From: Sphingomonas sp. LHG3406-1
GTDB taxonomy: Bacteria > Pseudomonadota > Alphaproteobacteria > Sphingomonadales > Sphingomonadaceae
DNA length: 64,000 bases
Direction: 5' to 3'
Assembly: GCF_029637485.1 (NCBI RefSeq)
Contig: NZ_CP069128.1
Coordinates: forward strand, 1,302,001 to 1,366,000
The notes beneath the pieces were generated by a model, which worked only from the letters and a program-made list of their open reading frames with translations, did no database searches and was not told the origin of the DNA. This document shows positions 1 through 64,000 of this stretch, piece by piece. How positions within the stretch are numbered: the first letter of the stretch is position 1; each line of letters opens with the position of its first letter. Made by a program: the position numbers and the translations under genes.

Positions 1-775
1 CATCGTCCACGTCCACCCCGACCCGAATGAGCTTGGCCGGGTCTACCATGCCGACCTGCCGATCTGCGCCGACATGGGCGAGTTCGCACAGGCGCTCGAC
101 CACTGGGACGAGCCCGACCTCCTCCCCTTCGGCGCCGGTGCCGAAGCGCATGCCGACTATCTCGCCTGGACCACCCCGGCCCCGCGCGAGGGCGTCGCCT
201 TCGACCTCGGCCCCTGCGTCGGCCTGCTGCGGGACAAGCTCCCCGCCGATACCATCGTCTGCAACGGTGCGGGCAATTTCTCGGGCTGGTTCCACCGCTA
301 CTGGCGCTACGCCGCTTGTCCTTCGCAGCTTGCGCCGACCAGCGGCACCATGGGCTACGGCCTTCCCGCCGCGGTCGCCGCGGCGCTGCGCTTCCGCGAC
401 CGCTCGGTCCTTTGCGTCGCGGGCGACGGCGACTTCCTGATGAACGGCCAGGAGCTCGCCACCGCAGCGCAATATGGCGCCGACCTGCTCGTCCTGGTGG
501 TCGACAATGGCAGCTACGGCACCATCCGCATGCACCAGGAGCGCGACTATCCCGAGCGCCTGTCGGCGACCTCGCTCCACAACCCCGACTTCGCTGCCCT
601 CGCCCGCGCCTTCGGTGCCTGGGCCGACACGGTCGACAGCACCGAAGCCTTCGCTCCGGCGCTGGATGAGGCCTTGTCGCGCAAGGGCATCCGCCTCCTC
701 CACCTCAAGACCGACGTCGAGGTGATCACCAACCAGACCACCATCTCGGCGCTGAGGGCCAGGGCAAAGGGCTGA
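1..775 (+). CDS. ThDP-dependent acetolactate synthase-like enzyme, C-terminal part
   Basis: The 5' end lies outside the window; the open frame enters at base 2 and stops at a TGA. What is visible is the C-terminal ThDP-binding half of a decarboxylase/acetolactate synthase-type enzyme. It carries the GDGDFLMNGQE motif that binds Mg and diphosphate, followed by a hydrophobic strand and the DNGSYGT segment that closes the cofactor site in this superfamily. The substrate cannot be read from this half; acetolactate synthase large subunit, benzoylformate decarboxylase and related 'ThDP-binding protein' families all share it. The tail is short and basic. The next gene follows after about 70 bases and looks independently expressed. 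Confidence 0.85.
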   Translation, partial: IVHVHPDPNELGRVYHADLPICADMGEFAQALDHWDEPDLLPFGAGAEAHADYLAWTTPAPREGVAFDLGPCVGLLRDKLPADTIVCNGAGNFSGWFHRYWRYAACPSQLAPTSGTMGYGLPAAVAAALRFRDRSVLCVAGDGDFLMNGQELATAAQYGADLLVLVVDNGSYGTIRMHQERDYPERLSATSLHNPDFAALARAFGAWADTVDSTEAFAPALDEALSRKGIRLLHLKTDVEVITNQTTISALRARAKG

Positions 776-847
776 TCAGGAACATTCCTTATTGGCGAGG
801 CGCCACGGCCGGAGCGATCAGGCACTCCTCACATGGGGAGAAATGCC

Positions 848-1042
848 ATGTTCGCACGCAATGAAGGTGCTCTGGACCGCACGCTCCGGGTTGTCGCCGG
901 ACTCGCCATCCTGTCACTGGCCTTCATCGGTCCGAAGACTGCGCTGGGTTATCTTGGCATCGTGCCGCTGCTGACCGGCCTCGTCGGCTACTGCCCCCTT
1001 TATTCGCTGATCGGCATCAATAGCTGCCCGGCGAAGCGCTGA
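848..1042 (+). CDS. DUF2892 small inner-membrane protein
   Basis: A 64-residue protein with the DUF2892 layout: an N-terminal NEGALDRTLRVVAG segment followed by two hydrophobic helices and a short Cys-containing C-terminus (YCPLYSLIGINSC). The family is found alone or fused to rhodanese domains and its role is unsettled; membrane location is inferred from the helices. I chose this ATG rather than an in-frame ATG 15 bases upstream because the GGGGAGAA ribosome-binding site sits about 6 bases before it and the product then begins at the family-typical MF..N. A GC-rich 190-bp spacer follows before the catalase gene. Confidence 0.8.
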   Translation: MFARNEGALDRTLRVVAGLAILSLAFIGPKTALGYLGIVPLLTGLVGYCPLYSLIGINSCPAKR

Positions 1043-1233
1043 GCTTCGCCGCCGCTCCCGGCCCCCAGGTCGCGCGAGACGTTCGCGGCGTCGTCGCCCG
1101 GACGCGTCGTCCCGTCGCGAAGACCGCCTTCAGCGCCCCAAAGAAACAGCGTCGAAACAAACCTTTACGGCCGAGCCCGCGTTGCACCTCCACCCTCCAC
1201 AAGCAGTGGCGCTCACCCGAAAAGGACAGATCC

Positions 1234-2121
1234 ATGTACTATCATGACGCACGCTTGCAGCACCCGGTCCGCGTGACCGAGCCCGACCCGGCCTTCGCCC
1301 GCTCGCTCCAGCAGGCGATCGGCGGCGTCGAAGGAGAGATACGCGTCTGCATGCAATATTTCTTCCAGGCCTGGAACGCGCGTGGACCCGACAATCGCTA
1401 TCGCGACATGCTGCTCAACACGGCGACGGAAGAAATGAGTCACATCGAGATGCTCGCCACCGCCGTCGCGCTCAACCTCGAGACCGCCCCGGCCCACCTC
1501 CAGGAAGAAGGCGTCAAGGACAAGCTGGTCGGCGCCGTGATGGGCGGCGAGCGGCCGCGGGCCGCGATCGAGGGCATGATCCACAAGCAGATGCTGTCCG
1601 CCGGCATGGGCGCCATGCCGATCGACAGCGACGGCGTGCCGTTCAACATGAGCCACATCTATGCCAGCGGCAATCTCGCGGCCGACATGACTGCCAATGT
1701 CGCCGCGGAATCGACCGGCCGGGTGCTCGCCGTCCGCCTCTACAACCAGGCGCACGACGAAGGGATGAAGGACATGCTCTCCTTCCTCATCGCCCGCGAC
1801 ACCATGCACCAGAACCAGTGGCTGGCGGTGATCGAGGACCTCGGCGGATTCTCCAGCCAGTTTCCCATTCCCAACAGCTTCCCGCAGGAGATGGAAAAGG
1901 GCGACTTCAGCTACAAATATTTCGTCACCTCGACCGACGGCAGCTTCCCAACGGGCCGCTGGAGCGAGGGCGAGAGCATCGACGGCAAGGGTCGTTTCGA
2001 GGCGACCAAGGTCGAGCCGATGGGAGCCGTCCCCGTTCTCGGCCCGGCGCGCCCCGACTCCGGCGCGCAGAAGGAGCAGATGGGCGCCAACGCCACCGAC
2101 AAGATGTTCTTCAACAAGTAG
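1234..2121 (+). CDS. Manganese catalase family protein
   Basis: A 295-residue ferritin-like dimanganese catalase, predicted to dismutate hydrogen peroxide without haem in the cytoplasm. Helices carrying the expected metal ligands are visible: GEIRVCMQYFF near residue 35, EEMSHIEM near 68-75, and the pair around AAESTGRV and NQAHDEGM in the second half. The length and C-terminal extension fit the non-haem catalase family (KatN/YjqC type). The start ATG is preceded by AAAAGGACAG, a good ribosome-binding site. The gene stands alone, with a 190-bp upstream spacer and a strong hairpin directly after it. Such enzymes are often stress-induced, but no convincing sigma-factor consensus was found here. 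Confidence 0.93.
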   Translation: MYYHDARLQHPVRVTEPDPAFARSLQQAIGGVEGEIRVCMQYFFQAWNARGPDNRYRDMLLNTATEEMSHIEMLATAVALNLETAPAHLQEEGVKDKLVGAVMGGERPRAAIEGMIHKQMLSAGMGAMPIDSDGVPFNMSHIYASGNLAADMTANVAAESTGRVLAVRLYNQAHDEGMKDMLSFLIARDTMHQNQWLAVIEDLGGFSSQFPIPNSFPQEMEKGDFSYKYFVTSTDGSFPTGRWSEGESIDGKGRFEATKVEPMGAVPVLGPARPDSGAQKEQMGANATDKMFFNK

Positions 2122-2127
2122 GCGCGA

Positions 2128-2151
2128 GCAGGCGGGCTCCGGCCCGCCTGC
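2128..2151. terminator. Palindromic bidirectional terminator between catalase and thiG
   Basis: Two perfect 10-base arms (GCAGGCGGGC and its complement) enclose a TCCG tetraloop, immediately after the catalase stop and before the converging thiG stop. There is no U-tract on either side, so it may act as an RNA 3'-end stabiliser or a weak terminator. Confidence 0.6.
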
Positions 2152-2158
2152 CGTCCGC

Positions 2159-2950
2159 TCAGATCAGCCCGGCGAGCGGGCTCGACGGATCGGCGTAGCG
2201 CCGCTTCTGCATGCGACCGGCGCGATAGGCCAGCCGCCCCGCTTCCACCGCTGCCTTCATCGCGCGGGCCATCAGGATGGGGTCCTTGGCCTCGGCGATG
2301 GCGGTATTCATCAGCACGCCGTCGCAGCCAAGCTCCATCGCATAGGCCGCGTCGCTCGCCGTGCCCACCCCGGCATCGACCAGCACCGGCACCTTCGCGC
2401 CCTCGACGATCAGCCGGATGGTCACCGGGTTCTGCACGCCCAGCCCCGAGCCGATCGGCGCGCCCAGCGGCATGACCGCCACCGCGCCAGCATCCTCGCA
2501 GCGCTTCGCCATGATCGGATCGTCGGTGCAATAGACCATCACCTCGAATCCCTCCTTGGTCAGGAGCTCGGTCGCCCGCACCGTCTCGATCATGTCGGGG
2601 TAAAGGGTCTTGGCCTCCGCCAGCACCTCCAGCTTCACCAGGGTCCAGCCGCCCGCCTCGCGCGCCAGTCGAAGCGTCCGGATCGCCTCCTCGGCGGTGA
2701 AGCAGCCGGCCGTGTTGGGCAGGTAGGTGATGACCTTGGGATCGATATGGTCGGTGAGCTTGGGCGCGTTCGGATCGGTCAGGTTCACCCGCCGCACCGC
2801 CACGGTGACGATCTCAGCCCCGCTCGCCGCCACCGCCGCCGCATTCTGCTCAAGGCTCTTGTACTTGCCCGTTCCGACGATCAGCCGCGAGGTGAAGGTG
2901 CGGCCAGCGACCGTCCAGCTGTCCTTGTCGATCTGCACCGGAGCATTCAC
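2159..2950 (-). CDS. thiG: Thiazole synthase ThiG
   Basis: A 263-residue TIM-barrel enzyme that condenses deoxyxylulose phosphate, dehydroglycine and ThiS thiocarboxylate into the thiazole phosphate half of thiamine. Family signatures include [12 protein letters not shown] at the N-terminus, VKLEVL with the Schiff-base lysine, PLGAPIGSG and the phosphate-binding [12 protein letters not shown] chose a GTG start 1 base after the thiS stop because a GGAGG lies 6-10 bases upstream, embedded in the last codons of thiS; a longer frame exists upstream but only shadows thiS. The ORF is translationally coupled to thiS. Confidence 0.95.
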
Positions 2951-2951
2951 C

Positions 2952-3170
2952 TCAACCACCTCCAACGAAATGGACGATCTCGAAATCGTCCCCATCCTCG
3001 ACCGGCACGTCGCCGAGCGTCGACTTGGGCACGATCTCGAGATTGCGCTCGACCGCGACACGTGCCGGATCGAGCCCGAGATCGAGCACGAGGCCCGCGA
3101 CACTCGTCCCCGCGGCGACCCGGCGATGCTCGCCATTGACCTTGATGCTGTGCGTTTCCGTCTCGCTCAT
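2952..3170 (-). CDS. thiS: Sulfur carrier protein ThiS
   Basis: A 72-residue ubiquitin-fold sulfur carrier. It ends in the Gly-Gly tail (HFVGGG) that is adenylated and thiocarboxylated before donating sulfur to ThiG. The start is the ATG giving [13 protein letters not shown]; in-frame codons further upstream would add a non-homologous arginine-rich leader. The stop is 1 base before the thiG start and the glycine codons double as the thiG ribosome-binding site. No ThiF, ThiO or TPP riboswitch is visible in the short divergent spacer upstream. Confidence 0.93.
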
Positions 3171-3176
3171 TGCACC

Positions 3177-3258
3177 TTCCCCTACCCGGTCGTCCCGCGC
3201 CCCGTCGAGGGGCCTTGGCCCATGCCTCGACTTCGCCATGGCCGAGCGGGTAGAGGGA
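3177..3258. repeat. Imperfect palindrome in the thiS/aroQ divergent spacer
   Basis: The 92-bp spacer between divergent thiS and aroQ is largely an imperfect inverted repeat: CCTACCCG at its left is matched by CGGGTAGAGG at its right, with an inner GTCGAGGGGC / GCCTCGAC pair. It resembles the intergenic palindromes seen elsewhere in the window and must also hold both promoters. Confidence 0.45.
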
Positions 3259-3262
3259 CGGG

Positions 3263-3694
3263 GTGAAACGCATCCTTGTCCTCAATGGTCCCAACCTCAA
3301 CCGGCTCGGCACGCGCGAGCCCGAGGTCTATGGTTCCGACACGCTCGACGACATCGCCGGCCGGCTCCACGAGCAGGCGGCGAGGCTGGAGGTCGGGATC
3401 GACGTCCGCCAGTCCAACCATGAGGGCCACCTCATCGACTGGCTGCACGAGGCGGCCGACACCGGCCTCCATGCGGTGATCCTCAATGCCGGCGGCTTCA
3501 CCCACACCTCGGTGGCCCTGCGCGATGCCATCAGCGCCATTGCCGTACCCGTCATCGAGGTCCATCTCAGCAATCCCGCCGCGCGCGAGAGCTTTCGGCG
3601 CCGCAGCCTCATCTCGGGCGTTTGCGCAGGGGTGATCAGCGGCTTCGGCGCCGACAGCTATACGCTTGCGCTGGACGCCGCCGCCCGGCTCTGA
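3263..3694 (+). CDS. aroQ: Type II 3-dehydroquinate dehydratase
   Basis: A 143-residue flavodoxin-like enzyme for the third step of the shikimate pathway (3-dehydroquinate to 3-dehydroshikimate). The N-terminal LNGPNLNRLGTREPEVYG contains the catalytic tyrosine (residue 23) and loop arginine; NAGGFTHTSVALRDA and EVHLSNPAARESFRRRS supply the substrate-binding Asn, Thr/Ser and catalytic His. The length is standard. The start is GTG with AGAGGGACGG just upstream. The gene precedes accB by 34 bases on the same strand, so aroQ-accB-accC is probably one transcription unit. Confidence 0.96.
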   Translation: MKRILVLNGPNLNRLGTREPEVYGSDTLDDIAGRLHEQAARLEVGIDVRQSNHEGHLIDWLHEAADTGLHAVILNAGGFTHTSVALRDAISAIAVPVIEVHLSNPAARESFRRRSLISGVCAGVISGFGADSYTLALDAAARL

Positions 3695-3728
3695 CAAAGC
3701 GCGCGGCGACAGATTACAGGGAATTACC

Positions 3729-4208
3729 ATGTCCGACGAACATAAGCAGATGCGGATCGACGCCGGCCTCGTGCGCGAGCTCGCCGAGCTGCTCAGCGCC
3801 AATGAGCTTTCGGAAATCGAGGTCGAGGACGGCGATCGCAAGATCCGCGTCAGGCGCGAGCTGACCGTCGCCGCAGCGCCCGTCCAGCACCTTGTCGCCG
3901 CAGCGCATCAGCTTGCACCGGCCCAGGCTCAGGCCGCGCCGGTCGACACCGCGACCGAGGCGCCCGTCTTCACCGGCGACATGGTCCGTTCGCCGATGGT
4001 CGGCACCTGCTACCTCTCGGCCGAACCGGGCGCGCCGCCGTTCGTCGCGGTCGGCGATACGGTCAAGGAGGGCGACACCCTCCTCATCGTCGAGGCGATG
4101 AAGGTGATGAACCCGATTTCCGCCCCGCGCGGGGGCCGGATCGTCCAGCTGCTGGTCGAGAATGCCCAGCCCGTCGAGTTCGACCAGCCGCTGGTGGTCA
4201 TCGAATAG
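3729..4208 (+). CDS. accB: Acetyl-CoA carboxylase biotin carboxyl carrier protein
   Basis: A 159-residue biotin carrier subunit of acetyl-CoA carboxylase, first step of fatty acid synthesis. A charged N-terminal helix region and an Ala/Pro linker (about residues 45-80) lead into the C-terminal biotinyl domain. The biotin-accepting lysine is Lys125 in [10 protein letters not shown]; the usual EAMKM/L is EAMKV here. The ATG is preceded by AGGGAA. Its TAG stop overlaps the accC GTG start by one base, indicating translational coupling. Confidence 0.96.
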
Positions 4209-5566
4209 TGGCCGGCAAGATCAACAAGCTGCTGATCGCCAACCGCGGCGAGATCGCGCTGCGCATCCAGCGGGCGGCCAAGGAACTGGGAATCAGGACG
4301 GTCGCGGTCCACTCGACCGCCGACAGCGACGCCATGCACGTACGGCTGGCCGACGAAGCGATCTGCATCGGCCCGCCCGCCGCGCGCGATTCCTACCTCA
4401 ACATCCCGAACATCATCTCGGCCGCCGAAATCGTCCACGCCGACGCCATTCATCCGGGCTACGGCTTCCTTTCCGAGAACGCCCAGTTCGCCGAGATCGT
4501 CGAGCTCCACAACATCATCTGGGTCGGCCCGAAGCCCGAGCATATCCGGATCATGGGCGACAAGGTGGAGGCGAAGCGCACCGCCGCGGCGCTCGGCCTT
4601 CCGCTCGTTCCCGGCTCGCCCGGTCCGATCAGCGACCTTGCCGAAGCCAAGGCGATCGCCGCCGAGATCGGCTATCCCGTCCTGATCAAGGCCGCGTCCG
4701 GCGGTGGTGGGCGCGGCATGAAGGTGGTGCCCGACGAAGGGCAGCTCGAGACCCTGATGGCGCAGGCCTCGTCGGAGGCCAATGCCGCCTTCGGCGACCC
4801 GACCGTCTACATGGAAAAGTATCTCGGCGACCCGCGCCACATCGAGTTCCAGGTGTTCGGCGACGGCGACGGCCAGGCCGTCCACCTCGGCGAACGCGAC
4901 TGCTCGATCCAGCGCCGCCACCAGAAGGTCATCGAGGAAGCCCCCTCCCCGGTCATCTCGGCCGAGCAGCGCGCACAGATGGGCGAGCGTGTCCGCAAGG
5001 CGATGGCCGACATGGGCTATCGCGGCGCCGGCACCATCGAGTTCCTCTACGAGAATGGCGAATTCTACTTCATCGAGATGAACACCCGGCTGCAGGTGGA
5101 GCATCCGGTGACCGAGATGATCAGCGGTCTCGACCTGGTCGCCGAGCAGCTCCGCATCGCCGAAGGCCGCGGCCTCAGCATCGCTCAGGACGAGGTCGTG
5201 CTGAAGGGCCACTCGATCGAGTGCCGGATCAACGCCGAGGATCCCGAGACCTTCGCCCCCTCGCCCGGCCTGGTGAAGAATTTCGTCGCGCCCGGCGGCC
5301 TTCAGACGCGCGTCGATAGCGGCCTCTATTCGGGCTACAAGGTGCCACCCTATTACGACAGCATGATCGGCAAGCTGATCGTGTGGGGCGAGGACCGGCC
5401 CGCCGCGATCGCCCGCCTCCGCCGCGCGCTCGAGGAATTCGTGGTCGAAGGTCCGAAGACCAACGTCCCACTCCACCAGCGCATCCTCAAGGAGGAAGCG
5501 TTCGCGAGCGGCGATTACACGATCAAGTGGCTGGAGCGCTGGCTCGAGGAGCAGAAAGCCTCCTAA
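4208..5566 (+). CDS. accC: Acetyl-CoA carboxylase biotin carboxylase subunit
   Basis: A 452-residue ATP-grasp biotin carboxylase that carboxylates the AccB biotin. Visible signatures are the N-terminal [22 protein letters not shown], the glycine-rich ATP loop [30 protein letters not shown] with metal and catalytic residues, and [11 protein letters not shown]. The start is GTG, overlapping the accB stop by one base. The C-terminus ends shortly after the biotin carboxylase C-domain, so this is the stand-alone subunit and not a fused propionyl-CoA type carboxylase. Confidence 0.97.
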
Positions 5567-5635
5567 CCGGCAGCCCGGCCCCGTGTCGGGCCCACCTGCC
5601 TGTTTTCTGCCCTTCGCGCGGCAGCAGGAAAGTGG

Positions 5636-5656
5636 ACCCCGGATCAAGTCCGGGGT
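5636..5656. repeat. Short palindromic repeat after accC
   Basis: ACCCCGGA and TCCGGGGT arms enclose a 5-base loop, followed by GACG. It lies in the accC-aat spacer, next to another CTGCC/GGCAG hairpin. The form resembles a dispersed intergenic repeat; it may also act as the 3' end of the acc transcript. Confidence 0.5.
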
Positions 5657-5690
5657 GACGTGATCGCGCAGGCTGCGTTACTTCTCCATT

Positions 5691-6380
5691 ATGAGCCACA
5701 TGCTCGACCCCAATCTAGTGCTGCGCGGCTATGCCTCGGGCGTCTTTCCCATGGCCGACAGCCGCGACAGCGACGAGCTCTTCTGGGTCGAGCCGCGCAC
5801 CCGGGCGATCCTGCCGCTCGAACGCTTCCACGTCTCCCGAAGCCTCGCCCGCCGTCTCCGCTCGGGCTGCTTCCGGGTCACCGCCGACGAAGACTTCGCC
5901 GGAGTCCTGACCGGCTGCGCCGACCGGCCCGAGACCTGGATCAATCGCCCGATCGAACAGGCGATGATCGCCCTTTTCCACGGCGGGCAGGCCCATTCTG
6001 TCGAGGTATGGGAAGGCGATGCCCTGGTCGGCGGCGTCTATGGCGTTGCGCTCGGTCGCGCCTTCTTCGGCGAAAGCATGTTCAGCCGCCGCACCGACGC
6101 TTCCAAGGTCGCGCTGGCTTTCCTCGTCGCCCGCCTTCGGGCCGGCCACTTCACCCTGCTCGACTGCCAGTTCATGACCAGCCACCTCGCCTCGCTCGGC
6201 GCGGTGGACGTCACCCGCAGGCGCTACGTGGCGTTGCTCGGCGAGGCGCTCGGCTCGGCAGTCGCGGAGCCGCGACCGGACTGGCGCTCGCTCGACGGAT
6301 TGCTGTCGTCGCCAACCGAACCGGCCTCGTCCGCCGCCGCCGGAAAGTTCATCGTGCAGCTCTTGGGCCAGACGTCGTAG
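5691..6380 (+). CDS. aat: Leucyl/phenylalanyl-tRNA--protein transferase
   Basis: A 229-residue GNAT-fold enzyme that adds Leu or Phe from aminoacyl-tRNA to proteins with N-terminal Lys or Arg, feeding the ClpS/ClpAP N-degron pathway. Recognisable segments are RGYASGVFPMADS, FWVEPRTRAILPLERFHVSRSL, HSVEVWEGDALVGGVYG, FFGESMFSR and LLDCQFMTSHLASLGA. The ATG follows a spacer that contains palindromic repeats. The last 157 bases overlap, antisense, the 3' end of the DUF2155 gene on the other strand. Together with bpt at the end of the window, this genome segment encodes both bacterial aminoacyl-protein transferases. Confidence 0.95.
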   Translation: MSHMLDPNLVLRGYASGVFPMADSRDSDELFWVEPRTRAILPLERFHVSRSLARRLRSGCFRVTADEDFAGVLTGCADRPETWINRPIEQAMIALFHGGQAHSVEVWEGDALVGGVYGVALGRAFFGESMFSRRTDASKVALAFLVARLRAGHFTLLDCQFMTSHLASLGAVDVTRRRYVALLGEALGSAVAEPRPDWRSLDGLLSSPTEPASSAAAGKFIVQLLGQTS

Positions 6381-6790
6381 ACGCGGTGCTGGACGACGTT
6401 GAGCGACGGGCTCTCCTTGTAGAGCCAGCCCGAGAAGACGCGGTCATAGGTGCCGTCCGGCTGCTGCACATCGACCTGGACGAACGCACCAGTCAGCTGG
6501 TCGAACTCCCACGGGGGAGTCTTCTCGCAGGCGCGCAGCCGAACGATGACGTCATCGAAGCGGACCGCCTGGCCGGGCTTCAGACGGACGTCGCGGGCGA
6601 TGCCGTTGCGCTTGTTGAGGATACCGAGCACCGCCACGCGCTCGTTCATCGGCGTCGTGCCGGGCGCGAGCGGCCCGGCGGGTGCCGCCCTGGCCTGCTC
6701 CTTTGGCTGCTCGTCACCCCTGCCCGGCAGCCGATCGCAGCCGGCGGCCAGCAGTCCGAGCGACATCAGAGCGACGTGACGAAGGCGCAC
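6224..6790 (-). CDS. DUF2155 lipoprotein-like protein
   Basis: A 188-residue protein with a lipoprotein-like signal (ALMSLGLLAAGC), a Pro/Ala-rich linker, then the DUF2155 domain (residues about 50-155: VAVLGILNKRNGIARD, VRFDDVIVRLRACE, FSGWLYKESPSLNVVQHRVYDVWPKSC). The function of the family is unknown; in alphaproteobacteria it is commonly beside NDUFA12 and aat, as here. I chose the GTG one base after the NDUFA12 stop. The C-terminal Ser-rich tail beyond WPKSC is encoded opposite the aat 3' end, and the conserved VWPKSC codons themselves lie antisense to the last codons of aat. Confidence 0.85.
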   Translation of the reverse strand: MRLRHVALMSLGLLAAGCDRLPGRGDEQPKEQARAAPAGPLAPGTTPMNERVAVLGILNKRNGIARDVRLKPGQAVRFDDVIVRLRACEKTPPWEFDQLTGAFVQVDVQQPDGTYDRVFSGWLYKESPSLNVVQHRVYDVWPKSCTMNFPAAADEAGSVGDDSNPSSERQSGRGSATAEPSASPSNAT

Positions 6791-6791
6791 C

Positions 6792-7175
6792 TCAGTCGGG
6801 GGTCCAGGCCTGATAATCGCCGGTCGCCGCAGCCCGCTTGCCGCCACGCGACAGCGATCCCGACGGACGATAGGTCTCGCCGGTCCCTGACAGGTTAGGC
6901 CGGCCCGGCTTCTCGAACGGGCGCCGCGGCGGCAGGGATTTGTCCGGCACGTCCTCGATCTGCCCGCGCAGCCAGCTCTGCCACTGCGGCGGAGTCCGGC
7001 TGGCGTCGTTCGACCCCTGGTAGATCACCCAGCGGCGACGCGGGTCTTTCCTGTGCACGAAATAGACGTTGCCCGCCTCGTCGCGCCCGACTTCGCGGCC
7101 ATGCCGGCGCGTCAACAGCGATGTGCCGATGGTGGCGCCGTTCCACCAGGTGAAGATGCTCGCCAGGATTCCCAT
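6792..7175 (-). CDS. NDUFA12 family NADH:ubiquinone oxidoreductase accessory subunit
   Basis: A 127-residue protein of the NDUFA12 (17.2 kDa complex I subunit) family, present in alphaproteobacteria and mitochondria. The N-terminal TWWNGATIGT, the GREVGRDEAGNVYF segment and RRWVIYQGSNDASRTPPQWQSWL are family signatures. It is expected at the periphery of respiratory complex I; no other nuo gene is in the window. The DUF2155 gene begins one base after its stop, so the two are translationally coupled. Confidence 0.93.
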   Translation of the reverse strand: MGILASIFTWWNGATIGTSLLTRRHGREVGRDEAGNVYFVHRKDPRRRWVIYQGSNDASRTPPQWQSWLRGQIEDVPDKSLPPRRPFEKPGRPNLSGTGETYRPSGSLSRGGKRAAATGDYQAWTPD

Positions 7176-7228
7176 GGAGCAGCGCCCTAGCCCGGTCGCC
7201 CTGCCGGGGGCAAGGCGCTTCGGTCAGG

Positions 7229-7708
7229 TCAGCGCACCCACTCCACCTTGTCCCCCGCCTTGATGCCCAGCTCCGCGGTGCGGCCGCCGGCGAGCTCGAG
7301 GACGGCGCCGACCGGTTCGACTGACGTCGTCGGCTCGAGGCTCAGCGGGATGGTATTCTCGGCGATGCTGCTGATCGTCCCGTCCGTACGGACGAAGATC
7401 ATGTCGAGCGGGATGAGCGTGTTCTTCATCCAGAAGCTCGCCGGGCGTGGCGGTTCGTGCGGGAAGATCATGCCGCGGTCGGGCGCCAGGCTGTCGCGGT
7501 TCATCAGCCCCTGCGCCTGCTCCTCGGGCGTGCGCGCCACCTCGACGGTGAACTTGTGCTCCTTGCCGGCGGCGGTGCGGATGGTCAGTGGCACCTGCTC
7601 CAGTCCGGCGGCCGAACGCTCCAGTCGCGGCTCGCCATTGGCGGAGGGCTGGCAGGCGGCGGCGGCAAAGGCGAGCGGAAGCACCGCGAGCAGCGCCAGC
7701 CGCTTCAA
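7229..7708 (-). CDS. DUF192 lipoprotein
   Basis: A 159-residue DUF192 protein with a lipoprotein-type signal (LKRLALLAVLPLAFAAAAC). The domain shows KFTVEVARTPEEQAQGLMNRDSL, the FPHEPPRPASFWMKNTLIPLDMIF core and VLELAGGRTAELGIKAGD. Its role is unknown, with one crystal structure type in the family suggesting ligand binding. The start is a TTG whose TTGA overlaps the stop of the cold-shock gene; no ATG or GTG exists between the signal sequence and that stop, so the TTG is the best start. Probably exported and anchored to a membrane. Confidence 0.85.
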   Translation of the reverse strand: MKRLALLAVLPLAFAAAACQPSANGEPRLERSAAGLEQVPLTIRTAAGKEHKFTVEVARTPEEQAQGLMNRDSLAPDRGMIFPHEPPRPASFWMKNTLIPLDMIFVRTDGTISSIAENTIPLSLEPTTSVEPVGAVLELAGGRTAELGIKAGDKVEWVR

Positions 7709-8304
7709 TCCTTGCGCAGGTCGACCGCGGTCAGGCCCTTGCGCCCTTCCGCGATCCGAGCCTCCATCCGATCCCCCGGCTGGAGATCGCCAAGACCGGC
7801 CCGGCGTACCGTCTCCATGTGAAGGAAGATGTCCTGCTCGGACGCTCCGATGCGATTGACGAAGCCATAGCCTTTGACGCGATTGAACCACTTGACCTCC
7901 ACCGGCTCGAACGGCCCAGCGCCGTCCAGCAGGGCGGTCCGGTCCGACCGGTCCTCCGACGGCGACAAGGCAACGCGCGTCACCACCGCTTCGGTCAGAT
8001 CGATCGACAGCACGCGTACCGCCTGCAGACCCCGATCCTGCCGCACCACGGCGCAAGTCACAACCGCTCCTTCGGGCAGGCTGCGGCGGCCATGTTCGCG
8101 CAAGGTGGAAAAATGGACGAGGATGTCGCCTTCGATGTCATCGCTGACGAGAAAGCCAAAGCCGCGCGTTGCGTCGAACCACTTGATTCGACCGCTGACG
8201 CGAAGGTCCGATTCGCGCGCTTCTTCCGCCACTTGAACCGTGGCGAAAGGCTCCTCCTCGGCCCCCGATGCTGACGCATACTCCCGTTGCACGGTGCTAC
8301 GCAT
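7705..8304 (-). CDS. Double cold-shock-domain protein
   Basis: A 199-residue protein with two cold-shock domains rather than the usual single 70-residue one. CSD1 spans about residues 35-105 with RNP1-like IKWFDATRGFGFL and RNP2-like ILVHFS; CSD2 spans about 133-199 with VKWFNRVKGYGFV and IFLHMETVR. An acidic linker joins them. Such two-domain CspD-like proteins are characteristic of alphaproteobacteria and bind single-stranded nucleic acids. Ribosome-binding signal before the ATG is weak and an in-frame GTG 12 bases downstream is an alternative. The stop overlaps the DUF192 start. Confidence 0.9.
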   Translation of the reverse strand: MRSTVQREYASASGAEEEPFATVQVAEEARESDLRVSGRIKWFDATRGFGFLVSDDIEGDILVHFSTLREHGRRSLPEGAVVTCAVVRQDRGLQAVRVLSIDLTEAVVTRVALSPSEDRSDRTALLDGAGPFEPVEVKWFNRVKGYGFVNRIGASEQDIFLHMETVRRAGLGDLQPGDRMEARIAEGRKGLTAVDLRKD

Positions 8305-8352
8305 AACACATGTCCGTACAAACAGAAAGTTACGTTACCCCAACGAAAACGA

Positions 8353-8919
8353 TCATTCTTCCGGTTCGAAGTCGGTGAAGTCGCCGGGCGCAGCGCCCAG
8401 GATGCGGCGAGCCGTCGCGAAGTCGTGCCCAGCGCGCAGCATGGCCGCCAGCGCCTTGTCGCGAGCCGGGGGTTGGAGCAACTGCTCGGCATAGGGACCG
8501 ATGCGCTTTCGCTCGGCAAAGCGCAGGGCCGCATCGAGGCTGCCGCGCTCCGCCGCCTCGAGCGCCTCTGCCCGGTCCTGCTCGCCGATGCCGCTGGCGT
8601 GCAGCGCCATCTTCACCCGCGCCTTGCCGTAGCCGCGCCGAAGCAGGCTCGCGGTCTTGATCCCGGCGAAGGCCCCGTCGTCGATATAGCCGAGGCCGGC
8701 GATCCGGTCCGCAACCCCGCCCGGATCGGCGGCTGCGGTGTCCGACCAGCCCCGCTCCCTCAGCTTGCGCTCGAGATAGGCAACCAGCTTCGCGCGGCTG
8801 GTCGCGAAGCGCGCGACATAGGCGAGTGCCAGTTCCTGAAGCATGGCGGAATCAAGCGGTCGCGGGGTCCGTCGCCGCCGCTCCGGACGCTCCCTCTCCT
8901 GACGCTCCGCCGTGCCCAC
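8353..8919 (-). CDS. recX: RecX family regulatory protein
   Basis: A 188-residue RecX-like protein, expected to bind and modulate RecA filaments. The triple three-helix pattern is visible: AYVARFATSRAKLVAYLERKLRERGW, then VADRIAGLGYIDDGAFA, KTASLLRRGYGKARVKMALHASGI and a final RKRIGPYAEQ..LAAMLRAGHDFATARRIL. It has a basic N-terminal extension that may not be translated, as an internal ATG giving MLQELALAY is possible. It is the first gene of the minus-strand run that continues with the cold-shock and DUF192 genes. recA is not in the window. Confidence 0.85.
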   Translation of the reverse strand: MGTAERQERERPERRRRTPRPLDSAMLQELALAYVARFATSRAKLVAYLERKLRERGWSDTAAADPGGVADRIAGLGYIDDGAFAGIKTASLLRRGYGKARVKMALHASGIGEQDRAEALEAAERGSLDAALRFAERKRIGPYAEQLLQPPARDKALAAMLRAGHDFATARRILGAAPGDFTDFEPEE

Positions 8920-9022
8920 GCCTTGATTGTGCCACAGTCAAACGCGAACAACCACAAGCGAAAAGGTCCGGAACCGGCGATGTGCCGACGCTTCGGTACC
9001 GACCACGAAACGCAGCAGGAAC

Positions 9023-10786
9023 ATGGACGTCATCGAGAAGCCAAACCCGCTCGCCCCGCCAGGCGCCACATCGACCCTCGATAGCCTGCCGCGCCGCATG
9101 GCGGATTTCGCGACCCTTGGCGATGCGCTCGACTATGCCGCGCAGGGGATTCGCGGCCTCAACTTCCACGATCCGCGCGGCACGCTCCAGCGCGCCTACC
9201 CTTATTCGGAGCTGCGTACCGACGCGCTCGACCATGCCCGCCGCCTGGTCGGCCTCGGGCTCGCCAAGGGCGATCGTGTCGCGCTGGTGGCGGAGACCGG
9301 TGCCGAGTTCGCGGCCTGCTTCTTCGGCGCCGTTTATGCCGGTCTGTGGCCGGTTCCGCTGCCGCTGCCGACCAGCTTCGGCGGGCGCGAGGCCTATGTC
9401 GAGCAGCTGTGCGTCATGCTGTCGATCTCGGACCCGGCCCTGTTCCTCTTCCCGCCCGAGCTCGAGGATTTCTGCAGCGCCGCCGCGGAACGCCGGTCGG
9501 TCCGAGCGATGAGCTGGGACAAGCTCGCCGAACTTCCGTTCGACTCCGGGACCGAGCTTCCGAAGGCCGACGGCGAGGACATCGGCTATCTCCAATATTC
9601 GAGCGGCTCGACCCGCTTCCCGCATGGCGTCGCCGTCACCCACCACGCCCTGCTGCAGAACCTGCGCGGGCACGCGCTCGGCCTGGAAATGCAGGACAGC
9701 GACCGGGTGATCAGCTGGTTGCCGTGGTACCATGACATGGGCCTGGTCGGCTGCTTCCTGTCGCCGATCGCCAACCAGATCAGCACCGATTACATGAAGA
9801 CGGAGGACTTTGCCCGGCGCCCGCTCGCCTGGCTCGACCTCGTCAGCCGCAATCCCGGCACCAGCCTCTCCTATTCGCCGACCTTCGGCTACGACATCTG
9901 CGCCCGCCGCATCTCGAGCCAGACGCGGACCGGCGATCGCTTCGACCTGTCGCGCTGGCGGATCGCCGGCAATGGCGCGGACATGATCCGGCCCGATGTC
10001 ATGCAGGCCTTCGTCGACAGCTTCGCCGATGCCGGCTTCAAGGCCAGTGCCTTCTGCCCGTCCTACGGTCTCGCCGAGGCGACGCTCGCGGTCAGCCTGA
10101 TGCCGCCGGGCGAGGGTATCCGCCTCGAACTGGTCGAGGAAAGCCAGCTTTCCGGCGCCGCATCCGAAGATGGCGCGGACCGTCCCAAGCGCTACCGCGC
10201 CATCGTCAACTGCGGCCGCGCCGTGGAAGGCATGGAAATCGAGGTGCGCGACGGCGCCGGCAACATCCTGCCCGACCGCGAGATCGGCAAGGTGTGGGTG
10301 CGCGGGACCAGCGTCATGGTCGGCTATTACCGCGATCCTGAGGCGACCGACGCCTGCATGGTCGGCGGATGGCTCGACACCGGCGACATGGGCTACCTCA
10401 GCGCCGGCTACATCTTCATCGTCGGCCGCGCCAAGGACATGATCATCATCAACGGGCGCAACCACTGGCCGCAGGATATCGAGTGGGCGGTCGAGCAGCT
10501 GCCAGGCTTCAAGTCCGGCGACATCGCCGCCTTCGCCATCACCGGCCCGTCGGGCGAGGAGCAGCCGGCGGTGCTCGTCCATTGCCGCGTCAGCGACCTC
10601 CAGGAACGCAGCCGACTGCGCGACGACATCAAGGAGCGCGTCCGCGCCATCATCGGCATGTCGCCGGTGGTCGAGCTGATCCCGCCGCGCACACTGCCGC
10701 GCACCAGCTCGGGCAAACTCAGCCGTACCAAGGCGCGCAACCTCTATCTGTCCGGCGAGATCGTGCCCCTCGACATCGCGGCCTGA
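9023..10786 (+). CDS. Fatty acyl-AMP ligase (FAAL-like)
   Basis: A 587-residue adenylate-forming enzyme. The P-loop-like YLQYSSGSTRFPHGVAVTH, the FCPSYGLAEATLA motif, and GGWLDTGDMGYL followed by RAKDMIIINGRNHWPQDIE match the fatty acyl-AMP ligase group, in which the FNGRN.YPQDIE type C-terminal hinge is typical. The product is an acyl-adenylate handed to an acyl carrier, rather than necessarily acyl-CoA. The start ATG has AGGAA upstream; longer in-frame starts overlap the recX promoter. No PKS, NRPS or acyl carrier gene is adjacent. A MarR regulator is encoded convergently downstream. Confidence 0.9.
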   Translation: MDVIEKPNPLAPPGATSTLDSLPRRMADFATLGDALDYAAQGIRGLNFHDPRGTLQRAYPYSELRTDALDHARRLVGLGLAKGDRVALVAETGAEFAACFFGAVYAGLWPVPLPLPTSFGGREAYVEQLCVMLSISDPALFLFPPELEDFCSAAAERRSVRAMSWDKLAELPFDSGTELPKADGEDIGYLQYSSGSTRFPHGVAVTHHALLQNLRGHALGLEMQDSDRVISWLPWYHDMGLVGCFLSPIANQISTDYMKTEDFARRPLAWLDLVSRNPGTSLSYSPTFGYDICARRISSQTRTGDRFDLSRWRIAGNGADMIRPDVMQAFVDSFADAGFKASAFCPSYGLAEATLAVSLMPPGEGIRLELVEESQLSGAASEDGADRPKRYRAIVNCGRAVEGMEIEVRDGAGNILPDREIGKVWVRGTSVMVGYYRDPEATDACMVGGWLDTGDMGYLSAGYIFIVGRAKDMIIINGRNHWPQDIEWAVEQLPGFKSGDIAAFAITGPSGEEQPAVLVHCRVSDLQERSRLRDDIKERVRAIIGMSPVVELIPPRTLPRTSSGKLSRTKARNLYLSGEIVPLDIAA

Positions 10787-10817
10787 GCCTCGGTCCGGCC
10801 GATTACGGCCGGCTGGC

Positions 10818-11324
10818 TCAGGAAGGCGGATTGATCGATGGAAGGCTGGTGAAATATTCCTCGAGCAGCTTGCGCCCCTTGGCGCTCAGCTCGACGAAGA
10901 ATTTGCGCCGGTCGCTCTGGCATTGTTGGCGCACGATCAGCCGCTGGCTCTCGAGATAATCTAACCAGCGGATCGCGGTGGTGAGCGGCGACTGGCTGAA
11001 CTCGGCCAGCTTGGTCACCGACAACTGGTCGCCGCCGTCGCCATAGATGAACAGCACCAGCAGCATGTCCCAGGCCGGTTCGCTGAACAGCACCGGGCCG
11101 AAATAGTCGAGCCGGCGCTTGCGGCTCTGATAGACCGACTTGGCGATCTCGATTGCCGACAGTCCGCGCCTCACTCCGGCATCGTCCTGCTCGGGCGCGG
11201 CCTGGACCAGCTTGGACAAGAGGGAACGCGCCGCTGCCACCTCATCCGCCGAAAGAGCCATCGTCTGACCCTCTTCGGCCTTCGGACCAAATCCTTCGCC
11301 GCTACGCTGGTCGAAGAAGCTCAC
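10818..11324 (-). CDS. MarR family winged-helix regulator
   Basis: A 168-residue regulator with the MarR winged helix: LSVTKLAEFSQSPLTTAIRWLDYLESQRLIVRQQ followed by the wing SDRRKFFVELSAKGRKLLEEYF. The N-terminal third carries the dimerisation helices. I chose a GTG start because AGGAA stands 7 bases upstream; an in-frame ATG 60 bases further upstream and an internal ATG (MALSADE) are alternatives. It converges on the acyl-AMP ligase gene and diverges from a small ORF; target genes are not evident. Confidence 0.88.
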   Translation of the reverse strand: MSFFDQRSGEGFGPKAEEGQTMALSADEVAAARSLLSKLVQAAPEQDDAGVRRGLSAIEIAKSVYQSRKRRLDYFGPVLFSEPAWDMLLVLFIYGDGGDQLSVTKLAEFSQSPLTTAIRWLDYLESQRLIVRQQCQSDRRKFFVELSAKGRKLLEEYFTSLPSINPPS

Positions 11325-11525
11325 TTCCCTATTCCTTTCACGCGGAACGCCCCTCTTCCCCAGAGGCCTTCCCTGCTCTTGCAAGCGCCCTCAACGGCGC
11401 GATGCTTGCTCAACTGAAACAACATGGCAAAGTGCCGGCGTCAAATCCGTGTCGGCAGTGTTAACTGTCGTCTTGGTTTGATTAGCACCTTGAATATCTT
11501 CTGGAATTTGGTGCTATGTCGGGTG

Positions 11526-11675
11526 ATGGACAAAGTCCTTGACAAGCGCAAGCCCTGGTCGCGTCCGGTGCTTCGTCCGCTGCAGTTCGGCGCCGACGAA
11601 CTATGCCGCCTCTTTCCCGACGCCGATCGCACCGTGATCGAAGTGGCGGCCGCGCGCTCATCCGAGCCGCGCTAA
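11526..11675 (+). CDS. Small hypothetical protein
   Basis: A 49-residue reading frame starting MDKVLDKRKPWSRPVLRPLQFG and ending in a charged, Ala-rich tail. The AT-richer segment just upstream contains TTGATT/TTGAAT hexamers, so a promoter between this ORF and the divergent marR is plausible. The ribosome-binding site is weak (GTCGGGTG). No family recognised; it could be a genuine small protein or a chance frame. Confidence 0.4.
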   Translation: MDKVLDKRKPWSRPVLRPLQFGADELCRLFPDADRTVIEVAAARSSEPR

Positions 11676-11736
11676 CCAGACGCTAACCATATACGGCCAA
11701 GGCTGCCTGCCTCATTCTCGGGGGTTTTGGCGCGAC

Positions 11737-12582
11737 GTGGCCGACTATCTGATCGACATGCGGGATGTGGTGCTGGGAACGGCCTACCTCATCCTGCTCT
11801 GCACCATCGTGGAGCTGATCAGCAAGCGCGGCGAGTTCCGCTGGCGCGACCGCTGGCCCGGCATCCTGTTCGGACTGCTCGTACCGGTCTTCGCCATCCT
11901 GGTCATGGTCCCGCTCAAGATGGTGTGGGCGGCGCTCGGGGTCGCTCCGCTTCTCCACCTCGATGTCGGCCGCTGGCTTGGTTCGGCGGGCGCAGTGCTC
12001 GCCATGCTGCTCGTCACCGACTTCCTCATGTACTGGGAACATCGCTTCGAGCATCGCTTCCTGTGGCCGGTCCATGCCGTCCACCATTCGGTCGAGCATC
12101 TCAGCGCCTCGACGAGCTACAGCCATCCGCTGCAGTTCATCTCCATGTTCTTCTTCATCTCCATTCCGCTGTCGATGATCGACTTCGGTCCCTACAGCAT
12201 GCCGGGCGTCGTGGTTCTCATCACCGGCATCCTCGCGCTCTTCATCCACTCGCCGGTCAGGATCGGCTTCGGCCCCTTCCGCCATCTGCTGGTCGATCCG
12301 GCCTACCACCGAATCCACCACAGCCTCGAGGAGCGGCACTTCGACCGCAACTTCTCGATCCTCTTCTCCTTCTGGGACCGGTTGTTCGGCACCATGATCA
12401 TGCCGGCCCGGGATGAGTGGCCGGACACCGGCATCCACGAGGCCCGCTCCCCGCAGACGGTCGGCGAGCTGCTCGCCTTCCCCTTCCGCCTGTGGCGCAA
12501 GCAGGCGGCGGTCGAAACGAAGCCGGACGCGGACATGACCTTGCCAGAACCCGACGTCGCGGCTAACCGGCAGGCGGCCTAG
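11737..12582 (+). CDS. Sterol desaturase/fatty acid hydroxylase family membrane protein
   Basis: A 281-residue integral-membrane di-iron enzyme. Histidine clusters are HRFEHRF (near residue 103), HAVHH (near 114) and HRIHH (near 190), set between four or five hydrophobic helices, as expected for the fatty acid hydroxylase superfamily; substrate is not deducible. The start is GTG, with an ATG 21 bases downstream as alternative. The C-terminal tail is Pro/Ala-rich. The TAG stop shares its last two bases with the first two of tRNA-Trp, so the mRNA and the tRNA overlap. Confidence 0.9.
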   Translation: MADYLIDMRDVVLGTAYLILLCTIVELISKRGEFRWRDRWPGILFGLLVPVFAILVMVPLKMVWAALGVAPLLHLDVGRWLGSAGAVLAMLLVTDFLMYWEHRFEHRFLWPVHAVHHSVEHLSASTSYSHPLQFISMFFFISIPLSMIDFGPYSMPGVVVLITGILALFIHSPVRIGFGPFRHLLVDPAYHRIHHSLEERHFDRNFSILFSFWDRLFGTMIMPARDEWPDTGIHEARSPQTVGELLAFPFRLWRKQAAVETKPDADMTLPEPDVAANRQAA

Positions 12583-12656
12583 GGGTATAGCTCAGTTGGT
12601 AGAGCATCGGTCTCCAAAACCGAGGGTCGTGGGTTCGAGTCCCTCTGCCCCTGCCA
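12581..12656 (+). tRNA. trnW: tRNA-Trp (CCA anticodon)
   Basis: A 76-base cloverleaf. The acceptor stem AGGGGTA pairs with TGCCCCT, the anticodon arm TCGGT-CTCCAAA-ACCGA carries CCA, and the T arm contains GTTCGAGTC. The discriminator is G and the CCA end is encoded. tRNA-Trp upstream of secE-nusG is a common bacterial arrangement. The first two bases belong to the stop codon of the preceding gene. Confidence 0.98.
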
Positions 12657-12747
12657 GGCCGAAGCGAGGCGCGTAGCGAAGCAACGTGCCGATCCGCGAG
12701 GCGGACGCGGAGCAGCCGGCCGGGCTCGCTTACTAGCGAGCTTCGAC

Positions 12748-12770
12748 GTCACGGAATTCACTTCCGTGAC
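12748..12770 (+). repeat. Perfect hairpin between tRNA-Trp and secE
   Basis: GTCACGGAA and its exact complement flank a TTCAC loop, directly after a smaller CTCGCT/AGCGAG hairpin. There is no T-run. It may serve 3' processing of the tRNA transcript or be a dispersed repeat. Confidence 0.5.
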
Positions 12771-12816
12771 GGCTGCCTTGAACCTTCCCGGAGACCGCGC
12801 TACATGGCTGCGCAAC

Positions 12817-12852
12817 CGAGGTCCGGCGGAGCCATCCGCGGACCTCGTTTTT
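12817..12852 (+). terminator. Intrinsic terminator between tRNA-Trp and secE
   Basis: CGAGGTCCG pairs with CGGACCTCG, the inner stem extended by CGG/CCG, and the right arm is followed by TTTTT. This is a classical rho-independent terminator. Since it lies 29 bases before the secE ATG, the secE promoter must be within or close to it, or some transcripts read through. Confidence 0.8.
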
Positions 12853-12880
12853 CTATCACTCGAAGAGGCTCGCGCCCACG

Positions 12881-13075
12881 ATGGCCAAGACAAGTCCCGG
12901 CGAATTCATCCGGCAGGTCCGCACCGAAGGCGGCAAGGTCGTCTGGCCGACCGGCAAGGAAACCTGGGTCACGGCCGTGATGGTCTTCATCCTGACCGCC
13001 ATCCTCGCCCTCTTCTTCTTCGCCGTGGACAGCGGATTTGCCGCCATCGTCCAGTTCCTCCTCGGCCTGCTCTAA
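12881..13075 (+). CDS. secE: Preprotein translocase subunit SecE
   Basis: A 64-residue single-helix SecE, the essential clamp of the SecYEG channel. The amphipathic N-terminal helix SPGEFIRQVRTEGGKVVWPTGKETW is followed by one transmembrane helix, the short alphaproteobacterial form. nusG begins 10 bases after the stop. Confidence 0.97.
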   Translation: MAKTSPGEFIRQVRTEGGKVVWPTGKETWVTAVMVFILTAILALFFFAVDSGFAAIVQFLLGLL

Positions 13076-13085
13076 GGTTAGACCC

Positions 13086-13625
13086 ATGTCCCGCTGGTAC
13101 ATCATCCACGCTTATTCGGGCTTCGAGAACAAGGTTCGCGAGTCGATCCTGTCGGAAGCCAAGCGCCTCAACCTCGAGGCCCTGGTCGAATCCGTCGAGG
13201 TCCCGACCGAGAAGGTCACCGAGATCCGCCGCGGCAAGAAGGTCACCAGCGACCGCAAGTTCTTCCCCGGCTACGTGCTCGCCAAGCTCGGCATGAACGA
13301 CGACGTCTATCACCTGGTGAAGAACACGCCCAAGGTGACCGGCTTCCTCGGCCCCAACGGCAAGCCGCAGGCGATCAGCGAGGCCGAGGCCGCGCGCATC
13401 CTCAACACCAAGGAGGAAGCCGCCGCCGCCGCGCCCAAGACCAAGATCAGCGTCGATTATGAGATCGGCGACAGCGTCAAGGTGCTCGACGGTCCGTTCG
13501 CAAGCTTCAACGGCGTGGTCGAGGAACTCGATTTCGACCGCGGCCGGGTCAAGGTCGGCGTCTCCATCTTCGGCCGCGCCACGCCGGTCGAGCTGGAGTT
13601 CGAGCAGGTCGAGCGCGTCAAGTAA
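13086..13625 (+). CDS. nusG: Transcription termination/antitermination factor NusG
   Basis: A 179-residue NusG. The NGN domain starts SRWYIIHAYSGFENKVRE and contains KKVTSDRKFFPGYVLAK; the C-terminal KOW domain is DGPFASFNGVVEELDFDRGRVKV. It couples RNA polymerase to Rho or the ribosome. The start is the ATG of the second methionine in the frame, directly after secE. The next ribosomal gene, rplK, which usually follows within a few hundred bases, is 3.8 kb away. Confidence 0.97.
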   Translation: MSRWYIIHAYSGFENKVRESILSEAKRLNLEALVESVEVPTEKVTEIRRGKKVTSDRKFFPGYVLAKLGMNDDVYHLVKNTPKVTGFLGPNGKPQAISEAEAARILNTKEEAAAAAPKTKISVDYEIGDSVKVLDGPFASFNGVVEELDFDRGRVKVGVSIFGRATPVELEFEQVERVK

Positions 13626-13650
13626 CGCACTGCCGGCTTCTCGCTCCGGG

Positions 13651-14421
13651 CTACCCGCACACCTCCGCCACCAGCCGGACCGTCTCGCGCGGCTCGTCCC
13701 ACAGCGGAAAATGCCCGCTGTGCTCGAACCAGTGCAGCCGCGCGGAGGGAAAGCGCTTCACCGCCCGCTTCGCCTGCACCGGCAGGCACAGGCGGTCGTG
13801 GCAGCCCCAGCCGATCGCCAGCCGCCGACCGGTGTCGGCGACCCCCTGCTGCCCCGGCCCGTAGCCGAGATCCTTGATCAGCGAGGGCACGGTCGGCGTT
13901 TCGGCCAGGGCCTTCAGTTCCGCCGCGACGAACGCGCCGTCGAGCGCCCACGGCCGCGCCGACAATTGTGCGAGCAGGGCCGAGCGGCCGACCGCATTGC
14001 CGGCAAGCGCGGGAAGCGCCGGCTTCAGCCCCTTCACCAACGCCCGCGACGCGGTCAGGCTGGCTACCACAAGCTGCCGCTCCCACCCTTCCCAGAAGCC
14101 GCCGGGGTCGAGCGCCACCACATTGCCGGCAAGCCCCTTCCGGGCGAGTTCCAGCACCAGCCGAGCGCCCATCGAGCTGCCGACCATGTCGACGCCGGTC
14201 ATCCGCTCGGCCGCCAGCCACTCGGCCACCGAGCGCACCAGCCCCGCGAACGTCCCGCTGTCCTTCTCCGCTGGCGAGCGCCCATGCCCCGGCAGGTCGA
14301 TCACCATCACCCGCCGCGCGGCGGCGAGCGGCGCCAGCACCGGTTCCCAGGCATGCCCGCTGCTGCCGAGCCCATGCACCAGCAGCAGCGGCTTGCCCCG
14401 CCCATGATCGACGACGTGCAT
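13651..14421 (-). CDS. Alpha/beta hydrolase
   Basis: A 256-residue alpha/beta-hydrolase. Oxyanion loop LLVHGLGSSGHAW, nucleophile elbow GSSMGA (Ser), acid in GCHDRLCLP and base in EHSGHFPLWDEP are all present, so it should be catalytically competent; substrate unknown. The start ATG has GGAG 7 bases upstream. It converges with nusG, 25 bases from its stop, and interrupts the usual nusG-rplK linkage. Confidence 0.9.
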   Translation of the reverse strand: MHVVDHGRGKPLLLVHGLGSSGHAWEPVLAPLAAARRVMVIDLPGHGRSPAEKDSGTFAGLVRSVAEWLAAERMTGVDMVGSSMGARLVLELARKGLAGNVVALDPGGFWEGWERQLVVASLTASRALVKGLKPALPALAGNAVGRSALLAQLSARPWALDGAFVAAELKALAETPTVPSLIKDLGYGPGQQGVADTGRRLAIGWGCHDRLCLPVQAKRAVKRFPSARLHWFEHSGHFPLWDEPRETVRLVAEVCG

Positions 14422-14693
14422 AAGCTTCTCCTTCGCCGCACCAACCGGCGAAGCCACCACTCTGCTCCCGAACTGGCGGCAACGATCCTGAGGGCCGCAA
14501 GGACCGCAAGAGCGTCAGGCTCTCAAGCCATCTCTGCTGATGATCGTTCGCTTTCGACCCATGACGGACATAGGCGGCCAGTTCGCATGTGATCCCCGGG
14601 CGAGCCGCTGCCGGCCTTCACCCTTCATTCTCGTTCATGCTCACGAAAGCGAAGCCTGCGCAAATCGGTTCGGACACGAAATGAGGGCGATAA

Positions 14694-15437
14694 ATGCAGA
14701 GATGGGTTGGCTTTGTCGCCATCGGTGTGGCGGCGGCAAATGTCAGTGGTCAGGTGGAAGCTGCACCGGCACTCGACGGGTTTGAACAGCTGGCCTCAGC
14801 TGGCGAGGTCATCGAAATCCGCAAGCCTCTCTTCCAGAGCGGCAAGCTGCGTGTCGGCAAGGCTGTCGGCCGAGTGGAACGGCGGGCCCTTGGCCAGAGC
14901 CATGGGATCGGGGCTCTTGGGGTTGACTACAAGGAGATGGAGCGGTTCGGTTCGATGCGCTTCGTCGTCACCGGCGCCGAGGTGAACGGCACGCTTTCCG
15001 GTGACTGCCGGTACGGTCGCGCAGAGCAGCGGGTGGGCTCGGGCAGCTGGACTGCGGCCTTCCCCACTGCGTCGCTGAGAATGCACTGCCAATTCATCCG
15101 TGACGGGAAGCCTATTGGCTATCTGCAACTGGAGGGCCGCCCTGATGCCTCGAAGCTGGTCCAGGTCGTCCAGCGCGAAGGCGAGGTCGTGATCAACGGC
15201 ACTCGGCTGACCCTTCGCTCCGAGCACAGGTTGGGCAAGCGACGCATTCCCACGTCGGGGCCGGTCGGGTTCTGGGTAGAGAATGAGGCCGGCGATAGGG
15301 TTGGCGCGATCGACACCAACGGAATGACGAGAGTGCGGCTCGCCTCAACGGGCAATGCCGGCCAGCGTGACGCCAACCTGGCTGCCGCTCTGGCGCTGGC
15401 GGTCTTCTGGGATCCGGGCGACACCGACGACGACTGA
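14694..15437 (+). CDS. Hypothetical exported protein
   Basis: A 247-residue protein of unknown function. The N-terminus (MQRWVGFVAIGVAAANVSGQVEAAPA) looks like a signal peptide. Two Cys residues (DCRYG and MHCQF) could form a disulfide in the periplasm. The body is rich in beta-prone Val/Gly/Arg segments and the end is acidic. Only a poor ribosome-binding site (GAGGGCG) precedes the ATG. The 272-bp spacer upstream has no other gene; it contains a CTTTCGACCCATGACGGAC stretch of unknown nature. Confidence 0.6.
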   Translation: MQRWVGFVAIGVAAANVSGQVEAAPALDGFEQLASAGEVIEIRKPLFQSGKLRVGKAVGRVERRALGQSHGIGALGVDYKEMERFGSMRFVVTGAEVNGTLSGDCRYGRAEQRVGSGSWTAAFPTASLRMHCQFIRDGKPIGYLQLEGRPDASKLVQVVQREGEVVINGTRLTLRSEHRLGKRRIPTSGPVGFWVENEAGDRVGAIDTNGMTRVRLASTGNAGQRDANLAAALALAVFWDPGDTDDD

Positions 15438-15678
15438 GCTCGAAGGGCTACGCCCGAGCGCCCTGTGGAAGACCGATGTCGCCTCTCGCCTTGCGGACAT
15501 GAAGCTGCCCGCTTGCAAAGTAGGATTCCACCGGCTCAATCAACCGAGCGGTTCACCGCACGGCTCTTTCTCTTTGCTGCAATCCTTCTCTCCGTGGTCA
15601 CGCTGACGTTGCAAAGACACCGCGCCACCGGTGACCTTCGTGACCTTGTTCAGCTTCGTTGACGCTCCAGATCGGCGC

Positions 15679-17268
15679 TCAGCGCGGGTAGACGAACACC
15701 TCATAGCTTTCGTCCGTCTTCGCCGGGCCGAGCGAGGCAATACGGCGGGTGGCCCGTTCGAAGCGGGCGAAGTCTGCGGGGTCGAGTGTCATGTCTTCGA
15801 GGAAGCCGGTGCGTACCGTCTTGCGCGTCGTGGGATCGCTGAGCGGCGTGAGCAGGACGATGACGACCGGCCTGCCTGTGGCCCGATGCAGCCGCTCGAC
15901 CGACGCAAGCATCTCCGGAAAGCTGAAGTGCCGGCGGGCGTCGACCGTCAGTGGGCTGATCCTCCCGGACCTGTCCTGCCGCATCAGCCAGACGTCACGG
16001 TCCATCTGATAGGCGATCGGCTCCATCGCCGTGTCGGGCTGGCCGGTGACGATGGCATGGTCCAGCTTCTCGCGGCGGATCACCTCGGCGACCTGCTTCG
16101 CCCGGCTGTACGGGACGCCCGCCACCGACGCGTGCAGCACCTCGCCGGTGAAGACCATCTGCAGGGTAAGAAGGCAGAGGAAGCTCGCCTGGCCGAGGGC
16201 GACCAACCGGCCTGCCATCGCCTTCGCCCGGCCGGGCTCCTGCAGGGTGATCCACAGCAGGGCGAGCAGGAAGACGATCAGCTGCGCACTGTGGCGGTAG
16301 CTCGCCGGATAGACGAAGTAGAAGAAGAGCCGGAACAGGATCAGCGTGACCAGCGCCGCCACCAGCGCCGGCCGGTTGCGGGCGAACGTCAGCAGGCTGA
16401 GCAGGGTCAGCACCAGCCCGCTCGAACCGCCGATGGCATAGTCGAGGCTCCGCCAGTCATTGAGCAGCGCGGCCGGAATGGCGCTCCATTCCAGCGGGTT
16501 GGACGACAGCGCCGCGGCGGCGTCGTTAGCGGTCGGATAGACGGCGGCGAAGCACAGGAGGGCGCCGAGGAGCAGCAGCGCGCCGTTCACCAGCAGCACC
16601 CGCATGGTCCGGGTCCAGGCGAGGCCCTGCTCCTCGACGACCGACAGGGCCCGGTAGAGGTAGATGCCTCCTGCGAGGAAGACCGTCGGCACCGCCGTAT
16701 TGCAGAGCAGCAGGAGCAACAGGCCCAGCCACGGGCTGTCCCTCAGCCTCGGCCACCATGCGGCCATGGGAAAGAGGATGAGCGAGGCGAGGCCGTAGTT
16801 TCGGGCCACCACCGTATGGTGGAACAGCAGGAAGGAACTGAACGCCACGACGAGCAGGATCGGCAGGCGGAACGGCGCCTTCATCACGAACACGGCTGAA
16901 AGGGCTATTCCGATCATGAGCCCGGCGATCGGCAGCACCATCGGGCTCGGCCACAGGTCGTGCAGCGCCCGCAGGATCATGTACCACAGCGCCGGATGAC
17001 CCTCGCCGTGCATGGCGCGCAGCATGTCGATCCAGTTGCCGCCGGTGGTCGCCAGCGCGAAGGCACGCGTCTCGTCCTTCCATGGCACATGCTGCGACGC
17101 GAGGACGAGAACGAGGACCAGCCAGCCGCCGAACAGCAGCAGCCGGGCCGACGCCTGCACCGGCACAGCAGGAACCATCAGAGCGGCCCGCGCCACGCCG
17201 CTGCCCGGCTCGCCGGACGATTGTGACGTTGAGGGCCCGTGCGCCGGGAGGTGAAGAGTCGTTGCCAT
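15679..17268 (-). CDS. Polytopic GT-C-like membrane glycosyltransferase
   Basis: A 529-residue protein with about ten transmembrane helices. After the first helix comes PWKDETRAFAL (D65-E66), the position where GT-C glycosyltransferases carry their acidic catalytic motif, followed by GHPALWYMILR. The last 130 residues form a soluble, probably periplasmic, domain with HAIVTGQPD and VVIVLLTPLSD segments. Donor and acceptor are unknown; a lipid-linked sugar donor is inferred from the fold. It lies antisense between nusG and rplK. A 241-bp convergent spacer at its 3' side shows no gene. Confidence 0.65.
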   Translation of the reverse strand: MATTLHLPAHGPSTSQSSGEPGSGVARAALMVPAVPVQASARLLLFGGWLVLVLVLASQHVPWKDETRAFALATTGGNWIDMLRAMHGEGHPALWYMILRALHDLWPSPMVLPIAGLMIGIALSAVFVMKAPFRLPILLVVAFSSFLLFHHTVVARNYGLASLILFPMAAWWPRLRDSPWLGLLLLLLCNTAVPTVFLAGGIYLYRALSVVEEQGLAWTRTMRVLLVNGALLLLGALLCFAAVYPTANDAAAALSSNPLEWSAIPAALLNDWRSLDYAIGGSSGLVLTLLSLLTFARNRPALVAALVTLILFRLFFYFVYPASYRHSAQLIVFLLALLWITLQEPGRAKAMAGRLVALGQASFLCLLTLQMVFTGEVLHASVAGVPYSRAKQVAEVIRREKLDHAIVTGQPDTAMEPIAYQMDRDVWLMRQDRSGRISPLTVDARRHFSFPEMLASVERLHRATGRPVVIVLLTPLSDPTTRKTVRTGFLEDMTLDPADFARFERATRRIASLGPAKTDESYEVFVYPR

Positions 17269-17339
17269 CGAGGGCCGTGTCTCTACATGGCAGGCCTTAA
17301 GGCATCGCTTATGGCGTCGCCCCTTCCCTCCCGCCCCGA

Positions 17340-17463
17340 CCTCTGCTAGGGGCGCCGCCTTCCAGCATCACTGGAGCCACTGCGGGAGCTTCGGACCCAG
17401 TCCGGGGCGCATGCACCGCTAAACTGAACCGGGCGACCTTCGGGCTCCCCAGAAGAGAGTGAC
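17340..17463 (+). promoter_or_regulatory. rplK leader region
   Basis: Untranslated region before rplK with GGGAGCTTCGGACC and CCGGGCGACCTTCGGGCTCCCC, able to fold into local stems, and a AGAAGAGAG ribosome-binding site. In many bacteria L1 binds such a leader to repress rplKA; whether this one does is an inference from position only. Confidence 0.35.
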
Positions 17464-17895
17464 ATGGCCAAGAAGATTACCGGCTATATCAAGCTGCAGG
17501 TGCCCGCCGGCGCCGCCAATCCGTCCCCGCCGATCGGCCCTGCTTTGGGTCAGCGCGGCGTCAACATCATGGAATTCTGCAAGGCGTTCAACGCCTCCAC
17601 GCAAGAGATGGAAAAGGGCATGCCGATCCCGACGGTGATCACCGTCTATGCGGATCGCTCCTTCTCCTTCGCGACCAAGACCCCGCCTGCCTCGTTCCTG
17701 ATCAAGAAGGCCGCCGGCCTGAAGTCGGGTTCGAAGGAGCCGGGCAAGGTGTCGGCGGGCACGATCAAGCGCTCGCAGCTGGCCGAGATCGCGACGACCA
17801 AGATGAAGGACCTCAACGCCAACGACATTGAGGCCGCGACGAAGATCATTGAAGGCTCCGCCCGCGCGATGGGCCTCCAGGTTGTGGAGGGCTAA
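17464..17895 (+). CDS. rplK: Large-subunit ribosomal protein L11
   Basis: A 143-residue L11. The N-terminal domain contains [28 protein letters not shown], the methylated and thiostrepton-site region; the C-terminal rRNA-binding domain ends [18 protein letters not shown]. It binds the GTPase-associated region of 23S rRNA. Immediately followed by rplA. Confidence 0.98.
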
Positions 17896-17898
17896 ACG

Positions 17899-18594
17899 AT
17901 GGCCAAGCTGACCAAGAAGCAGAAGTCGCAGCTGTCGAACGTCGACCGTGAGAAGCTGTACGGCGTCGACGAGGCAATCTCGCTCGCCAAGACCCTCGCC
18001 ACTGCCAAGTTCGACGAGACCATCGAGGTCGCACTGAACCTCGGAGTCGATCCGCGCCACGCCGACCAGATGGTCCGCGGCGTCGTCAACCTGCCCAAGG
18101 GCACCGGCAAGACCGTCCGCGTCGCCGTGTTCGCCAAGGGCGCGAAGGCCGAGGAAGCCCAGAAGGCCGGAGCCGACGTCGTCGGTGCCGAGGACCTGAT
18201 GGAGCAGATCCAGAACGGCCAGATCGACTTCGAGCGCGTGATCGCGACCCCGGACATGATGGGTCTCGTCGGCCGCCTCGGCAAGGTGCTGGGTCCCAAG
18301 GGCCTGATGCCGAACCCGAAGCTCGGCACCGTCACCATGGACGTCACCAAGGCGGTCACCGACGCCAAGGCCGGCCAGATCGAGTTCCGCGTCGAGAAGG
18401 CGGGCATCATCCACGCCGGCATCGGCAAGGCGAGCTTCCCGGCCGAAGACCTGCGCGCCAACTATGACGCGTTCGTCGATGCCATCACCAAGGCCAAGCC
18501 GGCCGGTGCCAAGGGCAAGTATCTTCGCAAGGCGGCGATCAGCTCGTCGATGGGCCCGGGCATCAAGGTCCAGCTCGAAGAGGGCGTCGCCTGA
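17899..18594 (+). CDS. rplA: Large-subunit ribosomal protein L1
   Basis: A 231-residue L1 with the two-domain architecture. Signatures include [51 protein letters not shown] and [18 protein letters not shown]. It forms the L1 stalk and commonly autoregulates its operon. Normally rplJ follows; here a terminator and 6.8 kb intervene. Confidence 0.98.
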
Positions 18595-18624
18595 GCGACT
18601 GATCTCGCGCTGAGCAAACCAGCG

Positions 18625-18659
18625 AGGGCCGCGGCGGAAACGTCGCGGCCCTTTCTCGT
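18625..18659 (+). terminator. Intrinsic terminator after rplA
   Basis: AGGGCCGCGGC pairs with GTCGCGGCCCT (one G-U) around a GGAAAC loop and is followed by TTCTCGTT. It would end the rplK-rplA transcript, consistent with the separation from rplJ-rplL. Confidence 0.8.
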
Positions 18660-18685
18660 TGAGGCTGGTGAAGGAGCTTTCACCC

Positions 18686-18946
18686 ATGACCGACAGGCCC
18701 AGCGACGACGACCAGCAGATCAAGGCCGATGACGCCGAGTTCAGCGACGACCATCCCCTCGCGAGCCCCAACGAGCTTGCCGGCGACGCGATGAGCGGAG
18801 TCGAGCTCGAGTTCCTCGCCCGCGACGCTGCCGAAGCGGAAGGGGGCGCCCTGCCGCTCGACGCCGACGCCACCGGCGCCGCCTCGGGCATGGCGCTCGA
18901 TGACGAAAGCGAGGAAGAGGACACGCTTCCGCTCGAAGGCAACTGA
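18686..18946 (+). CDS. Small acidic hypothetical protein
   Basis: An 86-residue, strongly acidic protein (repeated Asp/Glu, Ala and Leu; ends EEEDTLPLEGN) without hydrophobic segments. A GAAGGAG ribosome-binding site precedes the ATG. No family recognised. Composition suggests a largely disordered protein. Confidence 0.6.
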   Translation: MTDRPSDDDQQIKADDAEFSDDHPLASPNELAGDAMSGVELEFLARDAAEAEGGALPLDADATGAASGMALDDESEEEDTLPLEGN

Positions 18947-18970
18947 CGCGCCGACATCCGTTCACCACGG

Positions 18971-19003
18971 GCGAAGTCGAGGGGCGCCGCGCCTCGACTT
19001 CGC
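18971..19003. repeat. Palindromic repeat, GCGAAGTCGA family
   Basis: Perfect 12-base arms (GCGAAGTCGAGG and its complement) around a GC-rich loop. The GCGAAGTCGA core recurs in the palindromes at 23431-23517 (inside trpE) and 43190-43233, marking a dispersed repeat family. Confidence 0.7.
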
Positions 19004-19038
19004 TCGGCACGGGCGGCGAGAAATGCTAGCGGGCTCCG

Positions 19039-20220
19039 ATGCCTGCTCCCGCTTCGTATGACGCAATCATCCTCGGTGCCGGCGGCGCCGGACTGATGTG
19101 CGCCGCGATTGCCGGGCAGCGTGGGCGGCGCGTGCTGCTCCTCGACCACGCGCCGGAGCCCGGCCGCAAGATCCTCATCTCGGGCGGGGGCCGCTGCAAC
19201 TTCACCAATGTCGGGGCGGGGCCGGCCAACTATCTTTCCGCCAACCCCCATTTCGCCCGCTCGGCGCTTGCCCGCTATACGCCGCAGGATTTTCTCGCCC
19301 TGGTCGAGAAGCACCGGATCGCCTGGCACGAGAAGACCCTCGGCCAGCTCTTCTGCGACGGCTCGGCCCGGCAGATCGTCGCCATGCTCCTCGACGAAAG
19401 CGCCGCTGGCGGTGTCACGCTCCGCTGCGAGACGGCGGTCGACGGCATCGACCATGCCGACGGCCGCTTCCGGGTGACCGCCAGCGGAACGACGGCCGAG
19501 GCCCCGGCACTGGTCATCGCCACCGGCGGCCCCTCCATCCCCAAGCTCGGCGCGACCGGATTCGCCTACGACCTCGCCCGCCGCTTCGGCCTTAAGGTGG
19601 TCGAACCACGTCCCGCGCTCGTGCCCCTGACCCTGGGCGGCGAGGAAGCGCTGTTTCGCACCCTGTCCGGCGTCGCTGCCCCCGTCGAGGCGCGCTGCGG
19701 CGGCGCTTCCTTCCGCGAGGCGGCCCTGTTCACGCACAAGGGGATGAGCGGTCCCGCCATCCTGCAGGTGTCGAGCTATTGGAAACGCGGCCAGGCGGTC
19801 GCGATCGATTTCCTGCCTCAGGAGGGCAGCGGCTGGCTGCGCGAGGCCAAGCGCCAGCGCCCGCGCGTGCGGCTTCCCAGCCTGCTTGGCGAGCGGCTAC
19901 CGGCGCGCCTCGCGGACACACTGGCGGAGCGCCTCGGCGTCCCGGCCGAACTCGGCAATGCGCCCGACCGCCTGCTCGAGGAGGCCGAGCGCCGACTCGC
20001 CGACTGGCGCTTCATGCCGAACGGAAGCGAGGGCTTCGCCAAGGCCGAGGTCACTGCCGGCGGGATCAGCACGGCCGACCTCAGCTCCCGCACCATGGAG
20101 GCGCGTAAGGTGCCGGGTCTCTATGCCATCGGAGAGGCGGTCGACGTCACCGGCTGGCTCGGCGGTTACAATTTCCAGTGGGCCTGGGCGAGCGGGGTTG
20201 CGGCCGGCCAGGCGATTTGA
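19039..20220 (+). CDS. BaiN/HI0933-family flavoprotein
   Basis: A 393-residue FAD-dependent oxidoreductase of the BaiN/YhiN (HI0933, 'aminoacetone oxidase-like') family. FAD-binding IILGAGGAGLMCA at the N-terminus, GRKILISGGGRCNFTN and the C-terminal GLYAIGEAVDVTGWLGGYNFQWAWASG are diagnostic. The physiological substrate is unsettled for the family. Stand-alone gene inside the gap between rplA and rplJ. Confidence 0.93.
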   Translation: MPAPASYDAIILGAGGAGLMCAAIAGQRGRRVLLLDHAPEPGRKILISGGGRCNFTNVGAGPANYLSANPHFARSALARYTPQDFLALVEKHRIAWHEKTLGQLFCDGSARQIVAMLLDESAAGGVTLRCETAVDGIDHADGRFRVTASGTTAEAPALVIATGGPSIPKLGATGFAYDLARRFGLKVVEPRPALVPLTLGGEEALFRTLSGVAAPVEARCGGASFREAALFTHKGMSGPAILQVSSYWKRGQAVAIDFLPQEGSGWLREAKRQRPRVRLPSLLGERLPARLADTLAERLGVPAELGNAPDRLLEEAERRLADWRFMPNGSEGFAKAEVTAGGISTADLSSRTMEARKVPGLYAIGEAVDVTGWLGGYNFQWAWASGVAAGQAI

Positions 20221-20297
20221 CGCAAGGCGGCTGCGGCAAGCCGAGCTCCCTGTCTCCTCACCCGTGCGTTGAGGCACGAACCAGGAGGAGCGAAACC

Positions 20298-20861
20298 ATG
20301 GACAACAATCAAGGTAGCAGCAGCATGAGCGGTTCGGCCAACGCGGGCACGGGCACGCGCAACAGCACTTACGACCTCACCGCCGTCCTCTATCACGCGC
20401 TGCAGGGCGTGGAGAATTGCCAGACCTACATGGGCGACGCGGAAGGCAAGCAGGAGCATCGCCAGTTCTTCCAGCTGGCGCTCGACAGCCAGAAGCAGCT
20501 CGCCGAGCAGGCCAAGCGCCTGCTTCACGATGCCCTCATGAAGGAGACCGGCGGCGGCCAGGGCGGCAGCCAGAGCAGCGGCGGCTCGTCCGGCTTGGGC
20601 CAGTCGCACAGCTTCGAGGAAGCCCGTGACGACGGCAGCGCTTTCCGCTTCGCCAGCAGCGAGACCGAAGGCGGCTCCGACCAGTTCGCCGGCCAGGGCA
20701 GCGAGCAGGACCGGCAGGGCGGTTCGGCGCTCACCTCCGGCCAGCAGGTCGGCGGCATGGACAATGACCAGGGCTCCGGCCAGTTCGGGCAGTCTGCACT
20801 CGGTCATGGCCAGCGCCACAATGAGATGACGACCGGCGGTGGTGGCACCAGCAGCTTCTAA
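20298..20861 (+). CDS. Gly/Ser/Gln-rich protein with short helical domain
   Basis: A 187-residue protein. Residues about 20-75 (TYDLTAVLYHALQGVENCQTYMGDA..HRQFFQLALDSQKQLAEQAKRLL) look like a two-helix fragment of a ferritin-like bundle; the remainder is low-complexity Gly/Ser/Gln/Asp, probably disordered. AGGAGGAG upstream is a very strong ribosome-binding site, suggesting high expression. No known function; the composition recalls hydrophilin-like stress proteins, which is only a suggestion. Confidence 0.75.
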   Translation: MDNNQGSSSMSGSANAGTGTRNSTYDLTAVLYHALQGVENCQTYMGDAEGKQEHRQFFQLALDSQKQLAEQAKRLLHDALMKETGGGQGGSQSSGGSSGLGQSHSFEEARDDGSAFRFASSETEGGSDQFAGQGSEQDRQGGSALTSGQQVGGMDNDQGSGQFGQSALGHGQRHNEMTTGGGGTSSF

Positions 20862-20877
20862 TTGAAGCGAAATTCGC

Positions 20878-20914
20878 GGCGGGAAGTGGTCCGAACCGAC
20901 CTCTTTCCGCCGTT
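20878..20914 (+). terminator. Terminator after the Gly-rich gene
   Basis: GGCGGGAA..GGTC pairs with GACC..TTTCCGCC (small symmetric internal loop, one G-U), followed by GTTT. It sits 16 bases after the stop codon. Confidence 0.65.
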
Positions 20915-21064
20915 TGCCGATTGATCATGCCCCTGCCGTCCGTTTGCCTGCGCATCGACCGCTGGCGCGCCGATATCGAAGCTGGCGCGCAGTTCCGGAC
21001 CGACAGTCCTAATGCCCCACTCAGCCGGCGGGAATGGACCTGCCGGACTGACAAGGGGTTTGAA

Positions 21065-21484
21065 ATGTCCAGCAGTTTGAAGAGTACGGGTCTGACGGCT
21101 CTTGCCTTCTCGGCTTCGTTCGGCCTGATCGCGATTGCGATCGCGCCCGCCACCGCCTTTGCCCAGTCTCCCGATATCAGCATCACTGCGCCGTACGAGG
21201 AAGAAGCGCTGAGCAAGCGGGTGGCGATCGGCGACCTCGACCTCGCCAAGCCGCGCGACATGAAGCGCCTCGATGCCCGCATCCGCAGCGCCAGCCGCGC
21301 CGTCTGCGAGCCCAACGGCTTCAGCCTCATCAACGACGACGAACTGCAGTGCCGCAAGGTCGCCGTCGCCTCGGCCCAGCCGCAGGTCGCCCGCCTTCGC
21401 GACCAGGCGCTCAGCCTCGCCGCCGCCGGTCAGCCCAGCCGCATCGACACCACGCTCGCCGTGGTCGCGCCCGACGCGGAGTAA
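21065..21484 (+). CDS. UrcA family exported protein
   Basis: A 139-residue protein with a clear signal peptide (ending PATAFAQ) and the UrcA layout: VAIGDLDLAKPRDMKRLDARIRSASRAVCEP, a second Cys (DELQCRK) and a helical C-terminus. UrcA proteins are common in Sphingomonadales and Caulobacter; their role is unknown. The ATG is preceded by AAGGGG. A strong hairpin follows the stop. Confidence 0.85.
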   Translation: MSSSLKSTGLTALAFSASFGLIAIAIAPATAFAQSPDISITAPYEEEALSKRVAIGDLDLAKPRDMKRLDARIRSASRAVCEPNGFSLINDDELQCRKVAVASAQPQVARLRDQALSLAAAGQPSRIDTTLAVVAPDAE

Positions 21485-21504
21485 GGCGCCTTGGGGGCAA
21501 GCAC

Positions 21505-21550
21505 AGGGGTCACGAACCGTCATGCCAGGGGGCATAGGTTCGTGGCCCCT
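21505..21550 (+). terminator. Long hairpin after the UrcA gene
   Basis: AGGGGTCACGAACC pairs with GGTTCGTGGCCCCT over 14 positions (one G-U), with an inner ATGCC/GGCAT stem. There is no U-tract, but position and strength suggest the UrcA transcript ends here and it insulates the trp leader promoter. Confidence 0.65.
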
Positions 21551-21576
21551 CGTCAAGGCCTCGCCAGACTATTCGC

Positions 21577-21605
21577 TTGACCTGTAGGACCGCTTGGTCT
21601 TTTCT
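21577..21605 (+). promoter_or_regulatory. Predicted promoter of the trp-type leader
   Basis: TTGACC, a 17-base spacer and TTTTCT (3 of 6 matches to the -10 consensus). The spacing would start transcription at or within a base or two of the leader-peptide ATG, giving a leaderless mRNA; no ribosome-binding site precedes that ATG, which fits. Confidence 0.45.
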
Positions 21606-21611
21606 TTGCCC

Positions 21612-21689
21612 ATGGTTCGCACCGCCCTTCAGACCAACCTCCGCCATTGGTGGCGCTGGCAGTCCCATGAGCGGCGTGCCGGCCACTAG
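21612..21689 (+). CDS. trpL: Trp-rich leader peptide (TrpL-like)
   Basis: A 25-residue ORF with three Trp codons in four positions (HWWRWQ, residues 12-17), followed by a stop, a hairpin-capable segment and the intrinsic terminator at 21722-21750, all ahead of aroF-trpE-trpG. This is the arrangement of ribosome-mediated transcription attenuation, in which stalling at Trp codons during Trp shortage favours an antiterminator. A self-complementary CGCCA/TGGCG pair around the Trp codons could be stem 1:2, and GCGGCG downstream could pair with CGCCG of the terminator as 2:3. There is no Shine-Dalgarno, consistent with leaderless translation. Confidence 0.85.
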   Translation: MVRTALQTNLRHWWRWQSHERRAGH

Positions 21690-21721
21690 CGCAATCGACC
21701 TTCCCGAGCGCTGATTGACCG

Positions 21722-21750
21722 ACCCGCCGTTTTCCGGCGGGTTTTTGTTT
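21722..21750 (+). terminator. trp attenuator terminator
   Basis: ACCCGCCG and CGGCGGGT arms with a TTTTC loop, followed by TTTTGTTT: a textbook intrinsic terminator 50 bases before aroF and 33 bases after the leader-peptide stop. Its left arm is complementary to the GCGGCG segment in the leader ORF, allowing a competing antiterminator. Confidence 0.85.
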
Positions 21751-21799
21751 GCGCGCAAGCCTGCCGGCCTCCCCGTTACAGTCCGACAGGAACAAGCCC

Positions 21800-22813
21800 A
21801 TGATCATCGTTCTCAAGCCCGAAGCCCCCGCCGAAACTGCCGAGCGGCTGATCGCCCGGATCAAGGATGCCGGCCTCCAGCCGCTCCACATGCCAGGCGC
21901 CGAACGCGTCGTCCTCGGCGCGCTTGGCGACGAGCGCGTGCTGGCCGAACTGGCCCTCGACAGCGATCCCGCCGTCGAAAGCGTCAAGCCGATCCTCGCC
22001 CCCTACAAGCTCGTCAGCCGCGAGCTTCAGGCGCACGACACAGTGGTCGACATCGGCGGCGTCAGCGTCGGCGGCGACCGGCTGGCGGTGGTGGCCGGGC
22101 CATGCGCGGTCGAAAGCGCCGACCAGCTGCACGAGACCGCTGCGGCGGTGAAGGCGGCCGGCGCCACCCTGCTGCGCGCCGGTGCCTACAAGCCGCGCAC
22201 CAGCCCCTACGGCTTCTCCGGCCACGGGCTCGAAGGTCTCAAGATCCTGCGCGAGGTCGGCGACGATCTTGGCCTGCCGATCGTCACCGAGGTGATGGAC
22301 ACGGCCGACGTCGCCCATGTCGCCGAGGCCGCCGACTGCCTCCAGATCGGCGCCCGCAACATGCAGAATTACGCGCTCCTGCGCGCGGTCGGCGCGGCCG
22401 GGCGCCCGGTGCTGCTGAAGCGCGGCCTGTCCGCGACCATCCAGGAATGGCTGCTTGCCGCCGAATATCTGATGGCCGCCGGCAACAGCCAGGTCATCCT
22501 GTGCGAGCGCGGCATCCGCACTTTCGAGCCTGCCACGCGCAACACCCTCGACCTCAATGCGGTGCCCTACGTCAAGCTCAAGACCCATCTGCCGGTCGTG
22601 GTCGATCCGAGCCACGGCACCGGCATCCGCGACCTCGTGCCCGCGATGAGCCTGGCCGGCGTGGCCGCAGGGGCGGACGGGCTGATGATCGAGGTGCACC
22701 GCGACCCCGCCGTCGCCCTCTCGGATGGCGCCCAGTCGCTCTACCCGGCGCAGTTCGAGAGGCTGATGGCGGCGCTGGCGCCGGTCGCGGCGGCGGTCGG
22801 CCGGCAGCTGTGA
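21800..22813 (+). CDS. aroF: 3-deoxy-7-phosphoheptulonate (DAHP) synthase
   Basis: A 337-residue type I-beta DAHP synthase, first enzyme of the shikimate pathway. An N-terminal ferredoxin-like regulatory domain ([21 protein letters not shown]...) is followed by the barrel with [61 protein letters not shown] and DPSHGTG. The N-terminal domain of this class binds an aromatic amino acid for feedback control. AGGAAC precedes the ATG. Its TGA overlaps the trpE GTG by three bases within GTGA, and the gene lies directly behind the Trp leader, so it is likely to be the Trp-controlled isozyme. Confidence 0.95.
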
Positions 22814-24348
22814 AGGTCGAAGCACGGGTCCTCGCCCGCCGTCTGCCGGCCGGACTCGATCCCCTGACGGCCTATCGCGCGCTCGGCGCCGGCGTGCCGG
22901 GCACGGGCCTGTTCGAGGCGCCCGAGGGCCAGTGCCTGGTGATGGGCCGCGCCTGCGTGCGGGCTGAGGCGCGCGACGGAATTGTCGAGCTGGTGGCCCT
23001 CAATGCCAATGGCGAGGCCCTGCTGACCGCGCTCGACACCAGTGCCGCCATGGAGCGGCGGACCGACCGGCTGACCCTCGCCTTCGCCAAGCCGCGGAGC
23101 GACGATGCCGCCGAGCGCCTGCTCGGGCCGCAGCCGCTCCATGCACTGCGCGCCCTGCTCGCCGCCGCCGCGGCCCCGAGTGGCGAGCCGTTCGGGGCAA
23201 TCCTGCTCGGGATCGCGGGCTTCGACCTTGCCGCCTGGGGCGAGGAGATGCCGGCCGGGCGTGCGGCCGACTTTCCGGAATTCGTCTTCTGGGTGCCCGA
23301 CACGTTGCTGACGGTCGCGCCCGGCGGCGCCGCGCGCCTGCTGTGCACGGCATTCGGCCCCGACGAGCGGCATGCGAATGACGCGGCTCGGCGGCTGGAG
23401 GAGGGGCTGGCGGCACTCGCCGCAGCACCGGCGCCTTTCGACTTCGCTCCGGGCGAACGAGCAAAGACTGTCGTTGGTCCTGAGTGGAGCGCCGAAGGCG
23501 CGAAGTCGAAGGGCCTCATCGCATTCACCCCGGACTTGTCCGACAACGATTACGCCACCCTCGTCACCCGCCTCAAGCAGGAGATCGCCGCCGGCGAGGT
23601 CTATCAGATCGTGCCGAGCCGGACCTTTCGCGGCCCCTGCCCCGACCCGCTCGCCGCCTACGCCCGCCTCCGCCGCGCCGAACCCGCCAGCTACCGCTTC
23701 TACCTTTCGGGTGAGGACTGGACCCTGCTCGGCGCGAGCCCGGAGACCAGCGTCCGCCTGTCCGCCGGCGGCGCGAGCGGCCGGATCGTCGAGGTGAAGC
23801 CGATCGCCGGCACCCGGCCGCGCGGCGCCACCCCCGACGAGGACGACCGGCTGGAAGCCGAGATGCGGCTCGACGGCAAGGAACTGGCCGAGCACATGAT
23901 GCTGGTCGATCTCGCCCGCAACGACGTGGCGCGGGTGTCGCTCCCCGGCACTCGGCGGGTGGCGAAGCTGCTGACGGTGGAGCGGTTCGCCCGGGTCATG
24001 CACCTCGTGTCCTCGGTCACCGGAACGCTCCGGCCCGGCCTCGATGCCTTCGACGCGCTCGCCGCCTGCCTCAACGTCGGGACGTTGGTCGGTGCGCCCA
24101 AGATCCGGGCCATGCAGTTGCTGCGCCAGCATGAGGCGACCCGGCGCGGCCCCTATGGCGGCGCGATCGGCTGGATTGCGGGCAACGGCCGGATGGACAC
24201 GGCCGTGGTGATCCGCTCGGCGATGGTGAAGGACGGCGTGGCGAGCGTCCGGTCGGGCGCGGGCGTGGTCCACGACAGCATCCCCGAGGCCGAGGCGGCG
24301 GAGACCCGCGCCAAGGCCTCCGCCCTCCTCGGAGTGCTCGGCGCATGA
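22810..24348 (+). CDS. trpE: Anthranilate synthase component I
   Basis: A 512-residue chorismate-utilising enzyme converting chorismate and ammonia to anthranilate. The catalytic half has [75 protein letters not shown] and YGGAIGWI. The start is a GTG overlapping the aroF stop. Residues about 208-237 are encoded by an in-frame palindromic repeat and read as a Lys/Gly/Ala-rich linker unlike the rest of the protein; it falls between the N-terminal domain and the catalytic core, where it should be tolerated. trpG overlaps the 3' end by four bases. Confidence 0.95.
23431..23517. repeat. Palindromic repeat inserted in the trpE coding region
   Basis: Arms CCTTTCGACTTCGC and GCGAAGTCGAAGGG pair over 14 positions, with inner GAACGA and TCGTT segments. 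The core matches the intergenic palindromes at 18971-19003 and 43190-43233. It is in frame, carries no stop and adds about 30 codons to trpE. Confidence 0.75.
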
Positions 24349-24917
24349 GACCGGTCCTCCTCATCGACAATCTCGACAGCTTCACCTACAACCTGGTCGA
24401 GAGCCTGGAACGGCTTGGCGCCGAGGTGCTGGTCCGCCGCAATCGGATCGCCGCCGCCGACGCGCTGGCAGAAGCTCAGGGGAAAGGCGCGATCATCATG
24501 ATCTCGCCCGGGCCCGGCGCACCGAAAGAGGCGGGCTGCTGCCTCGACCTCATCGCCCTGGCGAAGGGCAAGGTGCCGGTGATCGGCATCTGCCTTGGCC
24601 ATCAGGCCCTCGTCGAGCAGGCGGGCGGCGCCGTCACCCGCGCGCCCGATCCGGTGCACGGCAAGTCGATGCTGCTCAGCCATGATGGCGCTGGTCCGTT
24701 CGCCGGGCTGGAGAACCCCGTGCGGGTCGGGCGCTACCACAGCCTCTGCACCCGCGACCTGCCGGGACGCTTCACCGTCCATGCCGCGGTCGACGGCATG
24801 GCCATGGCGTTCAGCGACGCCGAGGCCATGCAGGCGGGGCTGCAATTCCACCCGGAAAGCATCCTCACCACGCGCGGCGATGCCATGCTCGCCAACCTGC
24901 TGGCGATGTTCGCCTAG
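24345..24917 (+). CDS. trpG: Anthranilate synthase component II (glutamine amidotransferase)
   Basis: A 190-residue class I glutamine amidotransferase that supplies ammonia to TrpE (possibly also to PabB). It shows LLIDNLDSFTYNLVE, MISPGPGAPKEAG, the nucleophile in GICLGHQA and the HPESILTTRG His-Glu pair. Its ATG overlaps the trpE TGA (ATGA). The stop TAG overlaps the stop of a convergent small ORF within a shared CTAG. Confidence 0.95.
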   Translation: MRPVLLIDNLDSFTYNLVESLERLGAEVLVRRNRIAAADALAEAQGKGAIIMISPGPGAPKEAGCCLDLIALAKGKVPVIGICLGHQALVEQAGGAVTRAPDPVHGKSMLLSHDGAGPFAGLENPVRVGRYHSLCTRDLPGRFTVHAAVDGMAMAFSDAEAMQAGLQFHPESILTTRGDAMLANLLAMFA

Positions 24918-25072
24918 GCCTGCTGGTCCCCGTCCTTCGGCTCCTCGCCGGAGCCGAAGTCATGCGGGGCGTGGCTTCCTTCATGGCCTTCGCGGCCGAA
25001 CCTTTGGCGCCATTCCTCGGCGGCCTTGCGGGCGGCAGGGTCCTCGCCTTCCTTGTCCGGTTCCTCGGGCAT
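24914..25072 (-). CDS. Small charged hypothetical protein
   Basis: A 52-residue, highly charged protein (MPEEPDKEGEDPAARKAAEEWRQRFG... ending in EEPKDGDQQA) without hydrophobic segments. GGAGGAG lies 9 bases before the ATG, supporting translation. It converges on trpG and shares the CTAG that provides both stop codons. No family recognised. Confidence 0.55.
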   Translation of the reverse strand: MPEEPDKEGEDPAARKAAEEWRQRFGREGHEGSHAPHDFGSGEEPKDGDQQA

Positions 25073-25403
25073 GGCAATGTTCTCCTCCATTGGCCATCCA
25101 ACGCCCCGGCACCGCTGCCGCTCCGGCAGGCGGGTTGATCGCGCCGCCATTTCTGCTATTGGCCCGCCGGTCCGGTTCGCCGGACGCCGTCCGAGACAGT
25201 TGGTGCCTTCAATCGAAGGCTTAATCTCCAGCCTAGACGGGGAAGAGAGTTTCTCGCGGGGGTTTCCCTCGCGTTGTCGTGCGAACCATCGCACGCGCCT
25301 CCCAGCCCCACGGACATGAGCTCCCGCCGGTCATCCGGCCAGCGGGTCATGAAGCCGGTCGCCTCCGCCTTCGGGCAGAAGCGGCCAATTGTTTGGAGTT
25401 GGC
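25073..25403 (+). promoter_or_regulatory. rplJ-rplL promoter and leader region
   Basis: A 331-bp gene-free stretch before rplJ, AT-richer in its first half (TCAATCGAAGGC, GAAGAGAGTTTCTCGC). It contains several short complementary pairs (GCGGGGGTTTCCCTCGC; GTGCGAACCATCGCAC; CCGGTCATCCGG). It is the natural place for the promoter and for an L10(L12)4 autoregulatory leader; I cannot identify the kink-turn motif with confidence. The last bases hold GGAG, 6 bases before the rplJ ATG. Confidence 0.5.
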
Positions 25404-25919
25404 ATGGATCGCAACGAAAAGGCTGATCTGGTTGCCGAGCTGAAGCAGGTCTTCACCGAGACCAGCGTGGTGGTCGTCACCCGCAATCTCGGTCTGACGG
25501 TGGCCCAGTCCACCGATCTCCGCCTGCGGATGCGCGACGCCGGAGCCCAGTTCAAGGTTGCGAAGAACCGCCTCGCCCTGATCGCGCTCGATGGCACCCG
25601 CTATCAGCCGATCGGTGAGCTGCTCAAGGGCCCGACCGCCCTCGCCACGTCCATCGATCCCGTCGCAGCCGCCAAGGTTGCGGTGGACTTCGCCAAGACC
25701 ACCGACAAGTTCGAGGTCGTTGGCGGCGCGATGGGCGATACCGTTCTCGACCTGAACGGCATCAAGGCGCTGGCCGAGCTTCCGAGCCTCGACGAGCTCC
25801 GCGCGACCCTGGTTGGTCTGGTGCAAGCACCGGCCAGCAAGATCGCCCGGACCATCAACGAGCCCGGCGCGCAGCTTGCCCGCATCTTCTCGGCCTTCGC
25901 GGCCAAGGAAGCGGCATAA
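25404..25919 (+). CDS. rplJ: Large-subunit ribosomal protein L10
   Basis: A 171-residue L10, base of the L7/L12 stalk. The N-terminal [39 protein letters not shown] and the [12 protein letters not shown] rRNA-binding region are typical, and the C-terminal helix that carries L12 dimers is present. The ATG used has GGAG upstream; a longer in-frame start five codons earlier lacks one. Confidence 0.97.
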
Positions 25920-25982
25920 GGTTCTTCGGTTACGAATTCGCACGACAATCAGGGGCCGAAGAGCCCCGCACAGGAGTAGAAA

Positions 25983-26360
25983 ATGGCTGACATCAACAAC
26001 ATCGTCGACCAGCTGTCGGCGCTCACCGTCCTCGAGGCCGCCGAGCTGGCCAAGGCCCTCGAAGAGAAGTGGGGCGTTTCGGCCGCCGCTGCCGTCGCCG
26101 TTGCCGGTCCCGCCGGTGGTGGCGCCGCTGCCCCGGCCGCCGAAGAGAAGACCGAGTTCGACGTGATCCTCACCGGCGACGGTGGCAAGAAGATCAACGT
26201 CATCAAGGAAGTCCGCGTCATCACCGGCCTGGGCCTCGGCGAAGCCAAGGCGCTGGTCGAGGGTGCTCCGAAGGCGCTCAAGGAAGGCGTCAACAAGGAC
26301 GAGGCCGAGAAGATCAAGAAGCAGATCGAGGAAGCCGGCGGCACCGTCGAGCTCAAGTAA
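25983..26360 (+). CDS. rplL: Large-subunit ribosomal protein L7/L12
   Basis: A 125-residue L7/L12: N-terminal dimerisation domain ([30 protein letters not shown]), an Ala/Gly hinge and the C-terminal factor-binding domain ([22 protein letters not shown]...). Recruits translational GTPases. AGGAG precedes the ATG. Followed by a strong terminator; rpoB is 2.4 kb further on. Confidence 0.98.
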
Positions 26361-26408
26361 GCTTCTGAACGACTTTCGGGGGTGTCTTGAAGCGCCCCTG
26401 ATCGGGAA

Positions 26409-26436
26409 GGGCGGCTCCGCAAGGGGTCGCCCTTTT
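26409..26436 (+). terminator. Intrinsic terminator after rplL
   Basis: GGGCGGCTCC and GGGGTCGCCC pair over ten positions (two G-U) around a GCAA tetraloop, followed by TTTT. It would separate the rplJL transcript from rpoBC, unlike the read-through attenuator of enteric bacteria. Confidence 0.85.
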
Positions 26437-26446
26437 CCGTGCTGGG

Positions 26447-27913
26447 CTAGTCGGCCTTCACGAACACCGTCGCATGCTCGTCCCGGCCGAACACCCTCCA
26501 GCCAGGCTCGCGCATCAGCTTGGGGGTGAGGCCGTTGATGTTCTCCAGCACCGCCCAGCGGATGCCGAAGCGCTCGACGTCCTCGCGGAACTTGACGATG
26601 TCGCCCCTGGTGATCGCCTTGGCGCGGAAGGTGAAGTCGTCGCCATACATGTCGGCGCGGCCGTCGATGTATGGGCGCACGCCGATCATCACGAGCGGAC
26701 CGCCCTGGCTATATTCGTTGTAGACAGGCTGGCGGCGGATCTCCTCCGGCACGCCGGCGAGAAGGGTGAGCGGGTAGCTGCTGTGCTCCTTGAACTCGTA
26801 GGGCACGGCAAGCCGCACTGCGACCATCAGGGCGACCGCCGGCCAGAACCAGGCGACCCGCGGAATGTCCCGGACCGGCCGGTCCGGCGCGATCATCGGC
26901 AGGACGACCAGCAGCCCGACGATGGCGAACAGCATCTGGTGCCGGGCGTGCATGATCGCCATCACCGACAGGCCGGCGAGGAGCAGCAGGCGCAGCGGCG
27001 GGACGCTCCGCCAGCGCCTGGCGACCAGCAGGATGAGCCCGCCGAGGCAGGTGTAGAACATGAGGTCGGCGGGGAGGACCGAACGGCGCCACTCGCCGAT
27101 CACCGCCAGCGCCTTCATCCCGCTGACCTCGAAGGGGTAGAGGAAATGCTCGGGGCCGAACGGCGTCAGGAAGACGGCCGCGGCGAGCGAGACCATCCCG
27201 AAGATGATCCAGCGGCCGAGCAGCTTCCGGTCGCGAGGGTTCTCGATCAGGCTCTCCAGCCCGAACAGGCCGGCAAGGCCGAAGGCGACGATGTAGCTGG
27301 CATGGCTGTTCGCCCAGACGACCATCAGCAGGGCCGCGGCGACCGGCGGCGCGCTGCGCTTCTCTCGGGCGCGCAGCAGGATCACGGTCCATGCTGCCAG
27401 CAGCGACCAGGCGAGCATGTGCGGCCGGGCAAGCGCGAAGGGGAAAAGGATTCCGACCGCGGCGAACACCGCGACCATCGCCCAGCGCGCCGGCAGGTAG
27501 CGGAAGGCCTCGCGGCTCAGCAGCCAGAAGGTGAAAGCGGCCGACAGGGCGAACATGGCGGTCAGCCCGGCCCAGCCGCGCAGCGCCTCGGCCCCGACCA
27601 TCAGCACCTCGATCAGCCACTCGTGCGCCATCCACGCCTTGCCCGGCATGGTGTGGCTGAATGGATCGACCAGCGGCACCGTCCGGTTGGCGACGATCCA
27701 GTGGCCCGCGCCAAGGTGCCAGCCCGTGTCGCCGTCCATGAACAGGTTGAAGGCGAAGGCGAGCATGACCGCCGCGAACAGCGGCAGCAGGGCCTGCAGC
27801 GTGGCGGCGTGGGCGTCGAGGCTGTCGGCCGCGAAATGGTCGGTGCGCGACGCTTCCGAGGCGAAGGCCGAACGTGCCCGCTGCCACCAGCCGCCAGCCG
27901 TCACGCTCGTCAT
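26447..27913 (-). CDS. Polytopic membrane protein, GT-C-like
   Basis: A 488-residue protein with about ten transmembrane helices. After the first helix it carries FMDGDTGWHLGAGHWI (D60, D62) and then HEWLIEVLM, an arrangement seen in uncharacterised membrane glycosyltransferase-like proteins. The C-terminal periplasmic part has VYNEYSQGGPLVMIGVRPYIDGRADMYGDDF. Role unknown. It lies antisense between rplL and rpoB, as another such protein lies between nusG and rplK. Confidence 0.65.
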   Translation of the reverse strand: MTSVTAGGWWQRARSAFASEASRTDHFAADSLDAHAATLQALLPLFAAVMLAFAFNLFMDGDTGWHLGAGHWIVANRTVPLVDPFSHTMPGKAWMAHEWLIEVLMVGAEALRGWAGLTAMFALSAAFTFWLLSREAFRYLPARWAMVAVFAAVGILFPFALARPHMLAWSLLAAWTVILLRAREKRSAPPVAAALLMVVWANSHASYIVAFGLAGLFGLESLIENPRDRKLLGRWIIFGMVSLAAAVFLTPFGPEHFLYPFEVSGMKALAVIGEWRRSVLPADLMFYTCLGGLILLVARRWRSVPPLRLLLLAGLSVMAIMHARHQMLFAIVGLLVVLPMIAPDRPVRDIPRVAWFWPAVALMVAVRLAVPYEFKEHSSYPLTLLAGVPEEIRRQPVYNEYSQGGPLVMIGVRPYIDGRADMYGDDFTFRAKAITRGDIVKFREDVERFGIRWAVLENINGLTPKLMREPGWRVFGRDEHATVFVKAD

Positions 27914-28004
27914 CGCCGCTCCTCCCCTGCCCGCCGTCGTCGCGGCGTCGGACAGGCTGTTAGCGGCGGAGCGTCACCATATGGTTACCGGGCCGGTGAG
28001 GAGT

Positions 28005-28397
28005 TCAGCGCTGCCCGCCAGACGGTTGCGGCTGCGTGTCCTGGCCGCCCTTGAGCAGGCCGGGCTGGCTGGTCGTTCCGGTGCCCCGGTCGGGGGGCAC
28101 GGTGCCGTCCTTGCGATTGGGATCCTGGATCAGGTTCGGACGGGCCTGGACCGACGGCGGGACCGGCTTTCCGCGGTCGGCCGCGCTCGCTGCGTCGGGG
28201 GCACCCACCTGGGCCGCGCCGCCCGCCGCCAGCGCATTCTGCGGATCGGCCCCGTTGGCGACGGCATTCTCGACCGCGGCGGCCGCCGCGGGATCCATCT
28301 GCGCCGTCGCATTGAGGATGTTCTGGTCCGGATCGCTCGCGCCCGACCCGCAGGCGGCAAGCAGGACGAAGGCGGGTGAGACGAGCAGCAGACGCAT
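28005..28397 (-). CDS. Small lipoprotein, hypothetical
   Basis: A 130-residue protein with a lipobox (LLLVSPAFVLLAAC) and a Pro/Gln/Gly/Ala-rich, probably disordered body. Longer in-frame starts overlap the rpoB upstream region and lack the signal. No family recognised. Confidence 0.65.
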   Translation of the reverse strand: MRLLLVSPAFVLLAACGSGASDPDQNILNATAQMDPAAAAAVENAVANGADPQNALAAGGAAQVGAPDAASAADRGKPVPPSVQARPNLIQDPNRKDGTVPPDRGTGTTSQPGLLKGGQDTQPQPSGGQR

Positions 28398-28737
28398 GAC
28401 GGTCCTCGGGCAGCAGGGAAGAAGGTGAACCCTTCCAATGCCTGCCGGAGCGTATGGTTGCTTTTGCCTCTTGCGGCGAAGCGGCCAGTGGCTATATGCA
28501 GTATCCATCCAACAGACATATCGGCTCCGCCGCACCTCGTCGTGCGCCCGGGGCCTTTCCTGCCCTCTCCGGGACAGGGTCCGAATAGCGCGCGGACCAA
28601 ACGAATAGGAGAGAAAGCGGGAGCAGCGCCTCACCATTTGCGCTCCGGCACGCGCCGGAGCCCAGTTACTGGGTCCCCGCGTCCGCGGGGACACGGCGGG
28701 GCGGTCTCGGTCGCCCCGTGCAAGCGCAGGGACTATC
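28398..28737 (+). promoter_or_regulatory. rpoB upstream region with three hairpins
   Basis: A 340-bp gap between the divergent lipoprotein gene and rpoB. Near its centre is an AT-richer stretch (GGTTGCTTTTGCCTCTTGCGG; GGCTATATGCAGTATCC) that could host promoters in both directions. Near rpoB there are three consecutive hairpins at 28643-28660, 28673-28692 and 28697-28718, followed by CGCAGGGACTATC before the ATG. The hairpins resemble dispersed repeats; an RNA leader role is possible but not shown. Confidence 0.5.
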
Positions 28738-32907
<4,170 letters not shown>

Positions 32908-32917
32908 CACTGACTCT

Positions 32918-33008
32918 CCCCTCCCGCTCGCGGGAGGGGTCGGGGGAGGGCCTTCAGGCCGCCCCCAACGACATTCCCTCCCCTAGCCCCTCCCGCCCGC
33001 GGGAGGGG
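32918..33008. repeat. Triple palindrome in the rpoB-rpoC spacer
   Basis: Two nearly identical hairpins (CCCCTCCCG / CGGGAGGGG with 4-base loops, at 32918-32939 and 32987-33008) flank a third, GGGGGAGGGCC / GGCCGCCCCC. They fill the whole gap between rpoB and rpoC. No U-tract follows on the plus strand (it is AAAAGG), so read-through to rpoC is likely. Confidence 0.7.
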
Positions 33009-33024
33009 AAAAGGACGAAAAAGT

Positions 33025-37296
<4,272 letters not shown>

Positions 37297-37310
37297 GGAA
37301 GAAGCTGGTG

Positions 37311-37330
37311 CCTCCCCCTTCCGGGGGAGG
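37311..37330 (+). repeat. Hairpin after rpoC
   Basis: CCTCCCCC TTCC GGGGGAGG, followed by TTTC. It is the first of several GC-rich repeats in the 140 bases after rpoC and may define the 3' end together with the terminator downstream. Confidence 0.55.
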
Positions 37331-37442
37331 TTTCAGCTACGATTGCGGAGGGGCTTGGAAACCGGCTTCGGCTAGACCCAGGCCTCCCCCCGCCTTCGGC
37401 AATGGCCCTCCGCGGGTGGAGGGCAGCTAAGCCGGGACAAAG

Positions 37443-37476
37443 AAAAACCCCGCCGGCTCATCACCGGCGGGGTTTT
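37443..37476. terminator. Bidirectional intrinsic terminator between rpoC and the entericidin genes
   Basis: AAAAACCCCGCCGG and CCGGCGGGGTTTT pair around a 7-base loop, with a T-run on each strand. It ends the rpoBC transcript on the plus strand and the small lipoprotein transcript on the minus strand. Confidence 0.88.
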
Positions 37477-37498
37477 CCCTTTCAGCCCTGCGTTACGA

Positions 37499-37636
37499 TC
37501 AGCAGCGAGCGCCGTTGATGGTATTTTCGGTGCAGTTGGCAGCCGAATTCAGGTCCTGGGCGGCGCCGCGGACGGTATTGCAGGCCGACAAGGCCAGCGA
37601 ACCGCCGATCAGCGCCATGGTCACCAATTTGCGCAT
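37499..37636 (-). CDS. Entericidin-like lipopeptide
   Basis: A 45-residue lipoprotein: MRKLVTMALIGGSLALSAC signal with lipobox, then NTVRGAAQDLNSAANC. The NTVRGAG-type start of the mature peptide is the hallmark of the entericidin A/B (EcnA/EcnB) family. It has two additional Cys in the mature part (ENTINGARC end), which may pair. It precedes the shared terminator. Too short for standard ORF calling. Confidence 0.82.
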   Translation of the reverse strand: MRKLVTMALIGGSLALSACNTVRGAAQDLNSAANCTENTINGARC

Positions 37637-37678
37637 GGGTCAACTCCGTTGAACAGGCGGAATGACCCATGGCCGAAA

Positions 37679-37804
37679 TCAGATGGCGTTGTCGACCGTG
37701 TTCGCCGCCGAATTCACGTCGGATGCCGCACCGCGAACGGTGTTGCATGCCGCAATGGTCATCGAACCTGCGATCAGGGCCAGGGTCATTACCTTGCGAA
37801 TCAT
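37679..37804 (-). CDS. Entericidin-like lipopeptide (paralogue)
   Basis: A 41-residue lipoprotein, MIRKVMTLALIAGSMTIAAC followed by NTVRGAASDVNSAANTVDNAI, paralogous to the next gene downstream (NTVRGAA..NSAAN in common) but without the C-terminal Cys pair. AGGAGA lies 8 bases upstream of the ATG. The two genes are co-oriented, 42 bases apart, and probably co-transcribed. Entericidins have been linked to toxin/antidote pairs in enteric bacteria; that is not established for this family here. Confidence 0.82.
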   Translation of the reverse strand: MIRKVMTLALIAGSMTIAACNTVRGAASDVNSAANTVDNAI

Positions 37805-37934
37805 GGCTCATTCTCCTGTCTTGCGGCTGAACGAACGCGACAGGGGCTGACAGGGTCCCTTCCGGACCCGTTATTTTCCGATGAGCCGCCGCGCTTGACC
37901 GGCAGGCGCCCGCGCGGGCAAGCCACGGCGGCGT

Positions 37935-38020
37935 GCGGACGTGGCGGAATGGTAGACGCTGCCGACTTAAAATCGGCTTTCGGTAACGAAGTGCGGGTTC
38001 AAGTCCCGCCGTCCGCACCA
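37935..38020 (+). tRNA. trnL: tRNA-Leu (UAA anticodon)
   Basis: An 86-base cloverleaf with long variable arm. Acceptor GCGGACG pairs with CGTCCGC; anticodon arm GCCGA-CTTAAAA-TCGGC carries TAA; T arm GTTCAAGTC; encoded CCA. Its discriminator is A, as expected for leucine. Confidence 0.97.
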
Positions 38021-38094
38021 TCGGCAGCCGGCTCGGCTGGAAGGTATAACCAAAACGGAGCAAAATCTTAACGTCTGACGGGCAGAGAGGCGCC

Positions 38095-39702
38095 ATGCTC
38101 GGCACGTCTCCCGCCCTGTTCTCGCGGCCTGCACGCACGGCAACGCGCCGCGCCGAATGGGTGATGGTCTTCTTCCTGCTCGGCGCCGTCGCCGCTTTCA
38201 TCTGGAACGGCAGCGCGCTTCTCCGACTGCTTGCGAGCCAGCGGGTCAGCGGCCTCGATCCGAGTGTCCAGGTTGCCGCCGCGGCACTGGTCCTGAACGT
38301 CGCGCTGATCCTGTTCGGCTGGCGGCGATACGCCGACCTGCAGCAGGAGGCTGCCCTGCGTGCCGACGGCGAGCAGCGCGCGGCAAGGCAGGCCGCCACC
38401 GACAGCATCACCGGCCTCGCCAATCGCAAGGGCTTTGCCGAAGGGGTCGAACAGCTGTGCGAGCGCGCGCTCGACGCCGGCCACTGCCTCGTCATCATCT
38501 CGCTCCAGATGCAGCGCTTCAAGCGGATCAACGACCGCTTCGGCTACGACATGGGCGATGCGCTGCTGCGCGAGATCGCCGCCGCAATGCAGGCCGACGT
38601 TCCCGCCGATGCGGTGGTCGCGCGCCTGTCCGGCGACGAATTCGCCATCGCCGCCTGCATCCGCACGGCCGACCTCGCCACGGCCGAGACGCTGGCGGAA
38701 ACACTGCTGCGCGACGTCAGCCGCACTTATGATCTGCAGGGCAGCTATGTGCAGGTCGGCGCCATCGCCGGCATCGCGAGCGGCTCGCCGGGCGTGCCAT
38801 GCCGCGCCGCCGACCTCCTGCGCCGCGCCGACATTGCCCTCGATCATGCCCGCAGTGCCCGCGCCGCCCGGCCGACCTGGTTCGACGGTGGCATGGAGCT
38901 TGCGCTGATCGAGCGTAGCGAACTCGAACAGGCGATCCGGGTCGGCCTCGACCACGGCCAGTTCATTCCCTACTTCGAACCCCAGGTGGATCTCGTCACC
39001 GGCCGCCTTACCGGCTTCGAAGTGCTGGCGCGCTGGCAGCATCCCAATCGCGGCGTGCTCGGCGCCGAGCTGTTCATTCCGGTCGCCGAGGAAATGGGGC
39101 TGATGGGGCCGCTCTGCGAGGCGATCGTCACCCAGGCGCTCGACTCCGCCCGCGCGTGGGACCAGAGCCTCAGCCTGTCGGTCAACATCTCGCCCACCCA
39201 GCTCTCCGACCTGTGGCTCGCCCAGCGGCTGGTGCGCCTGCTCACCGAGCAGGGCTTCCCGCCGGAGCGGCTGATCGTGGAGATCACCGAAAGCTCGCTG
39301 TTCGCCGACCTCGACCTTGCCCGAAATCTGGTCGTCAGCCTCAAGAACCAGGGCATCCGCATCGCGCTCGACGATTTCGGCACCGGCTACTCCAGCCTTT
39401 CGCATCTGCGCATGCTGCCGCTCGACATGATCAAGATCGACAAGAGCTTCATCGCCACGCTCCACGTCGACCGGGAAAGCGCAGCGATCGTCAAGGCGGT
39501 GGCGACCCTCGCCCAGGCGCTCGACGTGCCGGTCACGGCCGAGGGTCTCGAGGATGCCGCCACCTACGAGAAGGCGGTCTCGCTCGGCGCGAGCACCGGC
39601 CAGGGCTGGTATCTCGGCAAGCCGATGGCGGCCGACAGCGTCGCCGATCTCCTTGCCCGTCGTCGGACGGAAAGCGCGCCCGAAGCCCGCCGCGTCGGCT
39701 GA
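38095..39702 (+). CDS. GGDEF-EAL domain protein (probable c-di-GMP phosphodiesterase)
   Basis: A 535-residue membrane protein. Two N-terminal transmembrane helices (about residues 22-46 and 58-78) precede a GGDEF domain (about 100-255) and an EAL domain (about 270-525). The GGDEF signature is SGDEF (residues 179-183), so synthase activity is doubtful. The EAL motif is EVLAR (309-313) with the loop-6 DDFGTGYSSL and intact E in VEITESSL, so hydrolysis of c-di-GMP is likely. It follows tRNA-Leu with 74 bases between. Confidence 0.93.
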   Translation: MLGTSPALFSRPARTATRRAEWVMVFFLLGAVAAFIWNGSALLRLLASQRVSGLDPSVQVAAAALVLNVALILFGWRRYADLQQEAALRADGEQRAARQAATDSITGLANRKGFAEGVEQLCERALDAGHCLVIISLQMQRFKRINDRFGYDMGDALLREIAAAMQADVPADAVVARLSGDEFAIAACIRTADLATAETLAETLLRDVSRTYDLQGSYVQVGAIAGIASGSPGVPCRAADLLRRADIALDHARSARAARPTWFDGGMELALIERSELEQAIRVGLDHGQFIPYFEPQVDLVTGRLTGFEVLARWQHPNRGVLGAELFIPVAEEMGLMGPLCEAIVTQALDSARAWDQSLSLSVNISPTQLSDLWLAQRLVRLLTEQGFPPERLIVEITESSLFADLDLARNLVVSLKNQGIRIALDDFGTGYSSLSHLRMLPLDMIKIDKSFIATLHVDRESAAIVKAVATLAQALDVPVTAEGLEDAATYEKAVSLGASTGQGWYLGKPMAADSVADLLARRRTESAPEARRVG

Positions 39703-39825
39703 ATGGTTTCTGCCCTCGCCTTGAGCGAGGTGTGACCTGTTCCCGATTCCCACTCTGGCACAGGCCGAAACCAGCCCTGCGCGGACGCCGTTTGAACATG
39801 GTAAAATCCACGTTAAGGTCTTGCC

Positions 39826-40020
39826 ATGCGCCGCCCGCGGGTTCTCGCCCTGCCCTTCTCGGTCCGCCTAGGTGGACCCCATCCGCTGAAGTTCGGCCAC
39901 GGCCGGCGCTGGCTTCTCGAGTGGGCGGAGAAGCTGCCGCAAGGCTGGAGCGACGATGCCCGCCTGTTCGCCGGCGCCTATGCGGCGGGCTTCGTCGCCA
40001 TAAGCCTGTTCATCGCTTAG
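39826..40020 (+). CDS. Small hypothetical protein with C-terminal helix
   Basis: A 64-residue protein (MRRPRVLALPFSVRLGG...) with a basic N-terminus and a C-terminal hydrophobic segment (LFAGAYAAGFVAISLFIA) that may insert in the membrane. TAAGG lies 7 bases before the ATG. No family recognised. Confidence 0.55.
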   Translation: MRRPRVLALPFSVRLGGPHPLKFGHGRRWLLEWAEKLPQGWSDDARLFAGAYAAGFVAISLFIA

Positions 40021-40035
40021 CCGACTGAGCTCGGC

Positions 40036-41457
40036 TCAGGGCAGGCCCGCTGCCCGGCAGGCGTCCGCCAGCTTACGCCCGAGCCACGCCGAGACCAGGG
40101 TTCCAAACGCCACCAGCAGCAAAGTCTGTTCGACCGAAATGCCGAGCTGGACGAGACCGAACAGGATCACCGTTGCCCCGACCATCGCGCCCGAATTGAC
40201 GATATTGTTCGCCGCCACGGTCCGCGCCGTCTCCGACTTGGGCACGGTGGTGGTGAGATAGGCGTAGAGCGGCACCACGAACATGCCGCCGAACGTCGCC
40301 ACTCCGAACAGGCTCGCCACCACCGGCCATCCCGCCGGCTCGGCCAGAAAGGCACGGGTTCCGACCAGCTCCGGGAAGGGCGTCCACATGGTGCTGAGCA
40401 CGTATAGCGCGAGCACGCAGACGCCCATCAAGATCGCCGAGACGGGCGCGAACCGGGCCGACACCTGGCCTTTCAGCAAACGATTGATGATCACCGACCC
40501 GGCCGCCACGCCCACCGAAAAGATGGCGAGGAACAGGGTCGCGACGCTCTGGTCGCCGCCGAAGACGTTCTTCACAAGCGGCGGAAATTGCGCGGCCAGC
40601 ACCGCGCCCATCGCCCAGAAGAAGCTGATCGCCATGATCGCGACGAACAGACGCGGCACGTGCATGGTGGCCTTCACCAGCCGGATCGAGGCACGGAGGA
40701 CGTGCCAGTCGACACCGGGGCGAGGAAGGTCGGGATCGTTGACCGTGCCGCTATCCTCGGTCGAAGGCGGTGCCGGGGGAACGAACTGGCCGGCGACGCG
40801 CCCGGCAACGGCGACCAGCAGCACCGCCAGCGCGGCATATTCGGCATGATAGCGCCCGTCGGGGTCCTGGAGGACCAGCAGCCCGCCGAGGATCGTCCCG
40901 CCCAGGATCGCGATATAGGTACCCGCCTCGACCAGCCCGGTCCCGCCCAGCACTTCGTCGCTCTGCAGATGCTGCGGCAGAATCGCGTATTTGATGGGTC
41001 CGAAGAAGGTCGAATGAATGCCCATGGCGGCCAGCGCCACCAGCATCAGCGGCACGTTCAGGAGCAGCAGCCCCGCCGCACCGAACATCATGATTCCAAT
41101 CTCGGCCGTCTTCACAGCGCGGATGATGCGCGTCTTGTCGATCGCGTCGGCCAGCTGTCCGGACAGTGCCGACAGCAGGAAGAAGGGCAGGATGAACAGC
41201 CCCCCGGCAAGCGCCGAGAAGGCGGCTTCCTGTTCCGCCGACCGGTAGATGCCGTAGATGACCAGCATCACCATGGCGGTGCGGAACAGATTGTCGTTGA
41301 AGGCACCGAGGAACTGCGTGACGAACAGCGGAAGGAAGCGCCGGGTCTTCAGCAGGTGCGTGACGTTCTGGATCAAGGGCGTCCGATCGGAGACTGGGAC
41401 TGGAAACCAGGGCCTTAGCCCGCTCCCCCGCCGCCGCCAACATCGCCCTTTTGGCAA
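40036..41457 (-). CDS. MFS transporter, lysophospholipid transporter LplT-like
   Basis: A protein of about 446-473 residues with twelve predicted transmembrane helices. The N-terminal LPLFVTQFLGAFNDNLFRTAMVMLVIYG and GGTILGG are typical of the LplT-type branch of the MFS, which returns lysophospholipids to the inner leaflet; substrate is inferred. Start uncertain: both the TTG at 41457 and a TTG at 41376 give weak ribosome-binding sites and the family would begin near the second. In other bacteria the transporter is often fused to or followed by acyltransferase domains; here it is alone and divergent from pgsA. Confidence 0.82.
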   Translation of the reverse strand: MPKGRCWRRRGSGLRPWFPVPVSDRTPLIQNVTHLLKTRRFLPLFVTQFLGAFNDNLFRTAMVMLVIYGIYRSAEQEAAFSALAGGLFILPFFLLSALSGQLADAIDKTRIIRAVKTAEIGIMMFGAAGLLLLNVPLMLVALAAMGIHSTFFGPIKYAILPQHLQSDEVLGGTGLVEAGTYIAILGGTILGGLLVLQDPDGRYHAEYAALAVLLVAVAGRVAGQFVPPAPPSTEDSGTVNDPDLPRPGVDWHVLRASIRLVKATMHVPRLFVAIMAISFFWAMGAVLAAQFPPLVKNVFGGDQSVATLFLAIFSVGVAAGSVIINRLLKGQVSARFAPVSAILMGVCVLALYVLSTMWTPFPELVGTRAFLAEPAGWPVVASLFGVATFGGMFVVPLYAYLTTTVPKSETARTVAANNIVNSGAMVGATVILFGLVQLGISVEQTLLLVAFGTLVSAWLGRKLADACRAAGLP

Positions 41458-41493
41458 AGCCGCACCGTCCGGCTATTCACGCGTTCACGAGCC

Positions 41494-42060
41494 ATGCTGT
41501 CGCTGCCCAACCTCCTGACCCTGTCGCGCATCTTCGCGGTGCCGATCCTGGTGTTCCTGCTGTGGACTCCGACGCCGCTCGACTATCTCATCACCTTCAT
41601 CCTCTACTGCATCGTCGGGATCACCGATTATTTCGACGGCTATCTCGCCCGCTCCCACGGCCAGATCAGTCGTCTCGGCCAGTTCCTCGATCCGATCGCC
41701 GACAAGATCATGGTCGCCGCCGTCATCCTGATGCTGGTATCGAGCCGCCAGCCGGGCGCCGAGCCGATCATCCACGGCTTCCACCTCATCCCCGCCGGAG
41801 TCATCCTCCTGCGCGAGATCATCGTCTCGGGCCTGCGCGAATTCCTTGCTCCGCTTCACGTCTCCATGCCCGTCAGCAAGCTCGCCAAGTGGAAGACCAC
41901 CTTCCAGCTGGTCGCCCTTGGCGCGCTGATCCTCGCCGGCGCGACGCCGGACATCTGGTGGGTCCACTGGACCGGCCTCGCCAGCCTGTGGGCGGCCGCC
42001 ATTCTCACCGGCATCACCGGCTGGGATTATCTGCGCATCGGCATCAAGCACATGGACTGA
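41494..42060 (+). CDS. pgsA: CDP-diacylglycerol--glycerol-3-phosphate 3-phosphatidyltransferase
   Basis: A 188-residue CDP-alcohol phosphatidyltransferase making phosphatidylglycerol phosphate. The signature D-G-x2-A-R-x8-G-x3-D-x3-D is present in DYFDGYLARSHGQISRLGQFLDPIADKI, within a multi-helix membrane protein. MLSLPNLLTLSRI at the N-terminus is typical of PgsA. Divergent from the LplT-like transporter, so both act in phospholipid metabolism. Confidence 0.94.
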   Translation: MLSLPNLLTLSRIFAVPILVFLLWTPTPLDYLITFILYCIVGITDYFDGYLARSHGQISRLGQFLDPIADKIMVAAVILMLVSSRQPGAEPIIHGFHLIPAGVILLREIIVSGLREFLAPLHVSMPVSKLAKWKTTFQLVALGALILAGATPDIWWVHWTGLASLWAAAILTGITGWDYLRIGIKHMD

Positions 42061-42138
42061 GGCCGTCTGCTTGTCCGCGCGCCCAAGCGCTTCTAATCGC
42101 GTTACAGCGTCACAAATCCACACAAGAGGAGCTACTCG

Positions 42139-42438
42139 ATGACCAAGCAGGAACTGGTAAGCAAGATGCAGGAAGCCGGTGCGTTCGTGCCCGGCAAGAA
42201 GGTGAAGCTCGACTTCGGCGACGAGGGCGCCATCCTGCTCGACGGCCAGTCCAACCAGGTCACCGAGGATTCCGCCGCCGCCGCCGACACCACCATCAAG
42301 GTGAACTGGGCCGACTGGCAGGCGATGGCCGCCGGCCAGCTCGACGGCATGACCGCCTTCATGACGGGCAAGCTCAAGGTCGAGGGCGACATGTCCAACG
42401 CCATGCAGCTCCAGGGCGTGCTGGCGAAGCTGCGCTGA
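42139..42438 (+). CDS. SCP2 sterol-binding domain protein
   Basis: A 99-residue stand-alone SCP2 domain (KLDFGDEGAILLDGQSNQVTEDSAAAADTTIKVNWADWQAMAAGQLDGMTAFMTGKLKVEGDMSNAMQL). Such domains bind lipids or acyl-CoA in a hydrophobic tunnel. AGAGGAGCT provides the ribosome-binding site. Confidence 0.93.
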   Translation: MTKQELVSKMQEAGAFVPGKKVKLDFGDEGAILLDGQSNQVTEDSAAAADTTIKVNWADWQAMAAGQLDGMTAFMTGKLKVEGDMSNAMQLQGVLAKLR

Positions 42439-42440
42439 AG

Positions 42441-42525
42441 CCGTTCCCCGGCGATAGCCGGAGCCCCGTGCCCTCGCTTCAGGCGGGAACAAAGGCACCG
42501 GGCTCCTGCTTTCGCAGGAGAACGG
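42441..42525. repeat. Compound palindrome between SCP2 and GST genes
   Basis: CCGTT/AACGG outermost, with GCCCCGTGCC/GGCACCGGGC and a CTCCTGC TTTC GCAGGAG hairpin inside. The end of the last arm overlaps the GST ribosome-binding site (GGAGAACGGAG). It resembles other GC-rich dispersed palindromes in the window. Confidence 0.6.
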
Positions 42526-42532
42526 AGAAACC

Positions 42533-43171
42533 ATGCCAACCCTTTACTACGCCCCCGGCACCTGCGCCCTCGTCACCCACATCGCGCTCGAAGAGACCGG
42601 CGCACCCTACGAAACGGTTCGGCTGGATTTCGCCAAGGGTGAGCAGAAGTCGCCCGAATATCTCGCCGTCAACCCGCACGCCCGCGTGCCCGCGCTCGTC
42701 ACCGAAGAGGGCACGATCACCGAAAATCTCGCCATCCTCGGCTACATTGCCGATATTCATGGCGCCGAGGGTTCGATCCCGCGCGGGAACGCCTACGAGA
42801 CGGCACGGGCGATGCAGCTTCTCTCCTGGCTGAGCGGCACCGTCCACGGCATCGCCTTCGCCGCTCTCTTCCGTCCCGGTCGCTTCAGCCTCGATGAAGC
42901 GGTCCAGAAGGGCATCACCGAAGGCGCCCACGCCAACCTCACCAGCCATTTCGTTGAGCTCGATGACCTCTGCGGCGCCGGCTGGCTGGCTGGCGACCGT
43001 TTCACCGCCGCCGACAGCTATGCCGCCGTCTTCTACCGCTGGGCCCGAGGCGCCAAGTTCGACCTCGGCCTCTATCCCCGCTGGAGCGCCCTCGTCGGCC
43101 GCGTCATCGATCGCCCGGCCGTCCTCCGCGCCATCGCGGCAGAAGGCCTCAAGCTCGAAAGCTTCGCCTAG
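42533..43171 (+). CDS. Glutathione S-transferase family protein
   Basis: A 212-residue GST. Thioredoxin-like N-terminal domain (PTLYYAPGTCALVTHIALEETGAPYE..., the catalytic Cys in GTCALV as in beta-class enzymes) and helical C-terminal domain with WLAGDRFTAADSYAAVFYRW. Conjugates glutathione to electrophiles in the cytoplasm; substrate unknown. Confidence 0.94.
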   Translation: MPTLYYAPGTCALVTHIALEETGAPYETVRLDFAKGEQKSPEYLAVNPHARVPALVTEEGTITENLAILGYIADIHGAEGSIPRGNAYETARAMQLLSWLSGTVHGIAFAALFRPGRFSLDEAVQKGITEGAHANLTSHFVELDDLCGAGWLAGDRFTAADSYAAVFYRWARGAKFDLGLYPRWSALVGRVIDRPAVLRAIAAEGLKLESFA

Positions 43172-43189
43172 GAGCAACACCCCCTTTCG

Positions 43190-43233
43190 CCGAGCGAAGT
43201 CGAACGCCGCCACCCTTGTTCGACGCCGCTCGG
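43190..43233. repeat. Palindromic repeat, GCGAAGTCGA family
   Basis: CCGAGCG AA GTCGAAC pairs with GTTCGAC GC CGCTCGG: two 7-bp stems with a symmetric internal loop and a 12-base hairpin loop. It shares the GCGAAGTCGA core with the copies at 18971-19003 and inside trpE. Confidence 0.7.
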
Positions 43234-43326
43234 CACGGAGGCCGAGGATGCCGGGTGGAGCCCTTTGATGAAGTTGAAAACTCTTTCAACTTGTGCGCTC
43301 ACGCCGCTCCCGATTAAGAGCAGGCC

Positions 43327-44037
43327 ATGGCCAAGAAGATCTACCCCGACGCCGCCGCCGCCCTCGACGGCCTCCTCCGCGACGGCATCACCATCGCTGC
43401 CGGCGGCTTCGGTCTGTGCGGCATCCCGGAGCGCCTGATCGACGCCATTGTCGCCAGCGGGGCGAGGGACCTGACCGTCGCCTCCAACAATGCCGGCATC
43501 GACAACCAAGGCCTCGGCAAGCTCCTGCGCACCCGTCAGATCCGGAAGATGATCTCGTCCTACGTCGGCGAGAACAAGGAGTTCGAGCGCCAGTATCTCG
43601 CCGGTGAGTTGGAGGTCGAATTCTGTCCCCAGGGCACGCTGGCCGAGCGGATGCGGGCCGGCGGCGCGGGCATTCCGGGATTTTATACCAAGACGGGCGT
43701 CGGCACGAAGGTCGCCGAGGGCAAGGAAGTGAAGGAATTCGACGGCGAGGAATATATCCTCGAGCGCGGAATCCGCGCCGACCTCGCCATCATCAAGGGC
43801 TGGAAGGCGGACGAGAGCGGCAACCTCGTCTTCCGCAAGACCGCCCGCAACTTCAACCAGCCCGCCGCCACCTGCGGCAAGATTTGCGTCGCGGAAGTGG
43901 AGGAGATCGTGCCCGTCGGCAGCCTCGACCCCGACGCCATCCACCTGCCCGGCGTCTACGTGAAGCGCCTCATTCTCGGCGCTCCCTACGACAAGAAGAT
44001 CGAGTTCCGCACCGTGCGGGCTCGGGAGGCCGCGTGA
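43327..44037 (+). CDS. scoA: Succinyl-CoA:3-ketoacid CoA-transferase subunit A
   Basis: A 236-residue alpha subunit. ITIAAGGFGLCGIPERLIDAI, TVASNNAGIDNQGLGKLL and the C-terminal GVYVKRLI are typical. It transfers CoA from succinyl-CoA to acetoacetate, allowing ketone body or poly-3-hydroxybutyrate turnover. It is separated from its beta subunit by an NTF2-like gene whose GTG overlaps its TGA. Confidence 0.94.
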   Translation: MAKKIYPDAAAALDGLLRDGITIAAGGFGLCGIPERLIDAIVASGARDLTVASNNAGIDNQGLGKLLRTRQIRKMISSYVGENKEFERQYLAGELEVEFCPQGTLAERMRAGGAGIPGFYTKTGVGTKVAEGKEVKEFDGEEYILERGIRADLAIIKGWKADESGNLVFRKTARNFNQPAATCGKICVAEVEEIVPVGSLDPDAIHLPGVYVKRLILGAPYDKKIEFRTVRAREAA

Positions 44038-44561
44038 GCGTCCTTCTCGCCGTCGCGCTCGGCGCCATGCAGCCGACCCCCGCTGCGCCCCTGATCGGGA
44101 AGGCGGACGTGGTAAAGCCGCTCGGCACGCAGGCAGCTGAGGAAGCCCTGATCCGCCAGGCCATCGCGGACGTCTATGCCGTCATTTCTGGCCCTGCTGG
44201 CCAGAAGCGCGATTTCGCCCGCATGAAGAGCCTGTTCACCCCCGACGCGCGACTGTACGCCGTCGGCCGGAACGGGCTGCAGGGTGGCTCGCTCGACGAT
44301 TATGTCGCCAAGAACGGCTCCAGCCTGGAGAAAGTCGGCTTCACCGAGCGCGAGCTTTCCAGCCGGGTGCAGATCTTCGGCAATGTTGCGCAGGTCTGGT
44401 CCTCCTACGCCGGCACCAGCACCGATGGCAGCATCAACGTGCGCGGTATCAACAGCTTCCAGCTTGCTCGCCAGATAGACGGCCGGTGGCTGGTTCATTC
44501 AATTCTCTGGCAGGCCGAGACCCCGGCATTGCCCCTCCCGAAAGACATGGAAGCCCGCTGA
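44034..44561 (+). CDS. NTF2-like exported protein between scoA and scoB
   Basis: A 175-residue protein starting at GTG, overlapping scoA by four bases and overlapping scoB at TGATG. The first residues ([19 protein letters not shown]) look like a signal peptide; the rest resembles the NTF2/SnoaL fold ([57 protein letters not shown]). Function unknown. Overlaps on both sides indicate translation within the sco operon. Confidence 0.8.
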
Positions 44562-45196
44562 TGTCCTGGACCCGTGACGACATGGCCGCCCGCGCCGCGA
44601 AGGAACTGCGCGACGGCTTCTACGTGAACCTCGGAATCGGCATTCCAACGCTCGTCGCCAACCACATTCCCGAGGGGCTCGAGGTGACGTTGCAGTCCGA
44701 AAACGGCATGCTCGGCATCGGGCCCTTCCCCTACGAAGACGAGGTCGACGCCGACCTCATCAACGCGGGCAAGCAGACCATCTCCGAGCTTCCCTCGTCG
44801 GTCTATTTCAGCTCGGCCGACAGTTTCGCGATGATCCGCGGCGGCCACATCGACCTGACTGTCCTGGGCGCGATGGAAGTCAGCCAAGGCGGCGACATCG
44901 CCAACTGGATGATCCCCGGCAAGATGATCAAGGGCATGGGCGGCGCCATGGACCTGGTCGCCGGCGTCAAGAAGATCATCGTCGTGATGGAGCATGTCTC
45001 CAAGAACGGCGACCCCAAGTTCATCCCCGCATGCACGCTCCCGCTGACGGGCAAGAATGTGGTCGACATGATCATCACCGACCTCGCCGTCTTCCAGCGA
45101 CCCGACCACGACAGCCCCTTCCGGCTGATCGAAACCGCGCCGGGGGTCAGCGCGGACGAGGTGCGGGAGAAGACCACGGCCAGCTACGAGGGCTGA
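44561..45196 (+). CDS. scoB: Succinyl-CoA:3-ketoacid CoA-transferase subunit B
   Basis: A 211-residue beta subunit. [17 protein letters not shown], the catalytic Glu in [13 protein letters not shown] that forms the glutamyl-CoA intermediate, and [30 protein letters not shown] are diagnostic. Its ATG overlaps the TGA of the NTF2-like gene. Confidence 0.95.
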
Positions 45197-45217
45197 ACGC
45201 AAGCAGGGGGGGCAAGG

Positions 45218-46711
45218 ATGGCAAGCAAGGCGAAGCTTCTGGCGGCGTCGGCCGCGCTTCTTTCTGTTCCTGCCCTTGCCGACCCGCCTGCCGAGCGCGA
45301 CTGGGGCGCCGCCCTCGCCCGCGACGCGCAGGCGCTGCACGACGATATCGCCGCCAATCATCCCGGGCCGGTCAACAGCCTCGATCCGACCTTTGCCGCC
45401 ATCAATGATCGTCAGTTGGCGATCGCGCTCGAGCGCGCGAAGACCGCCCGGACCTACGCGGACTATTATTTCCCGCTTCGGATCTACGTGTCCGCCTTCG
45501 ACGACGGACATCTCGGTTTCGGCGCGCTCGGCGATACGCCGAACGAGGTCCGCTGGCCCGGCTTTGCGACCCGCTACGACGGACGTGGCCGGGTCGTGGT
45601 CGGTACTGCGGAGCCGGCCCAGCCGGTCCCCAAGGGCGCCGAGCTCGTCGAGTGCGACGGGATGAGCGCAGATCGCTACGCCGAGGCGACGCTCGGCACC
45701 ATGTGGGGGCGCTGGGCGCTGGAAGCGCAGCGCCAGCGCTGGGGCAGCCTGCTGTTCATCGACGAAGGCAGCAAGCTCGTTCCACTCGCCCGCAGCTGTA
45801 CCTTCGCCGTCGGCGGCAGGAACCGGAAGGTTGCGCTCAATTGGCAGCCTCTGGAACCCGCGCGGGTCGGCGACCTGCTGGGCCAAATGCGCGGCAGTTT
45901 TAGCCGGTCCTTCGGCATTCGCACGGCCAGCAATGGCCTGCAGTGGATCGCGGCCCCGTCGTTCAATGGCGAGAGCGGCTCGGCAGCGGCCAAGGCGCTG
46001 CCGCCGCTGATCGCCAGGCTCCGGTCGGACCGGGCAGCGCTCCTCGCCGCGCCCGCGATCGTCCTCGACCTCCGCGGAAACGGAGGCGGCTCGTCCGACT
46101 GGGGGCGCCAGATCGCCGACGCCCTGTGGGGAAGCGCAGCCCTCGCCGCCGTGAAAGCGGATGACGTGCAGGTCGACTGGCGCGCCTCGCCCGACAATCT
46201 CGTCAGCATCGCCACCGCCTATGCCGACCGGCGCAGCGCGGAGGGCTTCTCCCCCGAGGCCGACAATTGGTTTCGCTCGGTCATTGGCGGACTCGGCATG
46301 GCGGTCGCGCGCAAGCAGCCCCTGTGGCGCCATGTCGACCTCGATGTCTCGGCCACGCCGGCGCCGGCAGCAGTCCCGGCAGCCGCGCCCGCCGCCGCAC
46401 TGCCCCGCCCGGTCTTCGTCCTCACGGACGCTTCCTGTGCCTCGGCATGTCTCGACGCCATCGACCTGTGGACCAGCCTCGGGGCCATTCAGATCGGGCG
46501 CGCGACCAGCGCCGACACGCTCTACATGGACGTTCGCGACCGGACCCTGCCGTCCGGCCTGGCCAGCATCAGCGTTCCGATGAAGGTCTATCGCGGCCGG
46601 AAGCGAGGCTCGAATCAGCCTGCCATTCCGCGCTTCCGCTTTGCCGGCGACATCGACGACACGCCCGCCCTCGAACGATGGGTTGCGACCCTTGCCGCAC
46701 CTCGCCGTTAG
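45218..46711 (+). CDS. S41 family peptidase-like exported protein
   Basis: A 497-residue protein with a signal peptide (to ALA about residue 21). It resembles S41 tail-specific proteases: an N-terminal domain, a PDZ-like stretch (GAELVECDGMSADRY, about 140-155), LDLRGNGGGSSDWGRQIADAL (about 284-303) and TDASCASACLDAIDLW (about 403-418), where Ser408 could be the nucleophile. Followed by an Ala/Pro linker and a further 80 residues. Substrate unknown. AAGG upstream of the ATG. A small lipoprotein frame overlaps its 3' end. Confidence 0.8.
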   Translation: MASKAKLLAASAALLSVPALADPPAERDWGAALARDAQALHDDIAANHPGPVNSLDPTFAAINDRQLAIALERAKTARTYADYYFPLRIYVSAFDDGHLGFGALGDTPNEVRWPGFATRYDGRGRVVVGTAEPAQPVPKGAELVECDGMSADRYAEATLGTMWGRWALEAQRQRWGSLLFIDEGSKLVPLARSCTFAVGGRNRKVALNWQPLEPARVGDLLGQMRGSFSRSFGIRTASNGLQWIAAPSFNGESGSAAAKALPPLIARLRSDRAALLAAPAIVLDLRGNGGGSSDWGRQIADALWGSAALAAVKADDVQVDWRASPDNLVSIATAYADRRSAEGFSPEADNWFRSVIGGLGMAVARKQPLWRHVDLDVSATPAPAAVPAAAPAAALPRPVFVLTDASCASACLDAIDLWTSLGAIQIGRATSADTLYMDVRDRTLPSGLASISVPMKVYRGRKRGSNQPAIPRFRFAGDIDDTPALERWVATLAAPRR

Positions 46712-46991
46712 GCCGCTCCTCGGCGCCGTGCTGGCGCTCGCCCTTGCCTCGGCCTGCGCTCCCCGCGGGCCGACCGTCATCGATGGTTCGTCAGAAAAGC
46801 AGTTCGAGGAGACCTCCAGCCTGGCACGGGACGATCTGCCGATCGCCGACCGGCTCGACTACGACCGCGCCCTCGCCGGAGTTCCTGCGCGGCGCTACGC
46901 CCATTCCGATCACGAGGGGCTCCGCCGAACCACCTTCGACGGCATGACCGCCGCCGAGGTCGTCCAAGACTTCCGCCGCCGCCAGCGCTGA
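46683..46991 (+). CDS. Small putative lipoprotein
   Basis: A frame of about 102 residues from a TTG, overlapping the end of the peptidase gene, with signal MRPLPHLAVRPLLGAVLALALASAC and a hydrophilic, charged mature part ending in FRRRQR. Alternative starts are a TTG three codons later or a GTG at 46728 (short signal). No family recognised. Confidence 0.5.
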   Translation: MRPLPHLAVRPLLGAVLALALASACAPRGPTVIDGSSEKQFEETSSLARDDLPIADRLDYDRALAGVPARRYAHSDHEGLRRTTFDGMTAAEVVQDFRRRQR

Positions 46992-47038
46992 CCGGCAAGT
47001 AGCTGGACCGGGCCGTCCCCCAGGCTAAAAGGATCGTC

Positions 47039-48034
47039 ATGAAAGCCCTGCTCAGCACCGCTCCCGGCGGCCCCGACACCCTCCAGCTCGCCGAGCTGCA
47101 CGATCCCACGCCGTCCGCCGGCGAACTGCTCGTGCGCGTCCATGCCGCGGCCATCAACTATCCCGACGTTCTCATCATCGAGGACAAGTATCAGATGCGC
47201 CCGCCCCGTCCCTTCGCCCCCGGCGGCGAGATCGCTGGCGAGGTGCTGAGCGTCGGGGAAGGTGTCGAAGGCTGGGCGCCCGGCGATCGCCTCATCGCCG
47301 TCCCCGGCTTCGGCGGCCTGGTCGAAAAGATCGTTATCCCTGCCAAGAGCGCCTTTCGACTTCCCGCCAGCCGCAGCTTCACCGAGGGCGCGGCTTTGCT
47401 CCTCACCTATGCCACCTCCATCCATGCTTTGTGGGACCGCGGCCAGCTCAAGGACGGCGAGACCCTGCTGGTGCTGGGCGCGGCCGGCGGCGTCGGCCTT
47501 GCTGCGGTCGAGCTCGGCAAGGCACGCGGCGCCCGCGTCATCGCCGCCGTCTCCAGCGAGGAAAAGGCCACCGCCGCCCGCGAGGCCGGCGCGGACATTA
47601 CCCTCGTCTACCCGCGCGGCCCCTTCGACAAGGACGCCAGCAAGGCCCTCGCCGAACAGTTCAAGGCCGCGGTCAGCCCCGCCGGCGCCGACGTCATCTA
47701 CGATCCGGTCGGCGGCGACTATTGCGAGCCCGCCCTGCGCGCCATTGCCTGGGAAGGCCGCTACCTCGTGGTCGGCTTCCCCGCCGGCATCCCCAGGCTC
47801 CCGCTCAACTTGACCCTGCTCAAGAGCTGCGACGTCCGCGGCGTCTTCTGGGGCGCCTTCGCGGCGCGCGATCCAAGGGCCAACCAGGCCCATGTCGAGG
47901 AGCTGTTCGCCCTGTGGGACGCCGGCAAGATCGCGCCAAGGGTCAGCGCCACCTACCCGCTAGAGCGCGCCGGCGACGCCATCGCCGCCATGGCCGCCCG
48001 GCAGGTCATCGGCAAGCTGGTGGTCGAGCTCTGA
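47039..48034 (+). CDS. NADPH:quinone oxidoreductase family protein
   Basis: A 331-residue zinc-free medium-chain dehydrogenase/reductase. It starts MKALLSTAPGGPDTLQL, has AAINYPDVLIIEDKYQ, and the NADPH-binding LVLGAAGGVGLAAVELGKARGARVIA; VIYDPVGGDYCEPALR follows. No zinc ligands are seen. It probably reduces quinones or enones. AAAGG lies 8 bases before the ATG. Confidence 0.92.
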   Translation: MKALLSTAPGGPDTLQLAELHDPTPSAGELLVRVHAAAINYPDVLIIEDKYQMRPPRPFAPGGEIAGEVLSVGEGVEGWAPGDRLIAVPGFGGLVEKIVIPAKSAFRLPASRSFTEGAALLLTYATSIHALWDRGQLKDGETLLVLGAAGGVGLAAVELGKARGARVIAAVSSEEKATAAREAGADITLVYPRGPFDKDASKALAEQFKAAVSPAGADVIYDPVGGDYCEPALRAIAWEGRYLVVGFPAGIPRLPLNLTLLKSCDVRGVFWGAFAARDPRANQAHVEELFALWDAGKIAPRVSATYPLERAGDAIAAMAARQVIGKLVVEL

Positions 48035-48038
48035 AGCC

Positions 48039-49385
48039 CTACTCCGCCGGCGCGGCCACCACTGGCACGCGGGGGCGGAGGAAAGGCTCGCGCTTCTCGT
48101 AGGCTAGGCTCTTCCACAGCCATTCGGCCGGTCCATTGGCGAAGCGCATCACCCACAGGTTGGCGGCAACCAGCTCGACCGCGATCACCGCCAGGGCGAG
48201 GAGCATCAGCTGTGCCATGCCGAACCTGCCGAACAGGCCCAGGCCCCAGGGCGCGAACACCAGCCACATCATCAGCAGGCTGGTGAAGAGATAGACGGTC
48301 AGCGGGATCTTGCCGACCGCGGCGAAGGGCGCCAGCAGCCTTCGTCCGACGCCTGATTGCAAAGCGAGGTGCAGCAGGGCGAGATGCCCGAGAGTGACGC
48401 CCAGCCGGGCGATGTCCTCGAACTGCCGCTCCCAGCTGATCAGCCCGGGCTGGAAGCTCAGCCGGTCGAGCCACAGCCCGCTACGCAAGGTCAGCCCGAT
48501 GCCGTAGCCGGCGACCAGCAGCAGCACATAGGTCTGCCGCCGCGCCCGTCCCTGGATCACGCCCCACTGGTAGAGCGCCATCCCGATCAGCATCGTCGCG
48601 ATGATCTCGGCCTCGATGAACCAGAAGAAGTTCAACATGATGAACACCCAGCCATCGCGCTGGGCCTTCCAGTAGGCGATGAAGCCGCCGCTCCGCTCCT
48701 TGTCGGCCGTGTCGATCTTCGCCCTCTGCTCGGAATTGGTGCCCGGAAGCTGCGATCGGCGAAGGTCGCGCGCCTTCATCTCCTCGACCTGCTTCTTCTC
48801 CTCCGCCCTGAGCGGTGCGCCGGCCTTCTCCCTTGCCGCCATCCGTTCGACCTTCGCCCGCTCGGCCACGGCCTCGCGATGCTCCGCGACGGAGATCAGC
48901 AGCAGTACGCCGAGGAACAGCGCCGCCATCGCGCACTGCCCCTTCGGACCCATGCGCCGGAACGGGAAAAGGAAGATGGCGGCGATCCCGTAGACCAGCA
49001 GGATGTCGCCCATCCACATCAGCACCAGCGCATTGGCGAGCCCGAAGACGATCAGCCACAGGTTGCGGCGATAATGGAGGTCGGCGACCCCGACCGGGCC
49101 GTCCGGGGTCATCGCCCTGCGCGCCATGATCATGATGCCGGCGCCGAACAGCAGTTCCAGCAGGCCGCGCTGGGTGCCTTCCAGCACGCTGTTGACGAAC
49201 AGGGTCGTCCAATAGTCGGCCGGGGTCCAGCTTGGGTAGCGGGGATCGAACAGGATGAAGCCGTAGCTTCCCATCCACGGGATGTTCATCAGCAGGATGA
49301 AGAGGATGGCGAAGCCGCGGACCACGTCGAGCGACGGGATGCGCTCGGCCTCGCCGATGCGTGAAAGCTCTGGACCCATGGTCAT
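48039..49385 (-). CDS. DUF418 family membrane protein
   Basis: A 448-residue polytopic protein of the DUF418/YeiB type. It begins PSLDVVRGFAILFILLMNIPW, has GLLELLFGAGIMIMARR, an unusual charged coiled insertion (about residues 200-250, ERAKVERMAAREKAGAPLR...KQVEEMKARDLRR) and the C-terminal family domain AVGKIPLTVYLFTSLLMMWL. Role unknown; the family resembles acyltransferase-3-type membrane proteins. Start ATG at the third possible Met follows a GGGGGG stretch. Confidence 0.88.
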   Translation of the reverse strand: MTMGPELSRIGEAERIPSLDVVRGFAILFILLMNIPWMGSYGFILFDPRYPSWTPADYWTTLFVNSVLEGTQRGLLELLFGAGIMIMARRAMTPDGPVGVADLHYRRNLWLIVFGLANALVLMWMGDILLVYGIAAIFLFPFRRMGPKGQCAMAALFLGVLLLISVAEHREAVAERAKVERMAAREKAGAPLRAEEKKQVEEMKARDLRRSQLPGTNSEQRAKIDTADKERSGGFIAYWKAQRDGWVFIMLNFFWFIEAEIIATMLIGMALYQWGVIQGRARRQTYVLLLVAGYGIGLTLRSGLWLDRLSFQPGLISWERQFEDIARLGVTLGHLALLHLALQSGVGRRLLAPFAAVGKIPLTVYLFTSLLMMWLVFAPWGLGLFGRFGMAQLMLLALAVIAVELVAANLWVMRFANGPAEWLWKSLAYEKREPFLRPRVPVVAAPAE

Positions 49386-49672
49386 TGCCGCCCCCCTGGT
49401 GCAATGCTTGGAGCGACCATTCATGCGCCTCTGTCTCGCCGCTGGCAAGCGAACGGCATGGGCGACAACCCGTCCCACCACCGGGCACCCCATTGCCCAC
49501 CTGGCTCATGCACCCGGCACGGTGCCGGCGCCTGACCAGAAGCGCCGGAGTTATCCCGACGCGCCTTGTTTCCCTCTTCGTCGCGCCCGCCGGCCCCGCG
49601 CTGCTTCCCCCGCATTGCCACTCGCCCTGCCCGCGCCTATCTCCCACCCATAATCTTCAGGCGGGAGCGTCC

Positions 49673-49999
49673 ATGACCACCTTCGACGATCGCGAGCGGG
49701 CCTTCGAGACCAAGTTCGCCCATGACGAGGAGATGAAGTTCCGGGTCATCGCTCGGCGCAACAAGCTGCTCGGCCACTGGGCGGCCGGGCTGATGAAGCT
49801 GTCGGCGGTCGAGGCCGAGGCCTATGCCAAGGACGTGGTCCGCGCCGACTTCGAGGAAGCCGGTGACGAGGACGTGATCCGCAAGCTGCTCGGCGACCTC
49901 ACCGCCGCCGGCCAGGAGATCGACGAGGCCGCCATCCGCCAGGCGCTGTCCGACAAGACGGTCGAGGCCCGCCGCCAACTGATGGAAGCGCAGGGCTGA
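49673..49999 (+). CDS. DUF1476 protein, F1-ATPase zeta-subunit type inhibitor
   Basis: A 108-residue all-helical protein: TTFDDRERAFETKFAHDEEMKFRVIARRNKLLGHWAAGLMKL. This DUF1476 sequence is homologous to the zeta subunit of Paracoccus F1Fo-ATP synthase, which inhibits ATP hydrolysis through its N-terminal region. A GGGAG ribosome-binding site precedes the ATG. The preceding 287 bases contain no gene. It heads a run with bolA and grxD at 4-5 base spacing. Confidence 0.9.
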   Translation: MTTFDDRERAFETKFAHDEEMKFRVIARRNKLLGHWAAGLMKLSAVEAEAYAKDVVRADFEEAGDEDVIRKLLGDLTAAGQEIDEAAIRQALSDKTVEARRQLMEAQG

Positions 50000-50003
50000 C
50001 GCC

Positions 50004-50240
50004 ATGCCAATGGCTGCCGCGGACATCGAGGCGCTGATCCGCGCCGCCCTGCCGGACGCACGGATCGAAATTCGCGATCTGCGCGGCGACGGCGATCATT
50101 ATGCCGCGACCGTGGTCAGCAGCGCCTTCGCCGGCCTGCCCAAGGTCCGCCAGCACCAACTGGTCTACAAGGCGCTTGGGGGTCGGATGGGCGGCGAACT
50201 GCACGCCCTCCAGCTGACCACCGCGCCGCCACAGGAGTAA
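50004..50240 (+). CDS. bolA: BolA family protein
   Basis: A 78-residue BolA-like (BolA/YrbA) protein, [47 protein letters not shown]. It partners with monothiol glutaredoxins in iron-sulfur cluster handling; the glutaredoxin gene follows at once. The His in VRQHQLVY is the conserved cluster ligand position. Confidence 0.93.
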
Positions 50241-50245
50241 CTGAC

Positions 50246-50560
50246 ATGAGCGACGCCAACGCGCGTATCGACGAACTGGTGAAGAACAACGAGGTGGTCC
50301 TGTTCATGAAGGGGACCGCCCTCTTCCCGCAATGCGGCTTCTCCAGCCGCGCGATTGCCATCCTTGATCATCTCGGCGCGCAATATGAGACCGTCGACGT
50401 CCTCCAGGATCCGGAAATCCGCCAGGGCATCAAGGAATATAGCGACTGGCCGACCATCCCCCAGCTCTACGTGAAGGGCGAGTTCGTCGGCGGTTCGGAC
50501 ATCATGATGGAGATGTTCGAAAGCGGCGAACTCAAGGCGCTGGTCGAGGCGAACGCCTGA
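50246..50560 (+). CDS. grxD: Monothiol glutaredoxin, Grx4 type
   Basis: A 104-residue monothiol glutaredoxin with the CGFS active site ([11 protein letters not shown]) that binds a [2Fe-2S] cluster with glutathione and Bol[33 protein letters not shown] complete the fold. It belongs to the operon DUF1476-bolA-grxD; a large palindrome follows the stop. Confidence 0.96.
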
Positions 50561-50565
50561 GACTG

Positions 50566-50659
50566 CCACAATTTGGTCCCACGGAAACAAGAAGGGGGCG
50601 GCGAGACGGGACCAGAAACCGTCTTGCCGCCCCCTCTGTTTGGCGTGGAACCAAAGTGG
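50566..50659. repeat. 94-bp imperfect palindrome after grxD
   Basis: The arms pair over about 40 positions: CCAC..TTTGGTCCCACG..AAACA at the left with TGTTT..CGTGGAACCAAAGTGG at the right, and a 16-bp inner stem GGGGGCGGCGAGACGG / CCGTCTTGCCGCCCCC (one G-U). The loop is GACCAGAAA. It could be an intrinsic terminator in a far larger hairpin than needed, or a decayed miniature inverted-repeat element. The remaining spacer to 50832 is AT-richer and shows no gene. Confidence 0.75.
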
Positions 50660-50832
50660 ACGCCATACAAGAAGCAGTCGGTGTGCCAGTTCGTGCTAAT
50701 TAGCGGATTTCCGCTGTTTTCTTCTGAGAGGCTGATCGTGGACGTCGCGGAATTGTCAAAGCTTCCGACACATTCCGGCAACGAATCGTTCGGATACGGC
50801 ACTTTGCGCGCGTCGGTGCATTGGCGCGCTTG

Positions 50833-52092
50833 ATGAACTTTGCTCGTCCGCCTCTCGCGCCTGACAAGGCGCTTTTGCTGTGCGACCTCACGCAAAGCTG
50901 GTCCTCGGTCGGCGGCGGGGTCGGTACCTATCTCCGTGCCAAGCGCGCGCACATCATCGCCCAGACGCCGCACAAGCATCTGATGATCCTCCCCGGTCCG
51001 CATGATGCGATCGAGGAGAGCGAGGGCGGTCGGGCCATCACCGTCTGGCTGAAGAGCCCGCAAGTCCCGTTCAGTCCCAACTACCGGCTGCTTGTCCGCA
51101 ACAAGGCGGTGCGCAAGGCGCTGGCCAGCTTCCGCCCCGACGTGATCGAGTGCCAGGACGCCTACAATCTTCCCTGGGCCGCGCTCCGGCATCGGGAGAG
51201 CCATCCGGACTCAGCGCTCATCGCCGGCTACATGACGGACTTTCCGACCGTCTATGTCGCCCGGCCCTTCGGCAAGGTGATGCCGTCCGCCCTGGCCGAA
51301 GCCGCCGGCCGACTCTGCTACGATTATTGCGGCCGCCTCTATCGCAAGTTCGACATGGTCTACGCCTTGTCCGAAGCGGGCGGCGGGCGGCTTCTGCGCT
51401 CCCTCGGCGTCGAGGACGTGCGTATCCTGCCGCTCGGAGTCGAGCTCGAGGCCTTCGGACCCGACCGCCGCGATCCCGAGCTTCGCCGCTCGCTCGGCCT
51501 CACCGACGATCAGCCTCTGCTCATCTATGTCGGCCGGATGGACATCGAGAAGCGCCCCGACATCATCGTCGAGGCCTTCCGTTCCCTGCCGGAAGCGCTC
51601 GGTGCCCGGCTGGTCCTGCTCGGCCAGGGCCCACAGAAAGAGCAGTTTGAGGCGCTCCGCGATCCGCGCATCATCACGCCCGGCTTCGTCACCGACCGTC
51701 CCACCCTCGCCCGCTGGCTCGCGAGCGCCGACCTCTACGTTTCCGCCATGCCCAACGAGACGTTCGGCGTATCGGTCATCGAGGCGCAGGCATCCGGCCT
51801 GCCGGTCGTCGGGGTGGACGGCGGCGCCATGCCCGAGCGCGTGCTGCCCGGCATGGGCCTGCTCGGGCCGATCGCGGACTCGCACGCGATGGCGGCCAAC
51901 ATCCTCCAGGTCCTCAAGGGCGACTATCGCGCCATCGGCGAGCGCGGCCGCGCCCATGTCAGCGGCGAATATAGCTGGGCCCACAGCATGGATCAGCTGT
52001 TCGGCACCATCGTCCCTGCGGCGCTCGCCCGTCGAAGGAGCGCGCTCGGTCAGCCGTCCGCCGCCGCCGGAATGACGTTGGTCGAAGCCTGA
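50833..52092 (+). CDS. GT4 family glycosyltransferase
   Basis: A 419-residue GT-B glycosyltransferase. An N-terminal CDLTQSWSSVGGGVGTYLRAKRAH donor-acceptor loop and the C-terminal VGRMDIEKRPDIIVEAFRSLPEALGARLVLLGQGPQKE, PNETFGVSVIEAQASGLPVVGVDGGAMPE are diagnostic; the E-x7-E motif is intact in ETFGVSVIE. Sugar and acceptor are unknown. A TTG twelve bases upstream is an alternative start. No other glycan genes adjoin. Confidence 0.92.
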   Translation: MNFARPPLAPDKALLLCDLTQSWSSVGGGVGTYLRAKRAHIIAQTPHKHLMILPGPHDAIEESEGGRAITVWLKSPQVPFSPNYRLLVRNKAVRKALASFRPDVIECQDAYNLPWAALRHRESHPDSALIAGYMTDFPTVYVARPFGKVMPSALAEAAGRLCYDYCGRLYRKFDMVYALSEAGGGRLLRSLGVEDVRILPLGVELEAFGPDRRDPELRRSLGLTDDQPLLIYVGRMDIEKRPDIIVEAFRSLPEALGARLVLLGQGPQKEQFEALRDPRIITPGFVTDRPTLARWLASADLYVSAMPNETFGVSVIEAQASGLPVVGVDGGAMPERVLPGMGLLGPIADSHAMAANILQVLKGDYRAIGERGRAHVSGEYSWAHSMDQLFGTIVPAALARRRSALGQPSAAAGMTLVEA

Positions 52093-52178
52093 AGCGGCCG
52101 TTCATCCGCCGTTTATCCCCCGGACGGCACCGATCGATCATCGCGACGCAAATTCGTTTTTCCTGAGGGGGGATAATC

Positions 52179-52688
52179 ATGCTCACCACCATGCTCCTGA
52201 TGGCCGCCGCCCAAGCCGCGCCTGTTGCCCCGCCTGCCCCGCCGGCACCGCCCGCCCCCGAGACGCGGGTCGTGCGCGAGATCGTGATCGTCGACAGCGC
52301 CAACGGCAGCGCGCGCACCATCCGCGTTCCCGAGCGCGGCGAGCGTCGCAACATCGTCATCATGCGCGACGGCAAGGACGGTCCGGGCACCGCCGAGAAG
52401 CGCGAATTCCGCATCCACCGCCTCGACGGTGATCGCGGCCTGGCCATGGTCGCCGACTGCGACGGCGAGAAGTTCTCGACCGAAGCCGAAGGCGAGAAGG
52501 ACGGCAAGGCGGTCAAGACCCACATCCGCCTCTGCACCAAGGGCAAGGGCAACCCGGCCGCCGCCATCGAGGGTCTCGAGCGCGCCTCGAAGCGCGTCGC
52601 GGAGAACAAGGAGCTGCCGGCTGACGTCCGCGACAAGGTCGTCGCCTCGCTGAATGCCGAGATCGCCCGCCTCAAAGCCAACAAGTAA
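52179..52688 (+). CDS. Hypothetical exported protein
   Basis: A 169-residue protein. Short signal (MLTTMLLMAAAQAAPVAP), a Pro/Ala segment, then a charged, soluble domain with two Cys (VADCDGEK and RLCTKGKG) and a C-terminal Lys/Glu helix (IEGLERASKRVAENKELPADVRDKVVASL). GAGGGGGGATAATC lies before the ATG. No family recognised. Confidence 0.65.
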   Translation: MLTTMLLMAAAQAAPVAPPAPPAPPAPETRVVREIVIVDSANGSARTIRVPERGERRNIVIMRDGKDGPGTAEKREFRIHRLDGDRGLAMVADCDGEKFSTEAEGEKDGKAVKTHIRLCTKGKGNPAAAIEGLERASKRVAENKELPADVRDKVVASLNAEIARLKANK

Positions 52689-52750
52689 GCGTCGCAATCG
52701 ACCAGCAGGGGAGTTGCCGGACCGGCGCTCCTCTGCTTTCAGCTGGTGCC

Positions 52751-53587
52751 GTGACCCATCGGCCCGGCCTCGTTGAACCACTCGCGCCCGGCCTCGCCCG
52801 GCTGCTCGCGCCCAATCCCTCGCCCTTCACCGGGGAGGGCACCTGGGTGCATCTGATCGGCACCGACCGGTTGGCCGTACTCGACCCTGGTCCGGCTATT
52901 CCCGAGCATCTCGACGCGCTGGAAGCCGCCATCGCCGGTCGGCCGGTCGATGCCATCCTCGTCACCCACACCCACCGCGATCACAGCCCGGCCGCAGCCC
53001 CGCTTTCGGCCCGCATCGGGGCGCCCGTCTGGGGCTGCGCGCCGCTCGTCATCCCCGGCGACCAGGAAGCGGGCTTCGATGCGGATTATGCGCCCGACCG
53101 GGTCCTTGCCGATGGCGAGACGATCGAGGCGGGCGGCGCAGCCATCGACGCCATCCACACCCCGGGCCACACCAGCAACCACCTCTGCTTCGCATGGGGA
53201 GAGCGCCTGTTCAGCGGCGACCATGTGATGGGCTGGTCGACCACCGTCGTCATCCCGCCCGACGGTCATATGGGCGCCTACATGGCCAGCCTCGCCAAGC
53301 TCCAGCAGCGGTCCGAGACCATCTATCATCCCGCTCATGGCGAGCCGGTCGAGGATCCGCAGCGCCTGCTCCGCGGCCTCCTCACCCACCGGTTGCAGCG
53401 CGAACGCCAGCTGCTCCGCCTGATCGAAGAGGCCCCCGCCGACACCGCCGACCTCAGCCGCCGCGCCTATCCCGCTCTCGACGCCCGCCTCATCCCGGCG
53501 GCCGAGGCGACCGCGCTGGCCCATCTCATCACGCTTGCGGAGCGCGGAGAGGTCATCCGCGTTGGAGGGGTATGGGAGAGGGCTTGA
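52751..53587 (+). CDS. MBL-fold metallo-hydrolase, LACTB2-like
   Basis: A 278-residue metallo-beta-lactamase-fold hydrolase: HTHRDHSPAAA supplies the HxHxDH zinc motif, with HTPGHTSNHLCF, LFSGDHVMGWS and PAHGEPVEDP as further zinc ligands. The C-terminal helices with LLRGLLTHRLQRERQLL resemble the winged-helix-like tail of LACTB2 relatives. GTG start. The next gene overlaps its 3' end by 16 bases. Confidence 0.9.
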   Translation: MTHRPGLVEPLAPGLARLLAPNPSPFTGEGTWVHLIGTDRLAVLDPGPAIPEHLDALEAAIAGRPVDAILVTHTHRDHSPAAAPLSARIGAPVWGCAPLVIPGDQEAGFDADYAPDRVLADGETIEAGGAAIDAIHTPGHTSNHLCFAWGERLFSGDHVMGWSTTVVIPPDGHMGAYMASLAKLQQRSETIYHPAHGEPVEDPQRLLRGLLTHRLQRERQLLRLIEEAPADTADLSRRAYPALDARLIPAAEATALAHLITLAERGEVIRVGGVWERA

Positions 53588-54276
53588 AGCGACATTGGCC
53601 ATTGCTGCTCATCGCCTTGCTGGTCGCCGGTGCGATCGGCTGGTGGATGATGGCGCGCGCGGAGGACCGCCGCCGCGAGGAGGAGCTGGCGCAGGCGCAG
53701 GGCATCGTCCGCGTCCTTTCCGCCACCTTCTCGAACAAGGCCGCGCTCAAGGTCGGTGAGATCGAGGGCACGCTCGACGTCACCAGTGTCGATCCCGGCG
53801 CGCTTCCCATCCTCCGGTCGGCCCAGAAGGCGACCATCCCCTACAGCGTCGGCTATACGCTCGACCTGAAGCAGCTCGGCGCCGACGACTATGCCTGGGA
53901 CAAGGAGCGGCGTACGCTCGTCATCCGCGTGCCTGTCGTGCAGCCCGACGCGCCCAACATCGACGAGAGCCGCCGCGCGGTCTCGGGCACGCAGGGCCTC
54001 TTCGTCACCCGCGGCGCCTCGACCAACCTCCAGCGACGCGCCTCTTCCCTCGCCACTGCCGAGGCCGCCAGCATCGCCGCCGAACCCGCCAATGTCGCCA
54101 AGGCCCAGGCCAATGCCGAACGCCTCGTCGCCGACCTCGCCCGCACCCCCCTCGAAGCCGCCGGCCTTGGCCCCGTTTCCGTCCGCGTGGTGACGCCCGC
54201 CAGCGGCACCGATGACGGCGAACGCTGGGACGTCAGCCGAAGCATCGAACAGGTGCTGGCGGATCGGCAGCGCTAA
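53572..54276 (+). CDS. DUF4230 membrane-anchored protein
   Basis: A 234-residue protein with one N-terminal transmembrane helix (PLLLIALLVAGAIGWWMM) and a DUF4230 domain (LSATFSNKAALKVGEIEGTLDVTSVDPGALPILRSAQKATIPYSVGYTLDLKQL...). Helices rich in Ala and Arg fill the C-terminus. Function unknown; topology suggests the domain faces the periplasm. GGAGG precedes the ATG, which lies within the end of the MBL gene. Confidence 0.8.
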   Translation: MGEGLKRHWPLLLIALLVAGAIGWWMMARAEDRRREEELAQAQGIVRVLSATFSNKAALKVGEIEGTLDVTSVDPGALPILRSAQKATIPYSVGYTLDLKQLGADDYAWDKERRTLVIRVPVVQPDAPNIDESRRAVSGTQGLFVTRGASTNLQRRASSLATAEAASIAAEPANVAKAQANAERLVADLARTPLEAAGLGPVSVRVVTPASGTDDGERWDVSRSIEQVLADRQR

Positions 54277-54291
54277 GCCTATCTCAGTTCC

Positions 54292-55320
54292 ATGACCGCA
54301 CCTGTCCGCCCGCCGCAAGGCACCGACCTTCTCGCCGAGATCCAGCGCCTCAAGGAGGAACGGAATGCCGTCATCCTCGCGCATTATTATCAGAAGCCCG
54401 AGATCCAGGACCTGGCGGATTTCGTCGGCGACAGCCTCGATCTCAGCCGCAAGGCCGCGGCCACCGATGCCGACGTCATCGCCTTCTGCGGCGTCCGCTT
54501 CATGGCCGAGACCGCGAAGATCCTCAGCCCCGAGAAGACGGTCATCCTGCCCGACATGGACGCCGGCTGCAGCCTCGAGGACAGCTGCCCGCCCGACCAG
54601 TTCGCCGCCTTCCGCGCCGCCCACCCGGACCATATCGCGCTGACCTACATCAACTGCTCGGCGGCGGTGAAGGCGCTCAGCGACATCATCGTCACCTCGT
54701 CGAGCGCCGACGTGATCCTCAGCCAGATTCCCAAGGAGCAGAAGATCATCTTCGGCCCCGACCGCCACCTCGGCGGCTATCTGGCGCGCAAGACCGGCCG
54801 CGACATGCTGCTGTGGCCGGGCATCTGCATCGTCCACCAGGCTTTCAGCGAGACCGAGCTGCTGAAGCTCAAGGCGCAATATCCGGGCGCCCCCGTCGCC
54901 GCGCACCCCGAATGCCCGCCGCACATTATCGATCACAGCGACCATGTCGGCTCGACCCGCAGCATCCTCGATTTCGCCATCGCCTCGCCGGCCGAGGTCA
55001 TCCTCGTCGCGACCGAGCCGCACATCATCCACCAGATGGAGAAGGCCGCGCCGGGCAAGACCTTCATCGGAGTCCCCGGCGGCGACGGCAACTGCAACTG
55101 CAACATGTGCCCCTACATGGCGCTCAACACGCTCGAGAAGCTCTACGTCGCCTTGCGCGACCTTGAGCCCCGCATCGAGCTGTCGCCCGACCTGATGGAC
55201 AAGGCCCGCGTGCCCCTCGAGCGCATGCTGGAGATGGCCGGCCGCACCGTCGGCCAGGGCGACGTCGGCCGCCCGGTGATTGGCGGAAGCCCGGATTCCC
55301 TAGTCCCTTTAAGAAGTTAA
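54292..55320 (+). CDS. nadA: Quinolinate synthase NadA
   Basis: A 342-residue [4Fe-4S] enzyme condensing iminoaspartate and dihydroxyacetone phosphate to quinolinate in NAD synthesis. AHYYQKPEIQDLADFVGDSLDLSRKA, YINCSAAVKA, HPECPPHI and NCNCNMCPYMALNTLEKL show the three cluster cysteines. nadB and nadC are not in the window. 14 bases separate it from the preceding gene. Confidence 0.96.
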   Translation: MTAPVRPPQGTDLLAEIQRLKEERNAVILAHYYQKPEIQDLADFVGDSLDLSRKAAATDADVIAFCGVRFMAETAKILSPEKTVILPDMDAGCSLEDSCPPDQFAAFRAAHPDHIALTYINCSAAVKALSDIIVTSSSADVILSQIPKEQKIIFGPDRHLGGYLARKTGRDMLLWPGICIVHQAFSETELLKLKAQYPGAPVAAHPECPPHIIDHSDHVGSTRSILDFAIASPAEVILVATEPHIIHQMEKAAPGKTFIGVPGGDGNCNCNMCPYMALNTLEKLYVALRDLEPRIELSPDLMDKARVPLERMLEMAGRTVGQGDVGRPVIGGSPDSLVPLRS

Positions 55321-55363
55321 GACTGGCGTAACATCCGGAACCGCAAGGGCCGCCAGCGCGCTC

Positions 55364-56449
55364 ATGCGTTTGACATCCACCGCAAGCCGCGCCGGTTCAC
55401 TCGCGCGGCAAGGACATGGTTTCTTGCACGCTCCCTTTCCCCGACCATCGGACATCGACGCCCGCTCCCTGCTCAGGGAGGTGTCGTCCTATCGCGAGCC
55501 GAAGACCGCTCGCAGCTGGTTCGAGCTTGCCGTCACCGCCCTGCCCTTCGTCATCCTGTGGGCCGCGACCTGGGCGCTGCTCAGCAACGGCATCTGGCTC
55601 GGCCTGCTGCTGACGATCCCGGCCGGAGGCTTCCTCCTCCGCCTGTTCCTGATCCAGCACGACTGCGGCCACGGCGCCTTCTTCAAGCGCCAGGCGGTGA
55701 ACGACTGGCTCGGCCGGATGCTCGGCGTCTTGACCCTCACGCCCTATGACTATTGGCGCCGCTCCCACGCCACCCATCATGCCAGCACCGGCAACCTCGA
55801 CCAGCGCGGCGTCGGCGACATCGACACGCTGACCGTCGCCGAATATCGCGCGCTCGGCCGCTTTGGCCGGCTTCGCTACCGCATCTACCGCCACCCCGTT
55901 GTCCTGTTCGGAGTCGGCCCCGCCTACCTCTTCCTGCTCCGCCACCGGCTGCCGATCGGCGCCATGCGCAGCGGCTGGAGCCCGTGGGCGAGCACGCTCG
56001 GCACCAACGCCGGTATCGCCCTCTTCGCCGGCCTGCTGATCTGGGCGATGGGCGTGAAGATCTTCCTGATGATCTTCCTTCCGACCACCCTCGTCGCCGC
56101 CTCGCTCGGGGTGTGGTTCTTCTACGTCCAGCACCAGTTCGAAAATGCCCATTGGGACCGCAAGGTCGACTGGTCCTTCCACGATGCCGCGCTCCACGGC
56201 AGCAGCTATTACGTCCTGCCCGGCGTGATCCGCTGGTTCAGCGCGAACATCGGCATGCACCACATCCACCACCTCGCCAGCCGGATCCCCTTCTACCGCC
56301 TGCCCGAAGCGATGCGCGACGTCCCCGTGCTCGCCCGGATCAGCCGCCTCACCCTGCGCGAAAGCTTCCGCACCGTTCGCCTTGCCCTCTGGGACGAACA
56401 GACCCGCCGCCTCGTCACCTTCCGCGAGGCACGCGCGGCGCTGGCCTGA
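55364..56449 (+). CDS. Fatty acid desaturase
   Basis: A 361-residue integral-membrane desaturase with the three histidine boxes HDCGH, HATHH and HHIHH between four transmembrane helices. The spacing matches acyl-lipid delta desaturases; position specificity is not visible. ATG start close behind nadA. It converges with the next gene, 4 bases between. Confidence 0.92.
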   Translation: MRLTSTASRAGSLARQGHGFLHAPFPRPSDIDARSLLREVSSYREPKTARSWFELAVTALPFVILWAATWALLSNGIWLGLLLTIPAGGFLLRLFLIQHDCGHGAFFKRQAVNDWLGRMLGVLTLTPYDYWRRSHATHHASTGNLDQRGVGDIDTLTVAEYRALGRFGRLRYRIYRHPVVLFGVGPAYLFLLRHRLPIGAMRSGWSPWASTLGTNAGIALFAGLLIWAMGVKIFLMIFLPTTLVAASLGVWFFYVQHQFENAHWDRKVDWSFHDAALHGSSYYVLPGVIRWFSANIGMHHIHHLASRIPFYRLPEAMRDVPVLARISRLTLRESFRTVRLALWDEQTRRLVTFREARAALA

Positions 56450-56453
56450 AATC

Positions 56454-57383
56454 CTAAAGGTCGGGCACCGGCCGCACATAGCCCCGGGCCGTGCGGCACA
56501 GGCCGCCGCGCAGCAGCGTTCCGGCCGGACAGGCGCTCTGGTCCGCGACCGGCGGGGGCGGCGTCGATCCGCACGGATTGCCGACGCTGGAGGGCTTGCT
56601 GGTCCGCTCCCTGCAGCGCGTCACCCGCCGCAGAGACTCTGCAAGGCCGAGCCCGTACATCTCATCGAAATTCTCGGCGGCAACCAGGTCGCTCTGCAGC
56701 CGCACCAGGCTCTCGCTCTGCACGAAGCCCGGCAAGGCGATCCGCCCCGGCCCGCACGCCTGCCGCATCCGCTCCGCCGCTGCCTTCGGCACCCGCGCCG
56801 ACCCGCCGCCGCTCCAGCGGGCCGCTTCCCCGACCCGCGCATTGGTCCGCCCGTTCTGGACCATCACCATCAGCACATGACCCGCTTCGTCGCGCACCAG
56901 CCGGGTTCCGGCCGGAACCACCACCAGCGGTTCTTCGCCGCCTGCAATCCGAAGGCAGCCATCGCGCAGGATCACCCGTCCTGCGACCATTGGCCGCTCC
57001 TCCGCATCGAACACCATCAGCCGCTCGTCCGGGTCGGGCGGTCCAGGCGGAGCCAGCCGCGCCACCATCCGCAGCCGTCGGCCAAGCTCCGGCGCGACCG
57101 CAGGTGCCGTCTTGGGCAAGAGCCGGGTTCCCGCGTCGAGCGCTCCCCGCTCTGCTCGCGCCCGCTGCGGCGGTGCTTCGGTGACGGTGAGGAATGGCCC
57201 CTCGCTCGCCGGAAGGGGCATGAAGTCGATCTGCAGCGCTCTCGGCGGTGGCCGCCGTGCATCCTCCCACCGAAGCAGGTCGCCCCGCATGTCGAGGATC
57301 GCCACCACTCCCGCAACGAAGGCCACCAGCACGGCCAGCAGCCCGAATTTCAGTAGCGGATCACGCCTCGGAGGAGCCCTCAT
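56454..57383 (-). CDS. Hypothetical membrane-anchored protein
   Basis: A 309-residue protein with one N-terminal transmembrane helix (LLKFGLLAVLVAFVAGVVAIL), a Pro/Arg-rich stretch and a soluble domain with six Cys towards the C-terminus (CLRIAG, RQACGPGR, RRVTRC, GNPCGS, QSACPAG, GGLCRTA). Probably periplasmic. No family recognised. Confidence 0.65.
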   Translation of the reverse strand: MRAPPRRDPLLKFGLLAVLVAFVAGVVAILDMRGDLLRWEDARRPPPRALQIDFMPLPASEGPFLTVTEAPPQRARAERGALDAGTRLLPKTAPAVAPELGRRLRMVARLAPPGPPDPDERLMVFDAEERPMVAGRVILRDGCLRIAGGEEPLVVVPAGTRLVRDEAGHVLMVMVQNGRTNARVGEAARWSGGGSARVPKAAAERMRQACGPGRIALPGFVQSESLVRLQSDLVAAENFDEMYGLGLAESLRRVTRCRERTSKPSSVGNPCGSTPPPPVADQSACPAGTLLRGGLCRTARGYVRPVPDL

Positions 57384-57405
57384 GGCTCACCAACGCTCGA
57401 CTTCG

Positions 57406-57672
57406 CTAGCGGTGCTTGCAACCCGGCCAGCAGCAGGGCCGCCGCTTGCCCTCGCTAAGGCTCTCGATCCCCCACGCAATCCGCTTAACCCGCGTCTCCG
57501 CCTTCTTCGGGCTCGTCACCCAGCAGATCCACTCGTTGCGGGCGAGCGGCGTGATGTCGGCCCACGTCGACAGCGCTCCAGGCGCGGCCAGCAAGGCCGC
57601 CTCCAGGTCGCCAGGCAGGTCATGCACCACGCCGCCACTGATTGCACCATCAACCGTCATAACCGCAGTCAT
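57406..57672 (-). CDS. YdeI/OmdA-domain protein
   Basis: An 88-residue protein. The segment VVHDLPGDLEAALLAAPGALSTWADITPLARNEWICWVTSPKKAETRVKRI matches the C-terminal YdeI/OmpD-associated domain of bacteriocin-protection proteins. The usual N-terminal domain is missing, so it is a short or truncated member. GAGGGC precedes the ATG. Confidence 0.75.
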   Translation of the reverse strand: MTAVMTVDGAISGGVVHDLPGDLEAALLAAPGALSTWADITPLARNEWICWVTSPKKAETRVKRIAWGIESLSEGKRRPCCWPGCKHR

Positions 57673-57843
57673 GCTGCCCTCGGCGCATGTTCGCAACGGG
57701 AAGAGAGCGAAGGTCGTCCTCAACCACCTAAACGCCCGCAAGTGGCCGGGAGCGGACGGGCGGCTTTCTCGAATCACACCGGCTGAAGTGGCCATTCGTT
57801 CAGCTCAGTGCCGAAATTCCGCTCTGCCGAATTCGACCGTGCG

Positions 57844-57871
57844 TTGACTCAGGCAATCGGCTTCATAGGGA
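57844..57871 (+). promoter_or_regulatory. Candidate promoter of the YaaC-like gene
   Basis: TTGACT, a 16-base spacer and TAGGGA (weak -10), ending about 7 bases before the ATG; the resulting mRNA would have almost no leader. Position is suggestive, the -10 is poor. Confidence 0.3.
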
Positions 57872-57877
57872 AGCGAT

Positions 57878-58885
57878 ATGGCGCTGAGCGAATGGGAAGT
57901 CATAGCGAATTACGAATCGTTCGAGCTTGTGAAGCGCGACTACAAGAAGCGCCACGGTTTGACCCCAAGTACAATCCACGCGAGGGAGATTGCCGCGCCT
58001 TTTAGCCACGCACGATCCTATTTCCGATCTGCACGTGACGCGGAAGTGACCGTAAAGCCCCTGCTTTTGTACTATGGAGCGGTGAGTCTCTCGCGAGGTC
58101 TCACACTCCTGCTTAGCAGAGGCAAGCGGGAGGCTACACTGACGCCTAGTCACGGCCTCGCTAATAAGAATTGGGGTGCGACGCTAAGCAAGGAACCGCC
58201 GGATTTTGGAGCGCTTGAAGTTAGCGCCACGTTAGGCGGGTCGCTAATCGACTTGATCGGCGCGACGAGCCACAAATCTCTGCTCAGACACACGACTTCT
58301 GCCATCAATTTCCGGCCTGTTGCACCTGACTTGCCTGCGAACGCGTCCTTCACCTTGGATGCTCTCCTGAGCCGGCTGCCGTCCCTTCAGGATCACTATC
58401 GACGCTGGAAGGCAGACTCGAATTGCGCCCCGGCAGTTTTCCAAATCGATGAAATGAAAACGACAGCGACGGTGCAGATCATGCGTAATGGTCAGCCGCA
58501 TGTGGACCGGGCGTTAGCCGACCGCATTTTCGCTGAAACTCCGTTCATTTTCAAGGAAGAGAACGAGCATGGATTCTTCTTTGCGGGTCCGAACGACACG
58601 GCCGCTCTGCCCGGCCTGACGGATCGTATTGATCGGGCTGTGTTCGGAATCGGCGACATCTGGATTACGGCCCCGCTTCCGAGCGGCGCGCGCCTTTCAA
58701 AAATCGCGACCACCTTCAGCCTCGCCTATGCGCTTGGAATGCTGGTCCGATATTTTCCCACCCAATGGACCGCCCTCGTCCGGGGCCAAGTTGCTGACGC
58801 TGCATTGCCGACCTTGATCGCCGCTGTTGACTTAGTTGAAGGCGACTATCCAGCGATCGTGGCCGACTTCCTGCTTGAGCCATGA
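57878..58885 (+). CDS. YaaC-like protein
   Basis: A 335-residue protein resembling the YaaC family: helical N-terminal YFRSARDAEVTVKPLLLYYGAVSLSRGLTLLLSRGKRE with LLYYGAVSL, then a conserved mixed middle region and the C-terminal FSLAYALGMLVRYFPTQWTALVRGQ. No enzymatic motif recognised; the family role is unsettled. Base composition is clearly less GC-rich than the neighbours and codons with A/T third positions are frequent, suggesting horizontal acquisition. It starts with an ATG and has a terminator-like hairpin after the stop. Confidence 0.7.
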   Translation: MALSEWEVIANYESFELVKRDYKKRHGLTPSTIHAREIAAPFSHARSYFRSARDAEVTVKPLLLYYGAVSLSRGLTLLLSRGKREATLTPSHGLANKNWGATLSKEPPDFGALEVSATLGGSLIDLIGATSHKSLLRHTTSAINFRPVAPDLPANASFTLDALLSRLPSLQDHYRRWKADSNCAPAVFQIDEMKTTATVQIMRNGQPHVDRALADRIFAETPFIFKEENEHGFFFAGPNDTAALPGLTDRIDRAVFGIGDIWITAPLPSGARLSKIATTFSLAYALGMLVRYFPTQWTALVRGQVADAALPTLIAAVDLVEGDYPAIVADFLLEP

Positions 58886-58892
58886 GAACGCG

Positions 58893-58920
58893 AGGCCCGA
58901 TTGTCCGCGCATCGGGGCTT
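58893..58920 (+). terminator. Terminator-like hairpin after the YaaC-like gene
   Basis: AGGCCCGAT pairs with ATCGGGGCTT with one bulged G; followed by GGTG, no U-tract. A weak terminator at best. Confidence 0.4.
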
Positions 58921-58947
58921 GGTGATTGCTGATCACAGCTCCCGTTT

Positions 58948-59046
58948 GTGCCTCATCGGATTGTCATCGCTGCCTTGCTGCTCATCGCCTTGCAAGCGGG
59001 GATTGCCGCTGAGCATATCTTCGCAATGGGTCGAAAGAAGGCATAA
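58948..59046 (+). CDS. Very small possible membrane peptide
   Basis: A 32-residue GTG-initiated frame, MPHRIVIAALLLIALQAGIAAEHIFAMGRKKA, with one hydrophobic helix and basic ends. No ribosome-binding site is seen. Weakly supported; it may be chance. The remaining bases up to arfB show no gene. Confidence 0.25.
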   Translation: MPHRIVIAALLLIALQAGIAAEHIFAMGRKKA

Positions 59047-59168
59047 GCCAGTTAGCTGACTGAACGTCCGTCTACGGGTGAGCGCTTCCCAGCCCCGACC
59101 GACCGATCTGGGCGCAAGGCGGACGCGCCAGCATGCCGCAACCGGTCGTACTCGGACCGAGCGGCTTG

Positions 59169-59582
59169 TCAGTCCAGAGATACCCGTCCCCGCATAGCCT
59201 TGACTGCACCGCGCCCCTTCTTCGCATCGACCCTCTTCGCCTTGGCCGCGCGGCTCGGTTTGGTCGGGCGCCGCCTGGCGTCGCGCTGGTGCGCCTCGGC
59301 GATCAGCTCGCGCAGGCGTCGCCGCGCTTCCTCGCGATTGGCTTCCTGGCTGCGGTGAGTGCGGGCGGTGATGATCAGTTCGCCGCCCTGGGTCAGCTTC
59401 GATCCCCCCAGGAGTTTCAGTTTCTCATAGGCATGGAGCGGCAGGCCGAGCGCATAGACGTCGCAGCGCAGCTGGCAGGCGGTCGCGACCTTGTTGACAT
59501 TCTGCCCGCCTGGACCGGTCGAGGCGAGGAAGGTCTCGCTCAGCGCCTCCTCGGGCAGATGGACGTCTTCAGGCTTCATCAT
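59169..59582 (-). CDS. arfB: Alternative ribosome-rescue factor ArfB (peptidyl-tRNA hydrolase)
   Basis: A 137-residue release-factor-like protein. The GGQ motif in STGPGGQNVNKVATA hydrolyses peptidyl-tRNA, and the C-terminal basic tail (RRPTKPSRAAKAKRVDAKKGRGAVKAMRGRV) inserts into the mRNA channel of stalled ribosomes. The start is one of two adjacent ATG codons within the last codons of the pseudouridine synthase gene, so the two overlap by 14 bases. Confidence 0.93.
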   Translation of the reverse strand: MMKPEDVHLPEEALSETFLASTGPGGQNVNKVATACQLRCDVYALGLPLHAYEKLKLLGGSKLTQGGELIITARTHRSQEANREEARRRLRELIAEAHQRDARRRPTKPSRAAKAKRVDAKKGRGAVKAMRGRVSLD

Positions 59583-60318
59583 CTTGCGTCGTTCCGGCGG
59601 AGACCGGGACCTCGGGCGCCGGAGCGCCACCTTCGCCGGAACTCTCCGACACGGCGGGAACCTCGGTGCCGAGCAGCGCCGCCCACTCTCCCCAGTGCCT
59701 TGGCAGCGGCGCGGTCACGTCGATCGGCGGCTTGCCCCCGCGCGGCACCACCAGCCGGCTCGCGTGGAGCAGCATCGGCCCGCCCGGCACGCCATAGACG
59801 CGGTCGCCAAGGATGCCGTGCCCCAGCCCCTCGCGGGCATGGACGCGGATCTGGTGGGTCCGCCCGGTCAGCGGCCGGAACTCGACCAGGCTGCGCCCGT
59901 CCCGGACCGCCAGCCGCCGCCACGCCGTCCGCGCCGGCTTTCCCGCGGCATCGCCGACCATTCGCCAGCCCGCCTCGGCCGAGCTCTTCTTGCCCAGCGG
60001 CAGGTCGATCAGGCCCTCTTCCGCTTCCGGCACGCCGGCGACGACCGCCAGATAGACTTTCTGCACCGAACCGGATTCGAACGCCTGCTGATACTTCGCC
60101 CGTGCCGCCGGGTGCCGCGCCAGCAGCAGGCAGCCCGACGTGTCCTGGTCGAGCCGGTGCATCGGCGTCGGCGGCCGCTTGAAGCCGAACCTCAGCTCGT
60201 CCAGCCTTTGCTCGAGGCTGTCGCCGCCGCGCTTGGGCGTGTCGACCGGAAGCCCGGCCGGCTTGTCCAGCACCATGGCTTCGGCATCGATGAATATCAC
60301 GTGGTCGGCGAGCAACAT
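59569..60318 (-). CDS. rluA: RluA family pseudouridine synthase
   Basis: A 249-residue pseudouridine synthase. The catalytic Asp is in HRLDQDTSG; LDKPAGLPVDTPK, PLTGRTHQIRVHAREGLGHGILGDRVYG are typical. There is no S4 domain. RNA target (23S, 16S or tRNA) cannot be decided. I chose the ATG with AGGGAG upstream; a long in-frame upstream extension overlaps the ctrA regulatory region and is not homologous. Confidence 0.92.
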   Translation of the reverse strand: MLLADHVIFIDAEAMVLDKPAGLPVDTPKRGGDSLEQRLDELRFGFKRPPTPMHRLDQDTSGCLLLARHPAARAKYQQAFESGSVQKVYLAVVAGVPEAEEGLIDLPLGKKSSAEAGWRMVGDAAGKPARTAWRRLAVRDGRSLVEFRPLTGRTHQIRVHAREGLGHGILGDRVYGVPGGPMLLHASRLVVPRGGKPPIDVTAPLPRHWGEWAALLGTEVPAVSESSGEGGAPAPEVPVSAGTTQDDEA

Positions 60319-60546
60319 GGCTTGCTCCCTAGAGCATCGCCGCCCTGCCCGCATCCCCGTTGCCGCGTAGGATTTCGCATGCCCTGTTCGACAGATGGAC
60401 GCGCCTTCCATCTCCTGTCGCGCCCACGATTCAGCGCTCTTGGGAAGGCGAAACTGACGTCCTGCGAAGTGGACGAAGTGAAATCCGAGGCGGATTTCTT
60501 TTTTCCGCGCGACAGCACTTGTGGATAACTGATGCACCCACGCAAC

Positions 60547-60561
60547 GATTCCACTGGAATC
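60547..60561. promoter_or_regulatory. Two GANTC methylation sites (CcrM type) upstream of ctrA
   Basis: GATTC at 60547 and GAATC at 60557, ten bases apart. GANTC is the CcrM methyltransferase target in alphaproteobacteria and the ctrA P1 promoter of Caulobacter is controlled by such a site. Confidence 0.6.
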
Positions 60562-60607
60562 CAGCCATTTAGACCATGTTAACCTTTTCAGGCGACACGG
60601 CGAATGG

Positions 60608-60643
60608 TTAATGCACGCTTCAGGGCGGTTAAGCCGGCGTTAC
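60608..60643. promoter_or_regulatory. CtrA-box-like repeats upstream of ctrA
   Basis: TTAA-N7-TTCA at 60608-60622 and TTAA-N7-TTAC at 60629-60643 match the TTAA-N7-TTAA consensus with one or two mismatches and are 21 bases apart. They suggest autoregulation of ctrA. Confidence 0.55.
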
Positions 60644-60674
60644 GTCGGCTGGCCCTGCGAGGGGGATTTGAACG

Positions 60675-61382
60675 ATGCGCGTTCTGCTGATCGAGGATGA
60701 GCCGACCACCGCCAAGTCGATCGAGCTGATGCTCGGGACCGAGGGGTTCAACGTCTACACGACCGACCTTGGGGAAGAAGGCCTCGATCTCGGCAAGCTG
60801 TACGATTACGACATCATCCTGCTCGACCTGAACCTTCCCGACATGCACGGCTATGACGTGCTGAAGAAGCTGCGCACCGCCAAGGTCGCGACTCCGGTCC
60901 TCATCCTGTCCGGCATCGGCGAGATGGACTCGAAGGTCCGCGCATTGGGCTTCGGCGCCGACGACTATGTCACCAAGCCCTTCCACCGCGACGAGCTGGT
61001 CGCCCGCATCCACGCCATCGTCCGCCGTTCCAAGGGTCACAGCCAGTCGGTCATTCGCACCGGCAAGCTGGCGGTGAACCTCGACGCGAAGACGGTCGAG
61101 GTGGACGGTGCCCGCGTGCACCTGACCGGCAAGGAATATGCGATGCTGGAGCTCCTGTCGCTCCGCAAGGGCACCACCCTCACCAAGGAGATGTTCCTCA
61201 ATCATCTCTACGGCGGCATGGACGAGCCCGAACTCAAGATCATCGACGTCTTCATCTGCAAGCTGCGCAAGAAGCTCAGCCTGGCCTGTGGCGGCGACAA
61301 TTACATCGAGACCGTCTGGGGCCGCGGCTACGTGCTGCGCGACAGCGACTCGGTCGAGGTGCCGGAAGCCGCCGTCGCCTGA
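60675..61382 (+). CDS. ctrA: Cell-cycle response regulator CtrA
   Basis: A 235-residue OmpR-type response regulator. The receiver domain has acidic pocket LLIEDEP, phospho-acceptor Asp51 (ILLDLNLPD), switch Thr/Ser (ILSGIG) and Lys in [28 protein letters not shown] and [53 protein letters not shown] are nearly invariant CtrA sequence. It governs cell-cycle, motility and surface genes in alphaproteobacteria through TTAA-N7-TTAA sites. The next gene follows after 8 bases. Confidence 0.97.
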
Positions 61383-61390
61383 GCGCGCAG

Positions 61391-62068
61391 GTGGGCGCCC
61401 CGGTGAAGGAGCGTGGCCGGCGTCGCCGCTGGATCAACCGCTCCTTCCTCGCTGGGGGGCTGCTGCTGCTCGGCTCGCCGCTGATCGCACCGCAGCTGCT
61501 CGTCTTCCCGCACCATGCGATCGTCGCCAGCCATCAGGTCTATTCGGAGCAGCCGATCGGCCCTGACCTCGCCGGCCGTATCGCCGAAGCCGACGCGCGA
61601 ATGCTGCAGAGCCCGCTCGGCCGCGCAAGGACGCTCGATCAGCCAATCTTCCTGACGGAGGGCGGCTGGCGCTGGCGGTGGCTTGCGATCAACGTTGGCG
61701 ACAGCTTCGCCATCTCCCGTCCGGTCAGCGAAACGGTGATACTCAACCGCGCCGATCCGGCACGCGACCTCATCACCACTGCCGGCACGCGCCGCCTTAC
61801 CGACGTGCTCGTGCACGAATTCACGCACGGCGCAGTTCGCGCCCACTTCGGTCAATTTGCAGCCGTCCGCTTCCCGCGCGAGCTGGTCGAGGGCTATGCC
61901 GATCATGTCGCAGGCAGCAGTAGCCTGACCGATGCCAAAGCGCAGGAACTGCTCCGGACCGGGCAGCAGCATCCTGCCTTGCTCTACTGGACCGGGCGCA
62001 GGAAGGTCGAAGCGGCTCTGGCACGCAACGGCGGCTCGGTGCAGCGCCTGTTCGAGGAGTGGCGCTGA
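61391..62068 (+). CDS. Membrane-anchored HExxH metallopeptidase-like protein
   Basis: A 225-residue protein with one N-terminal transmembrane helix (FLAGGLLLLGSPLIAPQLLVF) and a zincin-like motif: VHEFTHGAVRAHFG (HEFTH, residues 142-146) followed by VEGYADHVAG, where Glu167 could be the third zinc ligand of a gluzincin. GTG start, 8 bases behind ctrA, so probably co-transcribed. No family recognised beyond the motif; active site presumably periplasmic. Confidence 0.7.
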   Translation: MGAPVKERGRRRRWINRSFLAGGLLLLGSPLIAPQLLVFPHHAIVASHQVYSEQPIGPDLAGRIAEADARMLQSPLGRARTLDQPIFLTEGGWRWRWLAINVGDSFAISRPVSETVILNRADPARDLITTAGTRRLTDVLVHEFTHGAVRAHFGQFAAVRFPRELVEGYADHVAGSSSLTDAKAQELLRTGQQHPALLYWTGRRKVEAALARNGGSVQRLFEEWR

Positions 62069-62075
62069 AGCGCCG

Positions 62076-62906
62076 TCAGACTTTCCGCAATCCCGGCTCG
62101 AGGACCTTGCCGCTAGGGGTGACGGGCCCGGGCTCAAACCGCCGCCAGCCGTCGCGGCCGAGGCGTTCGATCGGGCGGAACTTGGCCTTGTAGGCCATGC
62201 GCTCGGACCCATCGACCCAATAGCCGAGGTAGACGTAGGGCAGACCGGCCCGCGCCGCGCGGAGGATATGGTCGAGGATGATGAAGGTGCCGAGGCCCTT
62301 ACGGTCGGCCAGCGTCGGATCGTAGAAGCTGTAGATCATGCTGAGCCCGTCACTCTGCTGATCGCTGAGGCAGGCGCCGACCAGGCGGCCCGGGCGACCG
62401 TTGACCGAAGGCTCACGATATTCGACCACATAGGTGCGGACAGGTGTCTGCTCCACCATGTCCGCAAAGTCGTTCTCGTCCATCTCGGCCATGCCGCCGC
62501 CCGGATGACGGACGGACAGATAGCGTCGGAGCAGCTCGAACTGCTCCTCCGTCGTCCACGGCTTGCAGGCGGTGACTTCGAGGTCCGCATAGCGGCGGAT
62601 GAGCTTGCGCTGCGTGGCCGAGGGCTCGAACTCGTGCGCAGCGACGCGGACCGACACGCAGGCCTGGCAGTCGACGCAGCTGGGGCGATAGGCCACCGAC
62701 TGGGAGCGGCGGAAACCGATGCGGCCGAGCGCCTCGTTCAGTTCGCCCGCATGGACGCCCGACAGTTCGGTGAAGACCTTCCGCTCGATCTTGCCCGGAA
62801 GGTACGGACAAGGTGCCGGCGAGGTCACGAAGAATTTCGGGAAGCGAAACGGGGCGCTCAACGTGGGTCCTGCCAGCTCTCGGTCTATGGTTACGAAAAG
62901 GTTCAT
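62076..62906 (-). CDS. bpt: Aspartate/glutamate leucyltransferase (arginyltransferase family)
   Basis: A 276-residue aminoacyl-tRNA-protein transferase of the Ate1/Bpt family. The N-terminal cluster [13 protein letters not shown] and [13 protein letters not shown] with the conserved Cys, and [22 protein letters not shown] (here [10 protein letters not shown]) in the catalytic half, are diagnostic. Bacterial members transfer Leu to N-terminal Asp/Glu, the second N-degron route besides aat in this window. The start ATG ([14 protein letters not shown]) follows a weak ribosome-binding site; an upstream ATG adds a non-homologous leader. Confidence 0.93.
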
Positions 62907-62981
62907 GCGCCTACCCAACGCGCATGGAAAGGCCTCGCTCCGAAGGAAAATGGTTAAGCACAAAGGCTGTATCTTTTCGGG

Positions 62982-64000
62982 TCAGAGCCGCCCTTCCCGC
63001 ATCGGCGCCATGACCGTCTCGGCGAAGCGATCCATCTCCTCCGCCTGCGGGCTCATCTGCAGCAGGAGAAGATCCAGGCCGACCGCTTCATAGGCCCGGA
63101 TCCGTTCGGCGATCTGCTCGGGCGTGCCGACCAGATTGGGGCGGAGGCCGCGGTTCGAGACGCTATATTCCTGCAGCTTGAGGGTGCGCTCCAGCTCGGT
63201 CCCCGAGAGCCACTGGTCGAAGTTGGCGAAACCCGGCGGCGGAGTCGCCGGCATGGCGGTGATCCGCTCCAGTTCGGCCTTCGCCGCTGCTTCGGTGTCG
63301 CGGACGATGGCGTAGGCTGCCATGCCGAAGGGCATCGCCGGCCCGCCGACCCCTTCCCGCCGAGCCCTCATGTCAGCGATCTTGGGCGCGATCGCCTCCA
63401 CCGGATCCCCATGCATGACATAGGCGTCGCACTGGGTAGCGATCAGTGTCTTCGCCGCCTCGCTCTCGCCGCCGGCATAGACCACCGGGCGCCGCACCGG
63501 CTTGGGCGCGACGATCGCGTCACGCAGCTTGTAGCGCTCGCCATCGTGCGTGAAGCGCTGCTCGCGCCAGAGGCCGTCGACCACGGTCAGCCATTCGGCG
63601 GTGCGCGCATAGCGATCGTCATGCTGGTCGAAGGCAAGGCCATATTGCTCGGCTTCTTCCTTCCACCAGCTGCTCACCACGTTGAGCGCCAGCCGGCCAT
63701 TCGAGATGCGGTCGATGTTCGCCGCCTGCTTGGCCAGAAGCGCCGGATGGTGGAAGTTGGGCCGCACCGCGACCATCAGCTCGATCCGGCTGGTCACCGC
63801 GGCCAGTGCCGCCGCCGTGCTCCAGGCGTCCAGCGCGGGTTCCTCGACCCCCTTGATGTCGTTGAGGAAGAGCTCGGCGATGAGGCTGAGGTCCCAGCCC
63901 GTCTCTTCCGAGCGGATGGTAAGGTCGCGCACCGCCTCCCAAGTCGCCGACGGGCCTTCGTCGGGATCGTTGCGGAGCCAGCCGCCGAACACCGGCATCC
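62982..64000 (-). CDS. LLM-class flavin-dependent monooxygenase, 5' end missing
   Basis: At least 338 residues of a luciferase-like monooxygenase of the SsuD/alkanesulfonate type: VFGGWLRNDPDEGPSATWEAVRDLTIRSEETGWDL, MVAVRPNFHHPALLAKQAANIDRISNGRLALNVVSSWWKEE and VYAGGESEAAKTLIATQCDAYVMHG. It uses reduced flavin. An ATG at 63998 lies in frame, but the family begins about ten residues further upstream, so the gene most likely starts outside the window. Substrate unknown. Confidence 0.85.
   Translation of the reverse strand, partial: MPVFGGWLRNDPDEGPSATWEAVRDLTIRSEETGWDLSLIAELFLNDIKGVEEPALDAWSTAAALAAVTSRIELMVAVRPNFHHPALLAKQAANIDRISNGRLALNVVSSWWKEEAEQYGLAFDQHDDRYARTAEWLTVVDGLWREQRFTHDGERYKLRDAIVAPKPVRRPVVYAGGESEAAKTLIATQCDAYVMHGDPVEAIAPKIADMRARREGVGGPAMPFGMAAYAIVRDTEAAAKAELERITAMPATPPPGFANFDQWLSGTELERTLKLQEYSVSNRGLRPNLVGTPEQIAERIRAYEAVGLDLLLLQMSPQAEEMDRFAETVMAPMREGRL

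Follow-up and report, generated by a model that had tools for sequence, protein, structure and literature searches.

A probable leaderless tryptophan attenuator before the aroF-trpE-trpG genes of a Sphingomonas genome and its relatives

The attenuation mechanism of the E. coli trp operon is well established. The locus described here raises the question whether a short Trp-rich open reading frame and a terminator standing before a DAHP synthase gene, aroF, in a sphingomonad act in the same manner, and how they came to be found there. The locus lies within a 64,000-nt stretch of Sphingomonas sp. LHG3406-1 (NZ_CP069128.1, positions 1,302,001 to 1,366,000, forward strand), which was analysed as a whole and is called the window below. 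On re-reading the sequence, the leader ORF with its WWRW motif, the terminator and the overlapping aroF, trpE and trpG genes that the original prediction had described were all found in their places, and from its anatomy, conservation, start-site spacing and complementarity, all legible in the DNA, the locus is very probably a ribosome-mediated Trp transcription attenuator. Its features are, in order along the window:

21577..21582, + strand: -35 box TTGACC, 35 nt 5′ of the leader ATG; the TTGA spacing is kept in 39/42 sphingomonad leaders
21600..21605, + strand: likely -10 region TTTTCT, a weak match 17 nt 3′ of the -35 box, placed by aligning 39 upstream regions
21612..21689, + strand: trpL-like leader ORF of 25 codons, MVRTALQTNLRHWWRWQSHERRAGH, with ATG at 21612 and stop TAG at 21687-21689; the predicted start is the first base of the transcript
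21648..21659, + strand: segment 1 with the Trp codons W13, W14 and W16 (at 21648, 21651 and 21657)
21669..21681, + strand: segment 2, GAGCGGCGUGCCG, predicted to pair with either the Trp-codon segment or the terminator left arm
21721..21750, + strand: intrinsic terminator made up of segments 3 and 4 and a U-tract (a 9-pair hairpin at 21721-21743 followed by T-rich sequence)
21800..22813, + strand: aroF, type I-beta DAHP synthase with a ferredoxin-like N-terminal domain (PF18152 and PF00793)
22810..24348, + strand: trpE, anthranilate synthase component I, GTG start, assigned by its domains; PIAGT present, LLES motif absent
24345..24917, + strand: trpG, anthranilate synthase component II, assigned by domain matches

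The aroF and trpE genes overlap by 4 bases, as do trpE and trpG, and the best match of AroF among solved chains is 1rzm. Terminator-like sites occur at 3 per 700 nt around the locus compared with 0.4 in shuffled sequence, and the leader folds with -57.9 kcal/mol (z -2.98), more stably than 200 of 200 shuffles. Seven short ORFs with three Trp within seven residues are present on the two strands of the 64-kb window, among which the leader ORF alone has a terminator within 90 nt; when the region 21577-21799 was dinucleotide-shuffled, one of 5000 shuffles yielded a comparable Trp ORF on the + strand, a terminator not being required. Searching the whole window with Rfam release 15 at the gathering score gave two tRNAs only, and at E up to 5 the region 21400-21900 gave four matches, all below their thresholds, the best being to the anti-hemB sRNA model with 22.3 of 49.5 bits. 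A consensus promoter scan gave no sigma-70-type site at the locus, and the promoter is assigned from the TTGA box, which keeps its position among the leaders. Between 17899 and 28738 of the window, the aroF-trpEG unit appears from the translations to be flanked by the genes of ribosomal proteins L1 and L10.

The arrangement is conserved among the sphingomonads. The comparison covered 43 sphingomonad aroF loci, from 35 of 71 genomes of the genus, 7 other genomes of the family and Sphingomonas parva. A terminator precedes aroF in all 43, with differing sequences, and trpE, judged by a loose distance rule, is the next gene in 43/43. In 42/43 the terminator is preceded by a complete Trp-rich leader ORF, the exception (L249) being at a contig edge with just 113 nt of sequence 5′ of aroF. 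Loss of the Trp codons in relatives, named beforehand as an observation that would speak against attenuation, was thus not seen; the leaders carry 2 to 5 of them, and at least three in 41/42. Outside the Trp residues the 42 leader peptides have hardly any likeness, and in six loci that were compared the leader and terminator pair recurs before aroF despite dissimilar peptides and dissimilar upstream DNA. The aroF of this type is itself rare in the family, being present in 12/397 genomes (E up to 1e-80), while another draw of 249 family genomes gave 72 AroF matches with 5 true relatives, the remainder at most 40% identical. At the ordinary sphingomonad trpE genes (L116-L140, the best 25 of 247 genomes matched), leader and terminator occur together in 0/25 loci, a Trp ORF with ATG passing a loose filter in two, and a terminator in one.

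The start of transcription may be placed from the same loci. A TTGA box lies 35-37 nt 5′ of the ATG or GTG of the Trp ORF in 39/42 leaders, at a background of 1.6% of positions, and among the 281 ATG and GTG triplets in the leader regions, those with TTGA at this spacing are 39 leader starts and nothing else. The three leaders that deviate are L082 (41 nt), L085 and L253. Since the spacing is so regular and a Shine-Dalgarno-like word is seen in 2/39 sphingomonad leaders, the leader start codon is most likely the first codon transcribed, in agreement with the leaderless leader mRNA expected in the original prediction.

Switching between alternative RNA structures was examined by folding the RNA from a stalled ribosome (at the first clustered Trp codon, with an assumed 14-nt footprint) to the terminator left arm, against 200 dinucleotide shuffles. 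The energy is below the shuffle mean in 41/42 loci with a mean z of -1.94, where the z-scores come from related loci and are not independent, for which reason no combined probability is given. Individually, 23/42 loci have p up to 0.05 and one of the 42 has z just above 0. Of the left-arm bases, 79% are paired as compared with 56% in shuffles (42 loci, 13 in detail). Ten close relatives share an unchanged block, GCGGCGTGCCG, 3′ of the Trp codons, which can pair with either the Trp-codon segment, as predicted by RNAalifold, or the terminator left arm; the RNAalifold consensus of these ten leaders contains segments 1-2 plus 3-4, and pairs changed on both sides number 0/19, so that strict covariation is not seen among them. 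In wider relatives the helices between segments 2 and 3 retain pairing with different letters, as in GGAGGCG:CGCCTCC, GATGGCG:CGCCATC and GGCGGGCCG:TGGCCCGCC, with the longest uninterrupted helix reaching only 4 pairs in several leaders. Of the ten close leaders, seven have the conserved GGCGTGCCG block in frame 0 and three have it in frame 1, and because it is read in two frames, selection appears to act on the RNA and not on that part of the peptide; as the three frame-1 leaders are close kin, the frame shift may be a single event. The reading as ribosome-mediated attenuation is hence supported by comparison through the leaders (42/43) and the terminators (43/43), with left-arm pairing tending to exceed that of shuffles.

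The proposed mechanism would proceed as follows. RNA polymerase would start on the leader AUG, at its A or beside it, and the 25-codon ORF would be translated from a leaderless mRNA. With ample charged tRNA-Trp, the ribosome would reach the stop codon with segment 2 either covered or paired with segment 1; with segment 2 unavailable, segments 3 and 4 would form the terminator hairpin and transcription would end near 21750. With too little charged tRNA-Trp, it would stall as a translating ribosome at W13, W14 or W16 and leave segment 2 free to capture the terminator left arm, so that RNA polymerase would continue into aroF-trpE-trpG.

As to where the module comes from, the order leader-terminator-aroF-trpE-trpG is also found in Photobacterium, Enterovibrio, Salinivibrio and Kangiella, and in Photobacterium (L003) and Kangiella (L005) the operon directly continues with trpD, a fused trpCF and trpB. 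A Trp-rich leader and a terminator are present in 26/26 aroF-trpE loci of this gammaproteobacterial type; trpE passes the gap rule in 24 of them and the other two also encode TrpE. The set includes genomes of three other families that share leader, terminator, aroF and trpE, called gamma-type because their TrpE groups with those of E. coli and the named gammaproteobacteria. It excludes L007 (110 nt of upstream sequence, with a terminator and no leader seen), L168-L170 (no trpE match in the stretch and no leader) and the second or partial AroF matches L187, L201 and L202. Across the phylum, an AroF of the window's type was found in 9/398 genomes (E up to 1e-80), three of the nine without trpE or leader. 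Among 84 aroF loci (L002-L085), trpE or trpG lies within the examined stretch in 14; the remaining loci, from other phyla, show no trpE or trpG link within that stretch, and in the 74 loci L008-L081 no leader ORF with WW precedes aroF.

Quick trees were made of both proteins. In that of TrpE (71 rows, including 26 of the 43 sphingomonad loci, with warnings for one long row and uneven composition), the 26 aroF-linked sphingomonad and 20 gamma rows separate from 25 ordinary sphingomonad TrpE with a support of 100, while the aroF-linked sphingomonad rows form a single clade with an unsure support of 45. In that of AroF (90 rows, including 45 of the 74 other loci), the sphingomonad and gamma trp-linked proteins and two metagenome bins make one group, likewise with a support of 100. 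A member of the same genus, G077, has the whole operon aroF-trpE-trpG-trpD-trpCF-trpB-trpA, and in four ordinary loci (L156-L159) and in G044 (L155) an unfused trpC, encoding the TrpC half only, follows trpG-trpD. The simplest reading is that the aroF-trpE of gammaproteobacterial type was transferred from a gammaproteobacterium, the direction being what we infer; type I-beta DAHP synthase is described as unusual among gram-negative bacteria in a passage of PMC1173090. The module would then derive from a trpL-aroF-trpEGDCFBA operon of gammaproteobacterial type that has been split in the window's genome.

The gamma-type loci have TTGA 63-79 nt before the leader start in 19/26, an SD-like word in 9/26 and TrpR-like words in the three Vibrionaceae. 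A leaderless start may be possible for some of them, and the contrast with the sphingomonads is incomplete because 4/26 have TTGA at 35-37 nt. Tandem Trp-rich leader ORFs, possibly double attenuators, are seen before aroF in L005 (Kangiella), L163 and L183-L186, each ORF in L005 being followed by a terminator-like hairpin. In L164, L165 and L166, a second Trp-rich ORF (e.g. MLTTKVKSWFIWWLQPIYAG) is located 3′ of the terminator and ends 30-33 nt before aroF.

The remaining trp genes of the window's genome are found within 1.717-1.731 Mb (L171) in one tight run, trpD-trpCF-trpB-trpA-SDR-DAHP synthase type II-aroA-aroC. There trpD has before it another Trp leader, MKSWHPWRTNMAAARWRWR (with one more codon if a GTG is the start), and a terminator, and the same eight genes with a Trp leader and a terminator occur in seven relatives (L264-L270). 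In all 12 loci that have trpD in the stretch, of 14 loci given, a start codon of the leader has a TTGA box 34-38 nt 5′ of it. The split-off trpD part, joined to DAHP synthase II, aroA and aroC, would thus have a leaderless Trp attenuator of its own. The genome has one PF00793 protein, which is AroF, and a single PF01474 gene, whose match falls into two pieces; since this type II enzyme lies in the trpD operon, DAHP synthases of both families are downstream of predicted Trp attenuators. The suggestion that aroF gates entry into the whole aromatic pathway is accordingly to be modified: aroF is not the sole entry, as a second, type II enzyme is encoded, and what remains of the idea is that this enzyme, too, is encoded behind a predicted Trp attenuator, at the distal end of an operon.

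The link between trpA, SDR and type II DAHP synthase is found at 8/30 loci of the type II gene in the genus, and all eight linked genomes also carry the attenuated aroF. At the other 22 (L215-L236), up to 300 nt of upstream sequence (about 150 nt in L226) showed neither a terminator nor a leader ORF rich in aromatic residues. From these counts the type II-trpA link looks like a clade-specific addition, and the trpD operon may have an internal promoter. Two genomes, G911 and G870, have an attenuated aroF without the type II link. The gene between trpA and DAHP synthase II in the eight genomes (5132-6061 of L171) is named SDR by its sequence. In L149 (G145) and L153 (G197), a trpD operon with Trp leader and terminator occurs with no aroF match in the genome, and the best TrpE-like match of these genomes, a weak one with E about 1e-42, could be PabB. 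In G901 (L243), which has attenuated aroF-trpE and no type II match, AroF might be the only DAHP synthase; 2.0 of its 3.04 Mb gave no type II or E. coli AroG-like match, and one weak AroF match (30% identity) that may be KDO8P synthase.

Other explanations for the conservation of the leader have to be considered. The terminated leader RNA of about 140 nt, its peptide or both could act in trans like rnTrpL and peTrpL of Sinorhizobium meliloti, and this could be the main reason for conservation. By analogy, the predicted leaderless leader resembles that of S. meliloti and would be released as a small mRNA, and peTrpL peptides are reported to have a conserved role despite low sequence conservation (PMC7298713). 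Against such a role stand the lack of likeness between the leader peptides beyond Trp and the occurrence of the GGCGTGCCG block in two frames; moreover, the trpDC genes, related to a part of the split operon here, are a target of rnTrpL in S. meliloti (PMC7298713), and as the trpD operon carries its own attenuator a trans route to it would not be needed. We therefore hold a trans function as the main reason to be rather improbable. Control of translation or by Rho, with the leader ribosome making Rho sites or the aroF start more or less accessible and the terminator playing a secondary part, is conceivable over the 110 nt from the leader stop to the aroF start in the window, yet the intrinsic terminator is kept in all 43 loci while its sequence varies, and it is with its left arm that the segment 3′ of the Trp codons pairs, which makes this alternative very unlikely. 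That the hairpin merely terminates an upstream transcript, the gene of the UrcA family on the + strand ending about 240 nt 5′ of it, and that the ORF arose by chance is scarcely credible given the leader-terminator pair in 42/43 sphingomonad and 26/26 gamma-type loci and the rarity of such an ORF among shuffles.

With ribosome-mediated attenuation as the preferred reading, the enzymes themselves deserve attention. PIAGT, which we take to mark anthranilate synthase, is present in 43/43 aroF-linked sphingomonad TrpE. The LLES motif, described as part of the Trp site of TrpE (PMC6437058), is absent at the aligned place in all 42 assessable aroF-linked sphingomonad TrpE, with residues missing after it; L250 reads LLET, L258 has LLET elsewhere and L263 yields no N-terminus. 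The motif is kept in 19/20 gamma TrpE (the other reads LLET) and in 24/25 ordinary sphingomonad TrpE, with one row misaligned. In the type II DAHP synthase, 54-65 residues are missing in 15 aligned genus sequences as compared with 0-2 in 8 others, and the missing stretch would correspond to helices 2a and 2b, which carry the Trp sites in relatives. Tentatively, Trp control might have moved from the enzymes to RNA, with two leaderless attenuators ahead of the trp genes and of the genes of EPSP synthase, chorismate synthase and both DAHP synthases, a TrpE without LLES and a type II enzyme without its Trp-site segment, and with Phe, Tyr, folate and quinones depending for their chorismate on read-through; we regard this as a somewhat doubtful proposal. 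The type II residues are also missing in genus members without the trpA link, and Trp is reported to inhibit an archaeal anthranilate synthase that has no LLES (by a title cited in PMC6737238), both of which count against a trade of allostery for attenuation, and loss of Trp feedback is for these reasons put forward as a hypothesis. If the distal genes are reached by read-through, tRNA-Trp charging would gate, at its entry and at its exit alike, a shared aromatic pathway which also feeds Phe, Tyr, folate and quinones. If true, this would be a natural case of allosteric Trp control replaced by RNA control, and of a captured operon of gammaproteobacterial type refitted with leaderless translation.

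The locus shares features with several known systems. As in E. coli trpL-trpEDCBA, a Trp leader is associated with trpE, trpCF is fused according to the annotation and TrpE belongs to the same branch; it differs from that operon in having a type I-beta DAHP synthase first, an apparently leaderless leader, and a split operon with a second attenuator. Like trpLE(G) of S. meliloti, it has a Trp leader, predicted to be leaderless, and probable attenuation in an alphaproteobacterium (PMC7298713), but in S. meliloti, by the account given there, only trpE(G) among three trp operons is attenuated, whereas here aroF-trpE-trpG would be, and trpD by its own attenuator. The closest likeness in gene order is to Photobacterium marinum (L003), Enterovibrio (L004) and Salinivibrio (L006), which have leader-terminator-aroF-trpE-trpG and related AroF and TrpE; the gammaproteobacterial operons differ in being contiguous with trpD-trpCF-trpB (L003, L005), in the TrpR-like words of three Vibrionaceae and in a TrpE that keeps LLES. 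TrpR is described as absent outside the gammaproteobacteria, and in Vibrionales a DAHP synthase gene, aroF2, has been predicted to be under TrpR control (both in PMC5343134).

Attenuation at DAHP synthase genes has been proposed before, in attenuation-like form for uORFC-13-1 of Acholeplasma (PMC8632094) and as a Tyr-tRNA-sensing attenuator for aroF of E. coli and Shewanella (PMC2659441); as those passages present them, these are stand-alone aroF genes and not aroF-trpE behind a Trp leader. In marine metagenome contigs, a DAHP synthase (aro) gene follows trpA (PMC2395257), distal and, in the text describing them, with no attenuator, whereas here aroF opens its operon, and it is the type II enzyme, in the second operon, that lies distally. 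Nothing was found in the open-licence literature searched on sphingomonads with a Trp attenuator ahead of DAHP synthase, or with two Trp attenuators, Vitreschak 2004 and Merino 2008 being outside that scope. As far as can be judged from the DNA, the locus probably holds a known kind of Trp attenuator, and what is unusual is its setting: the leader mRNA is probably leaderless, the gene behind it encodes a type I-beta DAHP synthase, and the captured operon is split, its other half having a predicted attenuator of its own and the other DAHP synthase. What is added here to the known systems is a rare aroF-trpE of gamma type, a trpD operon with DAHP synthase II behind a second, predicted attenuator, and a linked TrpE that has no LLES.
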